From Sorangium cellulosum (GTDB lineage Bacteria > Myxococcota_A > Polyangia > Polyangiales > Polyangiaceae): a stretch of 64,000 nt of DNA. The notes under the pieces were generated by a model. That model was not told the DNA's origin. It saw nothing but the letters and a program-made list of their open reading frames with translations, and did not search any database. The position numbers were made by a program, and so were the translations under genes. Location of the stretch: assembly GCF_002950945.1 (NCBI RefSeq), contig NZ_CP012673.1:9314501-9378500 (forward strand), written 5' to 3'. Positions 1-64,000 of this stretch are shown in pieces (the first letter of the stretch is position 1; each line of letters begins with the position of its first letter).

Positions 1-513
1 GCCTTCGTGCGGCCGAACCTTCAAATCATCCCCGGGTCGAGGAGACGAGGTGCTCCTCTTCACGTCCCGGGTATCCAGAGCTCGGCTGTCCAGATGGATC
101 GGCGCTCCACGATGGCAAGCTGAGGGTGCAACGTGTAGGGACCGCGACCTGCCGTCCTCCCTTCGCCGCCCACATCGGAGGCGCCTGAGGCCGGCGGTGC
201 CAAGAGCACGTCATTGCATGGAAAAGTTCAGCAAGAGCCGCGCCATGCAGGCCCGCTGGACGAGCGCTGCGAGGATCGAGCGCCCCCCCCTGGGGCCGAT
301 TGCCTCACGTGACAAAATGCCGCGACCAGGACGCCGCCGTGGACTGTGCGCCGTTCAGGGGGTTACCCGGACGGAGAGCCGGTGTGATGACGCCCTGCGC
401 CGCGGGGAGCGCAAACGGTCCTGCCGTCCTGATCACCAGAGCTTGGCTGGACCATCACCCCATCGTCACATCCGCCGGGATCGGGCTCTTCGTGGGCGGG
501 CATGGCCGCCGAA
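1..513. other. Non-coding stretch at the left edge, nothing recognised
   Basis: Open frames exist on both strands, but none has a recognisable domain, a convincing ribosome binding site or a family-like composition. A short inverted repeat, GAGGAG with CTCCTC, lies near positions 40-60. The downstream part probably holds the 3' trailer of the metalloprotease gene that ends at 514. Confidence 0.4.
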
Positions 514-3500
514 TCACTGGATGCCCTTGAGCGTCGGATCCCCCAGCCTGTACGCCGACAGCGCCTGGCGTACGAAGACGGGCACCGAGACGTAGCTCTC
601 GAGCGCGACGCAGGCGCGGTTCGACGAGCACGTGCACTCGTAGAAATCGCTGTAGTCGTCGTCGCTCTCGTCCGCGTCGGCCTGGCATCCGGGGATGCCG
701 TCGCGCTCCGTGCCGCCGTCCGGCGCGACGGCGGCGATCGTGGGATCCCACCGGACGATCGGCTGCCCGCCCTCCGGGCGCAGCGTCACCTCGTGCCAGT
801 CCGCGTCGCCGTCGCCGTCGAGGTCGGGGCCGGGCGACGTGACGTAGGCCCTGGCCAGCAGCTCGTTCGCGTACTCCAGGATGCGCGCGCCGACGCCCTT
901 CTGTACGACCTTGCCGAAGAGGGTCTCGGTGCCGGACGTCTTCGCCACGAACACCTTCCCCGACGGGTGGTGGAGCTCGATCCGGTTCGTGAACCCAGGA
1001 TCGGTGTCCGCGCCGACCTCCCAGATCTGCATCATGTCGAGCCACTTCTGCTGCTCGTTCTCGGGCAGGTACAGCAGGGTCCAGGCGATCAGGAACTTCT
1101 GCTGCTCCCAGCCGACCTGCGGGTCGAGGACGGCGACCGCGGCGGGGGCGCGCGGGTCCCACGGCGCGCTGTCCGCCGCGCCGTAGACGCTGCACACGAT
1201 GCTCCCCGCGCCCGGGAAGCAGCTCTCCGGCCCGCTCTTGCTCCACCAGGAGGTCCAGCCCAGCGCGCTCGCCGGGTACCCGCTCTGATCCCGGACCGGC
1301 CGCCCGCGCTGGTCCGCCTCGACGCGCACGCCCTTGATGGCGTCGTCGCCGGTGAGGTTGTTCGCGAGCCAGCGGCGGTACCCGTCGGGGAAGACGTCGG
1401 CGAGCGAGACGGCGCGGTGGCGCGCGTCGAGGAAGTCGAGCCGCGAGTCGCTGATGAAGTTGTCGACGGACTCGGTCATCAGCATCGCCACCCACGCCTT
1501 GTCGTAATAGGAGCCCGCGTTGATCGTGTAGGCCGAGTCGTACTCGCCCTTGTCGTCCGCGAGGGCGCTCTCGAGCGGCTTGCCGCCGAGGGCGATGTCG
1601 CCGAAATACCCTGTCGCGCCGTTCGGGACGATCACCTGCGTCTCGCCGGGCTCGGTCAGGACGTCGCGCGCCGAGCGGAGCACGGTGTCGCCGTCCGGGA
1701 GGAAGTGCTCGCCAGGCTGCGGGCGCGCCAGCTGGAGCGTGAAGTGATCGAACGCGATCCCGGACGCGAGGAGGTTGTCCCTGAAGTTCCGGCCCGCGAC
1801 GCGGCCCCAGAAGGGTTCGAAGTCGACGCCGAGCTCCAGCGCGGCCTGGCGGTAGAGGTTGGCGATCAGGCCAAGCCCCTTGGCGCCGTCGCGCATCTTC
1901 GCGTTGTAGCGGTTCAGCGTCCGCTCGGACGCGGTGCGCACGCTGAAGGTCTGCCGGTCGCGCCGGTAGTTGTCGAAGATGTGGTTCACCTCCTGCTGTG
2001 TGATGAAGAAGTTGAACAGCTCGTAAGGGTCCGCGCCGTTGTCGTGCCGGTACACGCTGAGGTTGCCGAGATCGGCCCACCGGTCGGTCGCGAAGCCGTA
2101 CGGCACGCGGGTGCGCCCCGCGGGATCCACCGAGGGCCCGTTTGTGTCCTCGGGGGTCGAGAGCGTGCGCCACGGGACGTAATCGACCTTCTGCTGCCGG
2201 CACCGCGTGTACTTGCCGTCGACCGGCACGAGGTGGCCGTCGAGGACGGGGTGCCAGGCGCCGTCTCGCGCCTGGTCCCAGCCGGAGGGCATGTACGCGG
2301 TCGGATCGACCTCGACGCAGGTGTCCGGCCGGATCAGATCGTATTTGCTCTGCAGCGCCGAGTAGTGGATGTCCTTGCCGTCGTGCTCGGGCCGGATGCC
2401 GAGGATGCCGCCGAAGTTGTCGATCTTGGCGAGCGTGCCCTTGCCGCGCGGAGAGCCCGCCCGGTAGCTCGGGTCCGCGTGCACGGCGACGGCGTCGCCG
2501 TAGAACATCCGGGCCGCGGCGAAGTCGTAGGCGCCGAGCCCGACGAGGTCCTGCGTGGGCTCGCCGGCGTAGTCCATGGTCGACGAGTGCATGAACATCC
2601 AGATCAGGTTCTTCCGCTCTCCCTCCGTGACGGGATCGAAGTAGCGGGGCCCGACGCAGCGCTCGCCGTCGTCCGACAGCGTGTCGCACGCGGCCGTCAC
2701 CCGCCCGTTCTTCGTGCGCAGCTGCCAGTACTGCGGCCGGTAGCTCCAGGCGTCGGACGAGCTCACGAAGTTGTGGCGCAGGCCGATGGAGTGGCCCATC
2801 TCGTGGATGATCACGGCATAGTGCGCCCGCTGGGCGAGGTAGCGGCGCATGGCCTCCGCGCGCCGCGCCCGCTGCGCGGCGTCGCCCTCGCCGAAACGCC
2901 CGTGATCCTTCGCGAATTTCTCCTCCAGGAGGTCGGCGAGGGCCGCGGTCGCGAGCGGCGCCGGCGCCTCGTGCAGCACACACGCGCCGCGCCCGGCGAG
3001 CGCAATCTCCTTCAGGTTCCTGAGGTCGCGCTGCACGCTCGGGTTGGCCCCCTGGAGCGGCGAGGCGACGCGCATGACCTCGTCCGTGAGCGGCAGCCCC
3101 GAGACGCCGGTGAGCTGCTGGATCGCCTTCGTCGTGAGCTCCGCCTCGAGCGCCGTGCCCACCGCGGCCTTGCGGCGCGCCGCGTAGACCGCGCGCATGC
3201 TGTCCGGCGCGGTCGCGTCGGCGGCGATGGCGCGCACCTCCTTCGCGAGCCGCTCGAGGCGCTCGCGGAGGCGCGGGTCGCGCGCGACGTCGGCGTCGCC
3301 GCCGGGGAGGGCGCCCGGGTCGAGCCCGGCCGCCGCGGCGACGCGCCGGTCGAGCTCCTCCCGCGTGAGCCGCGGCAGCGCGCCGCCCTTCGAGGCGCCC
3401 TCGCTCGCCTGCGCCCACGCGCGCACGTAGCGGCCGTCGGTGATGTCCTCGGTGCTGAGCTCTCCCTGGATGTAGCGGGCCGTGTCGACGACGCCCTGGC

Positions 3501-5379
3501 TCCAGAGGTCGTTCACGTGGGTCCAGACGTTGATGCTCGACGCGATCTTCTCGCCGGTGAGCGGGTCTTCCGCGTCGCTGTAGATGCCCCAGGGCGAGGG
3601 CGACTGCGGCGCCTCGAAGCTGTTCACCTGGTGGTACCGCAGGTCGCCGATCCGCGCGTTCAGCGCCGCGTCGCAGGCCTCGATCAGCGCGGGGTCGCGC
3701 CCGGCCTGCTTGCGGCGCTCGTCGCGGCACATCCGGGCGGTCACGCCGGGCGGGAGCCGCCGGTCGCCGCACGCCGCCGCATCGTCCGCCTCGACGGGGC
3801 TGTGGCAGAGCACGAGCATCTCGGGCACCCTCGCGAGCGCGACGACGCCCGGCGAATAGCCGCGGCGGGCGGCGAGCGTGTCGGCGAGGGCGTCGCAGCC
3901 CGGGTCGCCGGGCGCGGCGCCGCGCCGGCACACGTCGACCTCGCGCGCGAGCGCGACGGCATCGGCGTTGTCGTCCATCTGCCCGTCGAGGATCGGGAAC
4001 GTCGCGGTGCATTGCCCGGCGTCGCCGTGCGTCCGCGCGCACTCGGCGTACCGCGCGGTGACGACGGCGCTGCGCAGGGCGACGTCCCACTCGTGAGCCG
4101 CCGCCGCCGTGGCGTCGAAGTAGTCGGGGTTGCTCTCCGAGGTGACGTACCACGGCTGGGGCACGGCCTTGCGCCGCTGGTAAGGCAAGGTGCAGCGCTG
4201 CTTGAAGGTGTCGCACCGGGAGCCGGGGCCCACCAGGGCCAGGTCGCCTTCCCATTCCAGGGTCGCCCCGGTGACGGCCTCGCATTCGTCCTCGGTCCCG
4301 TTGCCGTCCAGGTCGCGGTGCGGATCCGCGCCGCTCGGGGTGGTCTCCGGCGTGAAGCACGGGATCTCGCCCGTCATGTTCTCCGGATCGGCGTAATAGT
4401 GGCTGCGTTCCCAGAGGTTGTAGCGGGTGATCATGCGGTGCCACCGGGTGTCGCTCATGCCGTAGTTGCGGGCGTACCCGTAGCGCTCCCGGACGAACGC
4501 GCCGTAGGCCTGGAAGCGGTAGCCGTCCCACTCGGCGGGCTCGTAATCGCGGTCGACGACGCGGCGGAACGACTGCCGGAGGGTGATCTCGACCGGGTTG
4601 CACGAGCCGCTCGGCGCGGCGCCGCCCGCGAAATCGGCGTCGAGCATGCAGGCCGGGAGGCTGTCGATCCCCCAGCCGAGGTGGCTCAGGTCCACGATCT
4701 GGGGCATGGCGAAGGCCTTGTTGGTGACGTCGAGATAGCCCTCGTCGCCGTCGAACCGGGGCGCGTCGGGGTGGCTCGGGTCGCTCACGTAGTAGGCGAG
4801 CGGCTCGTAGCGCACTCCGCCGTGGACGCCGAGGAGCGACAGCGTGTCGAAATCGTAGGAGTCGACGTTCAGGCTCTTCGACCAGTCGACCCGCATGTAC
4901 TCGCGCTCGTACCAGGGACGGTCCGTCGTGTTCTCGACGATGACGTTGCTCTCCTCCCCTGTCGTGCGGTTGTACTCGGGCTGGACGTCGAAATGAGAGA
5001 GGATCTTGTAGGCGACGGCCACGACGCCATCGTCCGTGGCGGCGCCGGCGCCCTTGCCGTCGGTGCCGTTCACGCGCTCGTAGGTGATGCGCCCGACCAG
5101 CAGATCTTCCTGGACCACCCACTTGATGCGCGCGACGTCCGCCTGCGCGTAGGACGAGGAGAAGAGCCCGTCCTGCGCTGCGCCATAACCCACATCGATC
5201 ACCGTGGTCCGCGCCCAGAACTCCGGATCATCCGCCTTGCTCTGCAGATCCGGGCCGACGAAGAACGATTTCTTCAGCGCGTTCGCCTGGACTTGATCGA
5301 TCGAGGGTCGCTCCTCGGCGCAGCCGGCCGTCCACACGACGGCGGCCGCCAGCAATGCTCGTCTCCCGCTCCAACCCAT
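514..5379 (-). CDS. Large zinc-dependent metalloprotease lipoprotein
   Basis: This encodes about 1621 residues. The zinc-protease signature HEMGHSIGLRH lies at residues 859-869 and gives the two histidine ligands, the catalytic Glu and the third histidine of metzincin-type enzymes. The N-terminus is a lipoprotein signal ending in WTAGC, so the mature protein should be anchored to a membrane and face the periplasm or outside. The ATG at 5379 is chosen over upstream starts because it has an AGGAGGG ribosome binding site and directly begins the signal peptide; the frame is open further up to 5811. The overall type resembles the large DUF5117/DUF4953-like zinc proteases of Gram-negative bacteria, with long flanking regions I cannot assign. 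A protein-degrading role is inferred, and the substrate is unknown. No operon partner lies downstream. Confidence 0.85.
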   Translation of the reverse strand: MGWSGRRALLAAAVVWTAGCAEERPSIDQVQANALKKSFFVGPDLQSKADDPEFWARTTVIDVGYGAAQDGLFSSSYAQADVARIKWVVQEDLLVGRITYERVNGTDGKGAGAATDDGVVAVAYKILSHFDVQPEYNRTTGEESNVIVENTTDRPWYEREYMRVDWSKSLNVDSYDFDTLSLLGVHGGVRYEPLAYYVSDPSHPDAPRFDGDEGYLDVTNKAFAMPQIVDLSHLGWGIDSLPACMLDADFAGGAAPSGSCNPVEITLRQSFRRVVDRDYEPAEWDGYRFQAYGAFVRERYGYARNYGMSDTRWHRMITRYNLWERSHYYADPENMTGEIPCFTPETTPSGADPHRDLDGNGTEDECEAVTGATLEWEGDLALVGPGSRCDTFKQRCTLPYQRRKAVPQPWYVTSESNPDYFDATAAAAHEWDVALRSAVVTARYAECARTHGDAGQCTATFPILDGQMDDNADAVALAREVDVCRRGAAPGDPGCDALADTLAARRGYSPGVVALARVPEMLVLCHSPVEADDAAACGDRRLPPGVTARMCRDERRKQAGRDPALIEACDAALNARIGDLRYHQVNSFEAPQSPSPWGIYSDAEDPLTGEKIASSINVWTHVNDLWSQGVVDTARYIQGELSTEDITDGRYVRAWAQASEGASKGGALPRLTREELDRRVAAAAGLDPGALPGGDADVARDPRLRERLERLAKEVRAIAADATAPDSMRAVYAARRKAAVGTALEAELTTKAIQQLTGVSGLPLTDEVMRVASPLQGANPSVQRDLRNLKEIALAGRGACVLHEAPAPLATAALADLLEEKFAKDHGRFGEGDAAQRARRAEAMRRYLAQRAHYAVIIHEMGHSIGLRHNFVSSSDAWSYRPQYWQLRTKNGRVTAACDTLSDDGERCVGPRYFDPVTEGERKNLIWMFMHSSTMDYAGEPTQDLVGLGAYDFAAARMFYGDAVAVHADPSYRAGSPRGKGTLAKIDNFGGILGIRPEHDGKDIHYSALQSKYDLIRPDTCVEVDPTAYMPSGWDQARDGAWHPVLDGHLVPVDGKYTRCRQQKVDYVPWRTLSTPEDTNGPSVDPAGRTRVPYGFATDRWADLGNLSVYRHDNGADPYELFNFFITQQEVNHIFDNYRRDRQTFSVRTASERTLNRYNAKMRDGAKGLGLIANLYRQAALELGVDFEPFWGRVAGRNFRDNLLASGIAFDHFTLQLARPQPGEHFLPDGDTVLRSARDVLTEPGETQVIVPNGATGYFGDIALGGKPLESALADDKGEYDSAYTINAGSYYDKAWVAMLMTESVDNFISDSRLDFLDARHRAVSLADVFPDGYRRWLANNLTGDDAIKGVRVEADQRGRPVRDQSGYPASALGWTSWWSKSGPESCFPGAGSIVCSVYGAADSAPWDPRAPAAVAVLDPQVGWEQQKFLIAWTLLYLPENEQQKWLDMMQIWEVGADTDPGFTNRIELHHPSGKVFVAKTSGTETLFGKVVQKGVGARILEYANELLARAYVTSPGPDLDGDGDADWHEVTLRPEGGQPIVRWDPTIAAVAPDGGTERDGIPGCQADADESDDDYSDFYECTCSSNRACVALESYVSVPVFVRQALSAYRLGDPTLKGIQ

Positions 5380-5664
5380 CGCAGAGCCCTCCTCTTTCGC
5401 GCTCGACTCCGAGCGTGCATGCCCGCACGAGAACCTCGTCGTCCACGCGCGATCTGCCGTGATGACCGCCCTGGGCGCGCGACGGACGTGGTTGATCGTC
5501 CGCGCGGGGACAGCGGCATACGGCGTGCCATGGACGCGAGTCGCCGGGGGCCGCGGGAGATTTCCTTGGGTTGAAGAGCACTTGCGAGGGGCGACGGCCG
5601 GTGGCTCGACCGGAGCTGCGGCGGGGATCGTTAGGCGACTGACGGAGGGGATACCCAGCCGAAC

Positions 5665-5910
5665 GCGCCGTCGGGTGGGGCCGCGCGGCGGGGGCGGGCG
5701 GGCGCTGGCCAATCGGCAAGACTGGGACGAAGGAGCTTGCGCTGGGAACACCACCCGGCATGTCTCCCTTCGGGCCTTGCCCGCTGGGACGTTATGGTGC
5801 GCGCCACACAAGGCGCGCCTGGGACGTGGAGGTGACTGGGGACTTATGGCACCTCGGTCGGTGCTCGGCGCGCCCGCCCGCCCCCGCCGCGCGACCCCAC
5901 CCGACGGCGC
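5665..5910. repeat. Long hairpin element, copy 1 (structured RNA or MITE-like)
   Basis: Arms 5665-5705 and 5870-5910 are inverted repeats of 41 bp with a single mismatch (A at 5894). They enclose a 164-nt loop. The loop contains nested hairpins: GCGCGCC with GGCGCGC near 5800-5818, and GCACC with GGTGC at 5849-5864. Block 5733-5826 matches 24490-24583 in copy 2 without gaps at 85 of 94 positions (hand count), and 5843-5867 matches 24600-24624 at 23 of 25. The arms differ between the copies but stay paired. The element lies in the 688-bp gap between the divergent genes starting at 5379 and 6068. Whether it is transcribed is unknown. Confidence 0.8.
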
Positions 5911-6067
5911 TCACGTTGGAGATCTGGGGAAGAGAGGGGGATCTGATCGCGGGGGCGCACGGGAGGGGGCGCCGGGCAGCTCGGCACCAGCGGGACCCAA
6001 AGAGCAGCGGCCGGGGGGGCAGGGATGCGGTATCGAATCGACCGCCTGCACGATCGCGAGGAACCCA

Positions 6068-6589
6068 GTGACTGAGGGAGAGGTACTGCTCTCGAACGCC
6101 GACGGCGCCATCCTGGCCCACGGGGACGAGGTGCTCGTCTGCGACTGCCAGGGGGACGGGCTCGACCTGGCCGTACGACGCGTCGCCACGTTCGCGCTGG
6201 TCGCCTCGATCATCATCGCCAGCATCGTCACGGCCAGGGCAGCACCCCTGCCCATCCTCTTCATCGCCGTGACCTGGGCCGCCGGCGCCACGGCAGCCCT
6301 GCTGGCCGTCCGACGACGACGCCGGCTCCACGGGGTGTTCCGGCTCGACTTCGAACGGGGCGAGATCGTCCAGGAAGGTCGCGGGTTTCGGCGGATTTTT
6401 CCGATGGGGACGGTCGTTGGGGTATCGACGCCGCCGGCCTTGGACGCGGAGGTCGACGAGCCCGGGCTGGCGCCGCGATGGCTGCTCCTTCATCTGGCGA
6501 ACGGAGAGACGCTGCGCCTGGGGAGGGCGCCGGCCTACGCGCTCGGGCCGGCGCTCGCGTTCCTCAAGCGGGCCGGCGTCGAGGCGTGA
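6068..6589 (+). CDS. Small membrane protein with two membrane segments, function unknown
   Basis: This encodes about 173 residues. A GTG at 6068 is preceded by CGAGGA at good spacing; the longer open frame back to 5459 runs through the hairpin element and has no family-like content. After about 35 soluble residues there are two adjacent hydrophobic segments (about residues 38-58 and 60-80) followed by an Arg-rich stop-transfer stretch. A cytoplasmic domain of about 85 residues follows, containing LDFERGEIVQEGRGF. That layout resembles small bacterial proteins with a membrane hairpin and a PH-like or DUF-type soluble domain, but I do not recognise the family. It converges on the lipoprotein gene ending at 6617 with only 27 bp between. 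Confidence 0.6.
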   Translation: MTEGEVLLSNADGAILAHGDEVLVCDCQGDGLDLAVRRVATFALVASIIIASIVTARAAPLPILFIAVTWAAGATAALLAVRRRRRLHGVFRLDFERGEIVQEGRGFRRIFPMGTVVGVSTPPALDAEVDEPGLAPRWLLLHLANGETLRLGRAPAYALGPALAFLKRAGVEA

Positions 6590-6616
6590 CGAGGCGGCCC
6601 TCGGCGGGGCGCGCGA

Positions 6617-8185
6617 TCAGGGCGAGGTGAGGCTGGGGTACGGCGGACCGAAGTTCCCCATGATGTCCCGCCTCTTGGCGAGGTACGGCGTCTTCATCGT
6701 CGGATCGGCGTAGATGGGACGGACGATGCAGGTGTTGGTGCCGCACTCACCCGGGTCGGGGAAGACCACGTCGGCGACCAGCCAGAACATGTCGCCCGAG
6801 TCGTTCCGGGTGAACGCAACCGGCCGCTCGGGGTCGTAGAAGCCGGTGAAACCGAGGTCGGCCCCGAGCTCGCCGTTGCAGAAGATCTTCACCCGCGGGT
6901 GCACGTCCGTGGGCGAGGCGCCGCCGAAGTAGTCCACGCCGACCCGCATCCACCCGGCCTTGGGCGGGAAATCGACGTTGATGTTCTCCGGCGCGCAGAA
7001 GCTCGAATCGTCGGGGTCGCTCACGTCGTAGTCGCAGAAGATGTTGTCCAGGTCGAGCCGCGGGTTGTGGCAGCCTCTGCCGTGGTCCCGCCACAGCTCC
7101 CCGACGTTGCGAGGCGCGTAGAAGCAGGTGTTGTTGGTCTCCTCCGGATCCAGGAACCAGTTCACGGGGTCGGGCGGCGTCGCCGTGTCGCTGAACCACG
7201 TGATGCTCGGGTCGTCCGCGAGGCTGCTGATCGTGCAGTTGGCGTAGCCGCACGCGACGTTCGAGCCGCCGATCGTCCAGGGCTGGGTGTTGTTCGGCTT
7301 GTGGAGGTAGAGGTCGAGGTCGACGCTGGTCGGCTCGTGCTCCCACTCGAGCTCGACGCGGAGGCCGCGCGCCCCGACGAAGAGCGGGTACGCGCACGTC
7401 TCGGTCTCGCCGTTCGCGAGGCCCTTCGTGTACGTCACCGTGTACTCGCCCGACTGCAGCGGCTTGAAGTCGTCCGCGTCCGCACCGCCGACCGAGGGGC
7501 ACGGGTCCACGCCCGGAGGGCACGCCACCGTCCACACCTCGGTGCCCGCGACCGCATCCGCGCCGAACGCGCCGATGCCCGTCCTCAGGTCGACGTTCGC
7601 GAACGGCGCCGCCTGGATCGGATGGCACCCCCGGAGATCGTTGTCGTAGCAGCTCTCGTCCGCGTGCACGCCGCCGACGCACGGGCCCCACGTGCCCGTC
7701 TCGTCGCAGAGCTGCGTGCCGGGGAAGCACCCCTCGTGGCGCCGGTACGACGGGTCGCCGCGGAAGCAGGCGTGCGCCTGGCCCGCGATGCACGCGCACG
7801 TCTCGTCGATCACCCCGTTGCAGTCGTCGTCCAGGCCGTCGTGGTCCACGCCGTTCTCGTCGACGCCGCAGAGCTCCACGGGGCCGCACTCGCTCCCGCA
7901 CGGGTTCACCGTCACATCCCCCGGATCTTCAACGCCCCCGTCGATGTCGATGTCGCCGCCCAGCCCGCCGAAGTCGGGCTCGCCGCCCATCCCGCTCGCC
8001 CCAGCGCCCGAGCCGCCAGCGCCGCCGGCGCCGCCGGCGCCGCCCGCGTTCGACGTACCCGTCGTCGTCGTCTCGCCGAAATCGTGGCGAATGCCTTCGG
8101 CGCTGCAGCCGGCCGCGATGCCGGCCCCCGCAGCGGCGGCTGTCATCACGACGGGGAGCACGGAGTAGATACGAAAACGAAACAT
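6617..8185 (-). CDS. MopE-like Cys-rich secreted lipoprotein, paralogue A
   Basis: This encodes about 522 residues. The ATG at 8185 follows a GGAGG site and begins a signal peptide ending in a lipobox-like IAAGC. Next comes a Gly/Ala/Ser-rich linker (about residues 45-80), a flexible spacer typical of polyangial surface proteins. At about residues 115-130 lies DDDCNGVIDETC, the acidic Cys motif of MopE-type putative metal-binding repeats, followed by a Cys-rich stretch with CFPGTQLCDETGTWGPC. The remaining 350 residues carry a beta-rich region with scattered Cys. The protein is collinear with the one encoded at 8735-10243, so the pair arose by tandem duplication. A surface metal-binding or structural role is inferred. 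No enzyme motif was seen. Confidence 0.8.
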   Translation of the reverse strand: MFRFRIYSVLPVVMTAAAAGAGIAAGCSAEGIRHDFGETTTTGTSNAGGAGGAGGAGGSGAGASGMGGEPDFGGLGGDIDIDGGVEDPGDVTVNPCGSECGPVELCGVDENGVDHDGLDDDCNGVIDETCACIAGQAHACFRGDPSYRRHEGCFPGTQLCDETGTWGPCVGGVHADESCYDNDLRGCHPIQAAPFANVDLRTGIGAFGADAVAGTEVWTVACPPGVDPCPSVGGADADDFKPLQSGEYTVTYTKGLANGETETCAYPLFVGARGLRVELEWEHEPTSVDLDLYLHKPNNTQPWTIGGSNVACGYANCTISSLADDPSITWFSDTATPPDPVNWFLDPEETNNTCFYAPRNVGELWRDHGRGCHNPRLDLDNIFCDYDVSDPDDSSFCAPENINVDFPPKAGWMRVGVDYFGGASPTDVHPRVKIFCNGELGADLGFTGFYDPERPVAFTRNDSGDMFWLVADVVFPDPGECGTNTCIVRPIYADPTMKTPYLAKRRDIMGNFGPPYPSLTSP

Positions 8186-8734
8186 GATGCCTCCACTTGA
8201 GGGGACATGGCGCGGCGTCGCGGCAGGGCTCGCGCCCGTAAGCGCCACGACAGGAGGACCGTAGCTTAGCAAAGTGCAGACGCCACGGCGCGCTCACAGG
8301 CGCGATCGCGCCCGGGGACGGCGGATCGTGCGCCTCGACCTTCAGCCGGGTGACAAACGGAATGATTTTGCAGGTTCAGGAAGGCACGAGCACGATCCCC
8401 CATCGCCCCTCGGCCGACGCCGGCGACGACGAGCCGCCGCGCGCCAGGCCGCAGAGGGACGTGATCAGGAAAATCACTACGCCGTCATTGCGCCTCGACG
8501 AGTTCCCCAGGACGACCCCGGGTCGACCTCGCCCCGGCGGCGCCGCGGCCGTCACCGCGCAACGGCAGGACGGGGTGCGGCGCGCGCCGGCCACGCGCCG
8601 CCGGCCGGGAGGCGGGTCGCCGGCGCTCCGGGGGGGAGCTCTGAGCGCCGCCGCTCCGGGGGAGCTTTGAGCGCCGCCGCTCCCGGAGGGAGCTCTGAGC
8701 GCCGCCGCTCAGGGGGAGCTCTGAGCGCCGCCGC
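8186..8734. other. Intergenic stretch with tandem hairpin repeats near its right end
   Basis: This gap of about 550 bp separates the two MopE-like paralogues. It holds no convincing gene. The left end is the 5' region of the 6617-8185 gene. The minus-strand hexamer TAAGCT at 8263-8268 is a possible -10 box, preceded by TTTGC as in the paralogue's promoter region. The right end carries the hairpin repeats listed separately. Confidence 0.4.
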
Positions 8735-8739
8735 TCAGG
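8631..8739. repeat. Four tandem copies of a GC-rich hairpin after the paralogue B stop codon
   Basis: The unit is GGGGGAGCTCTGAG followed by CGCCGCCGCTC, about 26-29 bp, repeated four times with slight changes. Each unit contains GAGCG-CCGC-CGCTC, a 5-bp stem with a 4-nt loop, extended to 6 bp where the flanks are T and A. The stop codon of the minus-strand gene at 8735 lies inside the last unit, so the array starts right at its 3' end. An expanded terminator or a slippage-generated array are both possible. Confidence 0.7.
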
Positions 8740-10243
8740 GAATCGGCGGGTAGTCGGGACCGAAGTTCGTCTCCACGTACGCCTCCGTGGTGAGCAGCGG
8801 CGTCTTCATGGGCTCATCCTCGTAGAGCGGCTGGACGACGCAGGTCTCCTGGCCGCACTCGTCGGGCGTCTTGAAGAGCACGTCGGCGACGAGCCAGAAG
8901 AGCTCGCTCGAGTGCGCGCGGGCGAACGCGACAGGCCGCTCGGGCGTGTAGAACCCCGTGGGCCCGAGATCGGCCCCGAGCGCGCTGTTGCAGTAGATCT
9001 TGATCCGCGGGTGGACGTCGCCCTGCACCCCGCTCTGACCGTAGTAATGCACGCCGATCCGGATCCATTGATCCCTCGGCGGGAAATCGATGTTGATGTT
9101 CTCGGGCGCGCAGAACTCTTCATCGTTCGGATCGGTGATCGCGGGATCGCACTTCATGTTGTCGAGATCGAGCCTCGGGTTGTGGCATCCCCTGCGGTGG
9201 TCCCGCCACGCCTCCCCTACCCCGCGAGGGGCGTAGAAGCAGGTGTTGTTGCTCTCCACCGAGTCGAAGAACCAGTTCACCGGGGCAGGGGGCGTCGCGC
9301 TGTCGCTGAACCAGCGGATCTGCCTGAAGGACGACAGCTCGCCGATGGTGCAGTTGCCCCAGCCGCAGTCGAACGGCGAGCCGGCCGTCGTCCAGGGCTG
9401 CGTGTTGCCCGGCTGATGCAGGTGCAGATCGAGATCCGCGCTCCCGCGGTCGTGCTCCCACTCGAGCTCGACGCGGAGGCCGCGGGCGCCGACGAAGAGC
9501 GGGTAGTCGCAGCTCTCGGTCCCGCCGCCCGGGAGGCCCTTCGTGTACGTCACCGTGTACTCGCCCGACTGGAGCGGCTTGAAGTCATCCGCCGGCTCCG
9601 CCCCGCTCACGGCAGGACACGGATCGATTCCCGCCGGGCAGGTCACCGTCCACACCTCGGTGCCCGGGACGGCGTCGTCGCTGAACGTGCCGGTGCCCTC
9701 CTCGAGGTTCACGTCGGCGAAGGGCGGGGCCTGGAGCGGGCGGCAGACGGTGACGTGGCCCCCGAAGCAGCCCTCGTCCGCGTGCACGCCGCCGACGCAC
9801 GCGCCCCACGTGCCCGTCTCGTCGCAGAGCTGGGTGCCGGGGAAGCAGCCCTCGTCGTCCCGGAACGACGGGTCGCCGCGGAAACACGAGCTCGCCTGGC
9901 CCGGCGTGCAGTGGCACGTCTCGTCGATCTCGCCGTCGCAGTCGTCATCGAGGCCGATGTTGGCCGAGAGGCACAGCTCGGTCGGGCCACACGCGCTCCC
10001 GCACGGGTTCATCGTCACCTCCTCACCGCCGGTCCCGCCGTCGAGGTCGAGGTTGCCGCCGAGGCCCTCCTGGCCCGCGCCCGCGCCGCCGTCGCCGCCC
10101 ACACCAGCCGTCCTGTCGTCGCCCCCCCCTCCCGCGATCGCACCGGGCGTGCCCGTCGCGCTACAGCTGCCCGCAGCGCCGGCGCTGGCCGCCACGGCGC
10201 CCAGCAAGAAGACGAGTGAGGAGGAGAGACGAAAACGACGCAT
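8735..10243 (-). CDS. MopE-like Cys-rich secreted lipoprotein, paralogue B
   Basis: This encodes about 502 residues. The ATG at 10243 follows a GGAGG site. The signal peptide ends near GAAGSC, and a Gly-rich linker follows. DDDCDGEIDETC lies at about residues 98-110, again the MopE-type acidic Cys motif, then CFPGTQLCDETGTWGAC and the same long C-terminal region as paralogue A. Most Cys positions and many short blocks, such as DFKPLQSGEYTVTYTKGL, are shared with 6617-8185. The two copies differ most in the low-complexity linker, as expected for an old tandem duplication. Secretion is well supported; metal binding is inferred from the motif only. Confidence 0.8.
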   Translation of the reverse strand: MRRFRLSSSLVFLLGAVAASAGAAGSCSATGTPGAIAGGGGDDRTAGVGGDGGAGAGQEGLGGNLDLDGGTGGEEVTMNPCGSACGPTELCLSANIGLDDDCDGEIDETCHCTPGQASSCFRGDPSFRDDEGCFPGTQLCDETGTWGACVGGVHADEGCFGGHVTVCRPLQAPPFADVNLEEGTGTFSDDAVPGTEVWTVTCPAGIDPCPAVSGAEPADDFKPLQSGEYTVTYTKGLPGGGTESCDYPLFVGARGLRVELEWEHDRGSADLDLHLHQPGNTQPWTTAGSPFDCGWGNCTIGELSSFRQIRWFSDSATPPAPVNWFFDSVESNNTCFYAPRGVGEAWRDHRRGCHNPRLDLDNMKCDPAITDPNDEEFCAPENINIDFPPRDQWIRIGVHYYGQSGVQGDVHPRIKIYCNSALGADLGPTGFYTPERPVAFARAHSSELFWLVADVLFKTPDECGQETCVVQPLYEDEPMKTPLLTTEAYVETNFGPDYPPIP

Positions 10244-10621
10244 GAGACCTCCGGTCGAGAAACCCTCGATGTGATGACAAACGGGTTCACCCCCCGCCCG
10301 CACTCCCGGCACTCCAGGAGGCCATGGAGTGTAGCAAAATTGTCATGCGACAACTTCGCTGTAGCGTCTTGCCAAGAAGACGTTTCACGCGTGTGTGGGC
10401 CCTCAGGGAACCATGGTGGAGTCGTTCCGACGCGCACCTGCAGGCGAGTTGACACGCGCTGCGCGCGCTTCCGCCGCGGGCGCGCGGCGCTGATGACGCG
10501 GAGAAGCGCCGCGGCGAGGCGCCGCGTCATCGCGGCCGAGCGGTGATCCTGGTGGCCGCGCCGGTGGTGGCAGGGCGGCGCCGGCGGGGGGAGATGTGAA
10601 GTGTGAGGGGGAGTGTTCCCG
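10244..10621. other. Intergenic stretch with an operator-like palindrome and a strong hairpin
   Basis: No gene was found. TTGTC-ATGC-GACAA at 10340-10353 is a short palindrome just upstream of a minus-strand TACACT (10328-10333), a possible -10 box for the 8735-10243 gene. At 10492-10531, GATGACGCG pairs with CGCGTCATC around an inner GCGCC/GGCGC stem, forming a strong hairpin. A plus-strand TTGACA at 10449 has no matching -10. Confidence 0.4.
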
Positions 10622-12019
10622 TCAACCGATGACCGGCAGCTGCCTGCCGTTCTTCGTCTTCGCCGGCTGCGGCTCCGGCTGGGCCACGGGCGGAGGGGCC
10701 GTGTCCTCGATGTGCACGCCGGACCGGAAGCGCTGCTCGCCGCCCGCGATCTTGCGGTGCGCCAGCGAGTTCTGCATGAAGTTGAGCGGCCAGAAGCCGG
10801 CCAGCTGGACCCAGCTCGACTGCCGCGTCAGCGTGAACCGGCGCAGCATCGACGAGTAGGAGTAAAACTTCTTCCACGCGGACATCCACCCCTCGCGGAG
10901 CCGCTCCCGCGACATCTGCTTGGGGACGAAGTAAGGTGATCCGGCGTCGTGATCGCGGCGCAGCCACCAGCGCTCGTCGGTGAGGCGCCCCTCCGACTTC
11001 AGACGACGGTAGAGCTGCGTCGCCGGATAGGGTGTCAGGATCGCGTACAGCGCCATCGTCAGCTTCATGTCGATGCCGAACTCGACGGTGCGATCGAACA
11101 CCTCGGGGTCGTCCGTGTCGAACCCGAAGACGAAGCTCCCCCAGACCGAGATGCCGTGATCGTGGAGCATCGCCATCGTGTCCTTGTACTGGGAGGGCCG
11201 GTTCTGCCGCTTGCCGGTGAACTTGACGGTCTCCTCATCGATGCTCTCGAAGCCGATGAAGAGCGCCTTGCACCCGCTCTCCGCCATGAGCTTCACGTTC
11301 TCGAGGCGCTTGACCGCGGCGAGCGAGCACTGGCCGATCCAGTGCTTCTTGAGGGGGATCATCCGGGTGAACAGCTCCTTCGAGTAGGCCCGGTGGATCA
11401 TCACGTTGTCGTCGGCGAACATGATGAGCTTGCCGAGCGAGCGGAGCTCGCTGAGCACCTCGTCGGTCGGGCGGAAGCGCATCGTCGTGCCGTTCGCCGT
11501 GGACACGCTGCAGAACTCGCACGGGTAGGGGCAGCCGCGCATCGTCTGCACGACCTGGAACGGGATGTACTTCTTCGAGGTGAACAGGTCGCGCCGCGGC
11601 GGGGGCCTGCCCGCGAGGCTCGGCAGCTCGGGGCGGTAGATCGGCTTGAGCTCGCCGCGCTTCGCGTCCGCGAGCAGGATCGGCCAGGCGTCCTCCGCCT
11701 CGCCCACCACGACGGCGTCCGCGTGCTGCATCGCCTCGTCCGGGCAGGCCGTGGGGTGGATGCCGCCGAGCACCACCTTGATGCCCCGCCGGCGGTAGGC
11801 GGCGGCGATATCGTAGCTCCGGCGCGCGGTCTTGCTGTCGACGCTGATGCCGACGAGGTCGACGTCCTTGACGTCGCGCTGGAGGTCGAAGGGCTTCACG
11901 ACGTCATCGGTGTAGATGACCTCGTCCTCCCGGGGCGTGAGCGCCGCGAGGGTGCCGAGGCCCACCCTGGGCAGGTAGGCGGAGTCTTCGCTCGCCGTGG
12001 CGATGAGCTCGATCTGCAT
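10622..12019 (-). CDS. B12-binding domain radical SAM protein
   Basis: This encodes 465 residues. The first 150 or so residues form a cobalamin-binding-like Rossmann domain, with VVLGGIHPTACPDEAMQHAD typical of the family. They are followed by GCPYPCEFCSV (about residues 158-168), the CxxxCxxC motif that holds the radical SAM [4Fe-4S] cluster. A TIM-barrel-like core and a C-terminal DUF4070-like region follow. Such proteins use S-adenosylmethionine and often cobalamin for methylation or rearrangement at unreactive carbons. The substrate here is not evident, and no biosynthetic genes flank it. No clear ribosome binding site precedes the ATG. The antiporter gene is transcribed divergently from 12263. 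Confidence 0.88.
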   Translation of the reverse strand: MQIELIATASEDSAYLPRVGLGTLAALTPREDEVIYTDDVVKPFDLQRDVKDVDLVGISVDSKTARRSYDIAAAYRRRGIKVVLGGIHPTACPDEAMQHADAVVVGEAEDAWPILLADAKRGELKPIYRPELPSLAGRPPPRRDLFTSKKYIPFQVVQTMRGCPYPCEFCSVSTANGTTMRFRPTDEVLSELRSLGKLIMFADDNVMIHRAYSKELFTRMIPLKKHWIGQCSLAAVKRLENVKLMAESGCKALFIGFESIDEETVKFTGKRQNRPSQYKDTMAMLHDHGISVWGSFVFGFDTDDPEVFDRTVEFGIDMKLTMALYAILTPYPATQLYRRLKSEGRLTDERWWLRRDHDAGSPYFVPKQMSRERLREGWMSAWKKFYSYSSMLRRFTLTRQSSWVQLAGFWPLNFMQNSLAHRKIAGGEQRFRSGVHIEDTAPPPVAQPEPQPAKTKNGRQLPVIG

Positions 12020-12262
12020 GGCAGATCGTGTGTATCACGGCGACGCCCGGGCCGGACAGCCGGGAGCGACCGCGGCAGCCGGCGGCCGGCGCCCGGGCAC
12101 GGCGGTGCCGCGGCGCGCGGTCCCGCTCGCGCAGCCGGTGGGCAACGCCGCACGGCGCAGCGCGTCGGGCGACTCCTGATCTGCGCTATCATCGCGCCGC
12201 CCTCGGAACCCCTGCTCGTCTCGCGCTCCGGACGTGGAGCTCGAAGGAGAGATCCACGACGC

Positions 12263-14071
12263 ATGAGCCTGCTCTCTGTTGCCGCTGTCTTCCTCGGCGC
12301 GGCCGTGGTCGCCGTGCCGCTCTTCAAGCGGATCGGCCTCGGCGCGGTGCTCGGTTACCTCGTCGCGGGCGCCCTCCTCGGGCCCTTCGGTTTCGAGATC
12401 TTCACCGACGTCGAGAACATCCTCCACTTCTCGGAGCTCGGCGTGGTGCTGCTGCTCTTCCTCATCGGCCTCGAGCTCCAGCCGTCCCGGCTCTGGGTGC
12501 TGCGGCGCGCCGTGTTCGGCCTGGGCGGCGCGCAGGTCGCCGTCACGGGGGGGCTGATCGCGCTGATCGGCGTCGCGCTCGGCCTGCGCGTCGACACGGC
12601 GGCCATCGTGGGCGTCGGGCTCTCGCTCTCGTCGACCGCGTTCGTGCTGCAGATCCTGGCCGAGAAGGGCCAGATGCAGTCGCAGCACGGCCGCTCGGCG
12701 TTTGCCATCCTGCTGTTCCAGGACCTCGCCGTCATCCCGCTGCTCGCGGTGCTGCCCCTGCTCGGGCCGGGCAGCGGCGAGGCGGCCGAGGGGAGCGCGC
12801 TCCTCTCCTCCCTCCAGGCGGTGGCCGTGGTGCTCGGCGTGGTCGCCGGCGGGCGCTACCTCGTGCGCCCCGTGTTCCGGGCGATCGCCGCGGCCCACGC
12901 CCACGAGATCTTCACCGCGGCGGCGCTCCTGGTCGTGCTCGGCACCGCGCTCCTCATGGTCTTCGTGGGGTTATCCATGTCGCTCGGGGCCTTCATGGCG
13001 GGCGTGCTGCTCGCCGACTCCGAGTACCGGCACGAGCTCGAGGCGGACATCGAGCCGTTCAAGGGCCTGCTCATGGGGCTCTTCTTCATCGCCGTGGGGA
13101 TGTCGGCGAACATCGGTCTCGTCGTCGAGCGGCCGGGGCTCGTGCTCGGGCTCGTGCTCGGCATGATGGCGCTGAAGGCCGCCGTCCTGCTCGGGCTCGG
13201 CAAGGCGAGCGGGCACGCCCCGGGCTCCGCGCGCGATCTCGCGCTCGCGCTCCCGCAGGGGGGCGAGTTCGCGTTCGTCCTCTTCGGGCTCGCCGCGGGG
13301 CAAGGCCTCATGGACAGGTTCCTGTCCGACCTCCTCGTCGTGGTGGTCACGCTCTCCATGGCGCTCACGCCGCTCGTCATCGCGCTCGGCGACGCGATCG
13401 TCAGGCGACGGCGGAAGTCCGGCCCAGAGCGGGAGTTCGACGCGATCGAGGACGACGACCCCAGGGTCATCATCGCGGGGTTCGGGCGGTTCGGGCAGAT
13501 CGTGTCCCGCGTCCTCCGCACGAGGAAGATCCCCTTCACGGCGCTCGAGGCGAGCGCGACGCAGGTCGACTTCGTGCGCAAGTTCGGGAACAAGATCTAC
13601 TACGGGGACGCCTCGCGGCTCGACCTGCTCCGGGCGGCGCGGGCGGACAAGGCCCGGGTGTTCGTGCTGGCGATCGACGACATGGAGGCGTCGGTGAAGA
13701 CGGCGGACGTCGTGAAGCGGCACTTCCCGAACCTCGAGATCTACGCGCGCGCGAGGAACCGCCAGCACGCGTACCAGCTCATGGACATCGGCGTGAAGGT
13801 GCTCGAGCGGGAGACGTTCCTGTCGTCGCTCGAGGTGGCGGCGCGCGTGCTCGAGGGGCTCGGGATGCGGGAGCCGGACGCGCGCGCGACCATCGAGAAG
13901 TTCAGGGCGCACGACGAGCGGACGCTCCTCCGGGGGCACGCGGTGCACAACGACGAGGCCAAGCTCGTCCAGGCGGCGAAGCAGGCGGCGCTGGAGCTGG
14001 AGGGCCTGTTCGAGGCCGACGAGAGCGTGCCTTCCGGGAGCGGCAAGGCGGACGAGGCGGCGACGGCGTGA
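12263..14071 (+). CDS. Kef-type monovalent cation/proton antiporter
   Basis: This encodes about 602 residues. The N-terminal 380 residues contain about a dozen hydrophobic segments of the Na+/H+ exchanger fold, with the family-like GVGLSLSSTAFVLQ and LALPQGGEFAFVLFGLA. A cytoplasmic TrkA-N domain follows from about residue 400, with the nucleotide-binding VIIAGFGRFGQIVSRVL. This matches KefB/KefC-like potassium efflux systems gated by nucleotide or glutathione conjugates. The tail has an extra 50 or so charged residues. The ATG at 12263 has GAAGGAGA upstream at long spacing; the frame is open far upstream but only as a shadow. It ends 5 bp before the convergent HDAC-family gene, so no terminator fits between them. 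Confidence 0.92.
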   Translation: MSLLSVAAVFLGAAVVAVPLFKRIGLGAVLGYLVAGALLGPFGFEIFTDVENILHFSELGVVLLLFLIGLELQPSRLWVLRRAVFGLGGAQVAVTGGLIALIGVALGLRVDTAAIVGVGLSLSSTAFVLQILAEKGQMQSQHGRSAFAILLFQDLAVIPLLAVLPLLGPGSGEAAEGSALLSSLQAVAVVLGVVAGGRYLVRPVFRAIAAAHAHEIFTAAALLVVLGTALLMVFVGLSMSLGAFMAGVLLADSEYRHELEADIEPFKGLLMGLFFIAVGMSANIGLVVERPGLVLGLVLGMMALKAAVLLGLGKASGHAPGSARDLALALPQGGEFAFVLFGLAAGQGLMDRFLSDLLVVVVTLSMALTPLVIALGDAIVRRRRKSGPEREFDAIEDDDPRVIIAGFGRFGQIVSRVLRTRKIPFTALEASATQVDFVRKFGNKIYYGDASRLDLLRAARADKARVFVLAIDDMEASVKTADVVKRHFPNLEIYARARNRQHAYQLMDIGVKVLERETFLSSLEVAARVLEGLGMREPDARATIEKFRAHDERTLLRGHAVHNDEAKLVQAAKQAALELEGLFEADESVPSGSGKADEAATA

Positions 14072-14076
14072 CGCAG

Positions 14077-14964
14077 CTATCTCAACCGCTCTACCAGGCC
14101 CCGATACACGCTGGCGTGGGCCGCAATGGTGGACTCGATATCCCGGCCGTAACCGCCCCCGAGGGTCACGACGAGCGGCACGTGGAGCCGGGCGGTGAGC
14201 TCGAACACCCGCGCGTCGCGGCGGCTCAGGCCCTCGTGCGTCAGCGCGAGGCGGCCCAGGCGATCGCCGGCGAGCGCGTCCACGCCCGCCTGGTAGAGCA
14301 CGAGCTCGGGGCGGTGCGCGGCGACCACCTCGAGGGCGGCGTCGAGCGCGCGCAGGTACTCCGCGTCCTCGCAGCCGTCCGGCAGCTCGACGTCGAGCGA
14401 GCTGACCTCCTTCTGGAACGGGTAGTTCTTCGCGCCGTGCAGCGAGAGCGTGAACACGCCCGGGTCGCCGCGCAGCAGCGCCGCCGTGCCGTTGCCCTGG
14501 TGCACGTCGAGGTCCACGACCGCGAGCCGGCGGACGCCGTGATCCCGCCGGGCCACGAGCGCGGCCGCGGCCAGGTCGTTGAACACGCAGAAGCCCTCGC
14601 CGCGGTCGCGGAAGGCGTGGTGCGTCCCGCCGGCCAGGTGCCCGGCCGCGCCGTGCTCCATCGCCCAGCCGAGCGCGGCGAGCGTGCCGCCCGTCGACCG
14701 CCGCGAGCGCGCCACGAGCGCGTCGCTCCACGGGAGGCCGAGGCGGCGGACCTCCGCGGCCGCGAGCGTGCCGTCCCGCACCGCCGCGAGGTAACCCGCG
14801 TCGTGCGCCAGCGAGAGGTCCTCCCACGACGCGCGCGACGCCTCGTGCACGAGCGCCGGATGCTCACGCCTGAGCTCGTCGCGCACGCGCGCGTACTTGG
14901 CCATCGGGAACCGGTGGCCGGGCGGGAGCTCGACCGTATCGCCCTCGGAGGAGAAGAGCCGCAC
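14077..14964 (-). CDS. Histone deacetylase family protein (AcuC/HDAC-like amidohydrolase)
   Basis: This encodes 295 residues from a GTG. It carries the arginase/deacetylase-fold landmarks: GGTHHAFRD with the paired active-site histidines (about residue 110), VDLDVHQGNGTA holding zinc ligands Asp and His (about residues 146-157), YQAGVDALAGDRLG with the second metal Asp, and GGGYG near the C-terminus. These zinc enzymes remove acetyl groups from lysines or small amides such as acetylpolyamines; the physiological substrate cannot be read from the sequence. Length fits the bacterial class IV-like members. No partner acetyltransferase or acetyl-CoA synthetase is adjacent. Confidence 0.9.
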   Translation of the reverse strand: MRLFSSEGDTVELPPGHRFPMAKYARVRDELRREHPALVHEASRASWEDLSLAHDAGYLAAVRDGTLAAAEVRRLGLPWSDALVARSRRSTGGTLAALGWAMEHGAAGHLAGGTHHAFRDRGEGFCVFNDLAAAALVARRDHGVRRLAVVDLDVHQGNGTAALLRGDPGVFTLSLHGAKNYPFQKEVSSLDVELPDGCEDAEYLRALDAALEVVAAHRPELVLYQAGVDALAGDRLGRLALTHEGLSRRDARVFELTARLHVPLVVTLGGGYGRDIESTIAAHASVYRGLVERLR

Positions 14965-15049
14965 GCGCGCAGCTTGGCACCGGTCCCCGCCGCGCGCAGC
15001 GGCGCGCGGCGGCTCGCGCGTGGCTCCGCCCGCGCGCGCCGCGCCGGGC

Positions 15050-16435
<1,386 letters not shown>

Positions 16436-16436
16436 A

Positions 16437-17882
<1,446 letters not shown>

Positions 17883-18022
17883 GTAACCTGGATCGGGACC
17901 GTACCACCGTCACCCCTCCAGGGGGGAGAAAAAAGCGAGACCGGGGGTAAAAGCCGAGAGCCTCCGCGCAACGCGGGCGCAGGGACAACACGCCGCGCGG
18001 GCGGCCTGGAAAAGCAGGGAAA

Positions 18023-18068
18023 CCGCCGCCGCGCGCCGCAGCCGCGCGGGTGCGGCGCGCGGCGGCGG
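18023..18068. repeat. Perfect 18-bp inverted repeat between divergent genes
   Basis: CCGCCGCCGCGCGCCGCA (18023-18040) is the exact reverse complement of 18051-18068, with a 10-nt spacer. It lies between the kinase start (17882) and the chaperone-like gene (18146), both of which point away from it, so it cannot end either transcript. A regulatory cruciform or 5'-leader hairpin is possible. Confidence 0.7.
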
Positions 18069-18145
18069 CGCGCGACACCCGCGCGCCGCCGTCCCTGCGT
18101 CCGGAGCTAGCCCGAGGCGCCACGATTCAGTAGGCTCGCCGCGCC

Positions 18146-18535
18146 ATGCCGCGTACAGCCGAGGACGTCGAAACCTACCTCCTGCAGCTCGATCGCCGGT
18201 TCGAAAACGATGCCGGCACCTACCTCGTCTCGGGGGGCCAAGACGCGCCGCCCATCGCGATCCGCGTGGATCCGCCGATCGTGGCGGTGCGCGTCGCGAT
18301 CGGGCCCACGCCCGCGGACGACGCCCACCAGACCAAGCTCTACCGCCGCTTGCTGGAGTACAACGCCACCGACCTCATGCATGCGTCGTACGGGATCGAG
18401 GCGGGCACCGTGGTCCTGTCGGCCGCGCTGGAGCTCGAGAACCTCGACATGAACGAGCTCGAGGCGATCCTGAGCGACATCGACCTCGCGATCGCCCGCC
18501 ACGTCCCCGTGCTGCACGATCTCGCCCAGAGCTGA
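18146..18535 (+). CDS. YbjN/CesT-like small chaperone-fold protein
   Basis: This encodes 129 residues. The pattern of short beta strands and a long C-terminal helix, with YRRLLEYNATDLMHASYGIE in the middle and LSAALELENLDMNELEAILS near the end, resembles the YbjN / type III secretion chaperone (CesT-Tir) fold, whose members usually bind partner proteins. The assignment is by pattern only. It lies 48 bp upstream of the PspA-family gene on the same strand, so co-expression and a role with that membrane-stress protein are plausible. A TAGGCT resembling a -10 box sits only 10 nt before the ATG, and no ribosome binding site is visible. Confidence 0.7.
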   Translation: MPRTAEDVETYLLQLDRRFENDAGTYLVSGGQDAPPIAIRVDPPIVAVRVAIGPTPADDAHQTKLYRRLLEYNATDLMHASYGIEAGTVVLSAALELENLDMNELEAILSDIDLAIARHVPVLHDLAQS

Positions 18536-18583
18536 GCAGGACCCGCCGCGCCTTTCGCGTACCCCGAGAGTTGGAGCTGATCT

Positions 18584-19420
18584 ATGGGAATTTTCGCGCG
18601 CCTTGCCACCCTCATCAAGTCGAACCTGAACGACCTCATCAGCCGCTCGGAGGACCCCGAGAAGATGCTGAACCAGGTCGTCATCGACATGGCGAACCAG
18701 CTGATCGAGGCGAAGAAGCAGGTCGCCGTCTCGATCGCGGACGAGAAGCGGCTGGCGAAGCAGGCCGAGCAGGAGGCGGCCAACGCCGCCGAGTGGGAGC
18801 GCAGGGCGATGCTCGCGATCAAGGCGGGCGACGACGTGCTGGCCAAGGAGGCGCTGAACCGCAAGAAGGAGCACGACCAGCTCGCCACCACCTACAAGGA
18901 CCAGTGGCAGAAGCAGAAGCAGGCGGTCGACCAGCTGAAGACGGCGCTGCGCCTCCTGAACAACAAGATCGAGGAGGCGAAGCGCAAGAAGAACGTGCTC
19001 ATCGCCCGGAAGAAGCGGGCCGAGGCGCAGAAGGCGATCCAGGAGACCATGAGCGGTCTCAACAACGCCTCCGCCTTCGAGACGTTCGACCGGATGGCGA
19101 ACAAGGTCGACCAGATCGAGGCCGAGGCCGAGGCCGCGGGGGAGATCGCCGAGCAGTACACGGGCGACACGCTGGCGCACCGGTTCGGGCAGCTCGAGGC
19201 GACCGTGGGCGCGGACGACGAGCTGCTCGCGCTCAAGCGGAAGATGGGCGTGCTGCCGCCCGAGCCGCCGGCGGCCGCGGCGCCCCCGCCGCAGGTGCGC
19301 GTGGCCGGGACCGGCGGCGCGCCGACCGGGATGCCCCAGGCCGAGCAGGACGAGCTCGCGGCGGCCATCGCGGAGCTCGAGGCCGAAGAACAACGTGAAC
19401 AGGCACGGATGAAGCGCTAG
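18584..19420 (+). CDS. pspA: PspA/IM30 family membrane-stress protein
   Basis: This encodes 278 residues. The N-terminus, with MGIFARLATLIKSNLNDLIS and EDPEKMLNQVVIDM, is diagnostic of the PspA/Vipp1 family: an amphipathic helix that binds stressed membranes, followed by a long coiled coil (about residues 25-220) rich in Glu, Lys and Ala. PspA-type proteins assemble into ESCRT-III-like rods or rings and protect membrane integrity. This one carries an extra C-terminal Pro/Ala-rich linker (about 225-245) and a short charged helix, so it is longer than the E. coli protein of about 220 residues. GGAG precedes the ATG. Its neighbours are the chaperone-like protein upstream and a P-type ATPase 13 bp downstream. 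Confidence 0.92.
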   Translation: MGIFARLATLIKSNLNDLISRSEDPEKMLNQVVIDMANQLIEAKKQVAVSIADEKRLAKQAEQEAANAAEWERRAMLAIKAGDDVLAKEALNRKKEHDQLATTYKDQWQKQKQAVDQLKTALRLLNNKIEEAKRKKNVLIARKKRAEAQKAIQETMSGLNNASAFETFDRMANKVDQIEAEAEAAGEIAEQYTGDTLAHRFGQLEATVGADDELLALKRKMGVLPPEPPAAAAPPPQVRVAGTGGAPTGMPQAEQDELAAAIAELEAEEQREQARMKR

Positions 19421-19433
19421 AGCACGCCCGCCC

Positions 19434-22256
19434 ATGAGCCAAGTCGCAACGGCAATCCGCCGGCCAGAACCGAGCGTCGCTCCCACCGAATCCATCCCCG
19501 TCCACGCCGAAGAGGTCGGCGCTTTCCTCGAGCGCGTCGGGGTGAGCTCCTCCGGCGGGCTCTCCGAGGCCGAGGCGCAGAAGCGCCTCGCCGAGCACGG
19601 AAAGAACCGCCTCCCCGAGACGAAGAAGAAGAGCGCGCTCGTCAGGATCCTCGAGCAGTTCGCGAACCCGCTCGTGCTCACGCTCCTCGCCGCGGCGGCC
19701 ATCGCCGTGGTCGTGGGCGTGACCGCCGACCAGTCGGAGAGCTTCCTCCACCGGTTCGGCGACGCGATCGCGATCCTCCTCATCGTCGTCCTGAACGCGT
19801 TCCTCGGCTACTACCAGGAGCGGCGCGCCGAGGCCGCGCTCGACGCCCTCCAGAAGCTCAGCGCCCCGAACGCGCGCGTGCGCCGCGACGGCAGGACCGC
19901 GGTCATCCCGGCCGAGGACGTCGTCCCCGGCGACATCCTCGAGATCGAGGCGGGCGACGCGATCCCGGCCGACGCGCGGCTCGTGCAGACGATCAGCTTC
20001 GCCACCGAGGAGGCGGCGCTGACGGGCGAGAGCGCGGCCGCGGTCAAGGACGCGCTCTCGCCGGTCGCGCGCGACGCGCCGCTCGGGGACCGCGTCACGA
20101 TGATCTTCACCGGCACGAGCGTGGTGCGCGGCAAGGGGCGCGCGGTGGTGACCGCGACCGGCGTGCACACCGAGCTCGGCCGCATCGGCGAGATGATCCG
20201 ATCGGTCGGCGACCAGAAGACGCCGCTCGAGGAGCGCCTCGACCGCTTCGGCTCGATCATCCTGCGGGTGTGCCTCGCGCTCTCCGCGGTGCTGCTCGGC
20301 TGGGGGTTCATCCGGGGCGGCCGGCCGTGGCACGAGCTCCTGCTCGAGGGCGTGAGCCTCGCCGTGGCGGCGATCCCGGAGGGGCTGCCCGCGATCACGA
20401 CGATCACGCTCGCGCTCGGGATGCAGCGCATGGCGCGGCGCGGGGCGATCGTGCGCAAGCTGCCCGCGGTCGAGACGCTCGGCGCCGCGACGATCATCGC
20501 GTCGGACAAGACCGGCACGCTCACGCAGAACGAGATGACCGTCCGGAACGTCTACGCGGGCGGGCGTCACTTCACGGTGAGCGGCGAGGGGTACAACCCG
20601 GCCGGCGCGCTGCTCGACGAGCGCGGCGCGGAGGTCGTCGAGCTCTCCGCGCCGCTCACCTACCTGCTCGCGACGGCGGCGCTCTGCAACAACGCCTCGC
20701 TCAACGAGGACCAGGCCACGGGCCGCTGGAACATCGTCGGCGATCCGACCGAGGCGGCGCTGCTCACGCTGGCCGCGAAGGGCAGCCACTCGCGCGAGTC
20801 GGTGGCGCCGTCGCACGCGTTCGTGCACGAGCTGCCCTTCGACAGCGATCGCAAGCGGATGACGGTGATCACGCGCGACGAGCGCGGCCGGGAGATCGCG
20901 CACGTGAAGGGGAGCGTCGACGTGCTCCTGCCGCTCTGCGTGAAGTTCGCCGACGACAAGGGCGTGCGGGCGCTGACCGAGGACGACCGGCGGGCGATCC
21001 TCGAGGAGGCCGACCGCATGAGCGCGTCCGCGCTGCGCGTGCTCGCGATCTGCCGCCGGGTGCGGGTCAGCCGGGACGAGGACGACGTCGAGCGCGAGCT
21101 CACGTTCCTCGGCCTGGTCGGGATGATGGACCCGCCGCGGGCCGGCGTGAAGGAGGCGGTCGCCGAGTGCCGTCGCGCGGGCATCCGCGCGGTCATGATC
21201 ACCGGCGACCACCGGCTCACCGCGACGGCGATCGCGAAGGAGATCGGGCTCTGGGACGAGGGCGACGAGGCGCTCAGCGGGTCGGAGCTCGCGGCGATGA
21301 GCGACGAGGAGCTCGCGCGGCGGATCATGCACCTGCGCGTCTTCGCCCGGACGACGGCGGAGCAGAAGCTCCGGCTCGTGCGCGCGTTCAAGGCCCACGG
21401 CCACATCGTGGCGATGACGGGCGACGGCGTGAACGACGCGCCGGCGCTCCGCGAGGCGCACATCGGCGTGGCGATGGGGCGCGGCGGCACCGACGTCGCG
21501 CGGCAGGCGGCGGACCTCGTGCTGGCGGACGACAACTTCGCGACCATCGTCGAGGCGGTGCGCGAGGGGCGCGCCATCTACCGCAACATCCAGAAGTTCA
21601 TCTTCTTCCTCCTGTCGTCGAACATGGGCCTGCTCGTGGCGGTGTTCGTCGTGTCGTTCTTCGGCAAGTGGCCCCCGCTGACGCCGCTCATGATCCTCTG
21701 GATCAACCTCGTGACGAACGGCCTGCCGGCGCTCGCGCTCGGCATCGATCCGCCGGATCCGAAGCTCATGTCGGAGGCGCCGCGGCCTCGCGACGAGGGC
21801 CTGCTCGTGCGGCGCGACTACCTCGGGATCCTCTACGTGGGCGCGATCATGGGGCTCGCGGCCGTGGCGCTCTACGCGACGGCGCCGCAGGACGAGGAGT
21901 CGCTCCTCCGGACGCGCGCGCTCGCGTTCTCGCTGCTCGCGCTCTCGCCGCTCTTCCACGCCTGGAGCTGCCGGAGCCCGGTGACCTCGATCTTCGCGTC
22001 GAAGCCGCTCGTCAGCCTGCCGCTGCTCCTGGCCGTCGCGGCGAGCGCGGCGATCCACCTGGTCGCGCTGCTCGTGCCCGCGCTGCGCCCGGTGTTCCGC
22101 ACGTACGCGATGTCGGCGGACGAGTGGCTGCTGCTGCTCGGCCTGGCCGCGCTCATCGTGCCGGCGGTCGAGATCGCGAAGCTCGTGTACCGCCGGATCC
22201 GCCCGGAGGTCGCCGGGCCCGGCGACCTCGCCGTGCGCGCCGACCCGCGCGGCTGA
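19434..22256 (+). CDS. P-type cation-transporting ATPase, calcium-pump-like (P2)
   Basis: This encodes 940 residues. It carries the P-ATPase landmarks: an N-terminal cation-ATPase domain (GLSEAEAQKRLAEHGKN), the actuator motif ALTGES, the TM4 ion-site AVAAIPEGLPA typical of Ca2+ pumps, the phosphorylated Asp in DKTGTLTQNE (Asp about 358) and the hinge MTGDGVNDAPAL. TM6 has NLVTNGLPALALG; Ca2+ pumps usually have an Asp where this has the second Asn, so ion preference is not certain. About ten membrane segments are present. The ATG lies 13 bp after the pspA stop, so it is likely in the same transcript, which ties ion homeostasis to membrane stress. Confidence 0.92.
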   Translation: MSQVATAIRRPEPSVAPTESIPVHAEEVGAFLERVGVSSSGGLSEAEAQKRLAEHGKNRLPETKKKSALVRILEQFANPLVLTLLAAAAIAVVVGVTADQSESFLHRFGDAIAILLIVVLNAFLGYYQERRAEAALDALQKLSAPNARVRRDGRTAVIPAEDVVPGDILEIEAGDAIPADARLVQTISFATEEAALTGESAAAVKDALSPVARDAPLGDRVTMIFTGTSVVRGKGRAVVTATGVHTELGRIGEMIRSVGDQKTPLEERLDRFGSIILRVCLALSAVLLGWGFIRGGRPWHELLLEGVSLAVAAIPEGLPAITTITLALGMQRMARRGAIVRKLPAVETLGAATIIASDKTGTLTQNEMTVRNVYAGGRHFTVSGEGYNPAGALLDERGAEVVELSAPLTYLLATAALCNNASLNEDQATGRWNIVGDPTEAALLTLAAKGSHSRESVAPSHAFVHELPFDSDRKRMTVITRDERGREIAHVKGSVDVLLPLCVKFADDKGVRALTEDDRRAILEEADRMSASALRVLAICRRVRVSRDEDDVERELTFLGLVGMMDPPRAGVKEAVAECRRAGIRAVMITGDHRLTATAIAKEIGLWDEGDEALSGSELAAMSDEELARRIMHLRVFARTTAEQKLRLVRAFKAHGHIVAMTGDGVNDAPALREAHIGVAMGRGGTDVARQAADLVLADDNFATIVEAVREGRAIYRNIQKFIFFLLSSNMGLLVAVFVVSFFGKWPPLTPLMILWINLVTNGLPALALGIDPPDPKLMSEAPRPRDEGLLVRRDYLGILYVGAIMGLAAVALYATAPQDEESLLRTRALAFSLLALSPLFHAWSCRSPVTSIFASKPLVSLPLLLAVAASAAIHLVALLVPALRPVFRTYAMSADEWLLLLGLAALIVPAVEIAKLVYRRIRPEVAGPGDLAVRADPRG

Positions 22257-22439
22257 CCTGCGCGGGCCGCGCCCCTCCGCGCGGCGGCGCCGACCCGTCC
22301 CGAGGCCGGCGCCGCCGGCCTCCCCCCCACCCACGGCCTCCTCCCCATCCACCTCGCGGCAGCGCCAGCCGGGCGATCCGGAAAGAAAGCGCTCGTGGTA
22401 AGAACAAGCGGGCGCGACACGGCGTCCAAGCGTGAGCTT

Positions 22440-24389
22440 ATGCGACGTCGAACCTCTTCCCTCCGCGCGCCTGGGGCTCCTGCCCTCGGTCCTGGCCTCG
22501 CCGCCCTCGCGTCCGCCGCCCTGGCGGTCGCCGCCTCCTCCCCTGCCCTCGCCGCCGGCGCGCCGCTCGCGGCGCCGCTGGTCGACGCGAAGACGATCAA
22601 GCTCGACGGGGTCCCGAAGGAGTGGCCGGTGGCGTTCTCCTCGCTCGGCCACAAGGTGAAGGGCAAGCCGGGCAAGGCCGATCTCGCCGCGCAGGCGGCC
22701 ATCGCCTACGACGACGCGCGGGTCTACGTGGTGGCCGACGTGACCGACGACGCCCTGCGCGGCGGCGCCGATCACGTGGCGCTGGTGCTCGGCTTCCCGG
22801 GCGGGAAGGTCCACGAGGTCGCGCTCTACCCGGGCGAGCCGGGCAAGACGGCGGGCAGCGTCAAGCTCGCGGGCGGCAAGGCGGCGGCGGGGGCGAAGGT
22901 GGTCGAGGCGCCCCGGGGCGGCGGCTACACGCTCGAGGCGAGCATCCCGTGGTCGGCGTTCCCCGACGCGGCGACGACCCGGGTCGGGCTGCGGGCGGGG
23001 CTGTTCGTGCACGACGCGGACGGCGGCGGGGCGGTCGACGCGATCGTCGGCAGCGCGGCGTCGGAGGCGTACGCGTCGCTGTCGCCGCTCGCGACCGAGC
23101 CGGAGCTGGCGCTGACCGAGGGGCTCCTGAAGAGCAAGGGGATCCGCAGCGCGCCGAGCTACGACCTCGTCGTCGACGTGGCGGGGGACGCGATGCGGGA
23201 GCGGGTGATCGTCTACGAGCGGTACCTGGTCGTCCTCGGCCCCGGCTTCCGGAAGGGCGCGCAGTACTACTTCGAGGACCTCGGGGTCGACGCCAAGGAG
23301 GGGATGTTGCCCTCGCTCACGGCGCGCGATCTGACCGGCGACGGCCAGGCCGAGCTCATCCTGAGGAAGCGCTCCGGCAGCAGCGCGAAGTACCGCGAGG
23401 TGATGCACGTGATGCAGTTCGGCGCCGGCGACGCGCCGAGGCCGCTCTTCCAGCACGAGGTCGCGATCGCGACCGACAAGGGCTCGGTGGTCAACGAGGT
23501 CGACTTCGTCCCCGACGGCGCCAAGACGGCGATCCGCGTGCGGCCGGGCAAGGCGACCCGCTACGACGCGAGCAACTATGCGGAGGGGGTGGAGCAGTCG
23601 TACGACCCGCTGCTCTTGCCGTGGGGTCCGATCAAGTCGCAGCTGTACAAGCTGACCGGGGGCGTGTTCACGAAGGCCAGCGAGGAGAGGCAGGCGGCCG
23701 CTTCCCGGCCGGCGCCGGCCCAGGCGGCCGAGGAGGCGCGGCCTGCGGCGAAGCCGGCGCTCGCGCCGGGGGAGCTGCTCGACAAGGTGTACGCCCTCTA
23801 CCGGCGCGACCGCGGGGCGTCGTCGAGCAAGCCGCGCTTCGATCTGGGGGCCGACGTGGCCGGCGGCCGCGAGCCCGAGCGGGTGCTGCTCCACGACCGC
23901 GACATCGTGGTGTTCGGGAAGGGCTTCCGCGGGGGGACGGGGTACGCGTTCATGACGCTCGCCCAGTTCGCCTCGCCGGGCGACATCCGGTCGGTGAGCG
24001 CGCGGGATCTCACGGGCGACGGCAAGGCGGAGATCATCGTCCACGGCACGGTGCGGGCGCCGGCGCCGAAGGAGGCGGGGAGCGGGACCGTGGACCGCGA
24101 CGTGGTGCTCATCTTCCGGATCGAGGGCGACGGGATCCAGCGGGTCTTCGCGGCCGAGGTCGCGCGGAGCGTCGGGAGCAAGAAGATCGTCGGCGAGCTC
24201 AGGTTCGTGCGCGTGGGGGACAAGGTGGGAATCGAGCTCGCGCCGGGACGGGCCGTGGAGTGGACGGAGGAGACGTATCCGTTCAATCAGGACAAGGGGC
24301 CTGTCGGGGGGTTCGAGCCGCTGCTCCTGCCCTGGGGGGGAGCGCAGGCGGTGAAGTACGTTTGGAACGGGTCGAGCTTTGCCAGGTAG
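22440..24389 (+). CDS. Secreted protein with CBM9-like N-terminal domain
   Basis: This encodes about 649 residues from the ATG at 22440; a GTG at 22395 in frame would add 15 residues and an unusually long signal region. The Arg-rich N-terminus and hydrophobic stretch end in SPALAAGA, a signal peptidase I site. The next 180 residues, including KTIKLDGVPKEW and ARVYVVADVTDD, look like a CBM9/DOMON-like sugar-binding domain. Two homologous 180-residue regions follow, each with a block like ARDLTGDGQAELIL or ARDLTGDGKAEIIV, the calcium-binding loop of FG-GAP/VCBS blades. They are joined by an Ala/Pro-rich linker. Location outside the cytoplasm is well supported; the ligand is unknown. The hairpin element begins 30 bp downstream. 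Confidence 0.75.
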   Translation: MRRRTSSLRAPGAPALGPGLAALASAALAVAASSPALAAGAPLAAPLVDAKTIKLDGVPKEWPVAFSSLGHKVKGKPGKADLAAQAAIAYDDARVYVVADVTDDALRGGADHVALVLGFPGGKVHEVALYPGEPGKTAGSVKLAGGKAAAGAKVVEAPRGGGYTLEASIPWSAFPDAATTRVGLRAGLFVHDADGGGAVDAIVGSAASEAYASLSPLATEPELALTEGLLKSKGIRSAPSYDLVVDVAGDAMRERVIVYERYLVVLGPGFRKGAQYYFEDLGVDAKEGMLPSLTARDLTGDGQAELILRKRSGSSAKYREVMHVMQFGAGDAPRPLFQHEVAIATDKGSVVNEVDFVPDGAKTAIRVRPGKATRYDASNYAEGVEQSYDPLLLPWGPIKSQLYKLTGGVFTKASEERQAAASRPAPAQAAEEARPAAKPALAPGELLDKVYALYRRDRGASSSKPRFDLGADVAGGREPERVLLHDRDIVVFGKGFRGGTGYAFMTLAQFASPGDIRSVSARDLTGDGKAEIIVHGTVRAPAPKEAGSGTVDRDVVLIFRIEGDGIQRVFAAEVARSVGSKKIVGELRFVRVGDKVGIELAPGRAVEWTEETYPFNQDKGPVGGFEPLLLPWGGAQAVKYVWNGSSFAR

Positions 24390-24419
24390 GGGCGGCGGCG
24401 GCGGGTGATCCGGCGGGCC

Positions 24420-24669
24420 GCGCCGGCGGGGGGCTCTGCGCGGCAGGGCGCGGGTGGGCGCTGGCCATCCGCCGAGGCTGGTGGGGTGAGAGCTTGCGCT
24501 GAGAACACCGCCCGGCATGTCTCCCTTCGGGCCATGCTGACTGGGACGTTATGGAGCGCGCCACACGAGGCGCGCCTGAGACGATGAGCCAGCTTTGGGC
24601 TTATGGTGCCTCGGTCGGTGCTCGATCGCGCCCACCCGCGCCCTGCCGCGCAGAGCCCCCCGCCGGCGC
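24420..24669. repeat. Long hairpin element, copy 2 (structured RNA or MITE-like)
   Basis: Arms 24420-24461 and 24628-24669 are perfect 42-bp inverted repeats around a 166-nt loop. Compared with copy 1 the left arm has eight substitutions and one indel, all matched in the right arm, which keeps pairing intact. The loop shares the 94-nt block (24490-24583) and the 25-nt block (24600-24624) with copy 1. It sits between the stop at 24389 and the ATG at 24773, in the same orientation as copy 1. Confidence 0.82.
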
Positions 24670-24772
24670 TCACGGTGAAGGCTCCGCTGGACGACGGAGA
24701 GGGGTTCGGAGAGGACGCGTCGTTTTCCTCTGGTTTCTTGCCGGCTGTCGAAGGCTCCGGGTACAGGGGGGC

Positions 24773-25771
24773 ATGGGCTCGACCAGGACGGCCTGGCACG
24801 TGCTGCTCGCCGCGCTGCTGCGCCAGCGCGGCCCGGGCAACTTCCAGGTCCAGACGGAGGTGCCGCTCGCGGCCGAGCCGCCACGGGCCGACTACCTCCT
24901 GCTGCGCAACGAGGCGCCGGGCGAGGCCAGCAAGCCGGCCGGCACCTTGCGGAGGCTCTGGCCGCTGTTGCCCAGGGAAACGATCGTCGAGTTCAAGAGC
25001 GCGCGGCGCACCTACCGCCGCTGCAACCTCGATCGGCTCTGGGGCTACCTGTCGCTGCACTACGCCGACACCGCCAGGCGGCTCGGAGCGCGCAGCAACC
25101 TGGCCGGCGTGGTGCTGCTGCCGTCGCGCACCCGAACGCTCGACGCCGATGCCGCGGCGCTCGGGCTGGTCTGGATCGACCTCGCTGGCGGCTACTGGCA
25201 GCTCCAGGGGGGAGCGTTCGCGCTGTACGTGGTCGAGCTCGCCGCGGTGGCCGAGGACGAGGACGACGATCTGCTACACTTGCTGGGTCACGGCAAGGCA
25301 CGCACGGCCGAGGCCCGCCGGTGGCTGGCCGAGCAGGTCGGTGCAGAGGAGAGCGCGATGGCAATGCGCGAGCTGGAAGGCTTCGACGAGGTGATGCGGA
25401 CGCTGCTGGCCGAGCTGCCGATCCAGACGCTGCTGCCAGGGCTGCCCGTGGACAAGCTGCTGGCGGCGCTGCCGCCCGAGCAGCGGCTCGCGGGGCTGCC
25501 GCCCGAGCAGCGCCTCGCGGGGATGCCGCCCGAGCAGCGCCTCGCGGGGATGCCGCCCGAGCAGCGCCTCGCGGGGATGCCGCCCGAGCAGCGCCTCGCG
25601 GGGATGCCGCCCGAGCAGCGGGCCGCTGGGCTGCCGCCCGAGCAGCGCCTCCTGCTCGCACCGGACGAGGTGCTGCGGCTACTGCCCGAGGACTACCTGC
25701 GCTCGCTCCCGGAGGACGTCCAAGCGCAGATCCGCGCCCGGATCGGCCGCCCGCACGAGGGCGGGACGTGA
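24773..25771 (+). CDS. Rpn/PD-(D/E)XK-like protein with PPEQRLAG repeats
   Basis: This encodes about 332 residues. The N-terminal 200 residues carry a pattern of the PD-(D/E)XK nuclease fold: ADYLLLRN with a candidate acidic residue, then ETIVEFKSARRTYRR with the Glu-x-Lys pair. That resembles the Rpn/YhgA-like and DUF4351-associated proteins. From 25469 the protein switches to seven 9-residue repeats, PPEQRLAG preceded by Leu or Met, then a short tail EVLRLLPEDYLRSLPEDVQ. The ATG at 24773 follows AGGGGGG. The gene directly follows hairpin element copy 2. Nuclease activity is inferred from fold only; a recombination-promoting or defence role is speculation. Confidence 0.7.
   Translation: MGSTRTAWHVLLAALLRQRGPGNFQVQTEVPLAAEPPRADYLLLRNEAPGEASKPAGTLRRLWPLLPRETIVEFKSARRTYRRCNLDRLWGYLSLHYADTARRLGARSNLAGVVLLPSRTRTLDADAAALGLVWIDLAGGYWQLQGGAFALYVVELAAVAEDEDDDLLHLLGHGKARTAEARRWLAEQVGAEESAMAMRELEGFDEVMRTLLAELPIQTLLPGLPVDKLLAALPPEQRLAGLPPEQRLAGMPPEQRLAGMPPEQRLAGMPPEQRLAGMPPEQRAAGLPPEQRLLLAPDEVLRLLPEDYLRSLPEDVQAQIRARIGRPHEGGT
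25469..25657 (+). repeat. 27-bp in-frame tandem repeat (PPEQRLAG units)
   Basis: Seven units of 27 bp start at 25469, 25496, 25523, 25550, 25577, 25604 and 25631. The central ones are almost identical at DNA level, which points to recent expansion by slippage or unequal exchange. Confidence 0.85.
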
Positions 25772-25790
25772 TGGCCAACCCGGGCCGCAG

Positions 25791-27905
25791 CTAGGGCTCC
25801 TGCTCGGCCCGGCGCTGGCGGCGACGGGCCGCGGTGGCCGCGAAGGCGAGCCCGAGCAGCGCAACGGCGACGCCGCTCCAGGCGACGAGGCGCAGGCGCG
25901 GGTCGGCGTCGAGCGCGGTGGCCTCGTCGGCGCGGCTCTGGACGACGACCACGAGCTCGGTGTGGCCGACCGGCGCGAGCCCGGCGAGCCAGACGCCGCC
26001 GTACTTCGCGGGGTCGCGCTCGGCGAGCGGATCGCGCCAGTCGGCCACGGCGGCGACCCGATCGGGCGGCGGCAGCCGGAGCTGGTCCAGCGCAGGCGTG
26101 GACGCGGCGGCAGGCGCAGGGAGCAACGTGCTCAGCGTCGCGCTGCGGAGCGCGGCGCTCTCGCCGTAACCGAGGCCGTCGTGGATCAGGACCGTGTAGT
26201 CATCGCTCGCCGGGAGCGGACCGCCACGTTCGCGATCGCGGCGCGCGGCGAGCGCGACCAGCCGGCCACCATCGCTGAGCCGGAGCGCGCCGAGCCGGGA
26301 GTCCGTCGCAATGGTGGCGATGAGCACCCCGGCGAGCTCGCCCGAGGCGCCGCGGATGGGGGCCGAGAGGCCAAACTTGTAATTGTGGTCGGTCTCCGAC
26401 CGGAAAGCGCGGGATACGTACGCGACGCCGAGATCCGACCCCTCGGCGAGGCGCCGGGCACCCTGGAAGTAGTCGCGGAAGGCATACGTTCCGTGCGGCG
26501 CCGACGCGTGCGGCCAGTGCAAGAGGAGCTTGCCCTGGCGGTCGACCACGAACCAGGTGACGAGCGAGGGCCCCCCGTCCCGGCCGATGTACACCTCGCG
26601 GAGCGCCTCGAGATCCGCGAGCGCCGGTCGCTCGACGAGCGCCGCGGCGCGTGGATCGGCGGCGGCGCGGGACACGAGCACGCCGTAATGCCAGAGCTGC
26701 GCGAGCACCGCGCCGGCGACCGCCCGCGCCGCGTACACGTTGCCCTCGATCACCTCCTGCCGGCGCGCCTCTTCCTGGGCGCGGGCCGTGGCGACCGCCC
26801 CCGCGAACGCGAGCGTCGCGGCCAGGATCAAGGCCACCGCGGCCGGGTGGCGGGCGCACCAGCGGAGCGCGCGCTCGAGCGGCCCAGGGGTGCGGGCCTC
26901 GACGGGCTCGCCGCGCAGCCAGCGCTCGAGATCCTCGGCGAGCGCCTCGGCGGACCCGTACCGGCGCCCGGGCTCCTTGTGGAGGCAGGTGAGGCAGACG
27001 GTCTCGAGGTCGCGGTGCACCTCGCGGCGGAGGGTGCGCGGCGAGGCCGGCTCGTCCTCGGCCGTGCGGCGCAGCGTCTCCTGCGGCGTCGGACCCGCAA
27101 AGGGACCTCGGCCGGTGAGGAGCTCGTAGAGAATGACGCCGAGGCTGAAGACGTCGGCCGCCGCCGTGACCCGCTTGGCGTGGCCGAGGGCCTGCTCCGG
27201 GGCCATGTAGCCGACAGTTCCAATGGCCAGGCCCGTCTGGGTGCCGTTGTCGCGGCCGATCTCCTTGGCGACCCCGAAGTCCGCGACATACGGGTTGCCC
27301 TTCGTGTCGAAGAGGATGTTGTCCGGCTTGAGATCGCGGTGGAGGATGTGACAGCGGTGGCCCTCGTGGACGGCGCGCGCGAGCGTCGCGACGAGCTCGG
27401 CGGCGCGGCGCGGGTCGCGGTAGCGCTCGCGGCGGGCGGAGAGCGTGCCGCCGGCCATGAGCTTCATCGTGAAATAGGGGCGGCCCTCGTGCTCGCCGAC
27501 GTCGAGGATCGGCACGATGTTGGGGTGATCCAGGCGCGCGACGGCCTCGATCTCGCGCTGGAACAGGCGCGCCGCGGCCATGCCCGCGAAGGGGCCGCCC
27601 GGGAGCATCTTGAGGGCGACGATCCGGTCGGCGCGCACCTGCCGGGCCCGGTAGACCACGCCCATGCCGCCCTCGCCGAGGCGGTCGAGGATCTCGTAGT
27701 CGCCGAGGCGCAGCGACGACCGAGGGCGCTCCTCGGGGCCCGGAGGGTCGGAGTCGGCCTGCGGCGTGGGGCGATTGAGCACGCGGCCGAGCAGGCACCG
27801 CGGGCAGAGGCCGTGCGGGACGTCGTGCCCGACCTCCTCCCGGCACCTCGGGCAGACGCGGACGGTCGGGGGGTGGACGGCGGCGGTGTGGGCTGCGTTA
27901 ACCAT
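25791..27905 (-). CDS. Transmembrane Ser/Thr kinase with zinc ribbon and Cache-like sensor
   Basis: This encodes about 704 residues. The order is: zinc ribbon CPRCREEVGHDVPHGLCPRC (about 17-38); Hanks kinase with GEGGMGVVYRA (about 78), HRDLKPDN and DFGVAKEIG (to about 335); a membrane segment (about 355-378); an outside domain of about 240 residues with VTWFVVDRQGKLLLHWP and YAFRDYFQGA, like a Cache/CHASE sensor; a second membrane segment; and a short basic tail. The arrangement fits a kinase that senses a small molecule outside the membrane. The ATG at 27905 overlaps the TGA of the ECF sigma gene as TGATG, and GAAGGA precedes it, so the two are translationally coupled. Confidence 0.9.
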   Translation of the reverse strand: MVNAAHTAAVHPPTVRVCPRCREEVGHDVPHGLCPRCLLGRVLNRPTPQADSDPPGPEERPRSSLRLGDYEILDRLGEGGMGVVYRARQVRADRIVALKMLPGGPFAGMAAARLFQREIEAVARLDHPNIVPILDVGEHEGRPYFTMKLMAGGTLSARRERYRDPRRAAELVATLARAVHEGHRCHILHRDLKPDNILFDTKGNPYVADFGVAKEIGRDNGTQTGLAIGTVGYMAPEQALGHAKRVTAAADVFSLGVILYELLTGRGPFAGPTPQETLRRTAEDEPASPRTLRREVHRDLETVCLTCLHKEPGRRYGSAEALAEDLERWLRGEPVEARTPGPLERALRWCARHPAAVALILAATLAFAGAVATARAQEEARRQEVIEGNVYAARAVAGAVLAQLWHYGVLVSRAAADPRAAALVERPALADLEALREVYIGRDGGPSLVTWFVVDRQGKLLLHWPHASAPHGTYAFRDYFQGARRLAEGSDLGVAYVSRAFRSETDHNYKFGLSAPIRGASGELAGVLIATIATDSRLGALRLSDGGRLVALAARRDRERGGPLPASDDYTVLIHDGLGYGESAALRSATLSTLLPAPAAASTPALDQLRLPPPDRVAAVADWRDPLAERDPAKYGGVWLAGLAPVGHTELVVVVQSRADEATALDADPRLRLVAWSGVAVALLGLAFAATAARRRQRRAEQEP

Positions 27906-28675
27906 CACCCGTCCTTCCGGATCTGTCCATGAAGGTTACCGTCCCCCGGATCTCCGCCGAGACAGAGGAACAGCGAGCGCAGCTCGTCGTCCACGTCCTC
28001 CACGCGCTCGACCGTGCGCGCCACCTCCTCGCGGAGGACCCGCTCGTCGCGGCCGTACAGGCGGGAGGTCGCGGTCTTCACCGCCTCCACGCTCATCCCG
28101 AGCGCCGCGGCGACCTCCCGGTGCGGCTGCGTGTCGGCGTCGTCCGAGAGGCGCCCCTTGAGCGCGTCGAAGACCCGCGCCTGTCCGGCCTGCGTGTACT
28201 GGTCTCGCAGGGCGGCGAGCGCGCGGTCGAGCAGGGCGAGGGCGAAGCGCTGGCCATACAGCGCCTCCGGCGTGAGGGCGTGCGACGGCTCGGCCTGATA
28301 GCGCCGCTCGGCCCGATCGCCGTCGAAGCCGACGAGCACGCGATCGCCGCCGCGCTTCGCCGCGCGCGCGCGCTCCCGCTCGTTCGCGAGGTAGTTCTTG
28401 AGGCAGCCGATGAGCCAGGACCGGAACCGGCCGCGCTCCCGGTCGACCGTGGCGAGGCAGTTCTTCTCGAGGAGGCGCGCGAAGAAGCCCTGGGTCAGGT
28501 CCTGCGCCTCGTCGGCGGACGCGCCGCGGCGGCGCACGAAGGCATAGACGGGGTACCAGTAAAGCTCATAGAGCGTGGCCAGCGCCTTCCGGCCCTCGGT
28601 GGTGAGCTCGACGGCGTCCGCGATCAGGCCCCAGGAGGTCTCGGGGAAGCGGTGCGGAGGGTCGGGTCCCGGCAT
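27905..28675 (-). CDS. ECF-type sigma factor (kinase-coupled)
   Basis: This encodes 256 residues. Region 2 is visible as YWYPVYAFVRRRGASADEAQ and DLTQGFFARLLEKN, and region 4 as HREVAAALGMSVEAVKTATS. It lacks a separate anti-sigma gene; instead the next gene in the operon is a transmembrane Ser/Thr kinase, matching the known kinase-linked ECF groups in which phosphorylation controls the sigma factor. An extra segment of about 40 residues between regions 2 and 4 (with AKRGGDRVLVGFDGD) and a 45-residue tail lengthen it beyond the usual 180-200. Threonine targets for the kinase cannot be assigned from sequence alone. Confidence 0.88.
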   Translation of the reverse strand: MPGPDPPHRFPETSWGLIADAVELTTEGRKALATLYELYWYPVYAFVRRRGASADEAQDLTQGFFARLLEKNCLATVDRERGRFRSWLIGCLKNYLANERERARAAKRGGDRVLVGFDGDRAERRYQAEPSHALTPEALYGQRFALALLDRALAALRDQYTQAGQARVFDALKGRLSDDADTQPHREVAAALGMSVEAVKTATSRLYGRDERVLREEVARTVERVEDVDDELRSLFLCLGGDPGDGNLHGQIRKDG

Positions 28676-28753
28676 AAGCGGGCATGGTAACGTGTGTCAC
28701 AGGAGGCGGGAATGGCTTGTCGGGGCGCCTCGCGGCGGGCGCTCCCTGCGCGG

Positions 28754-29857
28754 TCATCCGGTCGGCTCGGGCAGGCAGCAGACGGTGGTCGGCTTCGGCT
28801 CGCCGCCGGCCGGAATGCAGCTCCCCGGCTCGTTCACCTCCCATTCGGCGCGGATGCTGCCGAGCGCCGGCCCGGCATCGAACTGCAAGCAACCATCCCC
28901 TTGGCCGACGCTCGTCTCCGCCGTCCCGATGAGCGCGTCCTCGCTGCACGCGCGATCCGCGTAGGCGTTCACCCGCGCCTGGCACCGGCTCGGTGTGCCA
29001 GGCAAGCAGATGCAAGGCTCGCAATCCGCTCCGTTTGCATCCCGAGAAATAAGGGTGATCTTGTCCGAGAACGTCGGAGAGTCTCCCGGCGGAGCCGGCG
29101 GGTAGCAGCTCTGATCACCGCCCGACCCGACGATGCAGTAGCGCCAGCCCGGAGGCAGGTTGGCTTCTTGCTGGTGGACCAGGCACAGATCCGTAAGCTC
29201 AGGGCACTGATTCTCCGCCACGATGCCTCGACATGCGACCGCGATCTGCGAAGGCGTCTCCGGGGGAGGCAGGTCGAAGGTGGTCGCTGTGCACGGCGCC
29301 TCGGTCGCCGGCCCGGTCCAGATCGATCGGACCCGCTCCGACGGCACGGTGCCCGGAGAAACGCAAGCGCCTCGCCAATCCGGTGGCGGATTGAACGGCG
29401 TGGACGTGGCCGCTGTAGTCTGCTCGCACGCGGACAGTGAATTCGCCGCCACCATCCGCGGCAGCACGCAATCCGGGCCGATGCACGCGCACTCCGGGCA
29501 GACCGCCTCGCCGGCCGGGGCCGACTGGAGCAGGAAGGACGTCGTCGGGGCGATGCTCTCCGTGTCGCCCGTCTCGGGATTGACGAACACGAGATCCTCG
29601 CACGACGGCTCCGACTCCTCGGACCCCATCCAGAGGAGCAACGGCTCGCTGAAGAAGGCCAGCTCTTGCATCACACATTTGCCCGAGCAAACCCCGTTGC
29701 TCGTGCCGTCTTCGTTGACGACTGGGCATAGATTCCACGGCTTGCCGCACGGCTCCTCGTCCGTGATACAGGCTCCCGCGGTCACCATGCCGCCCAGACC
29801 GGCCAGCGCGAGCGCGCTGAGCGAGCGTAAAATCCACCGCGTTCTGTTCAACCGCAT
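28754..29857 (-). CDS. Cys-rich secreted lipoprotein, paralogue pair member 1
   Basis: This encodes 367 residues. The N-terminal signal ends near TAGAC, plausibly a lipobox. The mature part is rich in Cys, often as CxxCxC (VCPECACIGPDC, CEPCICLPGT), and shares blocks with the next gene upstream, such as NEDGTSNG and a closing CCLPEPTG against CCLPRES. The two are tandem paralogues in the same orientation. No known enzyme domain was recognised. Many disulfides and export suggest an outer-surface protein. It sits 78 bp downstream of the ECF sigma start on the same strand. Confidence 0.75.
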   Translation of the reverse strand: MRLNRTRWILRSLSALALAGLGGMVTAGACITDEEPCGKPWNLCPVVNEDGTSNGVCSGKCVMQELAFFSEPLLLWMGSEESEPSCEDLVFVNPETGDTESIAPTTSFLLQSAPAGEAVCPECACIGPDCVLPRMVAANSLSACEQTTAATSTPFNPPPDWRGACVSPGTVPSERVRSIWTGPATEAPCTATTFDLPPPETPSQIAVACRGIVAENQCPELTDLCLVHQQEANLPPGWRYCIVGSGGDQSCYPPAPPGDSPTFSDKITLISRDANGADCEPCICLPGTPSRCQARVNAYADRACSEDALIGTAETSVGQGDGCLQFDAGPALGSIRAEWEVNEPGSCIPAGGEPKPTTVCCLPEPTG

Positions 29858-29971
29858 CTCGACCTCATCGCTTTTCTCTGCGCGTTCTCGATGAGACCGC
29901 GCCCCCTTACGCCTTCGTGGCTAGGGCGGTGAGCGGCGCGTGTTCGCCCGCCGCTGCGCCGGTCCACGGAC

Positions 29972-31096
29972 TCACGACTCCCTCGGCAGGCAGCACAGGA
30001 GCCTGGGTTCTCCGCGCTTCACCTCGGGAAACGGCTCGCCTCCCCTCGGCGTGCAGCGCCCCGGCTCGTTGGTGATCCACGTCGCGCTCAGGCTGCCCAG
30101 GCTGGAGGTCGATACAGGGACCACGCAGCTGCCCTCCTCGTCCTCGTTCACGCGGATGAAGAAGATCATGTCGCTGCATGCGCGGTCCTCGTACGTGTAC
30201 ACGAGAGCTTCGCAGCGGTTGGTCTCCGGCACGTCGCATGCGCACGGCGTGCACGCTGGCGTGGTCACAAGGTGGTCGTAGAACACCGAGACCTTCTCGG
30301 AGAACACTTTCCGAGGGTCCGCTGTCCCCTCCGGCTGCGGGCACTCCTCCACACTCGCATCGTCCGAGACGATGCAGTGGCGCCAGCCGTCCGGCAGGCG
30401 AGTCTGCTGCTGGTAGAGCATGCAGTGCTCCGCGGGGTCCGGGCACAGCTTCGACTCCACACGGCCGCCGCACGCGACCGCGACATCGCCTGTCTCCGCC
30501 GCCAGCGGCTGCGGGGGCTCGCCCCTCGCGAACGGCGTGCACCTCTGCGTGGGGCCTATCGAGATGGATGCGAACTGCTCCGGCTCCAGAAAGCCGGGCG
30601 ACACACACGATCCGTCCCAGCCCGGTGGCGGATGGAACGGCGTCGTCGGGTCCCCGGGGCCGTCACTACACGTCCCGAGCTCGCTCGCTGTTACGATCGA
30701 CGGCAGCGCACACGAGGGCCCCATGCAGTCGCACACGGGGCAGCCATGGTCAGCGACCGGCAGGGCCCGCCCGATGAACACGGGCGAGGCGCCGACGAAA
30801 GGAATCCTCTCGCTCGTCTCGGGGTCGATCGTCGCGAGCTCGTCGCAGGACGAAGGCGCAAGCGCCTCGGGCCCTGTCCACACGAGCATTGGCGTACGAA
30901 ACGAGGCCGGCGGCTCGTGAACACACTGCCCCCAGCAATATCCGTTGCTCGTCCCATCGTCGTTCACGACCTCGCACAGCACTTCCTCGGCGCAGGCGCG
31001 TTCTCTGCCGCAACCGCCCCCAGACCCGCCCGCCGCCGCCACGCCGCCCGCAACGAGGAGAGACCCCGCCAGCCGTCTGCTCCGCACCCACCGCAT
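29972..31096 (-). CDS. Cys-rich secreted lipoprotein, paralogue pair member 2
   Basis: This encodes about 374 residues from the ATG at 31096; the open frame extends to 31414, but the signal peptide (Arg-rich start, hydrophobic core, GSGGGC) begins at 31096. Shared motifs with the preceding paralogue include NDDGTSNGYC, the CPVCDCMGPSC type and the final CCLP. Length and Cys spacing agree across the whole protein. The 35-bp gap to the PEGA gene upstream allows a common transcript. Function is unknown. Confidence 0.75.
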   Translation of the reverse strand: MRWVRSRRLAGSLLVAGGVAAAGGSGGGCGRERACAEEVLCEVVNDDGTSNGYCWGQCVHEPPASFRTPMLVWTGPEALAPSSCDELATIDPETSERIPFVGASPVFIGRALPVADHGCPVCDCMGPSCALPSIVTASELGTCSDGPGDPTTPFHPPPGWDGSCVSPGFLEPEQFASISIGPTQRCTPFARGEPPQPLAAETGDVAVACGGRVESKLCPDPAEHCMLYQQQTRLPDGWRHCIVSDDASVEECPQPEGTADPRKVFSEKVSVFYDHLVTTPACTPCACDVPETNRCEALVYTYEDRACSDMIFFIRVNEDEEGSCVVPVSTSSLGSLSATWITNEPGRCTPRGGEPFPEVKRGEPRLLCCLPRES

Positions 31097-31130
31097 TGAG
31101 GCCACCACTCCCTTCGTCTCCTCCGCTGCC

Positions 31131-32159
31131 CTACCAGGATCCGGACACCACCACGCCTCGGAGCTGCGCCGTCGCAACGGGCGCCGCACGCACGGGGCTC
31201 TTGTCCGGCACAGGGGCCCACCAGAACGACGAGACGGCGATCGCTGCGACAACCCCGGCGCTGACAAAGCTCGCGGCCGCGGCGGTCTCCAGCGTATCGC
31301 GCGCGTCGTTCGTGTGGCGCAACGCTGTGCAGTCCACGACGTAGTCCTTTTCCGCGCACGCAAACGGGCCTCCGCGCCGGCGGATCCGATTCGCTTGCGC
31401 GTCCGCATCGCCATCGCGCACCGCCGCCGCGATGGAGAGTCCTGCGCCGATCGCGACCCCGGCCGACGCGAGCGCGAACCAGCCGATCCGGAACATCGTG
31501 CCCGCCGGCATGCCGCCCTGCGCCGCGGGTGCAGCAGCGGCCGTCACCGGCACAACCGGCGCAACCGCCGGGGGCGGCTTCGGCTCCAGGTGAAGGCCGA
31601 CCACCGACTCCCGGCCGCGCTGCGCCTCGAACGGATAGGCGTCCTCGACATAGCCCTCGAGCCTGCCGCGCGCCTCGTGCCGCCCCGGATCGAGGTACAC
31701 GAAGTAGCTGGCCTGTCCGCGGCCGATCCGCCGCCCGTCCACCAGCACCTCGGCCTCGGGCCGGCTCACCGAGATGGTCGCGGACGAGACCTTGCTCTCC
31801 GCCCTCTGAAACCCTTCCATGAAGCGACGCCGCGCCGGCGGCGCGAGCGTCTCCCGGTCCAGCAGGGACGCGCGCAGGTGCTCCGCCGCGTCCTTGAACC
31901 GCCCCAGCGCGAGCTCGGCGAGCCCGAGCTCTCCCGCGAACTCCGGCCGCGGATCCGCCTCCCATGCGGCCCGGTAGGACGCCTCGGCTTCCTCCCACCG
32001 CCCCGCGCGCCGCGCCTTCTCGCCCCACGCGAACGCCTCCTCAGCCTCGGAGCGCGCCGTGGCCGGTGCGTGCGGCGCTTCGCCGGCCGCGAGCGCCGCG
32101 CGACTGCACACGACGACCGCTGCGGCCACCGCAAGTGGCAACCAGCCTGTGGACCCCAT
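31131..32159 (-). CDS. TPR/PEGA-domain membrane protein
   Basis: This encodes 342 residues. A cleavable-type signal peptide ends near AALAAG. Residues 38-115 are TPR-like (WGEKARRAGRWEEAEASYRA). A PEGA domain follows (about 125-190, with VLVDGRRIGRGQASYFVYLD), a small beta sandwich common in myxobacterial surface proteins. Two hydrophobic segments (about 230-250 and 295-318) then bracket a region with two Cys. The gene is divergent to an ECF sigma gene (32356), an arrangement often seen for myxobacterial envelope-response loci. The role is unknown; a periplasmic sensor or scaffold is plausible. Confidence 0.85.
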   Translation of the reverse strand: MGSTGWLPLAVAAAVVVCSRAALAAGEAPHAPATARSEAEEAFAWGEKARRAGRWEEAEASYRAAWEADPRPEFAGELGLAELALGRFKDAAEHLRASLLDRETLAPPARRRFMEGFQRAESKVSSATISVSRPEAEVLVDGRRIGRGQASYFVYLDPGRHEARGRLEGYVEDAYPFEAQRGRESVVGLHLEPKPPPAVAPVVPVTAAAAPAAQGGMPAGTMFRIGWFALASAGVAIGAGLSIAAAVRDGDADAQANRIRRRGGPFACAEKDYVVDCTALRHTNDARDTLETAAAASFVSAGVVAAIAVSSFWWAPVPDKSPVRAAPVATAQLRGVVVSGSW

Positions 32160-32355
32160 TCCCTCGGCACGTTACGCAGCGAGCTTCTTCTGCGTCAAGC
32201 TGCCTTGGGCCACCAAAAACGGCAAAAAAGAAGCACTTGGCCGAGAATTTCTGAGACGTACCCGGAATGCATTCCCGGCCGTGGGGCGCACCGAGCGTGC
32301 TCGCGCCGTCGTCACGGGCTGAAGAACCGGCGCCGCCAGCCATGACGATTTCCAA

Positions 32356-33603
32356 ATGCCGAACGGGCTCGCCAGGGAACACGGATGCATGGGCAAAAAA
32401 TCTCGAAAGAACGACGAGGCCTCCGAGCAACACCCGATCACCCTGGAGGTGATCATCGCGAAGCACCAGGACGTCATCCGCTGGGTTGTGGAGCAGCAGG
32501 GCTTCCACGGCGCGGATCGGGACGACCTGGTCCAGGAGGTCTTCTGGAGCGCCGCGCGGTCGCTGCCGCGGTTCGATCCCCGCCGCGGCACCCTGCGCAC
32601 CTGGCTCATGAGCATCACATTCCACGTGATATCCCACGAGCGCCACCGCGCGTACCGGCGTTATGAAGAGCCGTGGCCCGAGGAAGCGCTGGACGGGCTC
32701 GCCAGCCGCATGCCGGACTCCGAGACACGGCTCATCGCGGAGCAACGGTGCGAGGTCCTCACGGGGTTGCTCCAGGAGGTACCGCAGAAGCGCAGGGAGA
32801 TCCTCGTCGCGCACGACCTCGAGGAGGAGGCCATCGAGACGATCGCCGAGGAGCGCGGGATGCCGCCCAACACCGCGTGGAACCACCTCCGGCTCGCGCG
32901 GCAGAGCCTGAAGGGGGCACTCCGGCGCTGGCAAGCGCGCCACCGTGGCCGCGGGTTGCTCCTCGCGCCGCTCGCCGCGGCGTTCGGCGCGGCCGAGGCG
33001 CGCGCCTCCGGCGGGCCGCTCCGCAGAGGGCTGCTCCGGCGCGTCGTCGACCGCATCGGCGGCGGCCTCCAGCGCGCAGCGGATCAAGGCGCTGCGAGGC
33101 CGGCGGCGAGCACGTGGCGCGCCTCGCCTGCGCGCCCGCGGCCTCCCGGAAGAGCGATCGCCAGCACCGCGGCCGGCGTCGTGGCCGGCGCGATCGCGCT
33201 GCTCCCCCCCGGACCGAGCGGCGTTCTCCCGACGCCCCCGGGCCACGCGACCACGCCGCGATCCCCGCAGGTGCTCGGGGCCGTTCGGCGCGGCCGGGAT
33301 CTTCCCTCGCTCCCGGAGCTGCCGCTGGCTACGCCGGCCGCCGCCGGTGCGGGCGGCGCTCCGAAGGCAACAGGCCACGATCCGTCGAACGCTCGGCACG
33401 CTCCCCGCCAGCTTCAGGGCGGCGGCGCCCTGTCCGGGATCGAGCTCCAGCTGTGGCGGCAGGTGATGGCGGCGCGCTCCTCCGGTCGAGACGACATGCG
33501 CCAGCTGCTCGAGCGACACCGGCGCGACTTCCCTCGGGGCGCCTATGCAGGAGACCGCGACGAGCTCCTGCAACGTACGCCGGTCGCCGCGCGGCCGGAG
33601 TGA
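32356..33603 (+). CDS. ECF-type sigma factor with C-terminal membrane-like extension
   Basis: This encodes 415 residues from the ATG at 32356; an in-frame ATG at 32389 is an equally possible start. Sigma region 2 is DRDDLVQEVFWSAARSLPRF, followed by the -10-binding LRTWLMSITFHVI. Region 4 is IETIAEERGMPPNTAWNHLR. Unlike standard ECF sigmas of about 190 residues, it continues for over 200 residues, including a hydrophobic stretch (IASTAAGVVAGAIALL, about 277-292) and a Pro/Gly-rich tail. That resembles sigma factors carrying their own membrane-bound regulatory tail. It diverges from the PEGA gene, which may respond to it. Confidence 0.85.
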   Translation: MPNGLAREHGCMGKKSRKNDEASEQHPITLEVIIAKHQDVIRWVVEQQGFHGADRDDLVQEVFWSAARSLPRFDPRRGTLRTWLMSITFHVISHERHRAYRRYEEPWPEEALDGLASRMPDSETRLIAEQRCEVLTGLLQEVPQKRREILVAHDLEEEAIETIAEERGMPPNTAWNHLRLARQSLKGALRRWQARHRGRGLLLAPLAAAFGAAEARASGGPLRRGLLRRVVDRIGGGLQRAADQGAARPAASTWRASPARPRPPGRAIASTAAGVVAGAIALLPPGPSGVLPTPPGHATTPRSPQVLGAVRRGRDLPSLPELPLATPAAAGAGGAPKATGHDPSNARHAPRQLQGGGALSGIELQLWRQVMAARSSGRDDMRQLLERHRRDFPRGAYAGDRDELLQRTPVAARPE

Positions 33604-33751
33604 CGCAGCGCCGCGGAGCCCGCTCCCCGTGATCGCTCACGACCGCCGCGCCCGTCGGGATCCTGCCGGCGCGGAGTTCCTGCCAGGGCATTGCGGAGGG
33701 CCGCCGCGCTCGGCAAGCATCGACCCGTTTTGTCAACCCCAGGAGGCGCCC

Positions 33752-34516
33752 ATGGCAGACCCCTATATCGATCCCTTCGAGACGAGAATCTACGGCAAGT
33801 TCGCGCGCGAGCAGATGTCCGCGGTCCTGACGGGCAAGGTCCCCGCCCTCGACGACATGCTCGAGTTCGCGATCAACAAGCAGCGCATGGCCGATCAGGC
33901 GATGGGGGACGTCCTCGACCGCCAGCCCAAGCCGGCGCCGGAGCTCGACAGCAACGCTGTCCTGGAGGAGGCGCGCGACGTCATCGTGCGGTTCGCGTCG
34001 TACCTCGACTCGCTGAAAGGGCGGCCGGTCGATCCGAAGCTGTTCTTCCGCGGCGAGGCGCCGAGCGTGCTCGCGCGCCGGCGGATCACGAAGCTGACCG
34101 CCGCGGTCGGGCACATCGCCGACGAGCTCGAGAAGCACCGCGCCAGGATCCGCGGCGCGGAGATGTGGGAGGCCGAGATCAGGGAGGTGCACGAGAAGCT
34201 TGTTATCGTCGAGCGGCAGCAGCGCGCCTCGCGGGTCGAGCGGCTCGAGCTCGGCCCCGAGGTGTCGACCGCGCGCGAGGCGTGGCTCGCCGTCTACAAC
34301 GCGAACAAGCTCCTCGTGCGCGGGCTGCTCGCCCACCTCGGCAAGCCCGAGCTCATGCCGCTCATCTTCGACGACCTCGCCGAGGTCCACCGCGCGAGCG
34401 GCGTGAGCGACGCGCTCCCGCCGGGGCAGCCGGCCGCGCCGGCCGAGCCGACGGCCGCGCCGCCCGCGCCGGCGGCCGCGACGCCCGCCCAGCCGGGGCC
34501 CTCGCCGGACGCGTGA
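33752..34516 (+). CDS. Helical protein of unknown function with Ala/Pro tail
   Basis: This encodes about 254 residues. A perfect AGGAGG site lies 6 bp before the ATG at 33752. The first 215 residues are rich in Glu, Arg, Leu and Ala without a signal peptide, and look mostly helical; landmarks are MADPYIDPFETRIYGKFARE and PVDPKLFFRGEAPSVLARRR. The last 35 residues are Pro/Ala-rich. I do not recognise the family. It is monocistronic by appearance, and its 3' end runs into a 42-bp tandem hairpin array. Confidence 0.7.
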   Translation: MADPYIDPFETRIYGKFAREQMSAVLTGKVPALDDMLEFAINKQRMADQAMGDVLDRQPKPAPELDSNAVLEEARDVIVRFASYLDSLKGRPVDPKLFFRGEAPSVLARRRITKLTAAVGHIADELEKHRARIRGAEMWEAEIREVHEKLVIVERQQRASRVERLELGPEVSTAREAWLAVYNANKLLVRGLLAHLGKPELMPLIFDDLAEVHRASGVSDALPPGQPAAPAEPTAAPPAPAAATPAQPGPSPDA

Positions 34517-34523
34517 GCCCGCG

Positions 34524-34790
34524 GCCCGCTGCAACGCTTGCATCGAGCGTTGCAGCGGGCGACTCGGCCGTTGCAACGCTTGCATCAAGCGTTGCAACGG
34601 CCGACTCGGTCGCCGAGTCGGCCGTTGCAACGCTTGAGACGGCCGACTCTGTGGCCCAGCGGGCCGTTTCAAGGCTTGAGATGGCCCACTCGGCGGCCGA
34701 GAGAGCCGTTTCAAGGCTTGAAATCGCCGACTCGGCGACCGAGTCGGGCGTTTCAAGCCTTGAAGCGGGTGACTGTGCGCCCGGGAAGGC
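34524..34790. repeat. 42-bp tandem array of GTTGCAACGCTTG-type hairpins
   Basis: This follows the stop at 34516. First hairpin: 34524-34538 with 34546-34560, 15 bp perfect. Second: 34566-34582 with 34586-34602, 17 bp perfect, 3-nt loop. Then four 42-bp units each hold a CGACTCGG-type palindrome followed by GTTGCAACGCTTG or GTTTCAAGGCTTG. The period of 42 (14 codons) keeps several frames open. The array sits between convergent genes, so it may terminate both transcripts, but its repetition goes beyond a normal terminator. Confidence 0.8.
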
Positions 34791-34870
34791 GATCTCCTCG
34801 CACCACGCGCGAGCGTTCCCGATCGGGGACGGGGGTTTTGCTCTCCTGGGATCGAGCGGGGAAGCCCGCC

Positions 34871-35413
34871 TCAGGGCGTGCTGTTCGGGTCTGCCGGATC
34901 GCTGCCGGCATCGACCTCGTCGCCGTCGAGATGGCCGTCGAGGTCGCGGTCGACGCCGATGCGATAGCCGGAGCCTGGAGGGGCGCAGGTGTAGGTGAGC
35001 GCGGCGTCGTGGGACGTGACGAAGGCACGCAAGCCGGCGCTCGCGACCAGCGGCGCCGATTGCCGATCGGTCGCGAAGTAACCATTGCCCAGGTAGCTGA
35101 GGCCCACCGCGGTGGAGCCGATCCGGCCCTTTGCCACGAGATCACATTCGAGGAGATCGGCTCGCGCCTCCAGGAGGTCGATGCGCGCAGCGACGATCGC
35201 CTCGTTGCCGTCGTCGAGCGTCACCTGCTGGCCCACGATCGGCGCCAGGTTGCTCTCGATCGCGAGCTGGTACTGCTCCATGTCCCGCTTGCCCTGCGCG
35301 CCGGCCGCGTCGACCGGAATGCCGAACAGGGTGAAGGGGCCGAAATCGAAGCCGCTGGCGAAGCGGAACAGGTCCGGAATGGTCCCGTCATGGTTGAAGC
35401 CGAAGCCGCGGAC
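34871..35413 (-). pseudogene. 3' part of the cytochrome gene, downstream of the in-frame TAG
   Basis: In the same frame as 35414-37678, translation past the TAG continues at once as VRGFGFNHDGTIPDLFRF, the normal continuation of MauG/cytochrome c peroxidase-like proteins after GDQ. The piece runs about 180 residues and ends in DRDLDGHLDGDEVD, a calcium-loop-like tail typical of secreted proteins. It has no start codon or ribosome binding site of its own at the right place; the first ATG (35281) would drop the conserved part. I read it as the remainder of one gene interrupted by a single nonsense change (CAG to TAG), a sequencing error, or a readthrough site. Confidence 0.7.
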
Positions 35414-37678
<2,265 letters not shown>

Positions 37679-37924
37679 GAGTACCTCGACATGCCGTAGG
37701 TCCTTCAGGGCTCGCAGCCTGCGGTGGCTGGGGAAACAGCAGGTCGTCCGATTCAGCAATTCAAGATCGATGCCAGCGGGAACACGACGTTTGCGGCGGT
37801 GATGTCGAGGCGGGCCCGCGCCGCCGCCGCTGCTGCCTGGAGGCCTCAGATGCGGAGCACGCCAATCACCCTCGTGAACGACCGCTGACACTTGGCCGCA
37901 ACCGACGAAGGGGCGGCGGTTCGT

Positions 37925-37952
37925 ATACTAATCGCCAGGCGAGCCATGTAAA
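37925..37952 (-). promoter_or_regulatory. Sigma-70-like promoter for the propeller-cytochrome gene
   Basis: On the minus strand, TTTACA (37952-37947) is separated by 16 bp from TAGTAT (37930-37925). The local sequence is unusually AT-rich for this genome. It lies about 245 bp upstream of the ATG at 37678, with no gene between. Confidence 0.45.
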
Positions 37953-38183
37953 TCAAATAACGCGTTCACCCACGTCATCACCGTTCATGGACAGACGCTG
38001 CCGCCTGTGCACGGGCGATGTCGCTCTTGGCACGTCCTGGCTTCGCTCGTCCTGGGCCGCGATCCGATCAATCCGTCGAGGGCGATCGACGGTGAGCTGC
38101 CGGCACGTCGCACCTCGCACCACGCCCGGCCGTTCCGCCGCGGAAACCGCGAGGAGCGGCGCGACGCGCGGACGGCGATGTGA

Positions 38184-38205
38184 TTCACAGTGAATTCACA
38201 GTGAA
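38184..38205. promoter_or_regulatory. Two abutting 11-bp palindromes, operator-like
   Basis: TTCACAGTGAA occurs at 38184-38194 and again at 38195-38205 with no spacer. Each is a perfect palindrome around a central base. Tandem sites one helical turn apart suit cooperative binding of a dimeric repressor or activator. The nearest downstream plus-strand genes are the mini-ORF at 38451 and the secreted protein at 38650. Confidence 0.5.
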
Positions 38206-38450
38206 ATGACGTGACAGGCCGCCGAGCCGACGTTTGCCGTGCGCGCGGCGGCCGTACCGTGCGCGCGGCGGCCGTCGCGACGCTCGGGTGTCGACGCCGC
38301 GCTCCGCGAGATGCTGCCCGCGCTCTCGCCATCGCTGCTCGGCCAGGCCCCGATCCCGAGATCCCTGGATACGTGCTCCTTCACTGCCCGTAGACAGGCG
38401 GCCCACGCGTATGATTGAATGAATATTTCAGCACAAAGGAGCTTTCAACG

Positions 38451-38498
38451 ATGCCTATCTCTCGAGTTCATCTTGCAGCCGCGGCGCTCGCGCCGTAG
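38451..38498 (+). CDS. Possible 15-residue mini-ORF or broken signal-peptide gene
   Basis: An ATG at 38451 follows AAAGGAG at 8-9 bp and reads MPISRVHLAAAALAP before TAG. The next codons in the same frame, LSAPTTPPAAPPP then TGA, continue a signal-peptide-like composition, so this may be the start of a small secreted-protein gene broken by stop codons. It could instead be a leader peptide for the gene at 38650. TATGAT at 38410-38415 resembles a -10 box. Evidence is limited to the ribosome site and composition. Confidence 0.25.
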   Translation: MPISRVHLAAAALAP

Positions 38499-38649
38499 CT
38501 CTCCGCACCAACAACGCCTCCGGCGGCGCCACCGCCGTGAGATGAAGAGATAGTCTCTCCATGCTCGTTTGAACGGACCTGTCGCGGCGCCCTGGCGCGA
38601 GGACGCGCCGAGACCGCGCGCCCTGGTCCATGGAAAGGATCGAAACCGT

Positions 38650-39135
38650 ATGCACAAGCGGCTCCTGTTCGCTCTCTCGCTGCTCCCGCTCGCGGCCTTC
38701 GGGCTCGCCCTCCGGCCGGCGCCCACCCTGGCCGGCGGCTTCCCTTCCAGCTGCGCCGGGACCTACCTGATCTCGGAAGCCGGAGGGGCCAGGGATTTCT
38801 GGACGTTCGCGGCCGACGGGTCCTTCTTCGGGACCACCTCGACCCAGCCCCTCTACAATTTCTCGAACCAGCAGGGGAGCTGGGAGAAGGTGGGTCACGA
38901 AGGCGCTCGGGGCGCCCTGTTCGCGTTCGTGTACGACGAGGACAACACCCTGATGACGACGGCGCGGATCGATGTCGTCGTCGACACGGTCGGTCAGGGC
39001 TGCGACGAGATCGCCGGCTCTCTCGTCGTGCGCACCTTCGAGGACGGCGAAGATCCGCTCGTTCCTTCGAGCGACACCGGCGATCCCATCGCCTCCGACA
39101 CCTTCACCGGCCGGCGCGCGAAGCCGAGCCCGTGA
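38650..39135 (+). CDS. Small secreted protein of unknown function
   Basis: This encodes about 161 residues. GGAAAGGA precedes the ATG at 38650. A clear signal peptide (KRLLFALSLLPLAAFGLAL) ends near TLAGG. The mature part is a single small beta-rich domain with FWTFAADGSFFGTTSTQ and two Cys that could pair. I do not recognise the family. No transmembrane segment or catalytic motif was seen. Convergent to the dehydrogenase operon, with a hairpin between (39308-39385). Confidence 0.75.
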   Translation: MHKRLLFALSLLPLAAFGLALRPAPTLAGGFPSSCAGTYLISEAGGARDFWTFAADGSFFGTTSTQPLYNFSNQQGSWEKVGHEGARGALFAFVYDEDNTLMTTARIDVVVDTVGQGCDEIAGSLVVRTFEDGEDPLVPSSDTGDPIASDTFTGRRAKPSP

Positions 39136-39307
39136 TGGCGGCCTTCCTCACGGATAGATGATCGATGTCACATAGCCAGATACCGTCGGGTTACCGATGT
39201 GTTCCTACGTGGAGAGGTCGAACGCACCCCAACCGGGGTGAAACTCCACGTCGAATGCATTTGCGTGCCAGGACTCCATACCTGAGACATCCCCTCGAAT
39301 TCTTCGA

Positions 39308-39385
39308 AAAATTCACAGGGAGGCGGGGAGACGGGGAGGAAAATCTTCAAATACTCCCTGTCTCCTCGCCTCCCTGTTCAATTTT
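39308..39385. terminator. Strong hairpin between convergent genes
   Basis: 39315-39338 pairs with 39354-39377 over 24 bp; the two non-Watson-Crick positions are G opposite T, so both would be wobble pairs in plus-strand RNA. Beyond a small bulge, AAAATT (39308-39313) pairs with AATTTT (39380-39385). The loop is 15 nt. It can act on the transcript ending at 39135, but lies within the 3' flank of the minus-strand gene ending at 39419 as well. The AT-rich base and the polypurine arm also fit a dispersed palindromic repeat. Confidence 0.6.
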
Positions 39386-39418
39386 CCCGCGGAAAAGGCC
39401 CGCGCCCGCGCCTTCGCC

Positions 39419-40405
39419 TCAGATCACCCGGTCCTCGAGCGGCTCCCCCCGCTCGAACCGCCGCAGGTTCGCCAGGAAATGCTCCACCTGCGCCACCGGC
39501 TCCTCGCGCCGGCCGCCGGCGGCGTGCGGGGTGATGGTGCAGCCCGGCGCGCGCCACAGCGGGTGATCGGGCGGCAGCGGCTCGGGGTCCGTCACGTCGA
39601 GGTACGCGCCGGCCAGGCGGCGCGCCTCGAGCGCCTCGAGCAGCGCCGCCTGGTCCACGGTGGCGCCCCGGCCGACGTTGAAGAACCACGCGTCCGGGCG
39701 CATCCGCGCGAGCAGCGCGCGCGAGACGAGGCCGCGCGTGCTCTCGGCCGCGGGCAGGCTCGAGACGACGTGGTCCGCCCAGGCAAAGGCGTCGCCGAGC
39801 GCCTCGGGCGCGACGACGCGGCCAGGCTCGTCGCCGTGGGGGCGGGCGCGCAGGATGCACAGCTCCACCTCGAAGGGGGCGAGCAGCGCGGCGAGCCGGC
39901 GGCCGATGGCGCCGAAGCCGAGGAGCAGCACCCGCCGGCCGCGCAGCAGCGCGCTCCTCGAGCGCACCTCCGCGTCGGGCCAGCCGCGTGGGCCGCGCTG
40001 GTTCTCGACGCTCTCGGGCAGCCGGCGCGAGGCCGCGAGCAGGAACGCGAGCGCGTGCTCCGCGCACGGGTCGGCGTAAACGCCGCTGCTCGTCGTGAGG
40101 ACGGCGCCACGCGCGGCGAGCGCCGCGCGCACCGCCGCCACGTCATAGCGCGTGTACCCCGCGGTGCTGAGGTGCACCCAGCGCAGGCGCGGGGCTGCGC
40201 ACACGTCGTCGGGGTGCGGCTGGCCGAAGACGACGTCCGCGCCCAGCACCACCGGATCCCGCCCGACGACGGCGAGGTTCTCCGCGGAGCGCGCGGCCGG
40301 CATCGCGAGCTCGTGCGGCGCGACGCCCTCCGCCAGCAAGCGCTCCACCTCCGCGGGGAACGTCATGGTGCAGGCGACGACCATCCGCATCGACGCCCCG
40401 CTCAT
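39419..40405 (-). CDS. D-2-hydroxyacid dehydrogenase family protein
   Basis: This encodes 328 residues. The Rossmann motif GFGAIGRRLA lies at about residue 165. Catalytic residues of the family are visible: Arg in NVGRGATVD, Glu in DPEPLPPDHP and His in ITPHAAG. The enzyme reduces 2-oxoacids or oxidises D-2-hydroxyacids with NAD(P). Substrate is unknown. The ATG overlaps the TGA of the upstream aldo/keto-reductase-like gene as ATGA, so the two are translationally coupled. Confidence 0.92.
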   Translation of the reverse strand: MSGASMRMVVACTMTFPAEVERLLAEGVAPHELAMPAARSAENLAVVGRDPVVLGADVVFGQPHPDDVCAAPRLRWVHLSTAGYTRYDVAAVRAALAARGAVLTTSSGVYADPCAEHALAFLLAASRRLPESVENQRGPRGWPDAEVRSRSALLRGRRVLLLGFGAIGRRLAALLAPFEVELCILRARPHGDEPGRVVAPEALGDAFAWADHVVSSLPAAESTRGLVSRALLARMRPDAWFFNVGRGATVDQAALLEALEARRLAGAYLDVTDPEPLPPDHPLWRAPGCTITPHAAGGRREEPVAQVEHFLANLRRFERGEPLEDRVI

Positions 40406-41196
40406 CCGTGCACCGCGCGCCCGAACTCGCGCATCGACGCCTCCTCCTCCGGGGTGAGCGGGCCCTTCGCGAGCGCGTCAAGGTTCGCCTCGACCTCGGC
40501 GCGGCTCTTCGGGCCCGTGAGCGCGAGATCCACGTTCGGGTTGGAGAGCTGGAACCGGTAGCAGTCGCCCGCCGTCATCGCCGGGCCGTCCCAGCCCTTC
40601 GGCTTCTTGAGCAGGCGCCGCCAGGCCGTGGCCGTGTAGGCGAGCACGCTCGGCTTGCGGTCGCGCACGTGCGGGAAGATGTCCCGCTCCGCCCCGGGGT
40701 GCGCGGCGTTGTAGCGGATCATGAGCAGGTCGAGCGGGGACGACGCCGCGAGGCCGCCCGCCCGCGGGCGATCGTGGATGCTCACCCCGATCGCGCGCAC
40801 CTTGCCGCTCTCGCGCAGGTGCAGCATCTCGCGCTCGGTCGCGCTCGTCCACGCGGAGCCGGCGCCGAGCCAGCCGAGCAGGTAGACGTCGAGGTGATCG
40901 GTGCCGAGCTCGCGCAGGAGCTTCTCCGCCCCCCGGCGCACGCCCCAGCCGAACCAGCCGACCTGCGCGACGCCGACCACCGCAACGCGGTCGCGGCGCT
41001 GCTGGAGCGCCTCCCGCAGCGGGCTCCGGAGCCCGCCGGCGCGCAGGGTCCAGAAGAACAGGTTGACGCCGCGGTCCATCGCCGCGCGCACGCCGTCCTC
41101 GTCGATGCCGTAGTTCGCCGCCAAACCCAGCCGGAACAGGCGCTTCTGGTGGAACGCGGCGGGGGCGCGGTGCAGCCAGTCGTCCATGCGCGGCAT
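40402..41196 (-). CDS. Aldo/keto-reductase-fold protein lacking the catalytic tetrad
   Basis: This encodes 264 residues. The fold is recognisable from RGVNLFFWTLRAGG, LRELGTDHLDVYLLGWLG, LRESGKVRAIGVSIHDRP and the C-terminal barrel strands. In active enzymes the corresponding stretches read GVNxFDTAxxYG (Asp and Tyr), then a strand with Lys, and DLYLxHW (His). Here Asp and Tyr are replaced in FFWTLRAGG, the Lys strand reads VAVVGVAQVGW, and His is Gly in LLGW. The protein is also shorter than the usual 310-330. It is probably not a standard oxidoreductase; a binding or regulatory role is inferred. Starts at 41196 or 41187. First gene of a coupled pair. Confidence 0.8.
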   Translation of the reverse strand: MPRMDDWLHRAPAAFHQKRLFRLGLAANYGIDEDGVRAAMDRGVNLFFWTLRAGGLRSPLREALQQRRDRVAVVGVAQVGWFGWGVRRGAEKLLRELGTDHLDVYLLGWLGAGSAWTSATEREMLHLRESGKVRAIGVSIHDRPRAGGLAASSPLDLLMIRYNAAHPGAERDIFPHVRDRKPSVLAYTATAWRRLLKKPKGWDGPAMTAGDCYRFQLSNPNVDLALTGPKSRAEVEANLDALAKGPLTPEEEASMREFGRAVHG

Positions 41197-41217
41197 CCTA
41201 CACCACGCGCGCCGCGC

Positions 41218-42174
41218 TCAGCCGTCGATGTCCTCGTACTCGCGGTAGAGCAGCCCCGGGATGCGCGGCGTGCGGACCTCGAAGCCGTAGCTGCGATCGA
41301 CCGCCTCGAAGAGCTCGATCTTGTACGCGAGCCCCTCGGGCTGCCCGACGTCCGACGAGGCGCGGCGCTCCGCCCAGCGCGCCGCCGAGCGGATGAGCGG
41401 ATAGCCGCGCGCGGCCAGGGCGACGGCGAACGTCGCCGGCGCGAGCGTCGCCACCTCGGAGCCCTCCGCGCGGTACAACTCCATCCGGGGCGACTCGACC
41501 CACCCGAGCCGGTCGCCCTCGCGCGACGCGCCGAGCAGGCGCTCCCTCCTGCCGCCCTCCTCGACGCTGAACGTGGCCTCCCGCTCGCCGATCTCGACGG
41601 CGGGCGCGGGCAGCCCGCGGCGCCACGTGAACACGAGCGCGTGCTGCCAGCCGGCGACCCACATGCGGAGCCCGAGGTAGAACCGCACCGCCGGCTGCCA
41701 CGCCCAGGAGGTCCGCACGTGCAGGCCGGACACGCCGGCGGCGCGCGCCGCCTCGTCCGCGCGGCGCAGCGCGGCGCCCGCGACGCCGCGGCCGCGGCAG
41801 GCGGGCAGCACGTAGAGGCTCGAGACCTCGAGCAAAGGCGGCCCGAGGGCGCCGGTGGACAGCGCGATCGTCCCCGCCCGGCAGCCGCCCTCGAGCAGCC
41901 AGTACGGGACCACGTACCGCGCGCCCGCGTGCGGGGTCCCGAGCGGCGCGCCGTCGCGGGTCGCCCTCGGCCCCCACACGTCGCGGAGCTCGCGGCCGCG
42001 CGCCGCCGGATCGAGGCGCTCGAAGAAGCGGCACTCGACGAGCGACGCGAGCTCGCAGTCCGCCCACAGCCGGGTATCCGCGGCGTTCAGGGCCAGGGGG
42101 GCGATCACGCCGGCCGCGACGAGCGCGGCGTGCGCCGCGAGCAGGGGCCGATCTTCCTCGCCGTCGGCCTCCAT
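41218..42174 (-). CDS. GNAT-family N-acetyltransferase
   Basis: This encodes about 318 residues from the ATG at 42174. Motif A of the GNAT fold is LYVLPACRGRGVAGAALRRA (about residues 115-135), with the acetyl-CoA pyrophosphate loop RGRGVAG. The rest of the fold is compatible, but the 150 C-terminal residues form an extra region without a recognised domain. Acetyl acceptor is unknown. It ends 21 bp before the aldo/keto-reductase-like gene start and may belong to that operon. Its start lies 72 bp from the divergent kinase gene. Confidence 0.85.
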   Translation of the reverse strand: MEADGEEDRPLLAAHAALVAAGVIAPLALNAADTRLWADCELASLVECRFFERLDPAARGRELRDVWGPRATRDGAPLGTPHAGARYVVPYWLLEGGCRAGTIALSTGALGPPLLEVSSLYVLPACRGRGVAGAALRRADEAARAAGVSGLHVRTSWAWQPAVRFYLGLRMWVAGWQHALVFTWRRGLPAPAVEIGEREATFSVEEGGRRERLLGASREGDRLGWVESPRMELYRAEGSEVATLAPATFAVALAARGYPLIRSAARWAERRASSDVGQPEGLAYKIELFEAVDRSYGFEVRTPRIPGLLYREYEDIDG

Positions 42175-42246
42175 GGCGCGCGCCGCGACGGTACCATGTT
42201 CGCCGCCCACCGCGGCCCCGACCTGTGCGAGACTTCCGGCCGACCG

Positions 42247-44022
42247 ATGGGCCAGGACACCTCGCTCCGGTGCGCCGGGTGCGGCTCCCCGCTCCCGGGG
42301 AACGCCCGCTTCTGCCCTTCCTGCGGCCAGCCCGCCCCCGATCCCGGCCTCGGCTACTCCGCGACCGCGCTCCCCGGCACGGAGCTCGGCGCCGGGGAGC
42401 TGCCGCCGCCGCTGCCGCTGCCGCCCGTGCGGCTCCTGCCCGGGACCGAGCTCAGCGTGTACCGCATCGAGACGACGCTCGGCGAGGGCGGCATGGGCGT
42501 CGTCTACCGGGCCCACGATCGGGCGCGCGAGCGCGTCGTCGCCGTCAAGTGCCTGCACTCGAACCTCTCGGGCAACCCCGAGATCCGGCGGCGCTTCGCG
42601 CGGGAAGCGCGGGTGCTCCGCGGCTGGAACCACGAGAACGTCGTCGCCGTCTACGACTTCGTCGAGCGAGAGCACGTGCTCGCGATCGTCATGGAGTACA
42701 TCGAAGGGCACACGCTGGTGCGGCACCTCGAGCGGTGGCGCGGGCGCATCCCCTTCCAGGAGATCCGCGCGCTGTTCGGCGGGGTGCTCGGCGCCATGGA
42801 CGAGGGGCACCGGCTCGGCATCATCCACCGCGACCTCAAGCCCGACAACATCCTCGTCACGCCCGGCAAGGACGGCATGATGCCCAAGATCGTCGACTTC
42901 GGGATCGCCAAGATCCTCGAGGGGACGACGTACACGCTGAGCGGCGCGTTCCTCGGCACCTGCTGTTACATGTCGCCGGAGCAGGTGAAGAGCCCGCACG
43001 CGGCGGACCCGCGCTCGGACATCTACTCTCTCGGCGTGACGCTCTACAAGCTGTCGACGGGGCAGGTGCCGTTCGACAGCCCCAACCATTTCGCGGTGAT
43101 GATGGCGCACGTGGCCGACACCCCGGCGCCGCCGTCGTCGCTCCGCCCCGACATCCCGCCGGCCCTCGACCGGCTCATCCTCGACGCGCTCTCGAAGGAT
43201 CCGGCCGGCAGGCCGGCGTCGTGCGCCGAGTTCCGGGCGCGCCTCGACCAGGCGCTCGCGGAGTACTCCCCCGCGCCGTCGCGCCCCTCGTCCGAGGGGC
43301 GCCCGCTCGCGCCGACGGTCCGCGAGAAGACGGGCGAGCAGATGATCCTCGTGCCCGGCGGGCCGTTCCTCATGGGCCAGCAGCGCCGGAAGGTGCATGT
43401 CGACGCCTTTTACATGGATCGCACGCCGGTCACGAACCGCCAGTTCAAGGCGTTCATCGACGTGACGGGGTACCGGCCCGACGACCCGGACGCGAGCCGG
43501 TTCCTCTCCCATTTCCGGCGGGGCGAGATCCCGTCGGGCCAGGAGGACCACCCCGTGGTGTACGTGTCGTGGGACGACGCGCGGGCCTACGCCAACTGGG
43601 CCGGCAAGCGCCTGCCGACCGAGGCCGAGTGGGAGAAGGCGGCGCGCGGCACCGACGGCCGCAAGTACCCCTGGGGGCGCGCCGAGCCGGGGCACACGCG
43701 CGCGAACTACGACAACCGCGAGGGCGGGACGGTGCCCGTCGGCTCGCTGCCGGCGGGCGCGTCGCCGTACGGCATCCTGGACCTCGCCGGGAACGTCTGG
43801 GAGTGGTGCGAGGACTACGACGATCCGCTCTTCTACACGGACGGCCCCTCGCACAACCCGCGGAACACGCGGCCCGCGGACAAGCCGCTGCTCGTGATGC
43901 GCGGCGGCGCGTGGATGTACGGCGCGCAGTCGCTCCGGACCTGGACGCGCACGAGCTTCGAGGCGCACTACCGCTTCGCGAGCGGCGGCTTCCGCTGCGT
44001 GCGCACGGCCTCGTCGGGCTGA
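42247..44022 (+). CDS. Ser/Thr kinase fused to a formylglycine-generating-enzyme-like domain
   Basis: This encodes about 591 residues from the ATG at 42247 (an ATG at 42196 is an alternative). Order: zinc ribbon CAGCGSPLPGNARFCPSCG (about 9-27), a Pro-rich linker, a Hanks kinase with GEGGMGVVYRA (about 80), HRDLKPDN (about 195) and DFGIAKI, then from about residue 358 an FGE-sulfatase/SUMF1-like domain: MILVPGGPFLMG, RTPVTNRQFKAF, RLPTEAEWEKAARG, GNVWEWCEDY and a final GGFRCVR. The cysteine pair of aerobic FGE is not evident, so this domain may bind ligands as in C-type-lectin-like fusions. The kinase-FGE order matches Pkn1-type proteins. Confidence 0.9.
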   Translation: MGQDTSLRCAGCGSPLPGNARFCPSCGQPAPDPGLGYSATALPGTELGAGELPPPLPLPPVRLLPGTELSVYRIETTLGEGGMGVVYRAHDRARERVVAVKCLHSNLSGNPEIRRRFAREARVLRGWNHENVVAVYDFVEREHVLAIVMEYIEGHTLVRHLERWRGRIPFQEIRALFGGVLGAMDEGHRLGIIHRDLKPDNILVTPGKDGMMPKIVDFGIAKILEGTTYTLSGAFLGTCCYMSPEQVKSPHAADPRSDIYSLGVTLYKLSTGQVPFDSPNHFAVMMAHVADTPAPPSSLRPDIPPALDRLILDALSKDPAGRPASCAEFRARLDQALAEYSPAPSRPSSEGRPLAPTVREKTGEQMILVPGGPFLMGQQRRKVHVDAFYMDRTPVTNRQFKAFIDVTGYRPDDPDASRFLSHFRRGEIPSGQEDHPVVYVSWDDARAYANWAGKRLPTEAEWEKAARGTDGRKYPWGRAEPGHTRANYDNREGGTVPVGSLPAGASPYGILDLAGNVWEWCEDYDDPLFYTDGPSHNPRNTRPADKPLLVMRGGAWMYGAQSLRTWTRTSFEAHYRFASGGFRCVRTASSG

Positions 44023-44080
44023 GCGGGGCGCACGTGCGCCTGGCCAACCGGCGGCGGCGCGGATAGAACGCCGGGCATCG

Positions 44081-44932
44081 ATGAAGACGGGAAGCGGCGG
44101 CGTCCGCGTGCGGCTGACCGGGGTCCGGCGCGTGTTTCCGGTGGTGGACGACGCGGGCCGCACGCCCGGCGCCAGAGCCTCGGGCGTGGTGGCGCTCGAC
44201 GGCATCGATCTCGACATCCCCGCCGGCGCGTTCGTCGCGCTGCTCGGGCCCTCCGGGTGCGGGAAATCGACGCTGCTGCGCCTCGTCGCCGGGCTCGACC
44301 GCGCCGACGCCGGCGCGGCGGTCGTCGAGCCCGACGACGGGCTCGGCGGCGCAGGCGGCAGCGCCGGCCACGCCGGCAGCGCGGGCGGCGGGCGGGCGCC
44401 GATCGCGTACGTGTTCCAGGACGCGCACCTCCTGCCCTGGCGGAGCGTGCTCGACAACGCCGCCCTGCCGCTCGAGCTCGCCGGGGCGCCGCTCGCCGAG
44501 CGCCGCGCCACGGCGCGGGCCGCGCTCGCGCAGGTCGGCCTCGCCGACGCGGGCGCGCGGTACCCGGCGGAGCTCTCCGGCGGCATGCGCATGCGCGTGT
44601 CGCTCGCCCGCGCGCTGGTCACGCGCCCGCGGCTGCTCCTGCTCGACGAGCCGTTCGCCGCGCTCGACGAGCTCACCCGCACCCGGCTCGACGACCAGCT
44701 GCGCGCCCTGTGGACCGAGCTCGGCATGACCGTGCTCTTCGTGACCCACTCGATCACCGAGGCCGCCTACCTGGCCGAGCGCGCCGTCGTGCTGTCCCCG
44801 CGGCCGGCGCGCATCGTCGCCGACCACACGCTGGATCTGCCGGCAGCGCGGACCGCCGCGCTGCGCACGGAGCCGGCGTTCGCGCGCGAGGTGCGGGCGC
44901 TGGCGGAGGCGCTGGAGCGAGGCGGTGCGTGA
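44081..44932 (+). CDS. ABC transporter ATP-binding protein (nitrate/sulfonate/taurine type), orphan
   Basis: This encodes 283 residues. Walker A GPSGCGKSTLLRL (about 55), Q-loop YVFQDAHLLPWRS, signature LSGGMRMRVSLARAL and Walker B LLLLDEPFAALDE match SsuB/TauB-like ATPases. Between Walker A and the Q-loop lies a Gly/Ala/Ser-rich insertion (GGAGGSAGHAGSAGGG) not usual for the family. No permease or binding protein gene follows within the window; a toxin-antitoxin pair does. It may serve a remote permease or have lost its partner. The start is 58 bp after the kinase stop. Confidence 0.88.
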   Translation: MKTGSGGVRVRLTGVRRVFPVVDDAGRTPGARASGVVALDGIDLDIPAGAFVALLGPSGCGKSTLLRLVAGLDRADAGAAVVEPDDGLGGAGGSAGHAGSAGGGRAPIAYVFQDAHLLPWRSVLDNAALPLELAGAPLAERRATARAALAQVGLADAGARYPAELSGGMRMRVSLARALVTRPRLLLLDEPFAALDELTRTRLDDQLRALWTELGMTVLFVTHSITEAAYLAERAVVLSPRPARIVADHTLDLPAARTAALRTEPAFAREVRALAEALERGGA

Positions 44933-45098
44933 GGGGCGGGCCGACCATGCCGGCGAGCTCGGCGCTCCATCCGTGGAGGTGGGCGAAGTCGCATTGGCTC
45001 AGCGCGCCCGGTCGCCCTCACGGGTAACCCCTGCTCGTCGTCCTCTGACCGCTGGGCGTCGCCGACTCCCGGCCGCGCTACACTCCCGCCCGTCCACC

Positions 45099-45344
45099 AT
45101 GGCCCATGCGATCCGCATTCACACCCAGGTCACCTCCGATACCCTCCACATCCCGGAGCTCTCGGCCCTCGTGGGCAAGAACGTCGAGGTGATCATCCTC
45201 GAGGAGGAGTCGACCCCGCGTAGCCCCACGCCGCCGGCGCGCAAGCTCGGGGCGCTCCGAGGTCTTTTCGATGTCCCCGATGACTTCGATGCGCCGTTGC
45301 CCGAAGACATGCTGCGCGCCTTCGAGGGTGGTGACGAGAGGTGA
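45099..45344 (+). CDS. Antitoxin of a VapBC-like pair
   Basis: This encodes 81 residues. The N-terminal half (RIHTQVTSDTLHIPEL, then KNVEVIILEEE) resembles short DUF2281-type/VapB-like antitoxins, with a C-terminal acidic tail (DVPDDFDAPLPEDML) that would bind and block the toxin. Its stop overlaps the start of the PIN-domain toxin as GTGA. A TACACT at 45079-45084 lies 14 nt before the ATG, so the transcript may be almost leaderless. Family call is by context as much as by sequence. Confidence 0.78.
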   Translation: MAHAIRIHTQVTSDTLHIPELSALVGKNVEVIILEEESTPRSPTPPARKLGALRGLFDVPDDFDAPLPEDMLRAFEGGDER

Positions 45345-45736
45345 AGCTGCTCCTCGACACCCACGTATGGCTCTGGGCCGTCCTCACCCCAGAGCGCATC
45401 GCATCGGTGGCGCGTCAGGCCCTCGAGGACCCGCACAACACGATCCTGATCTCCGCCGCCAGCGCTTGGGAGATCTCGGTCAAGCACGCGACCGGCAAAC
45501 TCCCGCTCCCCGAGGGGCCGGAGCTGCTCGTCCCGCGGGCCATCGCCGCGCTCGACGCGATCGAGCTCCCCGTGACCGCCCGTCACGCGATCTCGTCCGC
45601 GGCCTTGCCGTACCATCACCGCGATCCGTTCGATCGCCTCTTGGTGGCACAGGCGCTTTGCGAGGGCTCGGCGCTCGTCACAATGGACGAAATGCTCACC
45701 CGCTACGGCGCCACGGTGCTCTGGGCCGGCTCATGA
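45341..45736 (+). CDS. vapC: VapC-like PIN-domain toxin
   Basis: This encodes 131 residues from a GTG. The PIN-domain acidic residues are in place: LLLDTHVWLW (Asp 6), SAWEISVK (Glu), DPFDRLLVAQA (Asp) and TMDEML (Asp). PIN toxins cut RNA with a magnesium centre and are held inactive by the partner antitoxin. The 4-bp overlap with 45099-45344 fixes the pair. The operon is isolated between an orphan ABC ATPase and a large lipoprotein, so it may have arrived by transfer, but base composition is not visibly different. Confidence 0.92.
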   Translation: MKLLLDTHVWLWAVLTPERIASVARQALEDPHNTILISAASAWEISVKHATGKLPLPEGPELLVPRAIAALDAIELPVTARHAISSAALPYHHRDPFDRLLVAQALCEGSALVTMDEMLTRYGATVLWAGS

Positions 45737-46003
45737 TGGGGTAGCGACCTGTCAGCGGCGCGCCCGGCGTGTCCGCGCTCGGAGCCATCCACCTCGCCTC
45801 GCGCGCAGCGCGCTCATCGCGCTGCTCAGGCCGTCGTCATGGTGGGCATGACAAATACCCGAAGCGCGGCCGTCCCGCACGGCCCGCTCCCCCGATCTCC
45901 GTCGCCGCTGCCCCTGCCGCTGAACGACGCCCACCGTGGGCGGAGCTCCCACTCGCCTCGCGACGCCGCGCGCGAACGCGCTTCCATGCCGTCGGCTCCC
46001 CCG

Positions 46004-46009
46004 TACAAT
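46004..46009 (+). promoter_or_regulatory. -10-like TACAAT immediately before a start codon
   Basis: TACAAT ends 7 bp before the ATG at 46016, so transcription from it would start at or next to the ATG and give a leaderless mRNA. No ribosome binding site is visible in front of this ATG, which agrees with that reading. No good -35 was found. Confidence 0.35.
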
Positions 46010-46015
46010 CGGCCC

Positions 46016-49000
46016 ATGCCCACGTCCTCCCGGCGGCTCCTTCGCTTCGTGATCCCCTGGTCCGCAGTGCTCGCTGCAGCGGCCTGCAGCAAGCCGGAGA
46101 TCGCCATTCCCCCAGGCGAGGGCGGCGGCGGAGAGGGCGCCGGCACCGGCGGAGACCCCGGGTTCGGCGGGATGCCCATCGGCGGCGGGGGCACGGGCGG
46201 CACCGTCCCCGGCAACCCCTGCGACGGCGTGGAATGCCGGCCGGATCAGCGGTGCGAGGTGGAGGACGGACAAGGCATCTGCGTCGACAACGCCTGCAAC
46301 GACCTCGATTGCGGGCCGACCGAGGAATGCCAGATCACCTCCGACGGAGGCGCGATCTGCGTCGACATCGGCTGCGCCAGCGACCTCGAGTGCCCGATCG
46401 ACCGGTTCTGCGACGGCACCCTCTGCAAGAGGGATACGTGCGTCGCCGGCGAGCGGACCTGCGACGGGAACGTGCTCACGCAGTGCATGTCGAACGGCAG
46501 CGGGACGAAAGAGCTGTTCACGTGCGGCGGCAGCGCCTACTTCGAGAGCACGTGCGCCGACGCAGGCACGGGAGACGCAGGCTGTCCCTGCGAGGACGAC
46601 TGGGACTGCCCCACCCACGCGTCCTGCGAGGTCGGCTCCTGCACCGGCACCGGCGAGGCGCCCACGTGCCTCCTGCCCCCGGAGCCGTTCGCGAACGTCT
46701 TGCCCCAGATCGAGATCCAGTGGGGCGGGGTGAACCGCGCCCAATCGAGCGCGGTCGGCAGCCCGTTCCCGACCTCGGCGCAGAACGTCATGACGCCGCT
46801 CGTCGCCAACCTCGACGACGACAACGGCGACGGGCGCATCAACGAGCTCGACTTCCCCGAGATCATCTTCACGACCTTCTGCGGCAGCGAGTTCGCCAGG
46901 AACGGCGTGCTGCGCGCGATCCACGGCGGCGGCCCCAACAAGGGGCGCGACTACCTCGCCGTGCTCGGCAGCACGGTCTGGAAGGAAGGCGACGACACCG
47001 ACCTCCCGTACACCTGCGCCAACGCGACGCTCAACTCGACCTCGGCGCTCGCCGTGGGCGACCTCGACAACGACGGTATCCCCGAGATCGTGGCGATCAC
47101 CGAGTCGTCGGGGCTGCAGATCTTCAGCAACACGGGGAAGACCAGGCTGCTCGCGAACAACCTCTGGACCGGCTACCCCGAGCCGGCGCCCGCGATCGCC
47201 AACATCGACGGAGAAGGGTTCGCCGAGATCGTGGTCGGGCGGCACGTGTTCACGCTGGAGCCCGGGGCGGAGGGCGCGCTGTCGATCCGGGACCAGTTCC
47301 AGGGCACCCTGATGCACGGGCTGCAGACGGTGGTCGCCCTCGGGCCGATCCCCTGCGTCGCGAACCTCACCGGCGACGCCCGCCAGGAGATCGTCGCGGG
47401 CAGCACCGCCTACGCGCTGCCCCGCCCGCCGGCCGGCGTGACCCGCATCTCGGAGTGCACGCCGCCCTACGCGAACCCCGAGGAGACGGCGTTCTGCAAC
47501 GGGGAGCTGCTCGTGGTCTGGGACGGGCAGACCGTCAACGGCGCGGCCGAGATCCCGAACACGCAGCGCGACGGGTTCTGCGCCGTGGCCGACGTGCTCG
47601 GGGTCGACCAGGCCGCCGCGCCCGGGCCGAACAACCCGCTCGACCACGCGCCCGAGGTGATCCTCTTCAACAACGGCTACTTCTTCGTGCTCAACGGGCA
47701 GACCGGCGCCATCCGGCGGCGCACGGCGATGATCAACGCGAGCACCCGCGACGGCGGCGCCCCGAACATCGACGACTTCGACGGCGACGGCTTCCCCGAG
47801 GTCGGCACCGCGTTCGGCCTGAACTACGTGATGCTCGACCTCCAGGCGCCGACCGAGGAGTGCCCGGCGTGGCCGAACTCCTTCCGCGACTCCGGCACGG
47901 GGCTGCAGGGCAACCCGGAGCGGACGCCGAACGGGGTGCCGTGCACCACGGACGCGGACTGCGGGGGCTCCGGCGCGGCCACGTGCAACACGCAGCGCGG
48001 GACCTGCGTCTGCTACCACAACGGCTGGCAGCGCGTCACCGAGGACAACTCGAGCCGGGCGACAGGATCGAGCGTGTTCGACTTCAACGGCGACGGCGCC
48101 GCCGAGGTCATCTACAACGACGAGTGCTACTTCCGCATCTACGACGGCGTGACCGCCGGGGTGCTGTTCAAGGAGCACTCCCCGAGCCGCACCCGGACCG
48201 AGTACCCGGTCGTGGCCGACGTCGACAACGACGGCAACGCGGAGATCGTGTTCGCCACGTCGAACGAGTCGACCTTCTGCTCGGAGGGCACCGACTACAA
48301 CAACGGCCTCGAGGTCTGGGGCGCGCGGAACGATCTCTGGGTCTCGGCCCGGCGCATCTGGAACCAGCACGGCTACCACGTGACGAACGCGCTCGAGAGC
48401 GGCGGCATCCCGAAGCAGGAGCCCGAGAGCTGGAAGGAGTACGGCGGGCGCGGGTACAACACCTACCGCTCGAACCCGCGGTCGTACGGGATCGCGCCGG
48501 ATCTCCGGCTGGACGGGATCCAGATCTCGTCCCCCGACGCGGCCTGCGGCGAGCTCTCCGACAACATCAACATCACGGTGCGCATCGAGAACGCCGGCGA
48601 CCTCCGCGTCGGGCCGGGCGTCATCGTCAGCTTCTACGGCGAGTGGGACACGCCGTCCGTGTCCGAGCCGCTCACGCAGGCGAACGGCGAGCCCCTCCAG
48701 ATCGAGCTCACGACGAGCATCGAGCCGCACAGCTCGATGCTGCTCACGGTGAGCTACAGCGCCCCGAACAGCGACCAGGGGACGCTGCCCGTCCGCGTGC
48801 GCGCGCTCGTCGACAAGGACGCCGTGGAGCGCGAGTGCGACGAGGACAATAACGAGGAGACCGCCGACGTGGACGCCGGCGGCGCGCTGCCGGACCTCCA
48901 GATCGAGGTCGGCCGGGTGATCACCGCGGATTGCCCGCTGGCGAGGGTCGGCGTGCCGACGACCCTCAACAACGCCGGCTCCGCGCCCGCCAGCGAGGTG

Positions 49001-49243
49001 CTCGTCCGGTACTACGCGGGGGATCCCAGCCAGGGCGGGCGGCTGCTCCACGAGCAGGTCGTCCCGGGGCCGATCGCGCCGGGCGCGAGCGAGAGCTTCA
49101 CGGCCACGATCGACGGCTTCCCGCCGAACAGCTCGATCCTGATCTACGGCGTCGTCGATCCGGACGGCACGATCGACGAGTGCAACGACGGCAACAACAA
49201 GGACGCCGCGTCCGACAAGGTGCAGTGCGACGTCGCCAACTGA
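46016..49243 (+). CDS. Large FG-GAP/CARDB surface lipoprotein
   Basis: This encodes about 1075 residues. The ATG at 46016 begins a signal peptide with lipobox LAAAAC. A Gly-rich linker is followed by Cys-rich EGF-like or MopE-like units (CDGVECRPDQRCE, CASDLECPIDRFCDG, to about residue 230). Then come FG-GAP-like units with DxDxDG-type loops (NLDDDNGDGRINELDFPEI, VGDLDNDGIPEIVAITE, IDDFDGDGFPEVG, ADVDNDGNAEIVFAT), probably one propeller. The C-terminal 240 residues hold two CARDB-like adhesion folds (GELSDNINITVRIENAGDLR and LARVGVPTTLNNAGSAPASE). An adhesion or binding role at the outer surface is inferred. Confidence 0.88.
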   Translation: MPTSSRRLLRFVIPWSAVLAAAACSKPEIAIPPGEGGGGEGAGTGGDPGFGGMPIGGGGTGGTVPGNPCDGVECRPDQRCEVEDGQGICVDNACNDLDCGPTEECQITSDGGAICVDIGCASDLECPIDRFCDGTLCKRDTCVAGERTCDGNVLTQCMSNGSGTKELFTCGGSAYFESTCADAGTGDAGCPCEDDWDCPTHASCEVGSCTGTGEAPTCLLPPEPFANVLPQIEIQWGGVNRAQSSAVGSPFPTSAQNVMTPLVANLDDDNGDGRINELDFPEIIFTTFCGSEFARNGVLRAIHGGGPNKGRDYLAVLGSTVWKEGDDTDLPYTCANATLNSTSALAVGDLDNDGIPEIVAITESSGLQIFSNTGKTRLLANNLWTGYPEPAPAIANIDGEGFAEIVVGRHVFTLEPGAEGALSIRDQFQGTLMHGLQTVVALGPIPCVANLTGDARQEIVAGSTAYALPRPPAGVTRISECTPPYANPEETAFCNGELLVVWDGQTVNGAAEIPNTQRDGFCAVADVLGVDQAAAPGPNNPLDHAPEVILFNNGYFFVLNGQTGAIRRRTAMINASTRDGGAPNIDDFDGDGFPEVGTAFGLNYVMLDLQAPTEECPAWPNSFRDSGTGLQGNPERTPNGVPCTTDADCGGSGAATCNTQRGTCVCYHNGWQRVTEDNSSRATGSSVFDFNGDGAAEVIYNDECYFRIYDGVTAGVLFKEHSPSRTRTEYPVVADVDNDGNAEIVFATSNESTFCSEGTDYNNGLEVWGARNDLWVSARRIWNQHGYHVTNALESGGIPKQEPESWKEYGGRGYNTYRSNPRSYGIAPDLRLDGIQISSPDAACGELSDNINITVRIENAGDLRVGPGVIVSFYGEWDTPSVSEPLTQANGEPLQIELTTSIEPHSSMLLTVSYSAPNSDQGTLPVRVRALVDKDAVERECDEDNNEETADVDAGGALPDLQIEVGRVITADCPLARVGVPTTLNNAGSAPASEVLVRYYAGDPSQGGRLLHEQVVPGPIAPGASESFTATIDGFPPNSSILIYGVVDPDGTIDECNDGNNKDAASDKVQCDVAN

Positions 49244-49440
49244 CGCGCGGGAGGGCGGCGCGGGCGGCGACGGAGGCCGCCGCCCGCCCCGGCGCCGGCG
49301 GGCCGGGGGCCTGAAGGGCCCGGGCCGGCGGCGGCGCACGAACGCCGGCTCCTCCGCGGGGCGCAGTGCTATGCCTGTGCGCCGCGCCCTCCGCTTCGAC
49401 CGCGCGCCGCGCGCCGCGCCCCCCAGCCCCCCACCGCTCC

Positions 49441-51378
49441 ATGCTCGGAACCTCGAACCTCGCGAAGTCGTACGGTGATCGGACCCTCTTCGAGGGCGTC
49501 TCGCTCAAGCTGAACCCGGGCTCCCGCTACGGCTTGGTGGGCGCCAACGGCTCGGGGAAGACCACGTTCCTCAAGATCGTGTCGGGCGACGAGCCCGCGA
49601 CCGAGGGGTCCGTCAGCCTGCCGAGGGACGCCCGCGTGGGCGTGCTCCGGCAGGACCGGTTCCTGAGCGACGACGAGATCATCCTGGACCTCGCGATGAT
49701 GGGCGATCGCGTGGTGTGGGACGCGCTCGTCACGTCGCGCCGCCTCGCGGAGGACGGCGGCGACCCCGGCAGGATCGCCGACCTCGAGGACCTCATCCGC
49801 GCCCACGACGGCTACACGCTGGAGGCGCGCGCGAGCGCCGTGCTCGAGGGCCTCGGCATCCCCGTGCCGGCCCACCGGAGGCCGCTCTCCACGCTGTCGG
49901 GCGGCTTCAAGCTGCGCGTGCTGCTCGCGCAGGTGCTGCTCGGCGGCTCGGACGTGCTCCTGCTCGACGAGCCCACGAACCACCTCGACATCCTGTCGAT
50001 CCGCTGGCTGGAGAAGTTCCTCGCCGGCTACAAGGGCTGCGCCGTCGTCATCTCCCACGACCAGCGCTTCCTCGACAACATCGCGACGCACATCCTCGAC
50101 GTCGACTACGAGACGATCACGCTCTACACGGGCAACTACGCGGCGTTCGTGGTCGAGAAGCAGGCGATCCGCGAGCGCAAGCAGGCGGAGATCGCGCGGG
50201 CCGAGAAGATCATCGCGGACAAGCGCGCGTTCGTGGAGCGGTTCGGCGCCAAGGCGACCAAGGCGCGCCAGGCGCAGAGCCGGCTCAAGCAGATCGAGAA
50301 GATCGAGGTCGAGGAGCTCGCCGACACGTCGCGGCGCACGCCGGTGTTCCGGTTCGTGATCCAGAGGCCGAGCGGGCGCGACGTGCTCGAGGCGCGGGGC
50401 ATCTCCAAGGCGTACGGCGACAAGCAGGTGCTGCGCGACGTGTCGCTGTCGGTCCGGCGCGGCGAGCGGGTCGCGGTGATCGGGCCGAACGGGCTCGGCA
50501 AGTCGACGTTGCTCAAGATCCTCGTGGACCGCCTCGCGCCCGACGCGGGCGGCGCGTCGTGGGGCCACGAGGTGCGCGTCGGCTACTTCGCCCAGGACCA
50601 CCGGGAGCTGCTCGTGGACGGGTCGATGACGCCGCTCTCGTTCCTGTGGGACGCGTGCCCCGACGAGTCGCCGAGCTACGTGCGCGGGCAGCTCGGCCGG
50701 GCGCTGTTCTCCGGCGACGACGTGGAGAAGAGCGTCGGTTCGCTCTCCGGCGGCGAGGCCGCGCGGCTCATCTTCTGCCGCATCGCCGTCGAGCGCCCCA
50801 ACGTGCTCGTCCTCGACGAGCCGACGAACCACCTCGATCTGGAGGCGATCCAGGCGCTGATCGAGGGCCTCAAGGCCTTCGAGGGGACGGTGCTCTTCGT
50901 CTCCCACGACCGCTTCTTCGTCTCCGAGCTGGCGACGCGCATCCTCGAGGTGACGCCGGCCGGCCCGCGTGATTTCCCCGGCACCTACGAGGAGTACCTG
51001 GCCGGCTGCGGCGACGATCACCTCGACGCCGACACCGTGGTGCTCAAGGCGAAGCGCGAGCACCACAAGGCCGCCCCCGCCGCCGCCTCCGCGACGGCCG
51101 AGGCCGGCGGCTCCTGGGAGGAGCAGAAGCGGAGGCGCAACCGCCAGAAGGAGCTGCCCGCGCGCCGCGACAAGGTGCTCGCCGCCATCGAGGCGGCCGA
51201 GGCCCGCAAGAAGGCGATCCACGACCTCTACTGCAGCGACGGCTTCTTCGAGCGCACCACCAAGCCCGAGATCGCCGCGCTCCAGGCCGAGGACGAGGCC
51301 CTCGGCCCCCGCATCGACGCCCTCATGGCCGAGTGGGAGCAGCTGGAGCAGGAGCTCGCCGAGCTCGGCGCCCCCTGA
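49441..51378 (+). CDS. ABC-F family ATPase
   Basis: This encodes about 645 residues from the ATG at 49441. Two ABC domains without membrane segments: Walker A GANGSGKTT (about 40) and GPNGLGKST (about 352), signatures LSGGFKLRVLLAQ and LSGGEAARLIFCR, Walker B LLLDEPTNHLDI and LVLDEPTNHLDL. A charged interdomain linker (about 240-300) and a C-terminal coiled coil (about 555-640) complete the ABC-F plan. These proteins act on ribosomes during translation or confer antibiotic resistance; the linker length suggests the housekeeping Uup/EttA-like side, but this is not certain. It converges with the sugar ABC permease gene across the hairpin at 51411-51535. Confidence 0.92.
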   Translation: MLGTSNLAKSYGDRTLFEGVSLKLNPGSRYGLVGANGSGKTTFLKIVSGDEPATEGSVSLPRDARVGVLRQDRFLSDDEIILDLAMMGDRVVWDALVTSRRLAEDGGDPGRIADLEDLIRAHDGYTLEARASAVLEGLGIPVPAHRRPLSTLSGGFKLRVLLAQVLLGGSDVLLLDEPTNHLDILSIRWLEKFLAGYKGCAVVISHDQRFLDNIATHILDVDYETITLYTGNYAAFVVEKQAIRERKQAEIARAEKIIADKRAFVERFGAKATKARQAQSRLKQIEKIEVEELADTSRRTPVFRFVIQRPSGRDVLEARGISKAYGDKQVLRDVSLSVRRGERVAVIGPNGLGKSTLLKILVDRLAPDAGGASWGHEVRVGYFAQDHRELLVDGSMTPLSFLWDACPDESPSYVRGQLGRALFSGDDVEKSVGSLSGGEAARLIFCRIAVERPNVLVLDEPTNHLDLEAIQALIEGLKAFEGTVLFVSHDRFFVSELATRILEVTPAGPRDFPGTYEEYLAGCGDDHLDADTVVLKAKREHHKAAPAAASATAEAGGSWEEQKRRRNRQKELPARRDKVLAAIEAAEARKKAIHDLYCSDGFFERTTKPEIAALQAEDEALGPRIDALMAEWEQLEQELAELGAP

Positions 51379-51410
51379 CGCCCCCGCTCAGTCCCCCCTA
51401 CCAAGCACAG

Positions 51411-51535
51411 AGCGGCGCGCCGCCCGCACAGGAGACGGGCCCAGATCGGCGTTTTCGGCGCGCAGGCGTACTCCTGTACGCCGAGCACCGAAAACGTCGA
51501 GGTGGGCCCGTATCCGAAGCGGGCGGCGCGTCGCT
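51411..51535. repeat. Segmented 125-nt hairpin between convergent genes
   Basis: Four nested stems are separated by nearly symmetric internal loops. 51411-51427 pairs with 51519-51535 (17 bp, one G-T). A 7x7 loop follows, then ACGGGCCCA (51435-51443) with 51503-51511 (9 bp). A 6x6 loop, then CGTTTTCGG (51450-51458) with 51488-51496 (9 bp). A 6x5 loop, then GGCGTAC (51465-51471) with GTACGCC (51476-51482), 4-nt apical loop. The outer arm touches the stop codon of the permease gene at 51535-51537. Confidence 0.8.
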
Positions 51536-52635
51536 CAGTGCCCTCGATTTTTCCGGCTGGCCATGTCGATGCCGACGGCGAGGACGAGGATCACGCCCTT
51601 GATGATCGGCTGCCAGAAGCTCTCGGTGTTCATCAGGCTCATGCCGTTGTCGAGCGACGCCATGACCAGCGCGCCGAGCAGCGCGCCCCACACCGTGCCC
51701 TGCCCGCCGAGGAGCGACGTGCCGCCGATCACGGCGGCCGCGATGGCGTCGAGCTCCATCATCCGGCCGGCGTCCGACGTCGCCGAGCCGACGCGGGCGG
51801 TGAGCACGACGCCCGCGATGCCCGACATCACGCCCATCAGCGTGAACACCGCGACGAGGTGCCGGTTGATGTTGATGCCGGAGTAGAAGGCGGCCTCCCG
51901 GTTGCCGCCGATCGCGTAGAGGTGCCGCCCGAACGCGGTGTGCTTCGAGAGCACCGAGAACGCCGTCGCGAGCACGAGGACGAGGAGCACGGGGAACGGC
52001 ACGCCCTGGTAGTCGTTCATCACGCCGGCGAACACGAGCGTGAGCATGGCGAGCCCGATCCACGGCCCGCGCGCCGTGCCGGACGCGCGCACGGCGCGGT
52101 ACACCAGGAAGGCGCTGATGGCGCCGGCGATCGCCCAGCCGAAGGCGTGCGGCACATAGGCCTGGCCGACGAACAGGTAAGGGCGCGACGGCGAGATGGA
52201 CACGCCGCCCGTGGTGCCGAGGATGGCGCCCTGGTAGATGAGCATCCCGCCGAGCGTGACGATGAAGGGCGGGATGCGCAGGCGGGCCACGAGGGTGCCT
52301 TGCACGAAGCCAAGGACGGCCCCGAGCACGATCGGCACGACGAACGCCGCCGGCAGCGGCCAGCCGAGGTTCACGTAGGTTATCGCCGACGCCGCGCCGA
52401 GCAGGCCGGCGAGCGCGCCCACCGAGAGATCGATCTGCCCGGCGACGATCACCATCACCATGCCGATGGCCAGGATCGACGTCACCGACATCTGCCGCGC
52501 GAGGAGCGTCAGGTTGCGCGACGTCACGAACGTCCCATCGGTCGTGATCGAGAAGACGATCCAGATCGCGACGAGCGATCCCACCATCGAGAGCGTGCGC
52601 CAGGGAATACGCACGCCAAGCTTCCCCTCGCTCAT
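51535..52635 (-). CDS. Sugar ABC transporter permease (XylH/RbsC-type)
   Basis: This encodes about 366 residues from the ATG at 52635. About ten hydrophobic segments; the family motif MVIVAGQIDLSVGALAGLLG lies at about residues 60-80, and ALLGALVMASLDNGMSLMN near the end. Such permeases form the membrane part of ribose/xylose/galactose-type importers with one fused double ATPase. Its ATG overlaps the stop of the ATPase gene by 4 bp. No periplasmic binding protein is encoded next to it. Confidence 0.92.
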   Translation of the reverse strand: MSEGKLGVRIPWRTLSMVGSLVAIWIVFSITTDGTFVTSRNLTLLARQMSVTSILAIGMVMVIVAGQIDLSVGALAGLLGAASAITYVNLGWPLPAAFVVPIVLGAVLGFVQGTLVARLRIPPFIVTLGGMLIYQGAILGTTGGVSISPSRPYLFVGQAYVPHAFGWAIAGAISAFLVYRAVRASGTARGPWIGLAMLTLVFAGVMNDYQGVPFPVLLVLVLATAFSVLSKHTAFGRHLYAIGGNREAAFYSGININRHLVAVFTLMGVMSGIAGVVLTARVGSATSDAGRMMELDAIAAAVIGGTSLLGGQGTVWGALLGALVMASLDNGMSLMNTESFWQPIIKGVILVLAVGIDMASRKNRGH

Positions 52636-54155
52636 TCCGTCACCTTCTTCGTGGCCGCGGCCATCACGCGCTCGGCCGTGGCGTCCTTCCGATCGAGGCA
52701 GGCGGTCATCCTGCCCTGGGTGAGGATCAGCACGCGGTGGCTCATGCCGAGCAGCTCCGGCAGCTCGGAGGAGACGAGCACCACGGCCAGCCCGCCCGCC
52801 GCGAGATCGTGGATGAGGCGGTAGATCTCCGCCTTCGCGCCGACATCGATCCCCCGGGTCGGCTCGTCGAGCAGGAGCACACGCGGCCCCGCCATCAACC
52901 ATTTGCCGATCACGATCTTCTGCTGGTTGCCGCCCGAGAGCTGGTTGGCGAGCGCGAGCGGCCCCGGCGCCTTCGTCCGGAGCGCCCTCATCTGCTCGAG
53001 CGCCTTCACCTCGCGCTCCGTGTGGTCGAGGAAGAGCCCCTTCACGAACCGCCGCAGCGTCGCGAGCGTGAGGTTGTCGAGGAGCGTCGACTCGAGCACG
53101 AGGCCGTAGCGCTTCCTGTCCTCGCTGACGAGCGCGATGCCCGACGCGATCGCCTCGGCGGGCGACCTGAACGGCGGCGCGGCCGGCCTGCCCAGGACCG
53201 ATATCGAGCCGGTGACGCGGCTCGTGGCCGCGCCGAAGATCGTCGAGACGAGCGCGGTGCGGCCGGCGCCCATCAGGCCGCCGACGCCGAGCACCTCGCC
53301 GGCCCGCACCTCGAAGCTGACGTCGCGCAGCACGAACCGCCCGGGGTGCCCCGCGTCCTCGACCGACCAGCGATCGACCGCGAGCGCGACCGGGCCCTCG
53401 GGCGGCGGCGGGCACGGGTACAGGTTCGTCACCTCGCGGCCGACCATGAGCGAGATGACCTTGTCGGGCGTGAGCTCGGCCCGCGGCTGCGTCGTGATCG
53501 ACCGCCCGTCCCGGAGCACCGTGATGCGATCGGCGATCTCGAAGACCTCCTCGAGGCGGTGGCTGATGTAGATGCAGGAGACGCCGCGGGCGCGCAGGTC
53601 GCCCAGCAGGCTGAGCAGCGTCCTCACGCCGGACTCGGTGAGCGCGGCGGTCGGCTCGTCGAGGACGAGGATCCTGGCGTCCTTGAGCAGCGCCTTCGCG
53701 ATCTCGACCATCTGCTGCTGGCCGATGCCAAGGTCCTTGATCGGGCGCTCCGGGTCGACGTCGAGGCCCACGCGCTCGAGCGCCCTCCGCGCCAGCGCGC
53801 GCACCTCGGCCCAGTCGATGAGCCCTCCCCGGACGGGCTCGCGCCCGAGCACGAGGTTCTCTGCCACCGTGAGCTCGGGGACGAGCGCGAGCTCCTGCGC
53901 GATCAGCGCGATCCCGTGCTCCTCGGCGCTGCGCATGCCGCTGAACTCGACCCGCTGTCCGGAGAGCCGGATCTCGCCACCGTAGGTGCCCGCCGGGTAA
54001 TACCCGCAGAGGGTCTTGATGAGCGTGCTCTTGCCCGCGCCGTTCTCGCCGCACAGGGCGTGAATCTCGCCCTCCCGGAGGTCGAACGAGACGCCGTCGA
54101 GCGCCTTCACGCCCGGGAACTGCTTGGTGATGGATGCGAGCTCGAGGAGAGGCAT
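52632..54155 (-). CDS. Sugar ABC transporter ATP-binding protein (XylG/RbsA-type)
   Basis: This encodes 507 residues with two ABC domains in tandem. The first has GENGAGKSTLIK (about 36) and LDEPTAAL; the second has GLMGAGRTAL in place of a full Walker A, as is normal in this family, and the signature LSGGNQQKIVIGKWL. Together with the permease it makes the cytoplasmic and membrane parts of a pentose/hexose importer. Expected third gene, a periplasmic binding protein, is absent; two paralogous lipoproteins lie upstream instead. Substrate is not readable. Confidence 0.92.
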   Translation of the reverse strand: MPLLELASITKQFPGVKALDGVSFDLREGEIHALCGENGAGKSTLIKTLCGYYPAGTYGGEIRLSGQRVEFSGMRSAEEHGIALIAQELALVPELTVAENLVLGREPVRGGLIDWAEVRALARRALERVGLDVDPERPIKDLGIGQQQMVEIAKALLKDARILVLDEPTAALTESGVRTLLSLLGDLRARGVSCIYISHRLEEVFEIADRITVLRDGRSITTQPRAELTPDKVISLMVGREVTNLYPCPPPPEGPVALAVDRWSVEDAGHPGRFVLRDVSFEVRAGEVLGVGGLMGAGRTALVSTIFGAATSRVTGSISVLGRPAAPPFRSPAEAIASGIALVSEDRKRYGLVLESTLLDNLTLATLRRFVKGLFLDHTEREVKALEQMRALRTKAPGPLALANQLSGGNQQKIVIGKWLMAGPRVLLLDEPTRGIDVGAKAEIYRLIHDLAAGGLAVVLVSSELPELLGMSHRVLILTQGRMTACLDRKDATAERVMAAATKKVTE

Positions 54156-54263
54156 TGTCCTGGGGAGCAGGTGCCGCGGTGCGCTAGCGTTTGCCCGGGT
54201 GGCGGCGCAGATGCAAGCACTTCTTTGCGTCCCCGGACGAATGCCCGCCGGAGCGTGCGTGTG

Positions 54264-54290
54264 GAGGGCCTCCTGCGCGGGGCCCCTCGG
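54264..54290 (-). terminator. Probable terminator hairpin after the first CBM-like lipoprotein gene
   Basis: GAGGGCC pairs with GGCCCCTC across a 10-nt loop with one bulge, 20-45 bp downstream of the stop at 54311 on the minus strand. No U-tract follows, as is common in this GC-rich genome. Confidence 0.4.
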
Positions 54291-54310
54291 GGAGTCGAGC
54301 GCTCAGGCGC

Positions 54311-55126
54311 TCACTCGTAGAAGCCGATGTCGTCGACGCAGAAGTCGAAGTCGACGTCCTTCGCGACCTGGAACCGGATCGAGTAGATCGCCGTCGTGTC
54401 GATCGTGGAAGTGAGCGGAGCGAGGCCCCAGCCGCCGACCTTCATGTCCTCGAAGGCGATCACGTGCTGCTCCCACTGCTCCGAGAGGGAGATCGGGTCG
54501 GCCCAGTTGTCGTTGCACCCCATCTCCGTCGCCTCGGGATCGCAGTGCCCGCCTTCCGCCGTCGTGCTCTTGTCCGAGATCAGCACCTTCACGCTGTCCT
54601 GGGTGCCTGCGGCGTTCCTGGCCCAGAACGTGATGCCCCTGTACGCCGAGCCGTCGTAGGACATCCTGGTCGCCTCGACGTACAGCAGATCGATGGCGAT
54701 CGCGGCGCCCCACTCCGCGAAGCCCGATCCCTTCGTGCAGGCCCCGATCGTGCTCTGGCCGCGCGCCGGCGCGAGCTCGGTCATGGCGAAAGGATCGGCG
54801 CCAGCTCCGGCCGGCGGCGTCTGCGTCGCGCCCTCGGTGCCGTCGTTGAAGCTGTACCAGTATCCTTTCCTGCCGCCCGCCTCATGGATGGCGTTGTCGC
54901 CGTCTTCCATGTCGTCGATCATGTCTGCGATGGTCGGGGGCGCCCCGCCGCCGCCCGTCATCGAGCCCGTGGCCGACGTCGAGGACAGGGTGCCCGTCGA
55001 GCCGGCCGCGCCGCCCTCCCCTTCCTTCAGGTGATAGCCGTCGTCCAGCCCCGCGAGCGTGGTGCACCCGCCGGCCGCGAGAGCCCACGCAGCCCCTATC
55101 CATGCCGCCCGCTTCCTCTTCGCCAT
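54311..55126 (-). CDS. Lipoprotein with beta-sandwich carbohydrate-binding-like domain, paralogue 1
   Basis: This encodes about 271 residues from the ATG at 55126, which has an AGGAG site; the longer frame to 55183 lacks one. A lipoprotein signal ends in LAAGGC. After a short Gly/Ser/Thr linker comes IDDMEDGDNAI, the usual opening of a jelly-roll CBM-like domain, then GYWYSFND, WGAAIAIDL, YRGITFWARN and the closing FDFCVDDIGFYE. Cys pairs lie in CDPEATEMGC. It is about 75 percent alike by eye to the gene at 55286-56158 along the domain. Probable surface sugar or polymer binding. It lies just upstream of the sugar ABC ATPase gene. Confidence 0.8.
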   Translation of the reverse strand: MAKRKRAAWIGAAWALAAGGCTTLAGLDDGYHLKEGEGGAAGSTGTLSSTSATGSMTGGGGAPPTIADMIDDMEDGDNAIHEAGGRKGYWYSFNDGTEGATQTPPAGAGADPFAMTELAPARGQSTIGACTKGSGFAEWGAAIAIDLLYVEATRMSYDGSAYRGITFWARNAAGTQDSVKVLISDKSTTAEGGHCDPEATEMGCNDNWADPISLSEQWEQHVIAFEDMKVGGWGLAPLTSTIDTTAIYSIRFQVAKDVDFDFCVDDIGFYE

Positions 55127-55240
55127 ACCTTCTCCTATCGCCGCCGCGCGGACGCTGTCCACGTCGCGCAGCGCGCAGCTCACCGAGCGCCGCGGCCCAG
55201 GGTACCATGGAGTTGAGGGGAAGAGGCGGAGGGGGCGTGA

Positions 55241-55261
55241 GGGCCTCCGACGCGGAGGCCC
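55241..55261 (-). terminator. Probable terminator hairpin after the second CBM-like lipoprotein gene
   Basis: GGGCCTCCG pairs perfectly with CGGAGGCCC around a 3-nt loop, 25 bp downstream of the stop at 55286 on the minus strand. It also separates this gene from its paralogue downstream. Confidence 0.55.
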
Positions 55262-55285
55262 TCGGGGCGCCGAGCGCTCAGGCGC

Positions 55286-56158
55286 TCACTCGTAGAAGCC
55301 GAGGTCGTCGATGCAGAAGTCGAAGTCGACTGCCTGCGCGACCTGGAACTGGATCGAGTACAGCGCCGTCGTGTCGATCGTGTCGGTGAGCGGCGCGAGG
55401 CCCCAGCCGCCGACCGCGAGATCCTCGAAGGCGATCGCGAACTGCTGCCACTGCTCCGAGAGGGAGATCGTGTCGGCCCAGTTGTCGTTGCACCCCATCT
55501 CGGCCGCGTCGGGATCGCAGTGCCCGCCTTCCGGCGTCGTGCTCTTGTCCGAGATCATCACCTTCACGGAGTCCTCGGTGCCCGCGGCGATCTTGGCCCA
55601 GAACGTGATACCCTTGTAGGCCGAGCCGTCGTAGGCCGCCTTGACGCCCTCGGTGCTCAGCAGGTCGAACCCGATCCCGGCGCCCCACGTCGCGAAGCCC
55701 GATCCCTTGGTGCAGGCCGCCATCGTGCTCTGCATGCGGGCCGGCGTGAGCGTGGTCATCGCGAAAGGATCGGCGTCGGCCCCGGCCGGCGGCGTCTGCG
55801 TCGCGTCCGCGGTCTCGTCGTTGAAGCTGTACCAGTACCCTTCCCTGCCCGTCACGACGCGGATGGCGTTATCGCCGTCTTCCATGTCGTCGATCATGTC
55901 CGAGACCGTCGGGAGCTCCCCGCCGCCGCCCGTGGTGGCGCTGGTGGTCGCGCTGGTGGTCCCCGTGCCGGTCCCCGTCCCCGTGCCCGTGCCGGTCCCC
56001 GTGCCCGTGCCGGTCCCCGTGCCCGTGCCGGCCCCGGTGCCGGTGGCGTCCGAGCCGCCTCCCCCGCCGCCGCCGTCGTCGCCGCACGCGACGAACGCCG
56101 CCACGGCCAGACCACACACCGCAAAGTTAAAGCTGCGCAAGAAAATTCCAGTCTTCAT
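55286..56158 (-). CDS. Lipoprotein with beta-sandwich carbohydrate-binding-like domain, paralogue 2
   Basis: This encodes 290 residues. GGAG precedes the ATG at 56158. The signal ends in AFVAC, followed by an acidic Gly run and a long Gly-Thr repeat linker (about residues 45-70). The same jelly-roll-like domain as paralogue 1 follows: IDDMEDGDNAI, GYWYSFND, YKGITFWAKI, CNDNWADTISLSEQWQQ and FDFCIDDLGFYE. The last 30 residues and the sequence just after the stop are also shared, so the duplicated unit included the 3' flank. Extracellular binding role is inferred. Confidence 0.8.
   Translation of the reverse strand: MKTGIFLRSFNFAVCGLAVAAFVACGDDGGGGGGGSDATGTGAGTGTGTGTGTGTGTGTGTGTGTGTTSATTSATTGGGGELPTVSDMIDDMEDGDNAIRVVTGREGYWYSFNDETADATQTPPAGADADPFAMTTLTPARMQSTMAACTKGSGFATWGAGIGFDLLSTEGVKAAYDGSAYKGITFWAKIAAGTEDSVKVMISDKSTTPEGGHCDPDAAEMGCNDNWADTISLSEQWQQFAIAFEDLAVGGWGLAPLTDTIDTTALYSIQFQVAQAVDFDFCIDDLGFYE
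55957..56045 (-). repeat. Gly-Thr coding repeat in the lipoprotein linker
   Basis: A tandem run of GGCACG and GGGACC/GGCACC hexamers encodes alternating Gly and Thr. The codon mix stops it from being a pure dinucleotide repeat, so frame-shifting slippage is unlikely, but gain or loss of 6-bp units would change linker length in frame. Confidence 0.7.
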
Positions 56159-56484
56159 GCGTTCGTAATCTCCGTATCAGAAGCCCAAGAATCAGGCCTT
56201 ACCTTACGTGACGCCGGACATTCTATGTGTTGTGAGGTGTCCTGGCGGCGCCGAGTATCGCCTGGAAGAGCGGGACCCGCAACCTCGTTCTTTTCGCTCG
56301 GCAATCGACTCTCCTGGCGCGCCGAGAAGGGCTCGGTTCACCGCGATTTCCTGGATGGGGCCGCTCGCAACGGCGGTGGGGGCGCGGAGCGTCATGGATA
56401 CGTGAGCGGCTGGATCATCGTGAGTGGCCATGTCCTTGCAACACGCCATCGCGGGCTCTCTGGACGAGAGTCGAGGGGGGAAAG
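56159..56484. other. Divergent intergenic region
   Basis: About 326 bp between the starts of the lipoprotein gene (56158, minus) and the cyclase-like gene (56485, plus). ATTCTA at 56220-56225 is TAGAAT on the minus strand, a possible -10 box. No gene or strong repeat was seen. Confidence 0.35.
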
Positions 56485-57243
56485 ATGGCAAAGGGGAAGG
56501 CGCGCCAGCGCGCGGGGGCGCGCGCTGGCGCGCAGCGGGCGGAGCAGGACGCGAGCCGGGAGCGGGGCGCGGCGGAGGTCGCGCCGCCGGCGAAGCCGGA
56601 GAGGGCCTCGCTGATAAGGATCTTGCGGGCGGCGAGGCAGCGCGGGCGCTGCGCGCCGCTGCCGGCGAGGCGGGGAGTCGTGAAGGCGCTCGCGGGGCGC
56701 GTGCAGACGGTGGTTTACCACCTCTACGAGCGGCTCACCGGGCTGTCCGAGGAGCGGCCGGCGCTCTGGGTCTCGGCGGCGGCGGCTCTGCTCGGGGCGC
56801 TCCGGGCGCCGGCGCCGCGGATCGCCAGCAGCGTCACGGTGAGCAGGCCGCGCGCGGCGGTGCTCCACGCGCTGCTCGACGCCGAGGGCCTGCGGCGCTT
56901 CATGCAGGGCGTCGAGCGCCTGGAGCCCGGGACGGGCGCGTGCGAGGGGACGGCGACGATCCAGGCGAGGAGCGCGGGCGGCGCGATCGTCAGAGAGAGC
57001 GGGCGGACAGGCGTCGTGTCGGTCGAGCCGGCGCCGGGCGAGCGGGGGACGGAGGTCAAGGTCGTCCTGCCCGGCGCGCGCCCGAGGGGGCGTATCGCGC
57101 GCGCGGCCGCGAAGGTGCTCGCGGAGGCGCCCAGGCGGCGGCTGCGGGGCGATCTGCGGCGGCTCAGGCAATGGATCGAGGTGGGCGAGATCCCGACGAC
57201 CGCGGGGCAGCCGTCGGGCCGGAGAGGCCAGGAGAGGAGTTGA
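56485..57243 (+). CDS. SRPBCC/cyclase-like protein
   Basis: This encodes 252 residues. GAGGGGGG precedes the ATG. The first 75 residues are Arg/Ala-rich and disordered-looking. From about residue 115 the sequence SSVTVSRPRAAVLHALLDAE then fits the start of the SRPBCC (polyketide cyclase/CoQ-binding) fold, ending in the long helix AAAKVLAEAPRRRLRGDLRRL. This fold binds hydrophobic ligands. The gene lies 2 bp before the zinc alcohol dehydrogenase start, so the pair is an operon; cyclase-like proteins next to such dehydrogenases are common in actinobacteria and myxobacteria. Confidence 0.72.
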   Translation: MAKGKARQRAGARAGAQRAEQDASRERGAAEVAPPAKPERASLIRILRAARQRGRCAPLPARRGVVKALAGRVQTVVYHLYERLTGLSEERPALWVSAAAALLGALRAPAPRIASSVTVSRPRAAVLHALLDAEGLRRFMQGVERLEPGTGACEGTATIQARSAGGAIVRESGRTGVVSVEPAPGERGTEVKVVLPGARPRGRIARAAAKVLAEAPRRRLRGDLRRLRQWIEVGEIPTTAGQPSGRRGQERS

Positions 57244-57245
57244 TC

Positions 57246-58415
57246 ATGCGCGCGATCTGCTGGAACGGGGTGAATGACGTCGTGGTCGAGTCGGTGCCCG
57301 AGCCGAGGATCGTGAGCCCGCATGACGCCCTCGTCCGCGTCTCGCTGTCGTCGGTCTGCGGGTCGGACCTTCACCTCCTGCACGGGTACATCCCGACGAT
57401 GAGGCGCGGCGACGTCCTCGGGCACGAGTTCCTCGGCGAGGTCGTGGAGACGGGCGCGGAGGTGAAGCGGATCCAGCGGGGCGACCGGGTGGTCGTCTCG
57501 TCGATCCTCGGGTGCGGCCGGTGCGTGTATTGCGAGGGCGAGCTCTGGTCGCTCTGCGACAACTCGAACCCGAGGCACGTGGTGACGGAGCGGATGTTCG
57601 GGGACACGATGGCCGCGATCTTCGGTTACTCGCACGCCTTCGGGGGCTTCGCGGGCAGCCACGCCGAGTACGTGCGCGTGCCGTTCGTGGACCAGGGCGC
57701 CTTCAAGGTGCCGGACGGGGTGCGGGACGAGAGCGCCCTCTTCGCCTCGGACGCGCTCCCGACAGGCTACATGGGCGCCGAGCTCTGCGGCATCCGTCCG
57801 GGCCACGTCGTCGCGGTCTGGGGTTGCGGCGGCGTCGGTCAGATGGCGATCAAGTGCGCTTATCTCCTCGGCGCCGCGCGGGTCATCGCGATCGACAGCC
57901 GCCCCGATCGCCTGGCGATGGCGAAGGTGCACGGCTGCGCCGAGGTCCTGAACTACGCCGAGGTCGACGTCCAGGAGGCGCTCCGGGAGCTGACGGGCGG
58001 CCGCGGTCCCGACGCCTGCATCGACGCGGTCGGCATGGAGGCCGAGGGCGCGGGCCTGCAGTATGTGTACGATCGGGTGAAGCAGGCGCTCCGGCTGCAG
58101 ACCGACCGCCCGCTCGTGCTGCGCGACGCGCTCCTCGCGTGCCGCAAGGGAGGCACGGTGTCGATCATCGGCGTCTACGCCGGCTTTGCCGACAAGATCC
58201 CGCTCGGCGCGCTGATGAACAAGGCGCTGATCGTCCGGGCCGGGCAGCAGCATGGACAGCGGTACATCCCGAGGCTGCTCGAGCTCATCCAGCGCGGCGA
58301 CATCGATCCATCGTACCTCCTGACGCACCGCATGTGCCTGGAAGACGGCCCCCGCGGATACCGCCTCTTCGAGGAGCGCGCCGACGGCTGCATGCGCGCC
58401 GTGTTCGCGCCGTGA
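57246..58415 (+). CDS. Zinc-dependent alcohol dehydrogenase (formaldehyde-dehydrogenase-like)
   Basis: This encodes about 389 residues from the ATG at 57246. Catalytic zinc ligands: Cys in SVCGSDLHLLHG and the His-Glu of GHEFLGEVVE. Structural zinc: CGRCVYCEGELWSLC. NAD-binding GCGGVGQ lies at about residue 197. Length and the insertion after the structural site resemble glutathione-independent formaldehyde dehydrogenases and related threonine/sorbitol-type members. AGGAGAGGAG precedes the ATG. Substrate not certain. Confidence 0.9.
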   Translation: MRAICWNGVNDVVVESVPEPRIVSPHDALVRVSLSSVCGSDLHLLHGYIPTMRRGDVLGHEFLGEVVETGAEVKRIQRGDRVVVSSILGCGRCVYCEGELWSLCDNSNPRHVVTERMFGDTMAAIFGYSHAFGGFAGSHAEYVRVPFVDQGAFKVPDGVRDESALFASDALPTGYMGAELCGIRPGHVVAVWGCGGVGQMAIKCAYLLGAARVIAIDSRPDRLAMAKVHGCAEVLNYAEVDVQEALRELTGGRGPDACIDAVGMEAEGAGLQYVYDRVKQALRLQTDRPLVLRDALLACRKGGTVSIIGVYAGFADKIPLGALMNKALIVRAGQQHGQRYIPRLLELIQRGDIDPSYLLTHRMCLEDGPRGYRLFEERADGCMRAVFAP

Positions 58416-58487
58416 CCGCGTAAACCGCCTCGCGGCGCGGCGGGCGGGCCGTTGCTTGAGCCGTGTCGAAGGTGCGCAAAGACCTCG

Positions 58488-58530
58488 GGCCGGCAGGGAC
58501 GGGGCGCGGCGAGCCCCCTCCCTGCCGGCC
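58488..58530. terminator. Bidirectional terminator hairpin
   Basis: GGCCGGCAGGGA pairs with TCCCTGCCGGCC (12 bp); after one C-C mismatch the inner GGGGC pairs with GCCCC around a 7-nt loop. It lies between the convergent stops at 58415 and 58577. Confidence 0.7.
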
Positions 58531-58576
58531 GCCCAGCTCGGACGAGCTCCCCCGCCCGAGCCGGCGTGTCTCGAGT

Positions 58577-59257
58577 CTACCGCCCTTGCTGCTGCCCCTT
58601 CGTGAGCGCCTCCATGATCGTCCGCGCCCTGGCCAGGTGGCTGGCCACCTCGCCGCGGACCCGCTGGAGCTCCTGCTTCAGCGCGTCGTTCTTCGCCTTC
58701 GGGATGAGCTGCTCGTCCAGCATCCGCAGCGCGTGGCGATGCGTCATGACCTGCGTCGCCATGAACGCCAGATCGAACTTCTTGGCCGGCTGCCTCCGGA
58801 GGAAGTTCCCGACCACGGACGTGTGCCCGGTGATCATCGAGCTCACCCGCGTCGGCTGTACCTCGATCCTGAGCCGCTTGAGGAGGGCGCTCAGGCGGCG
58901 CTCCGACCGGGTGTGGGACTCGATCATGTCCTTCGCGAAATCCTTGACCTCCCGCGTCCGCGCCTGCGTGCGGGCGATCGTCGACTGGAAGATCTCGAAG
59001 CGGTTCGTCGCCGAGACCACCCCGGCGATGCCCCCGTCCGAGACCTGCACGTGCCCGCCCTGCTCCCGCGCCGACTGCTGCCGGAACTGCTGAATCACCT
59101 GCTGCTGGAACTGCTGCTGGATCGCCTGCTGCTGGGCGTACTGGCCGCCGTGGAGAGCCTGGTACTCATCCCCGGCCGCGAGAGCGGCGCTGCCGATGAC
59201 GCTCGCGGCGAGAGCAGCGAGCACCGCGACGTGATGCCTGAACTGATGGCGCATCAT
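58577..59257 (-). CDS. DUF4142-family periplasmic protein
   Basis: This encodes about 226 residues, starting at tandem ATGs (59257/59254) after AGGAAAGGA. A signal peptide ends in SAALAAGD. A Gln-rich stretch (QQQAIQQQFQQQVIQQFRQQ) follows, then a helical bundle with KDFAKDMIESHTRSERRL and MATQVMTHRHALRMLD, the pattern of DUF4142/ferritin-like bacterial exported proteins. Function unknown. Gln-rich linkers of this kind are unusual for the family. Confidence 0.8.
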   Translation of the reverse strand: MMRHQFRHHVAVLAALAASVIGSAALAAGDEYQALHGGQYAQQQAIQQQFQQQVIQQFRQQSAREQGGHVQVSDGGIAGVVSATNRFEIFQSTIARTQARTREVKDFAKDMIESHTRSERRLSALLKRLRIEVQPTRVSSMITGHTSVVGNFLRRQPAKKFDLAFMATQVMTHRHALRMLDEQLIPKAKNDALKQELQRVRGEVASHLARARTIMEALTKGQQQGR

Positions 59258-59597
59258 GGTTCTGTCCTTTCCTGGGTTCCCGCGGCGCGCTGCACGGATT
59301 GAATCCATGGACGCGCGCGGGGTTCACGACCTCTGCGTACGTCTTCAGTGTTAAGCAAACCGCGGACCCGCTCTCGACGGAACCAGCGAGACCGCGCTGC
59401 GCACGCGCCGGCGCGCGGAGGCGCCGAGGAGGGCAGTCGCCGCGCACCAGGCCCCTCGCGACGGCGGCGTCGGGCGCGCTCGCGTCGGGCGCGAGAGGGG
59501 CTTGCGGGGCGCCGGCCCCGGTGGTCAAGTGGCCTCGGGCGAGGTGGTCATGACCGCCTCGCCCCACGGCGATGAGCTCGCCCGGAGGTCTTCGCGC

Positions 59598-61934
59598 ATG
59601 GCGGACCGTGGCTTCATCCTCACGCCGACAACCCGGATCGTCGCCGGATGTCCCGAAGTCCATCTCCACGCGGTGATGGAGGACGGCGAGCCGGCGCTCG
59701 TCATCGAGGACCGGTTCAGGCCCTACTTCTTCGTCCGCGCCCGCGACGAGGACGCCGCCCGGCGGGTCGCCGGCGGCCGCGTCGCGGCGGAGGCGCTCAC
59801 GACGCTCGACGGGGAGCCGGTGCTGCGCGTCGACGCCGCGCTCCCGCGGGACGTCGCCTCGCTGCGCGAGCGGCTGGGAGACACCGGCGTCGAGTGCTTC
59901 GAGGCGGACGTGCGCTTCGCCTACCGGTTCCTGATCGATCGCGGCATCCGCGGCGCGTTCGCCGTCTCCGGGCCGTTCGAGCGCCGCCCCGGCGTCGGGC
60001 GCGTGTACCGGGACCCGGAGCTCACGCCGGCCAGCTTCGTCCCGAGCCTCCGCGTGCTCTCGCTCGACATCGAGACGAGCCTCGACGGCGAGCACCTCTA
60101 TTCCATCGGCCTCGCGGGCGCGGGCGGGGAGAGGTGCCTGCTCGTGCGGGGCGAGCCCGTGCCCGGCGGGCTCCCCGCCTACGTCGAGCGGTTCTCCGAC
60201 GAGCGGTCGCTGCTCGAGCGCTTCCTCGCGCACGTGGCCGAGGCGGACCCCGACGTGCTCACGGGCTGGAACATCCCGGACTTCGATCTCCCCGCGCTCC
60301 AGCGCTACTGCCGCCGCGCCGGGCTCCGGTGCGCGCTCGGGCGGGGCGACGAGGAGATCTCGATCCTGCGCGATCCGGGCTTCTCGCGCGAGGCGCGCGC
60401 CGTGCTCACGGGGCGCGTGGTGCTCGACGGGCTTTCGCTCGTGCGCAGCGCCTTCATGCGCCTCGACGACTACCGCCTCGAGACGGCCGCGCGGACGATC
60501 CTCGGGCGCGGCAAGCTCTTCGGGCCCGAGGACCGGGGCGCGCAGATCGAGGCGTCCTACCGCGACGATCCGGCGCGGCTCGCGGCGTACAACCTGGAGG
60601 ACGCCCGCCTCGTCCGGGACCTCCTGGAGAAGACCGGGCTGGTCGAGCTCTCGGTGCGGAGGAGCCTGCTCACGGGCATGCAGCTCGACCGGGTGGGCGC
60701 GCAGATCGCCGCGATCGACTCGCTCTACCTGCCCGCGCTGCGCGCCCGCGGCAAGGTGGCCCCGTCGGTCTCGAGCGAGGCGCCGGACGGAGAGGTCGAG
60801 ATCGCCGGCGGGCTGGTGCTCGACTCGGTGCCGGGGCTCTACCGCAACATCCTGGTGTACGATTACAAGAGCCTCTATCCGAGCCTGATCCGCACGTTCA
60901 ACATCGACCCGCTCACGTTCGTGGCCTGGGACGCCGAGGAGAGCGCGGCCTTGATCCGGACGCCGGGCGGCGCGGCGTTCCGGCGCGGCGAGCCGGGCAT
61001 CCTCCCCGAGCTGGTCGCGCGCCTCTGGGACGAGCGGGCCGACGCGCGGCGGGCGGGCGACGAGCGCGGCGCGACGGCGATCAAGATCCTGATGAACTCG
61101 CTCTTCGGCGTGCTCGGCTCGCCCGCCTCGCGCCTGTTCTCGCCGGCGGTCGCGAACGCGATCACGAGCGCCGGACAGCACGTCATCCGGCTCGCGGCCG
61201 AGGCGGTGCGGCGGGCCGGGCACCGGGTCCTCTACGGCGACACCGACTCGCTCTTCGTCGACAGCGGCGAGCCGGACGTCGCGCGCGCCCTCGCCCGCGC
61301 CGAGGAGCTGCGCGCCCTCGTGTCGGAGTCGGTCGCGGCCGAGATCGAGCGGAGCTTCGGCTGCGAGAGCCGGCTGGAGCTCGAGTTCGAGAAGCTGTAC
61401 ACGCGCTTCCTGCTCCCCGAGCTGCGCGGCGCCGCGCAGGGCAGCAAGAAGCGTTATGCGGGCCTCGTCGTCGAGGAGCGGGGCGACGCGATCGAGATCG
61501 TCGGGCTGGAGGCGGTGCGGCGGGACGCGAGCGCGGTGGCGCGGCGCTTCCAGCGGGAGCTCCTCGACCTCGTGTTCCACGACCGGCCGGTGGCCGAGTT
61601 CGTGCGGACCTTCGTGGCGGAGCTCCGCGCGGGCCGGTTCGACGCGGAGCTCACCTACAAGAAGGCGCTGCGGAAGCCGCTCGACGCGTACACGAAGACG
61701 ACGCCGCCGCACGTGAAGGCGGCGCGCAAGCTGGGCGGGGACGTGGGGAGGATCGTGACGTACGTCATCACCCGCGCCGGGCCCGAGCCGGTCGGGATGA
61801 CGACGGCGCCGCCGGACTACGACCATTACGTGTCGCAGCAGCTCAAGCCAATCGCCGACTCGGTGCTGCGGTGGCTGGGGGGCGACGACTTCGACGCCAT
61901 GATCGGGGCGCGGCGGCAGCTGTCGCTGTTCTAG
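59598..61934 (+). CDS. polB: DNA polymerase II (family B)
   Basis: This encodes about 778 residues, close to the 783 of the E. coli enzyme. The ATG at 59598 has GGAGG upstream and gives MADRGFILTPTTR, like the start of known Pol II proteins; an ATG at 59550 would add 16 residues. Proofreading exonuclease: LSLDIETS (ExoI), NIPDFDLPALQR (ExoII) and YNLEDARLV (ExoIII). Polymerase: YDYKSLYPSLIRTFNIDP (motif A), KILMNSLFGVLG (motif B) and YGDTDSLFV (motif C with both metal-binding Asp). Pol II restarts stalled forks and bypasses lesions, usually under SOS control; I could not find a clear LexA site in the GC-rich region upstream. Confidence 0.95.
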   Translation: MADRGFILTPTTRIVAGCPEVHLHAVMEDGEPALVIEDRFRPYFFVRARDEDAARRVAGGRVAAEALTTLDGEPVLRVDAALPRDVASLRERLGDTGVECFEADVRFAYRFLIDRGIRGAFAVSGPFERRPGVGRVYRDPELTPASFVPSLRVLSLDIETSLDGEHLYSIGLAGAGGERCLLVRGEPVPGGLPAYVERFSDERSLLERFLAHVAEADPDVLTGWNIPDFDLPALQRYCRRAGLRCALGRGDEEISILRDPGFSREARAVLTGRVVLDGLSLVRSAFMRLDDYRLETAARTILGRGKLFGPEDRGAQIEASYRDDPARLAAYNLEDARLVRDLLEKTGLVELSVRRSLLTGMQLDRVGAQIAAIDSLYLPALRARGKVAPSVSSEAPDGEVEIAGGLVLDSVPGLYRNILVYDYKSLYPSLIRTFNIDPLTFVAWDAEESAALIRTPGGAAFRRGEPGILPELVARLWDERADARRAGDERGATAIKILMNSLFGVLGSPASRLFSPAVANAITSAGQHVIRLAAEAVRRAGHRVLYGDTDSLFVDSGEPDVARALARAEELRALVSESVAAEIERSFGCESRLELEFEKLYTRFLLPELRGAAQGSKKRYAGLVVEERGDAIEIVGLEAVRRDASAVARRFQRELLDLVFHDRPVAEFVRTFVAELRAGRFDAELTYKKALRKPLDAYTKTTPPHVKAARKLGGDVGRIVTYVITRAGPEPVGMTTAPPDYDHYVSQQLKPIADSVLRWLGGDDFDAMIGARRQLSLF

Positions 61935-61942
61935 AGCGACAA

Positions 61943-61957
61943 ACGGGTTGAACCCGT
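61943..61957 (+). terminator. Short hairpin after polB
   Basis: ACGGGTT and AACCCGT are a perfect 7-bp inverted repeat around one base, 9 bp after the polB stop. With such a short loop it may serve as a pause site together with the larger hairpin downstream. Confidence 0.35.
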
Positions 61958-61976
61958 CTGAAACGAGCAGATTTTC

Positions 61977-62048
61977 GAACCGCCAAGGCGCCAAGGACGC
62001 CAAGAAGGAGAAGAAAATATCTTGGCGCCCTTGGCGCCTTGGCGGTTC
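61977..62048. repeat. CCGCCAAGGCGCCAAG-type palindromic repeat
   Basis: 61977-62004 pairs with 62021-62048 over 28 bp with one mismatch, loop 16 nt (AT-rich). The arms are built from CGCCAAG steps. It lies 43 bp after the polB stop. From memory, repeats of this consensus are scattered in many unrelated bacteria; this needs a search. Confidence 0.75.
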
Positions 62049-62060
62049 ATCTCTCGTTCC

Positions 62061-62171
62061 TCAACGTGATCGGTGTTCTAGGCCCAGCGCGAGCCGCCTG
62101 GGCGCGGGGCGGTCCACCGAATCGGTCATCGCCTGCGCCATCTTGTCGGGATCGCCCTTCACCTCGAACAT
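62061..62171 (-). pseudogene. Possible truncated gene start next to the palindromic repeat
   Basis: A frame of 36 residues starts at 62171 with AAGAG upstream and reads MFEVKGDPDKMAQAMTDS before diverging into Arg-rich sequence and TGA at 62061, 13 bp from the palindrome. The opening looks like a real protein N-terminus, the remainder does not. Insertion of the repeat may have removed the rest of the gene. Low confidence. Confidence 0.25.
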
Positions 62172-62252
62172 TTGCTCTTACGCACGCCGCCGCCGGCGCG
62201 CGATACTGCGCGCGCGGCGCGGTGAGGGCGGCCGTAGAACGGAGCGAGCGCG

Positions 62253-62687
62253 GTGATCAGCGGAAGGTGTCTGTGCAGCGGCGTGCGATTCGAAGTCACG
62301 GGCGAGATCGGCCCCGTGGTCCAGTGTCATTGCTCGATGTGCCGGCGCGCGAACGGCACGGCGTTCGCCACGAACGCGCCCGTGCACGCGGACGCGTTCC
62401 GCATCGTGCAAGGGCAGGAGCTCATCACCGAGTACGAGTCGTCGCCGGGCCGCCTCAGGGCGTTCTGCTCGCGCTGCGGCTCGCCGCTCTACTCCCGCAT
62501 GCCCGACCGCCCCGAGCTCCGGCGCGTGCGGCTCGGCACGCTCGACGGGGATCCGGGCGCGCGCCCGGTGGCCCACATCTGGATCGGCGCGAAGGCGCCC
62601 TGGGACACGCTCCCCGAGGACGGGCTGGAGCGGTTCGACGAGGCCCCGCCGCAGCCTTACTACACCTCACCCGGCCCGCCCCGCTGA
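62253..62687 (+). CDS. GFA/CENP-V family zinc protein
   Basis: This encodes 144 residues from a GTG after GGAG. Zinc-binding Cys of the GFA fold are in place: GRCLCSGVRFEVTG, QCHCSMCRRANG and FCSRCGSPLYSR. Family members include glutathione-dependent formaldehyde-activating enzyme, but most have unknown substrates. A zinc alcohol dehydrogenase lies 4 kb upstream; a functional link in formaldehyde handling is possible but not shown. Confidence 0.9.
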   Translation: MISGRCLCSGVRFEVTGEIGPVVQCHCSMCRRANGTAFATNAPVHADAFRIVQGQELITEYESSPGRLRAFCSRCGSPLYSRMPDRPELRRVRLGTLDGDPGARPVAHIWIGAKAPWDTLPEDGLERFDEAPPQPYYTSPGPPR

Positions 62688-62883
62688 CAGGTGCGCGGCG
62701 CGCTCTCCCACGCTCGGCGACACGAGGAGCGGAGGTGAGCGCCGGCGCCGCGCGCGGCGCGGTGAACGTCGGCGCGGTGAACGTCGGGCCGAGCAGCGCG
62801 CCGTGGCGGCCGTGGCATGGTGGTACACTCGACGAGAGACGCACGTCTTGCGACGATGTCGCAGGAGAAGAGGAGTGTTCATC

Positions 62884-64000
62884 ATGTCGAGCTGCTGTCT
62901 GAAGAACGTCTCGCTGGGAGCGCTCGCGGCGCTCGGCCTCTCGCTCTCCGGCTGCTCCGGCGACCCGGGCCCGGAGGGCGGGGCGGCGACGGAGTCCTAT
63001 TACCGGGACGTCAAGCCGCTCGTGGACGCGAAGTGCACCGGCTGCCACCAGGAGGGCGGGATCGCCCCCTTCTCGCTCACCACCCATGACGACGTGAGCC
63101 GCTGGAAGGGGCCCGCCCTCGCGGCGGTGGAGAGCCGCTCCATGCCGCCCTGGCCCCCCGCGCAGGACTGCGCCGACTTCGCGTTCGACCGCTCGCTCAC
63201 GGACGACGAGGTCGCCCTGTTCGCGCGGTGGGTGAACGCCGGCGCGCCGGCGGGTGATCCCGAGGACGCGGCGCCGCCGGTCGAGGCGCCGCGCACGGCG
63301 CTGCCGCGCGTGGATCACACGCTCACGATGGCGGAGGCGTACACGCCCCGGGTCTCGCCCGACGATTACCGCTGCTTCCTGCTCGACTGGCCAGGATCGA
63401 CCACCGAGTACGTCACCGGGATGGACCTCGTGCCCGGGAACAAGAGCATCATCCATCACATGATCGCCTTCCTGGCGAAGCCCGATCAGGTGGAGGAGTA
63501 CGAGACGCTCGACGCGTCCGACCCGGAGCCCGGTTACGAGTGCTTCGGCGGCCCCGGCGGAGGCCAGGGGGGGCTGAGCTGGCTCGGCACGTGGGTCCCC
63601 GGCGCGGTGGAGACCGGGCTGCCCGAGGGGACCGGCATCGAGGTGCCGGCGGGCTCGAAGATCGTCATGCAGCTGCATTACAACACGCTGACGGCCGAGG
63701 CGGTCCCCGACCAGACGGGCCTGGAGATCATGGTCGAGGACGCCGTGGAGAAGCCCGCGTTCGTCGTGCCGTTCACGAACGCGGCGTGGATCCTGCGGAA
63801 GACGATGGACATCCCCGCTCACTCGAAGGACGTGGTCCACGCCCACACGCAGGAGCCGACGGCCTTCCTGAAGCGCGCGTCGGACGACGCCATCTCGGGA
63901 GACAAACCCGTGACGATCTACCGCGCGGGGCTCCACATGCACACGCGCGGCGTGAAGGCGGTCACCGAGCTCGTCCGGGCGGACGGGCAGAGGGAGTGTC
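62884..64000 (+). CDS. Cytochrome c/copper type II monooxygenase-like lipoprotein (3' end outside window)
   Basis: At least 372 residues; the window ends before the stop. A lipoprotein signal ends in LSLSGC. A haem c site CTGCH lies at about residue 51 in a short cytochrome domain (YYRDVKPLVDAKCTGCHQEG). From about residue 145 the sequence resembles the copper type II ascorbate-dependent monooxygenase (PHM) fold: IIHHMIAFL with the paired His of CuH, MQLHYNT, and LHMHTRG with the His-x-His of CuM. Such fusions are typical of myxobacteria and may hydroxylate or bind small molecules at the cell surface with haem-delivered electrons. That role is inferred. Confidence 0.85.
   Translation, partial: MSSCCLKNVSLGALAALGLSLSGCSGDPGPEGGAATESYYRDVKPLVDAKCTGCHQEGGIAPFSLTTHDDVSRWKGPALAAVESRSMPPWPPAQDCADFAFDRSLTDDEVALFARWVNAGAPAGDPEDAAPPVEAPRTALPRVDHTLTMAEAYTPRVSPDDYRCFLLDWPGSTTEYVTGMDLVPGNKSIIHHMIAFLAKPDQVEEYETLDASDPEPGYECFGGPGGGQGGLSWLGTWVPGAVETGLPEGTGIEVPAGSKIVMQLHYNTLTAEAVPDQTGLEIMVEDAVEKPAFVVPFTNAAWILRKTMDIPAHSKDVVHAHTQEPTAFLKRASDDAISGDKPVTIYRAGLHMHTRGVKAVTELVRADGQREC

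Follow-up and report, generated by a model that had tools for sequence, protein, structure and literature searches.

A genus-restricted hairpin repeat after Sorangium genes, with arms probably homogenised by DNA-level copying

Among known bacterial repeats, REP/BIME elements are palindromic and intergenic, lie in many cases at gene 3′ ends and are moved by RAYT transposases. When the two sides of a hairpin vary together, such covariation is the standard argument for selection on RNA structure, and an RNA under pairing selection is expected to tolerate G-U pairs better than A-C mismatches. In bacteria, stable stem-loops between genes are concentrated in the first 50 bp behind stop codons and where two genes converge; ERIC, NEMIS and comparable repeats are cotranscribed (PMC1590033). 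At the DNA level, the copying of one inverted-repeat arm onto the other by template switching is established in other systems (PMC8604942, PMC8794818, PMC3820800).

The window analysed here, a stretch of 64,000 nucleotides from Sorangium cellulosum, carries two copies of a long hairpin on its plus strand. Copy 1 (5665–5910, outer ends GCGCC...GGCGC) is closed by a 41-nt left arm (5665–5705) that is 98% complementary to the 41-nt right arm (5870–5910) with which it pairs. Copy 2 (24420–24669) starts 30 nt after the stop codon of a plus-strand gene, and its 42-nt arms (24420–24461 and 24628–24669) pair with 100% complementarity. These arms and stems agree with those given in the preliminary description of the two hairpins, and the matched arm differences reported there are indeed mirrored when both copies are aligned end to end. 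The common sequence blocks are also real, but their extent is the whole conserved core of about 174 nt plus both arms. This core is found in each copy, closed by the palindrome; including the innermost stem pairs, it spans 5701–5874 in copy 1 (model R1, 200.3 bits) and 24457–24632 in copy 2 (model R1, 184.9 bits). A typical member of the family runs from GCGCC to GGCGC over about 240–261 nt, with GC-rich arms of 40–47 bp and a spacer of about 165 nt, and arm subtypes exist, for example a TCGCC-type insertion mirrored in the opposite arm. Around the palindrome lie weakly conserved outer boxes (about CCggG.gGcaC before and TcaCG after it), and a search for an extension of the palindrome beyond the arms gave no signal. 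The sense-strand flanks are G-rich (G 0.45–0.46 and C 0.22–0.28, versus G 0.38 and C 0.40 at other gene ends).

The core contains three short hairpins, which in copy 1 are CCCGG...TCGGG (5754–5774), GCGCGCC-ACACAA-GGCGCGC (5799–5818) and GGCACC-TCGGTC-GGTGCT (5848–5865). The first hairpin and the stem of the second are invariant in 82 copies, while the third changes its pairing only through one-sided G-U steps. Both window copies fold far more stably than their dinucleotide shuffles (z of −7.6 and −9.4, with 0 shuffles as stable). Searching the window against Rfam 15 gave no match at the gathering threshold, copy 1 producing only weak chance matches; a described structured RNA family was rejected on this ground. 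The first reading had likewise recognised no known ncRNA family. The core itself may nevertheless be a structured RNA, judging from its invariant or G-U-only hairpins and from the orientation that it keeps at orthologous sites. Elsewhere in the window, an overlapping inverted-repeat cluster of GCCGACTCGG-type and GTTTCAAGGCTTGA-type units occupies 34526–34796, and two further long hairpins at 61977–62048 (29-nt arms, 97%) and 39306–39386 (33-nt arms, 85%) are seemingly unrelated to the family.

What had been described as a two-copy element is in fact a sizeable family. In the whole source genome (14.56 Mb, one contig), a DNA search returned 40 scored full or near-full copies, and a scan with the core pattern (≤3 mismatches) located at least 57 places (30 forward and 27 reverse), as against 0 places for a reversed control pattern in the same scan. 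The repeat is present in all six Sorangium genomes searched, with 1–57 copies each; the other five hold at least about 9, 8, 12, 3 and 1 copies, these being lower bounds set by scoring limits. Named records with the exact core pattern are Sorangium cellulosum So0157-2, So ceGT47 and So0008-312. The core model (E < 1e-4) found nothing in 102 other genomes of the taxonomic family or in 236 genomes sampled across the phylum (partly the same genomes as the 102), and viral contigs gave 0 exact matches. As far as searched, then, the repeat family is restricted to the genus Sorangium, and the homologue search across genomes that the preliminary description had proposed has produced further copies there and nowhere else. 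A diverged possible relative of the core (45 bits, without long arms) was observed on the minus strand of G003 (L185, 1770–1916); its hairpin sequence differs (GCGCACC...GGTGCGC), and it may be an ancestor-like form, a decayed copy or, being GC-rich, a match by chance.

The family has also multiplied within the source lineage. For both window copies the matching places in four relatives are without the element, meaning that the family has spread. At copy 2, similarity to the relatives breaks off exactly at the stop codon of the upstream gene (22395–24389, plus strand, Pfam CBM9_1 and FG-GAP), whose 3′ end is conserved in the four relatives lacking the element there; at the copy 1 locus, the block conserved in relatives stops near 5530 and restarts near 6010. 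An orthologous element exists at seven source-genome sites under a strict rule and at two or more further sites by flank matches, whereas most other source-genome sites appear specific to this lineage; lineage-specific copies are present in at least two genomes. An exact insertion footprint was sought in the relatives and was not definable, the intergenic flanks being too diverged.

Some copies lie in unusual local arrangements. In G001 (C3:1793445–1793775, L186 / L129), a full copy is directly preceded by a partial tandem duplicate, about 86 bp long, of the left flank, left arm and core start; an apparent 5S rRNA gene lies downstream on the opposite strand. The upstream flank of source-genome locus L059 (6.45 Mb) and the downstream flank of L087 (3.91 Mb) are joined by one element in relatives (L119, L129), so a rearrangement break took place at or near the element, though its actual cause may be an rRNA operon close by. 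Several source-genome copies (L048, L051, L058, L061) form inverted pairs 0.8–5 kb apart, facing each other; by a rough estimate, about one close pair is expected by chance.

From the alignment of 82 copies, it is clear that the two arms change together. Their pairs comprise 3362 Watson–Crick, 2 G-U and 15 mismatched cells, where cells count sequences and not independent events, the arm statistics being patterns and not exact tests. Relative to the commonest pair, the arms show 341–342 two-sided changes and 2 one-sided ones, while the core helices show 0 two-sided and 13 one-sided (G-U) changes. Arm columns alternate among GC, CG, UA and AU with wobble states nearly absent, and the covariation is very strong when compared with shuffles and slid controls. 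Covariation of this strength could reflect compensatory evolution: selection would act on the long stem as RNA, and every mutation would be compensated by another that restores the pairing. The sense-orientation position at gene 3′ ends, which suggests transcription, as well as the preserved core orientation, would fit this explanation. The substitution pattern, however, speaks against it. The paired-change cells in the arms include 223 transversions and 119 transitions, so that most paired changes cannot have gone via a G-U step; the imperfect arm cells hold fewer G-U (2) than C-A/A-C combinations (9, one-sided p = 0.03); pairing is near-perfect from end to end of the stem in almost all copies; and the core helices, within the same molecule, either stay unchanged or vary by G-U alone. 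Wobble pairs are to be expected under selection on RNA pairing but not under arm-to-arm copying of DNA, and mirrored changes of every Watson–Crick type with almost no G-U thus favour conversion over selection. The preliminary description had left the choice between selection on pairing and arm conversion undecided; the balance now tips to conversion, and compensatory evolution appears improbable to us.

Mirrored arms would likewise be obtained if whole elements were overwritten by other copies through homologous recombination, both arms together, and the arm subtypes common to many copies within one genome are in keeping with such concerted evolution. Against it stand 14 mirrored arm states that are each private to one of the 82 copies: these probably originated where they now lie and so do not favour overwriting from elsewhere in the family. 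A copy's nearest relative is, moreover, usually only 83–95% identical. Concerted evolution is therefore a very unlikely source of the pattern as a whole, although some non-private mirrored differences may be due to ectopic conversion from one copy to another.

Comparison of nine orthologous sites, with flanks 80–92% identical where measured, gave 60 mirrored and 6 one-sided pair comparisons, and these mirrored changes mean that the youth of the copies is not the cause of the arm match. They also bear on a third explanation, a mobile element copied through a hairpin intermediate by an unrecognised enzyme, in which one arm templates the other at each round and new copies are perfect. The 57 copies, the lineage-specific copies in at least two genomes, the empty places in relatives and the strong bias to gene 3′ ends all agree with mobility; yet copies at orthologous sites in different species also show mirrored differences, and correction therefore takes place in situ as well. 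The searches for a mobilising enzyme were negative too: the Y1 transposase family (PF01797) gave 0 matches in the whole source genome, with control genomes positive, and the nine reverse-transcriptase hits there (at 228975, 236686, 3151491, 3156742, 14488156, 6837470, 13001201, 13472061 and 3083089) are mostly group II introns, as group II intron RNA (Rfam) of at least two sets accompanies eight of them, all except 3083089. None of the nine loci holds the repeat core, and a retron or other reverse-transcriptase element was rejected for this reason; together, the Y1 and reverse-transcriptase searches of the source genome found no mobiliser or parent element for the repeat. The flanks of 51 copies showed no enriched direct repeat that would signal a target-site duplication, although a very short or variable one could escape. 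The preliminary description had proposed that many copies with target-site duplications would point to a mobile element, and only the many copies have materialised. Of its two candidate identities, a structured RNA or a mobile hairpin, each keeps a part, since the family did spread in the past and its core may be a structured RNA. Movement through a hairpin intermediate is, on this evidence, unlikely. A related and similarly doubtful idea is a new type of mobile element that would multiply via a self-templating hairpin and be aimed at gene 3′ ends by the transcription-termination or R-loop machinery of the host, its arms being restored to perfect symmetry both on copying and in place.

The position of the repeat relative to genes was checked in 51 scorable copies using codon scores trained on the source genome. 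In 40 of these a same-sense coding region lies upstream and ends 5–65 nt before the element (median 26.5); six have an antisense gene upstream and five gave no call, so that 40 of the 46 called cases are in sense (two-sided p = 3e-7). Downstream of the 40 copies that follow a sense stop codon, the gene is convergent in 21 and co-directional in 10. The copies are intergenic in the context scans, and no single gene family adjoins most of them. The plus-strand gene downstream, pointed out earlier for both window copies, is therefore not the telling neighbour, most copies being fixed relative to the upstream stop codon. For copy 1 itself, the codon score finds a sense gene downstream and calls nothing as coding in the adjoining upstream region, where GC frame bias points to a gene on the minus strand. 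Copy 1 is thus probably flanked by two divergent genes, an exception to the 3′-end rule, and to this extent counts against the reading of the family as a 3′-end repeat.

From its place after stop codons, the repeat is likely cotranscribed with the upstream gene, and an mRNA transcribed through it would carry a very stable 3′ hairpin. Inverted repeats of 41 bp might in theory allow the core to invert, yet each of the 18 orthologous comparisons shows it in the same orientation. This constancy suggests an orientation-dependent role, one exerted in the transcript. By analogy with the stem-loops common after stop codons and with the cotranscribed ERIC and NEMIS repeats, the hairpin would probably act in 3′-end formation or mRNA protection. 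An intrinsic terminator was rejected, as neither window copy has a T run after its right arm; near copy 2, a terminator scan returned a single weak site, separate from the element and downstream of it.

Taken together, we favour, with a probability of roughly two in three, a genus-specific 3′-end hairpin repeat that has multiplied in this lineage and whose arms are homogenised by DNA-level copying. The copying step, which we infer from the substitution pattern, would work as follows: a mutation arises in one arm and, as either arm serves again and again as the DNA template for its partner, the change is mirrored or erased. The route would probably be a template switch during replication or a repair templated by the hairpin or cruciform within the palindrome. 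In yeast, such template-switch events have been seen only under high transcription, and the inverted repeats involved tend to have short spacers (both among PMC8604942, PMC8794818 and PMC3820800). Whether transcription through the G-rich-flanked 3′ ends favours arm copying in Sorangium is speculation. Two observations count against arm copying, namely that the spacer of about 165 nt is much longer than in the studied quasi-palindrome events, and that spacer inversion, a known by-product, occurred in none of the 18 orthologous comparisons; inversion is expected only for the intermolecular template-switch route.

If this reading holds, the Sorangium repeat is a clear example from nature of very strong covariation whose most likely origin is DNA arm copying, marked by the lack of wobble pairs, and its dozens of copies can serve as natural reporters of how a bacterium corrects inverted repeats. 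For long-stem RNA candidates it suggests a test of G-U against A-C mismatches, of the transversion share and of control helices within the same molecule. The repeat comes from some of the largest bacterial genomes and is undescribed in the open-access articles searched; no relation to any described family was found.

Among the known systems, the repeat resembles REP/BIME elements in being palindromic, intergenic and at gene 3′ ends in many copies, but differs in size and anatomy, and the Y1/RAYT transposase that moves REP/BIME elements gave no match in the source genome, so this identity was rejected. Like MITEs, it is non-coding and multi-copy, has terminal inverted repeats and occupies places that are empty in relatives; unlike them, its inverted repeats are long and copy-specific and not a common end sequence, and it comes without a detected target duplication (51 copies) or parent transposase. 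With quasi-palindrome correction (PMC8604942, PMC3820800, PMC8794818) it shares the copying of arm onto arm, seen as mirrored changes of every type that bypass wobble intermediates. There, however, arms and spacers are short, whereas here a whole family has arms of 40–47 bp around a structured spacer of about 165 nt, without spacer inversion. It is comparable to ERIC, NEMIS/Correia and similar elements, which are also short, non-coding, multi-copy intergenic repeats folding into long hairpins; the Sorangium repeat, in contrast, measures about 240–261 nt with a conserved core of about 174 nt, is confined to Sorangium, and has arms that vary between copies yet stay mirrored. The Sorangium repeat is thus a new family, of a kind already known, that evolves in an unusual way.
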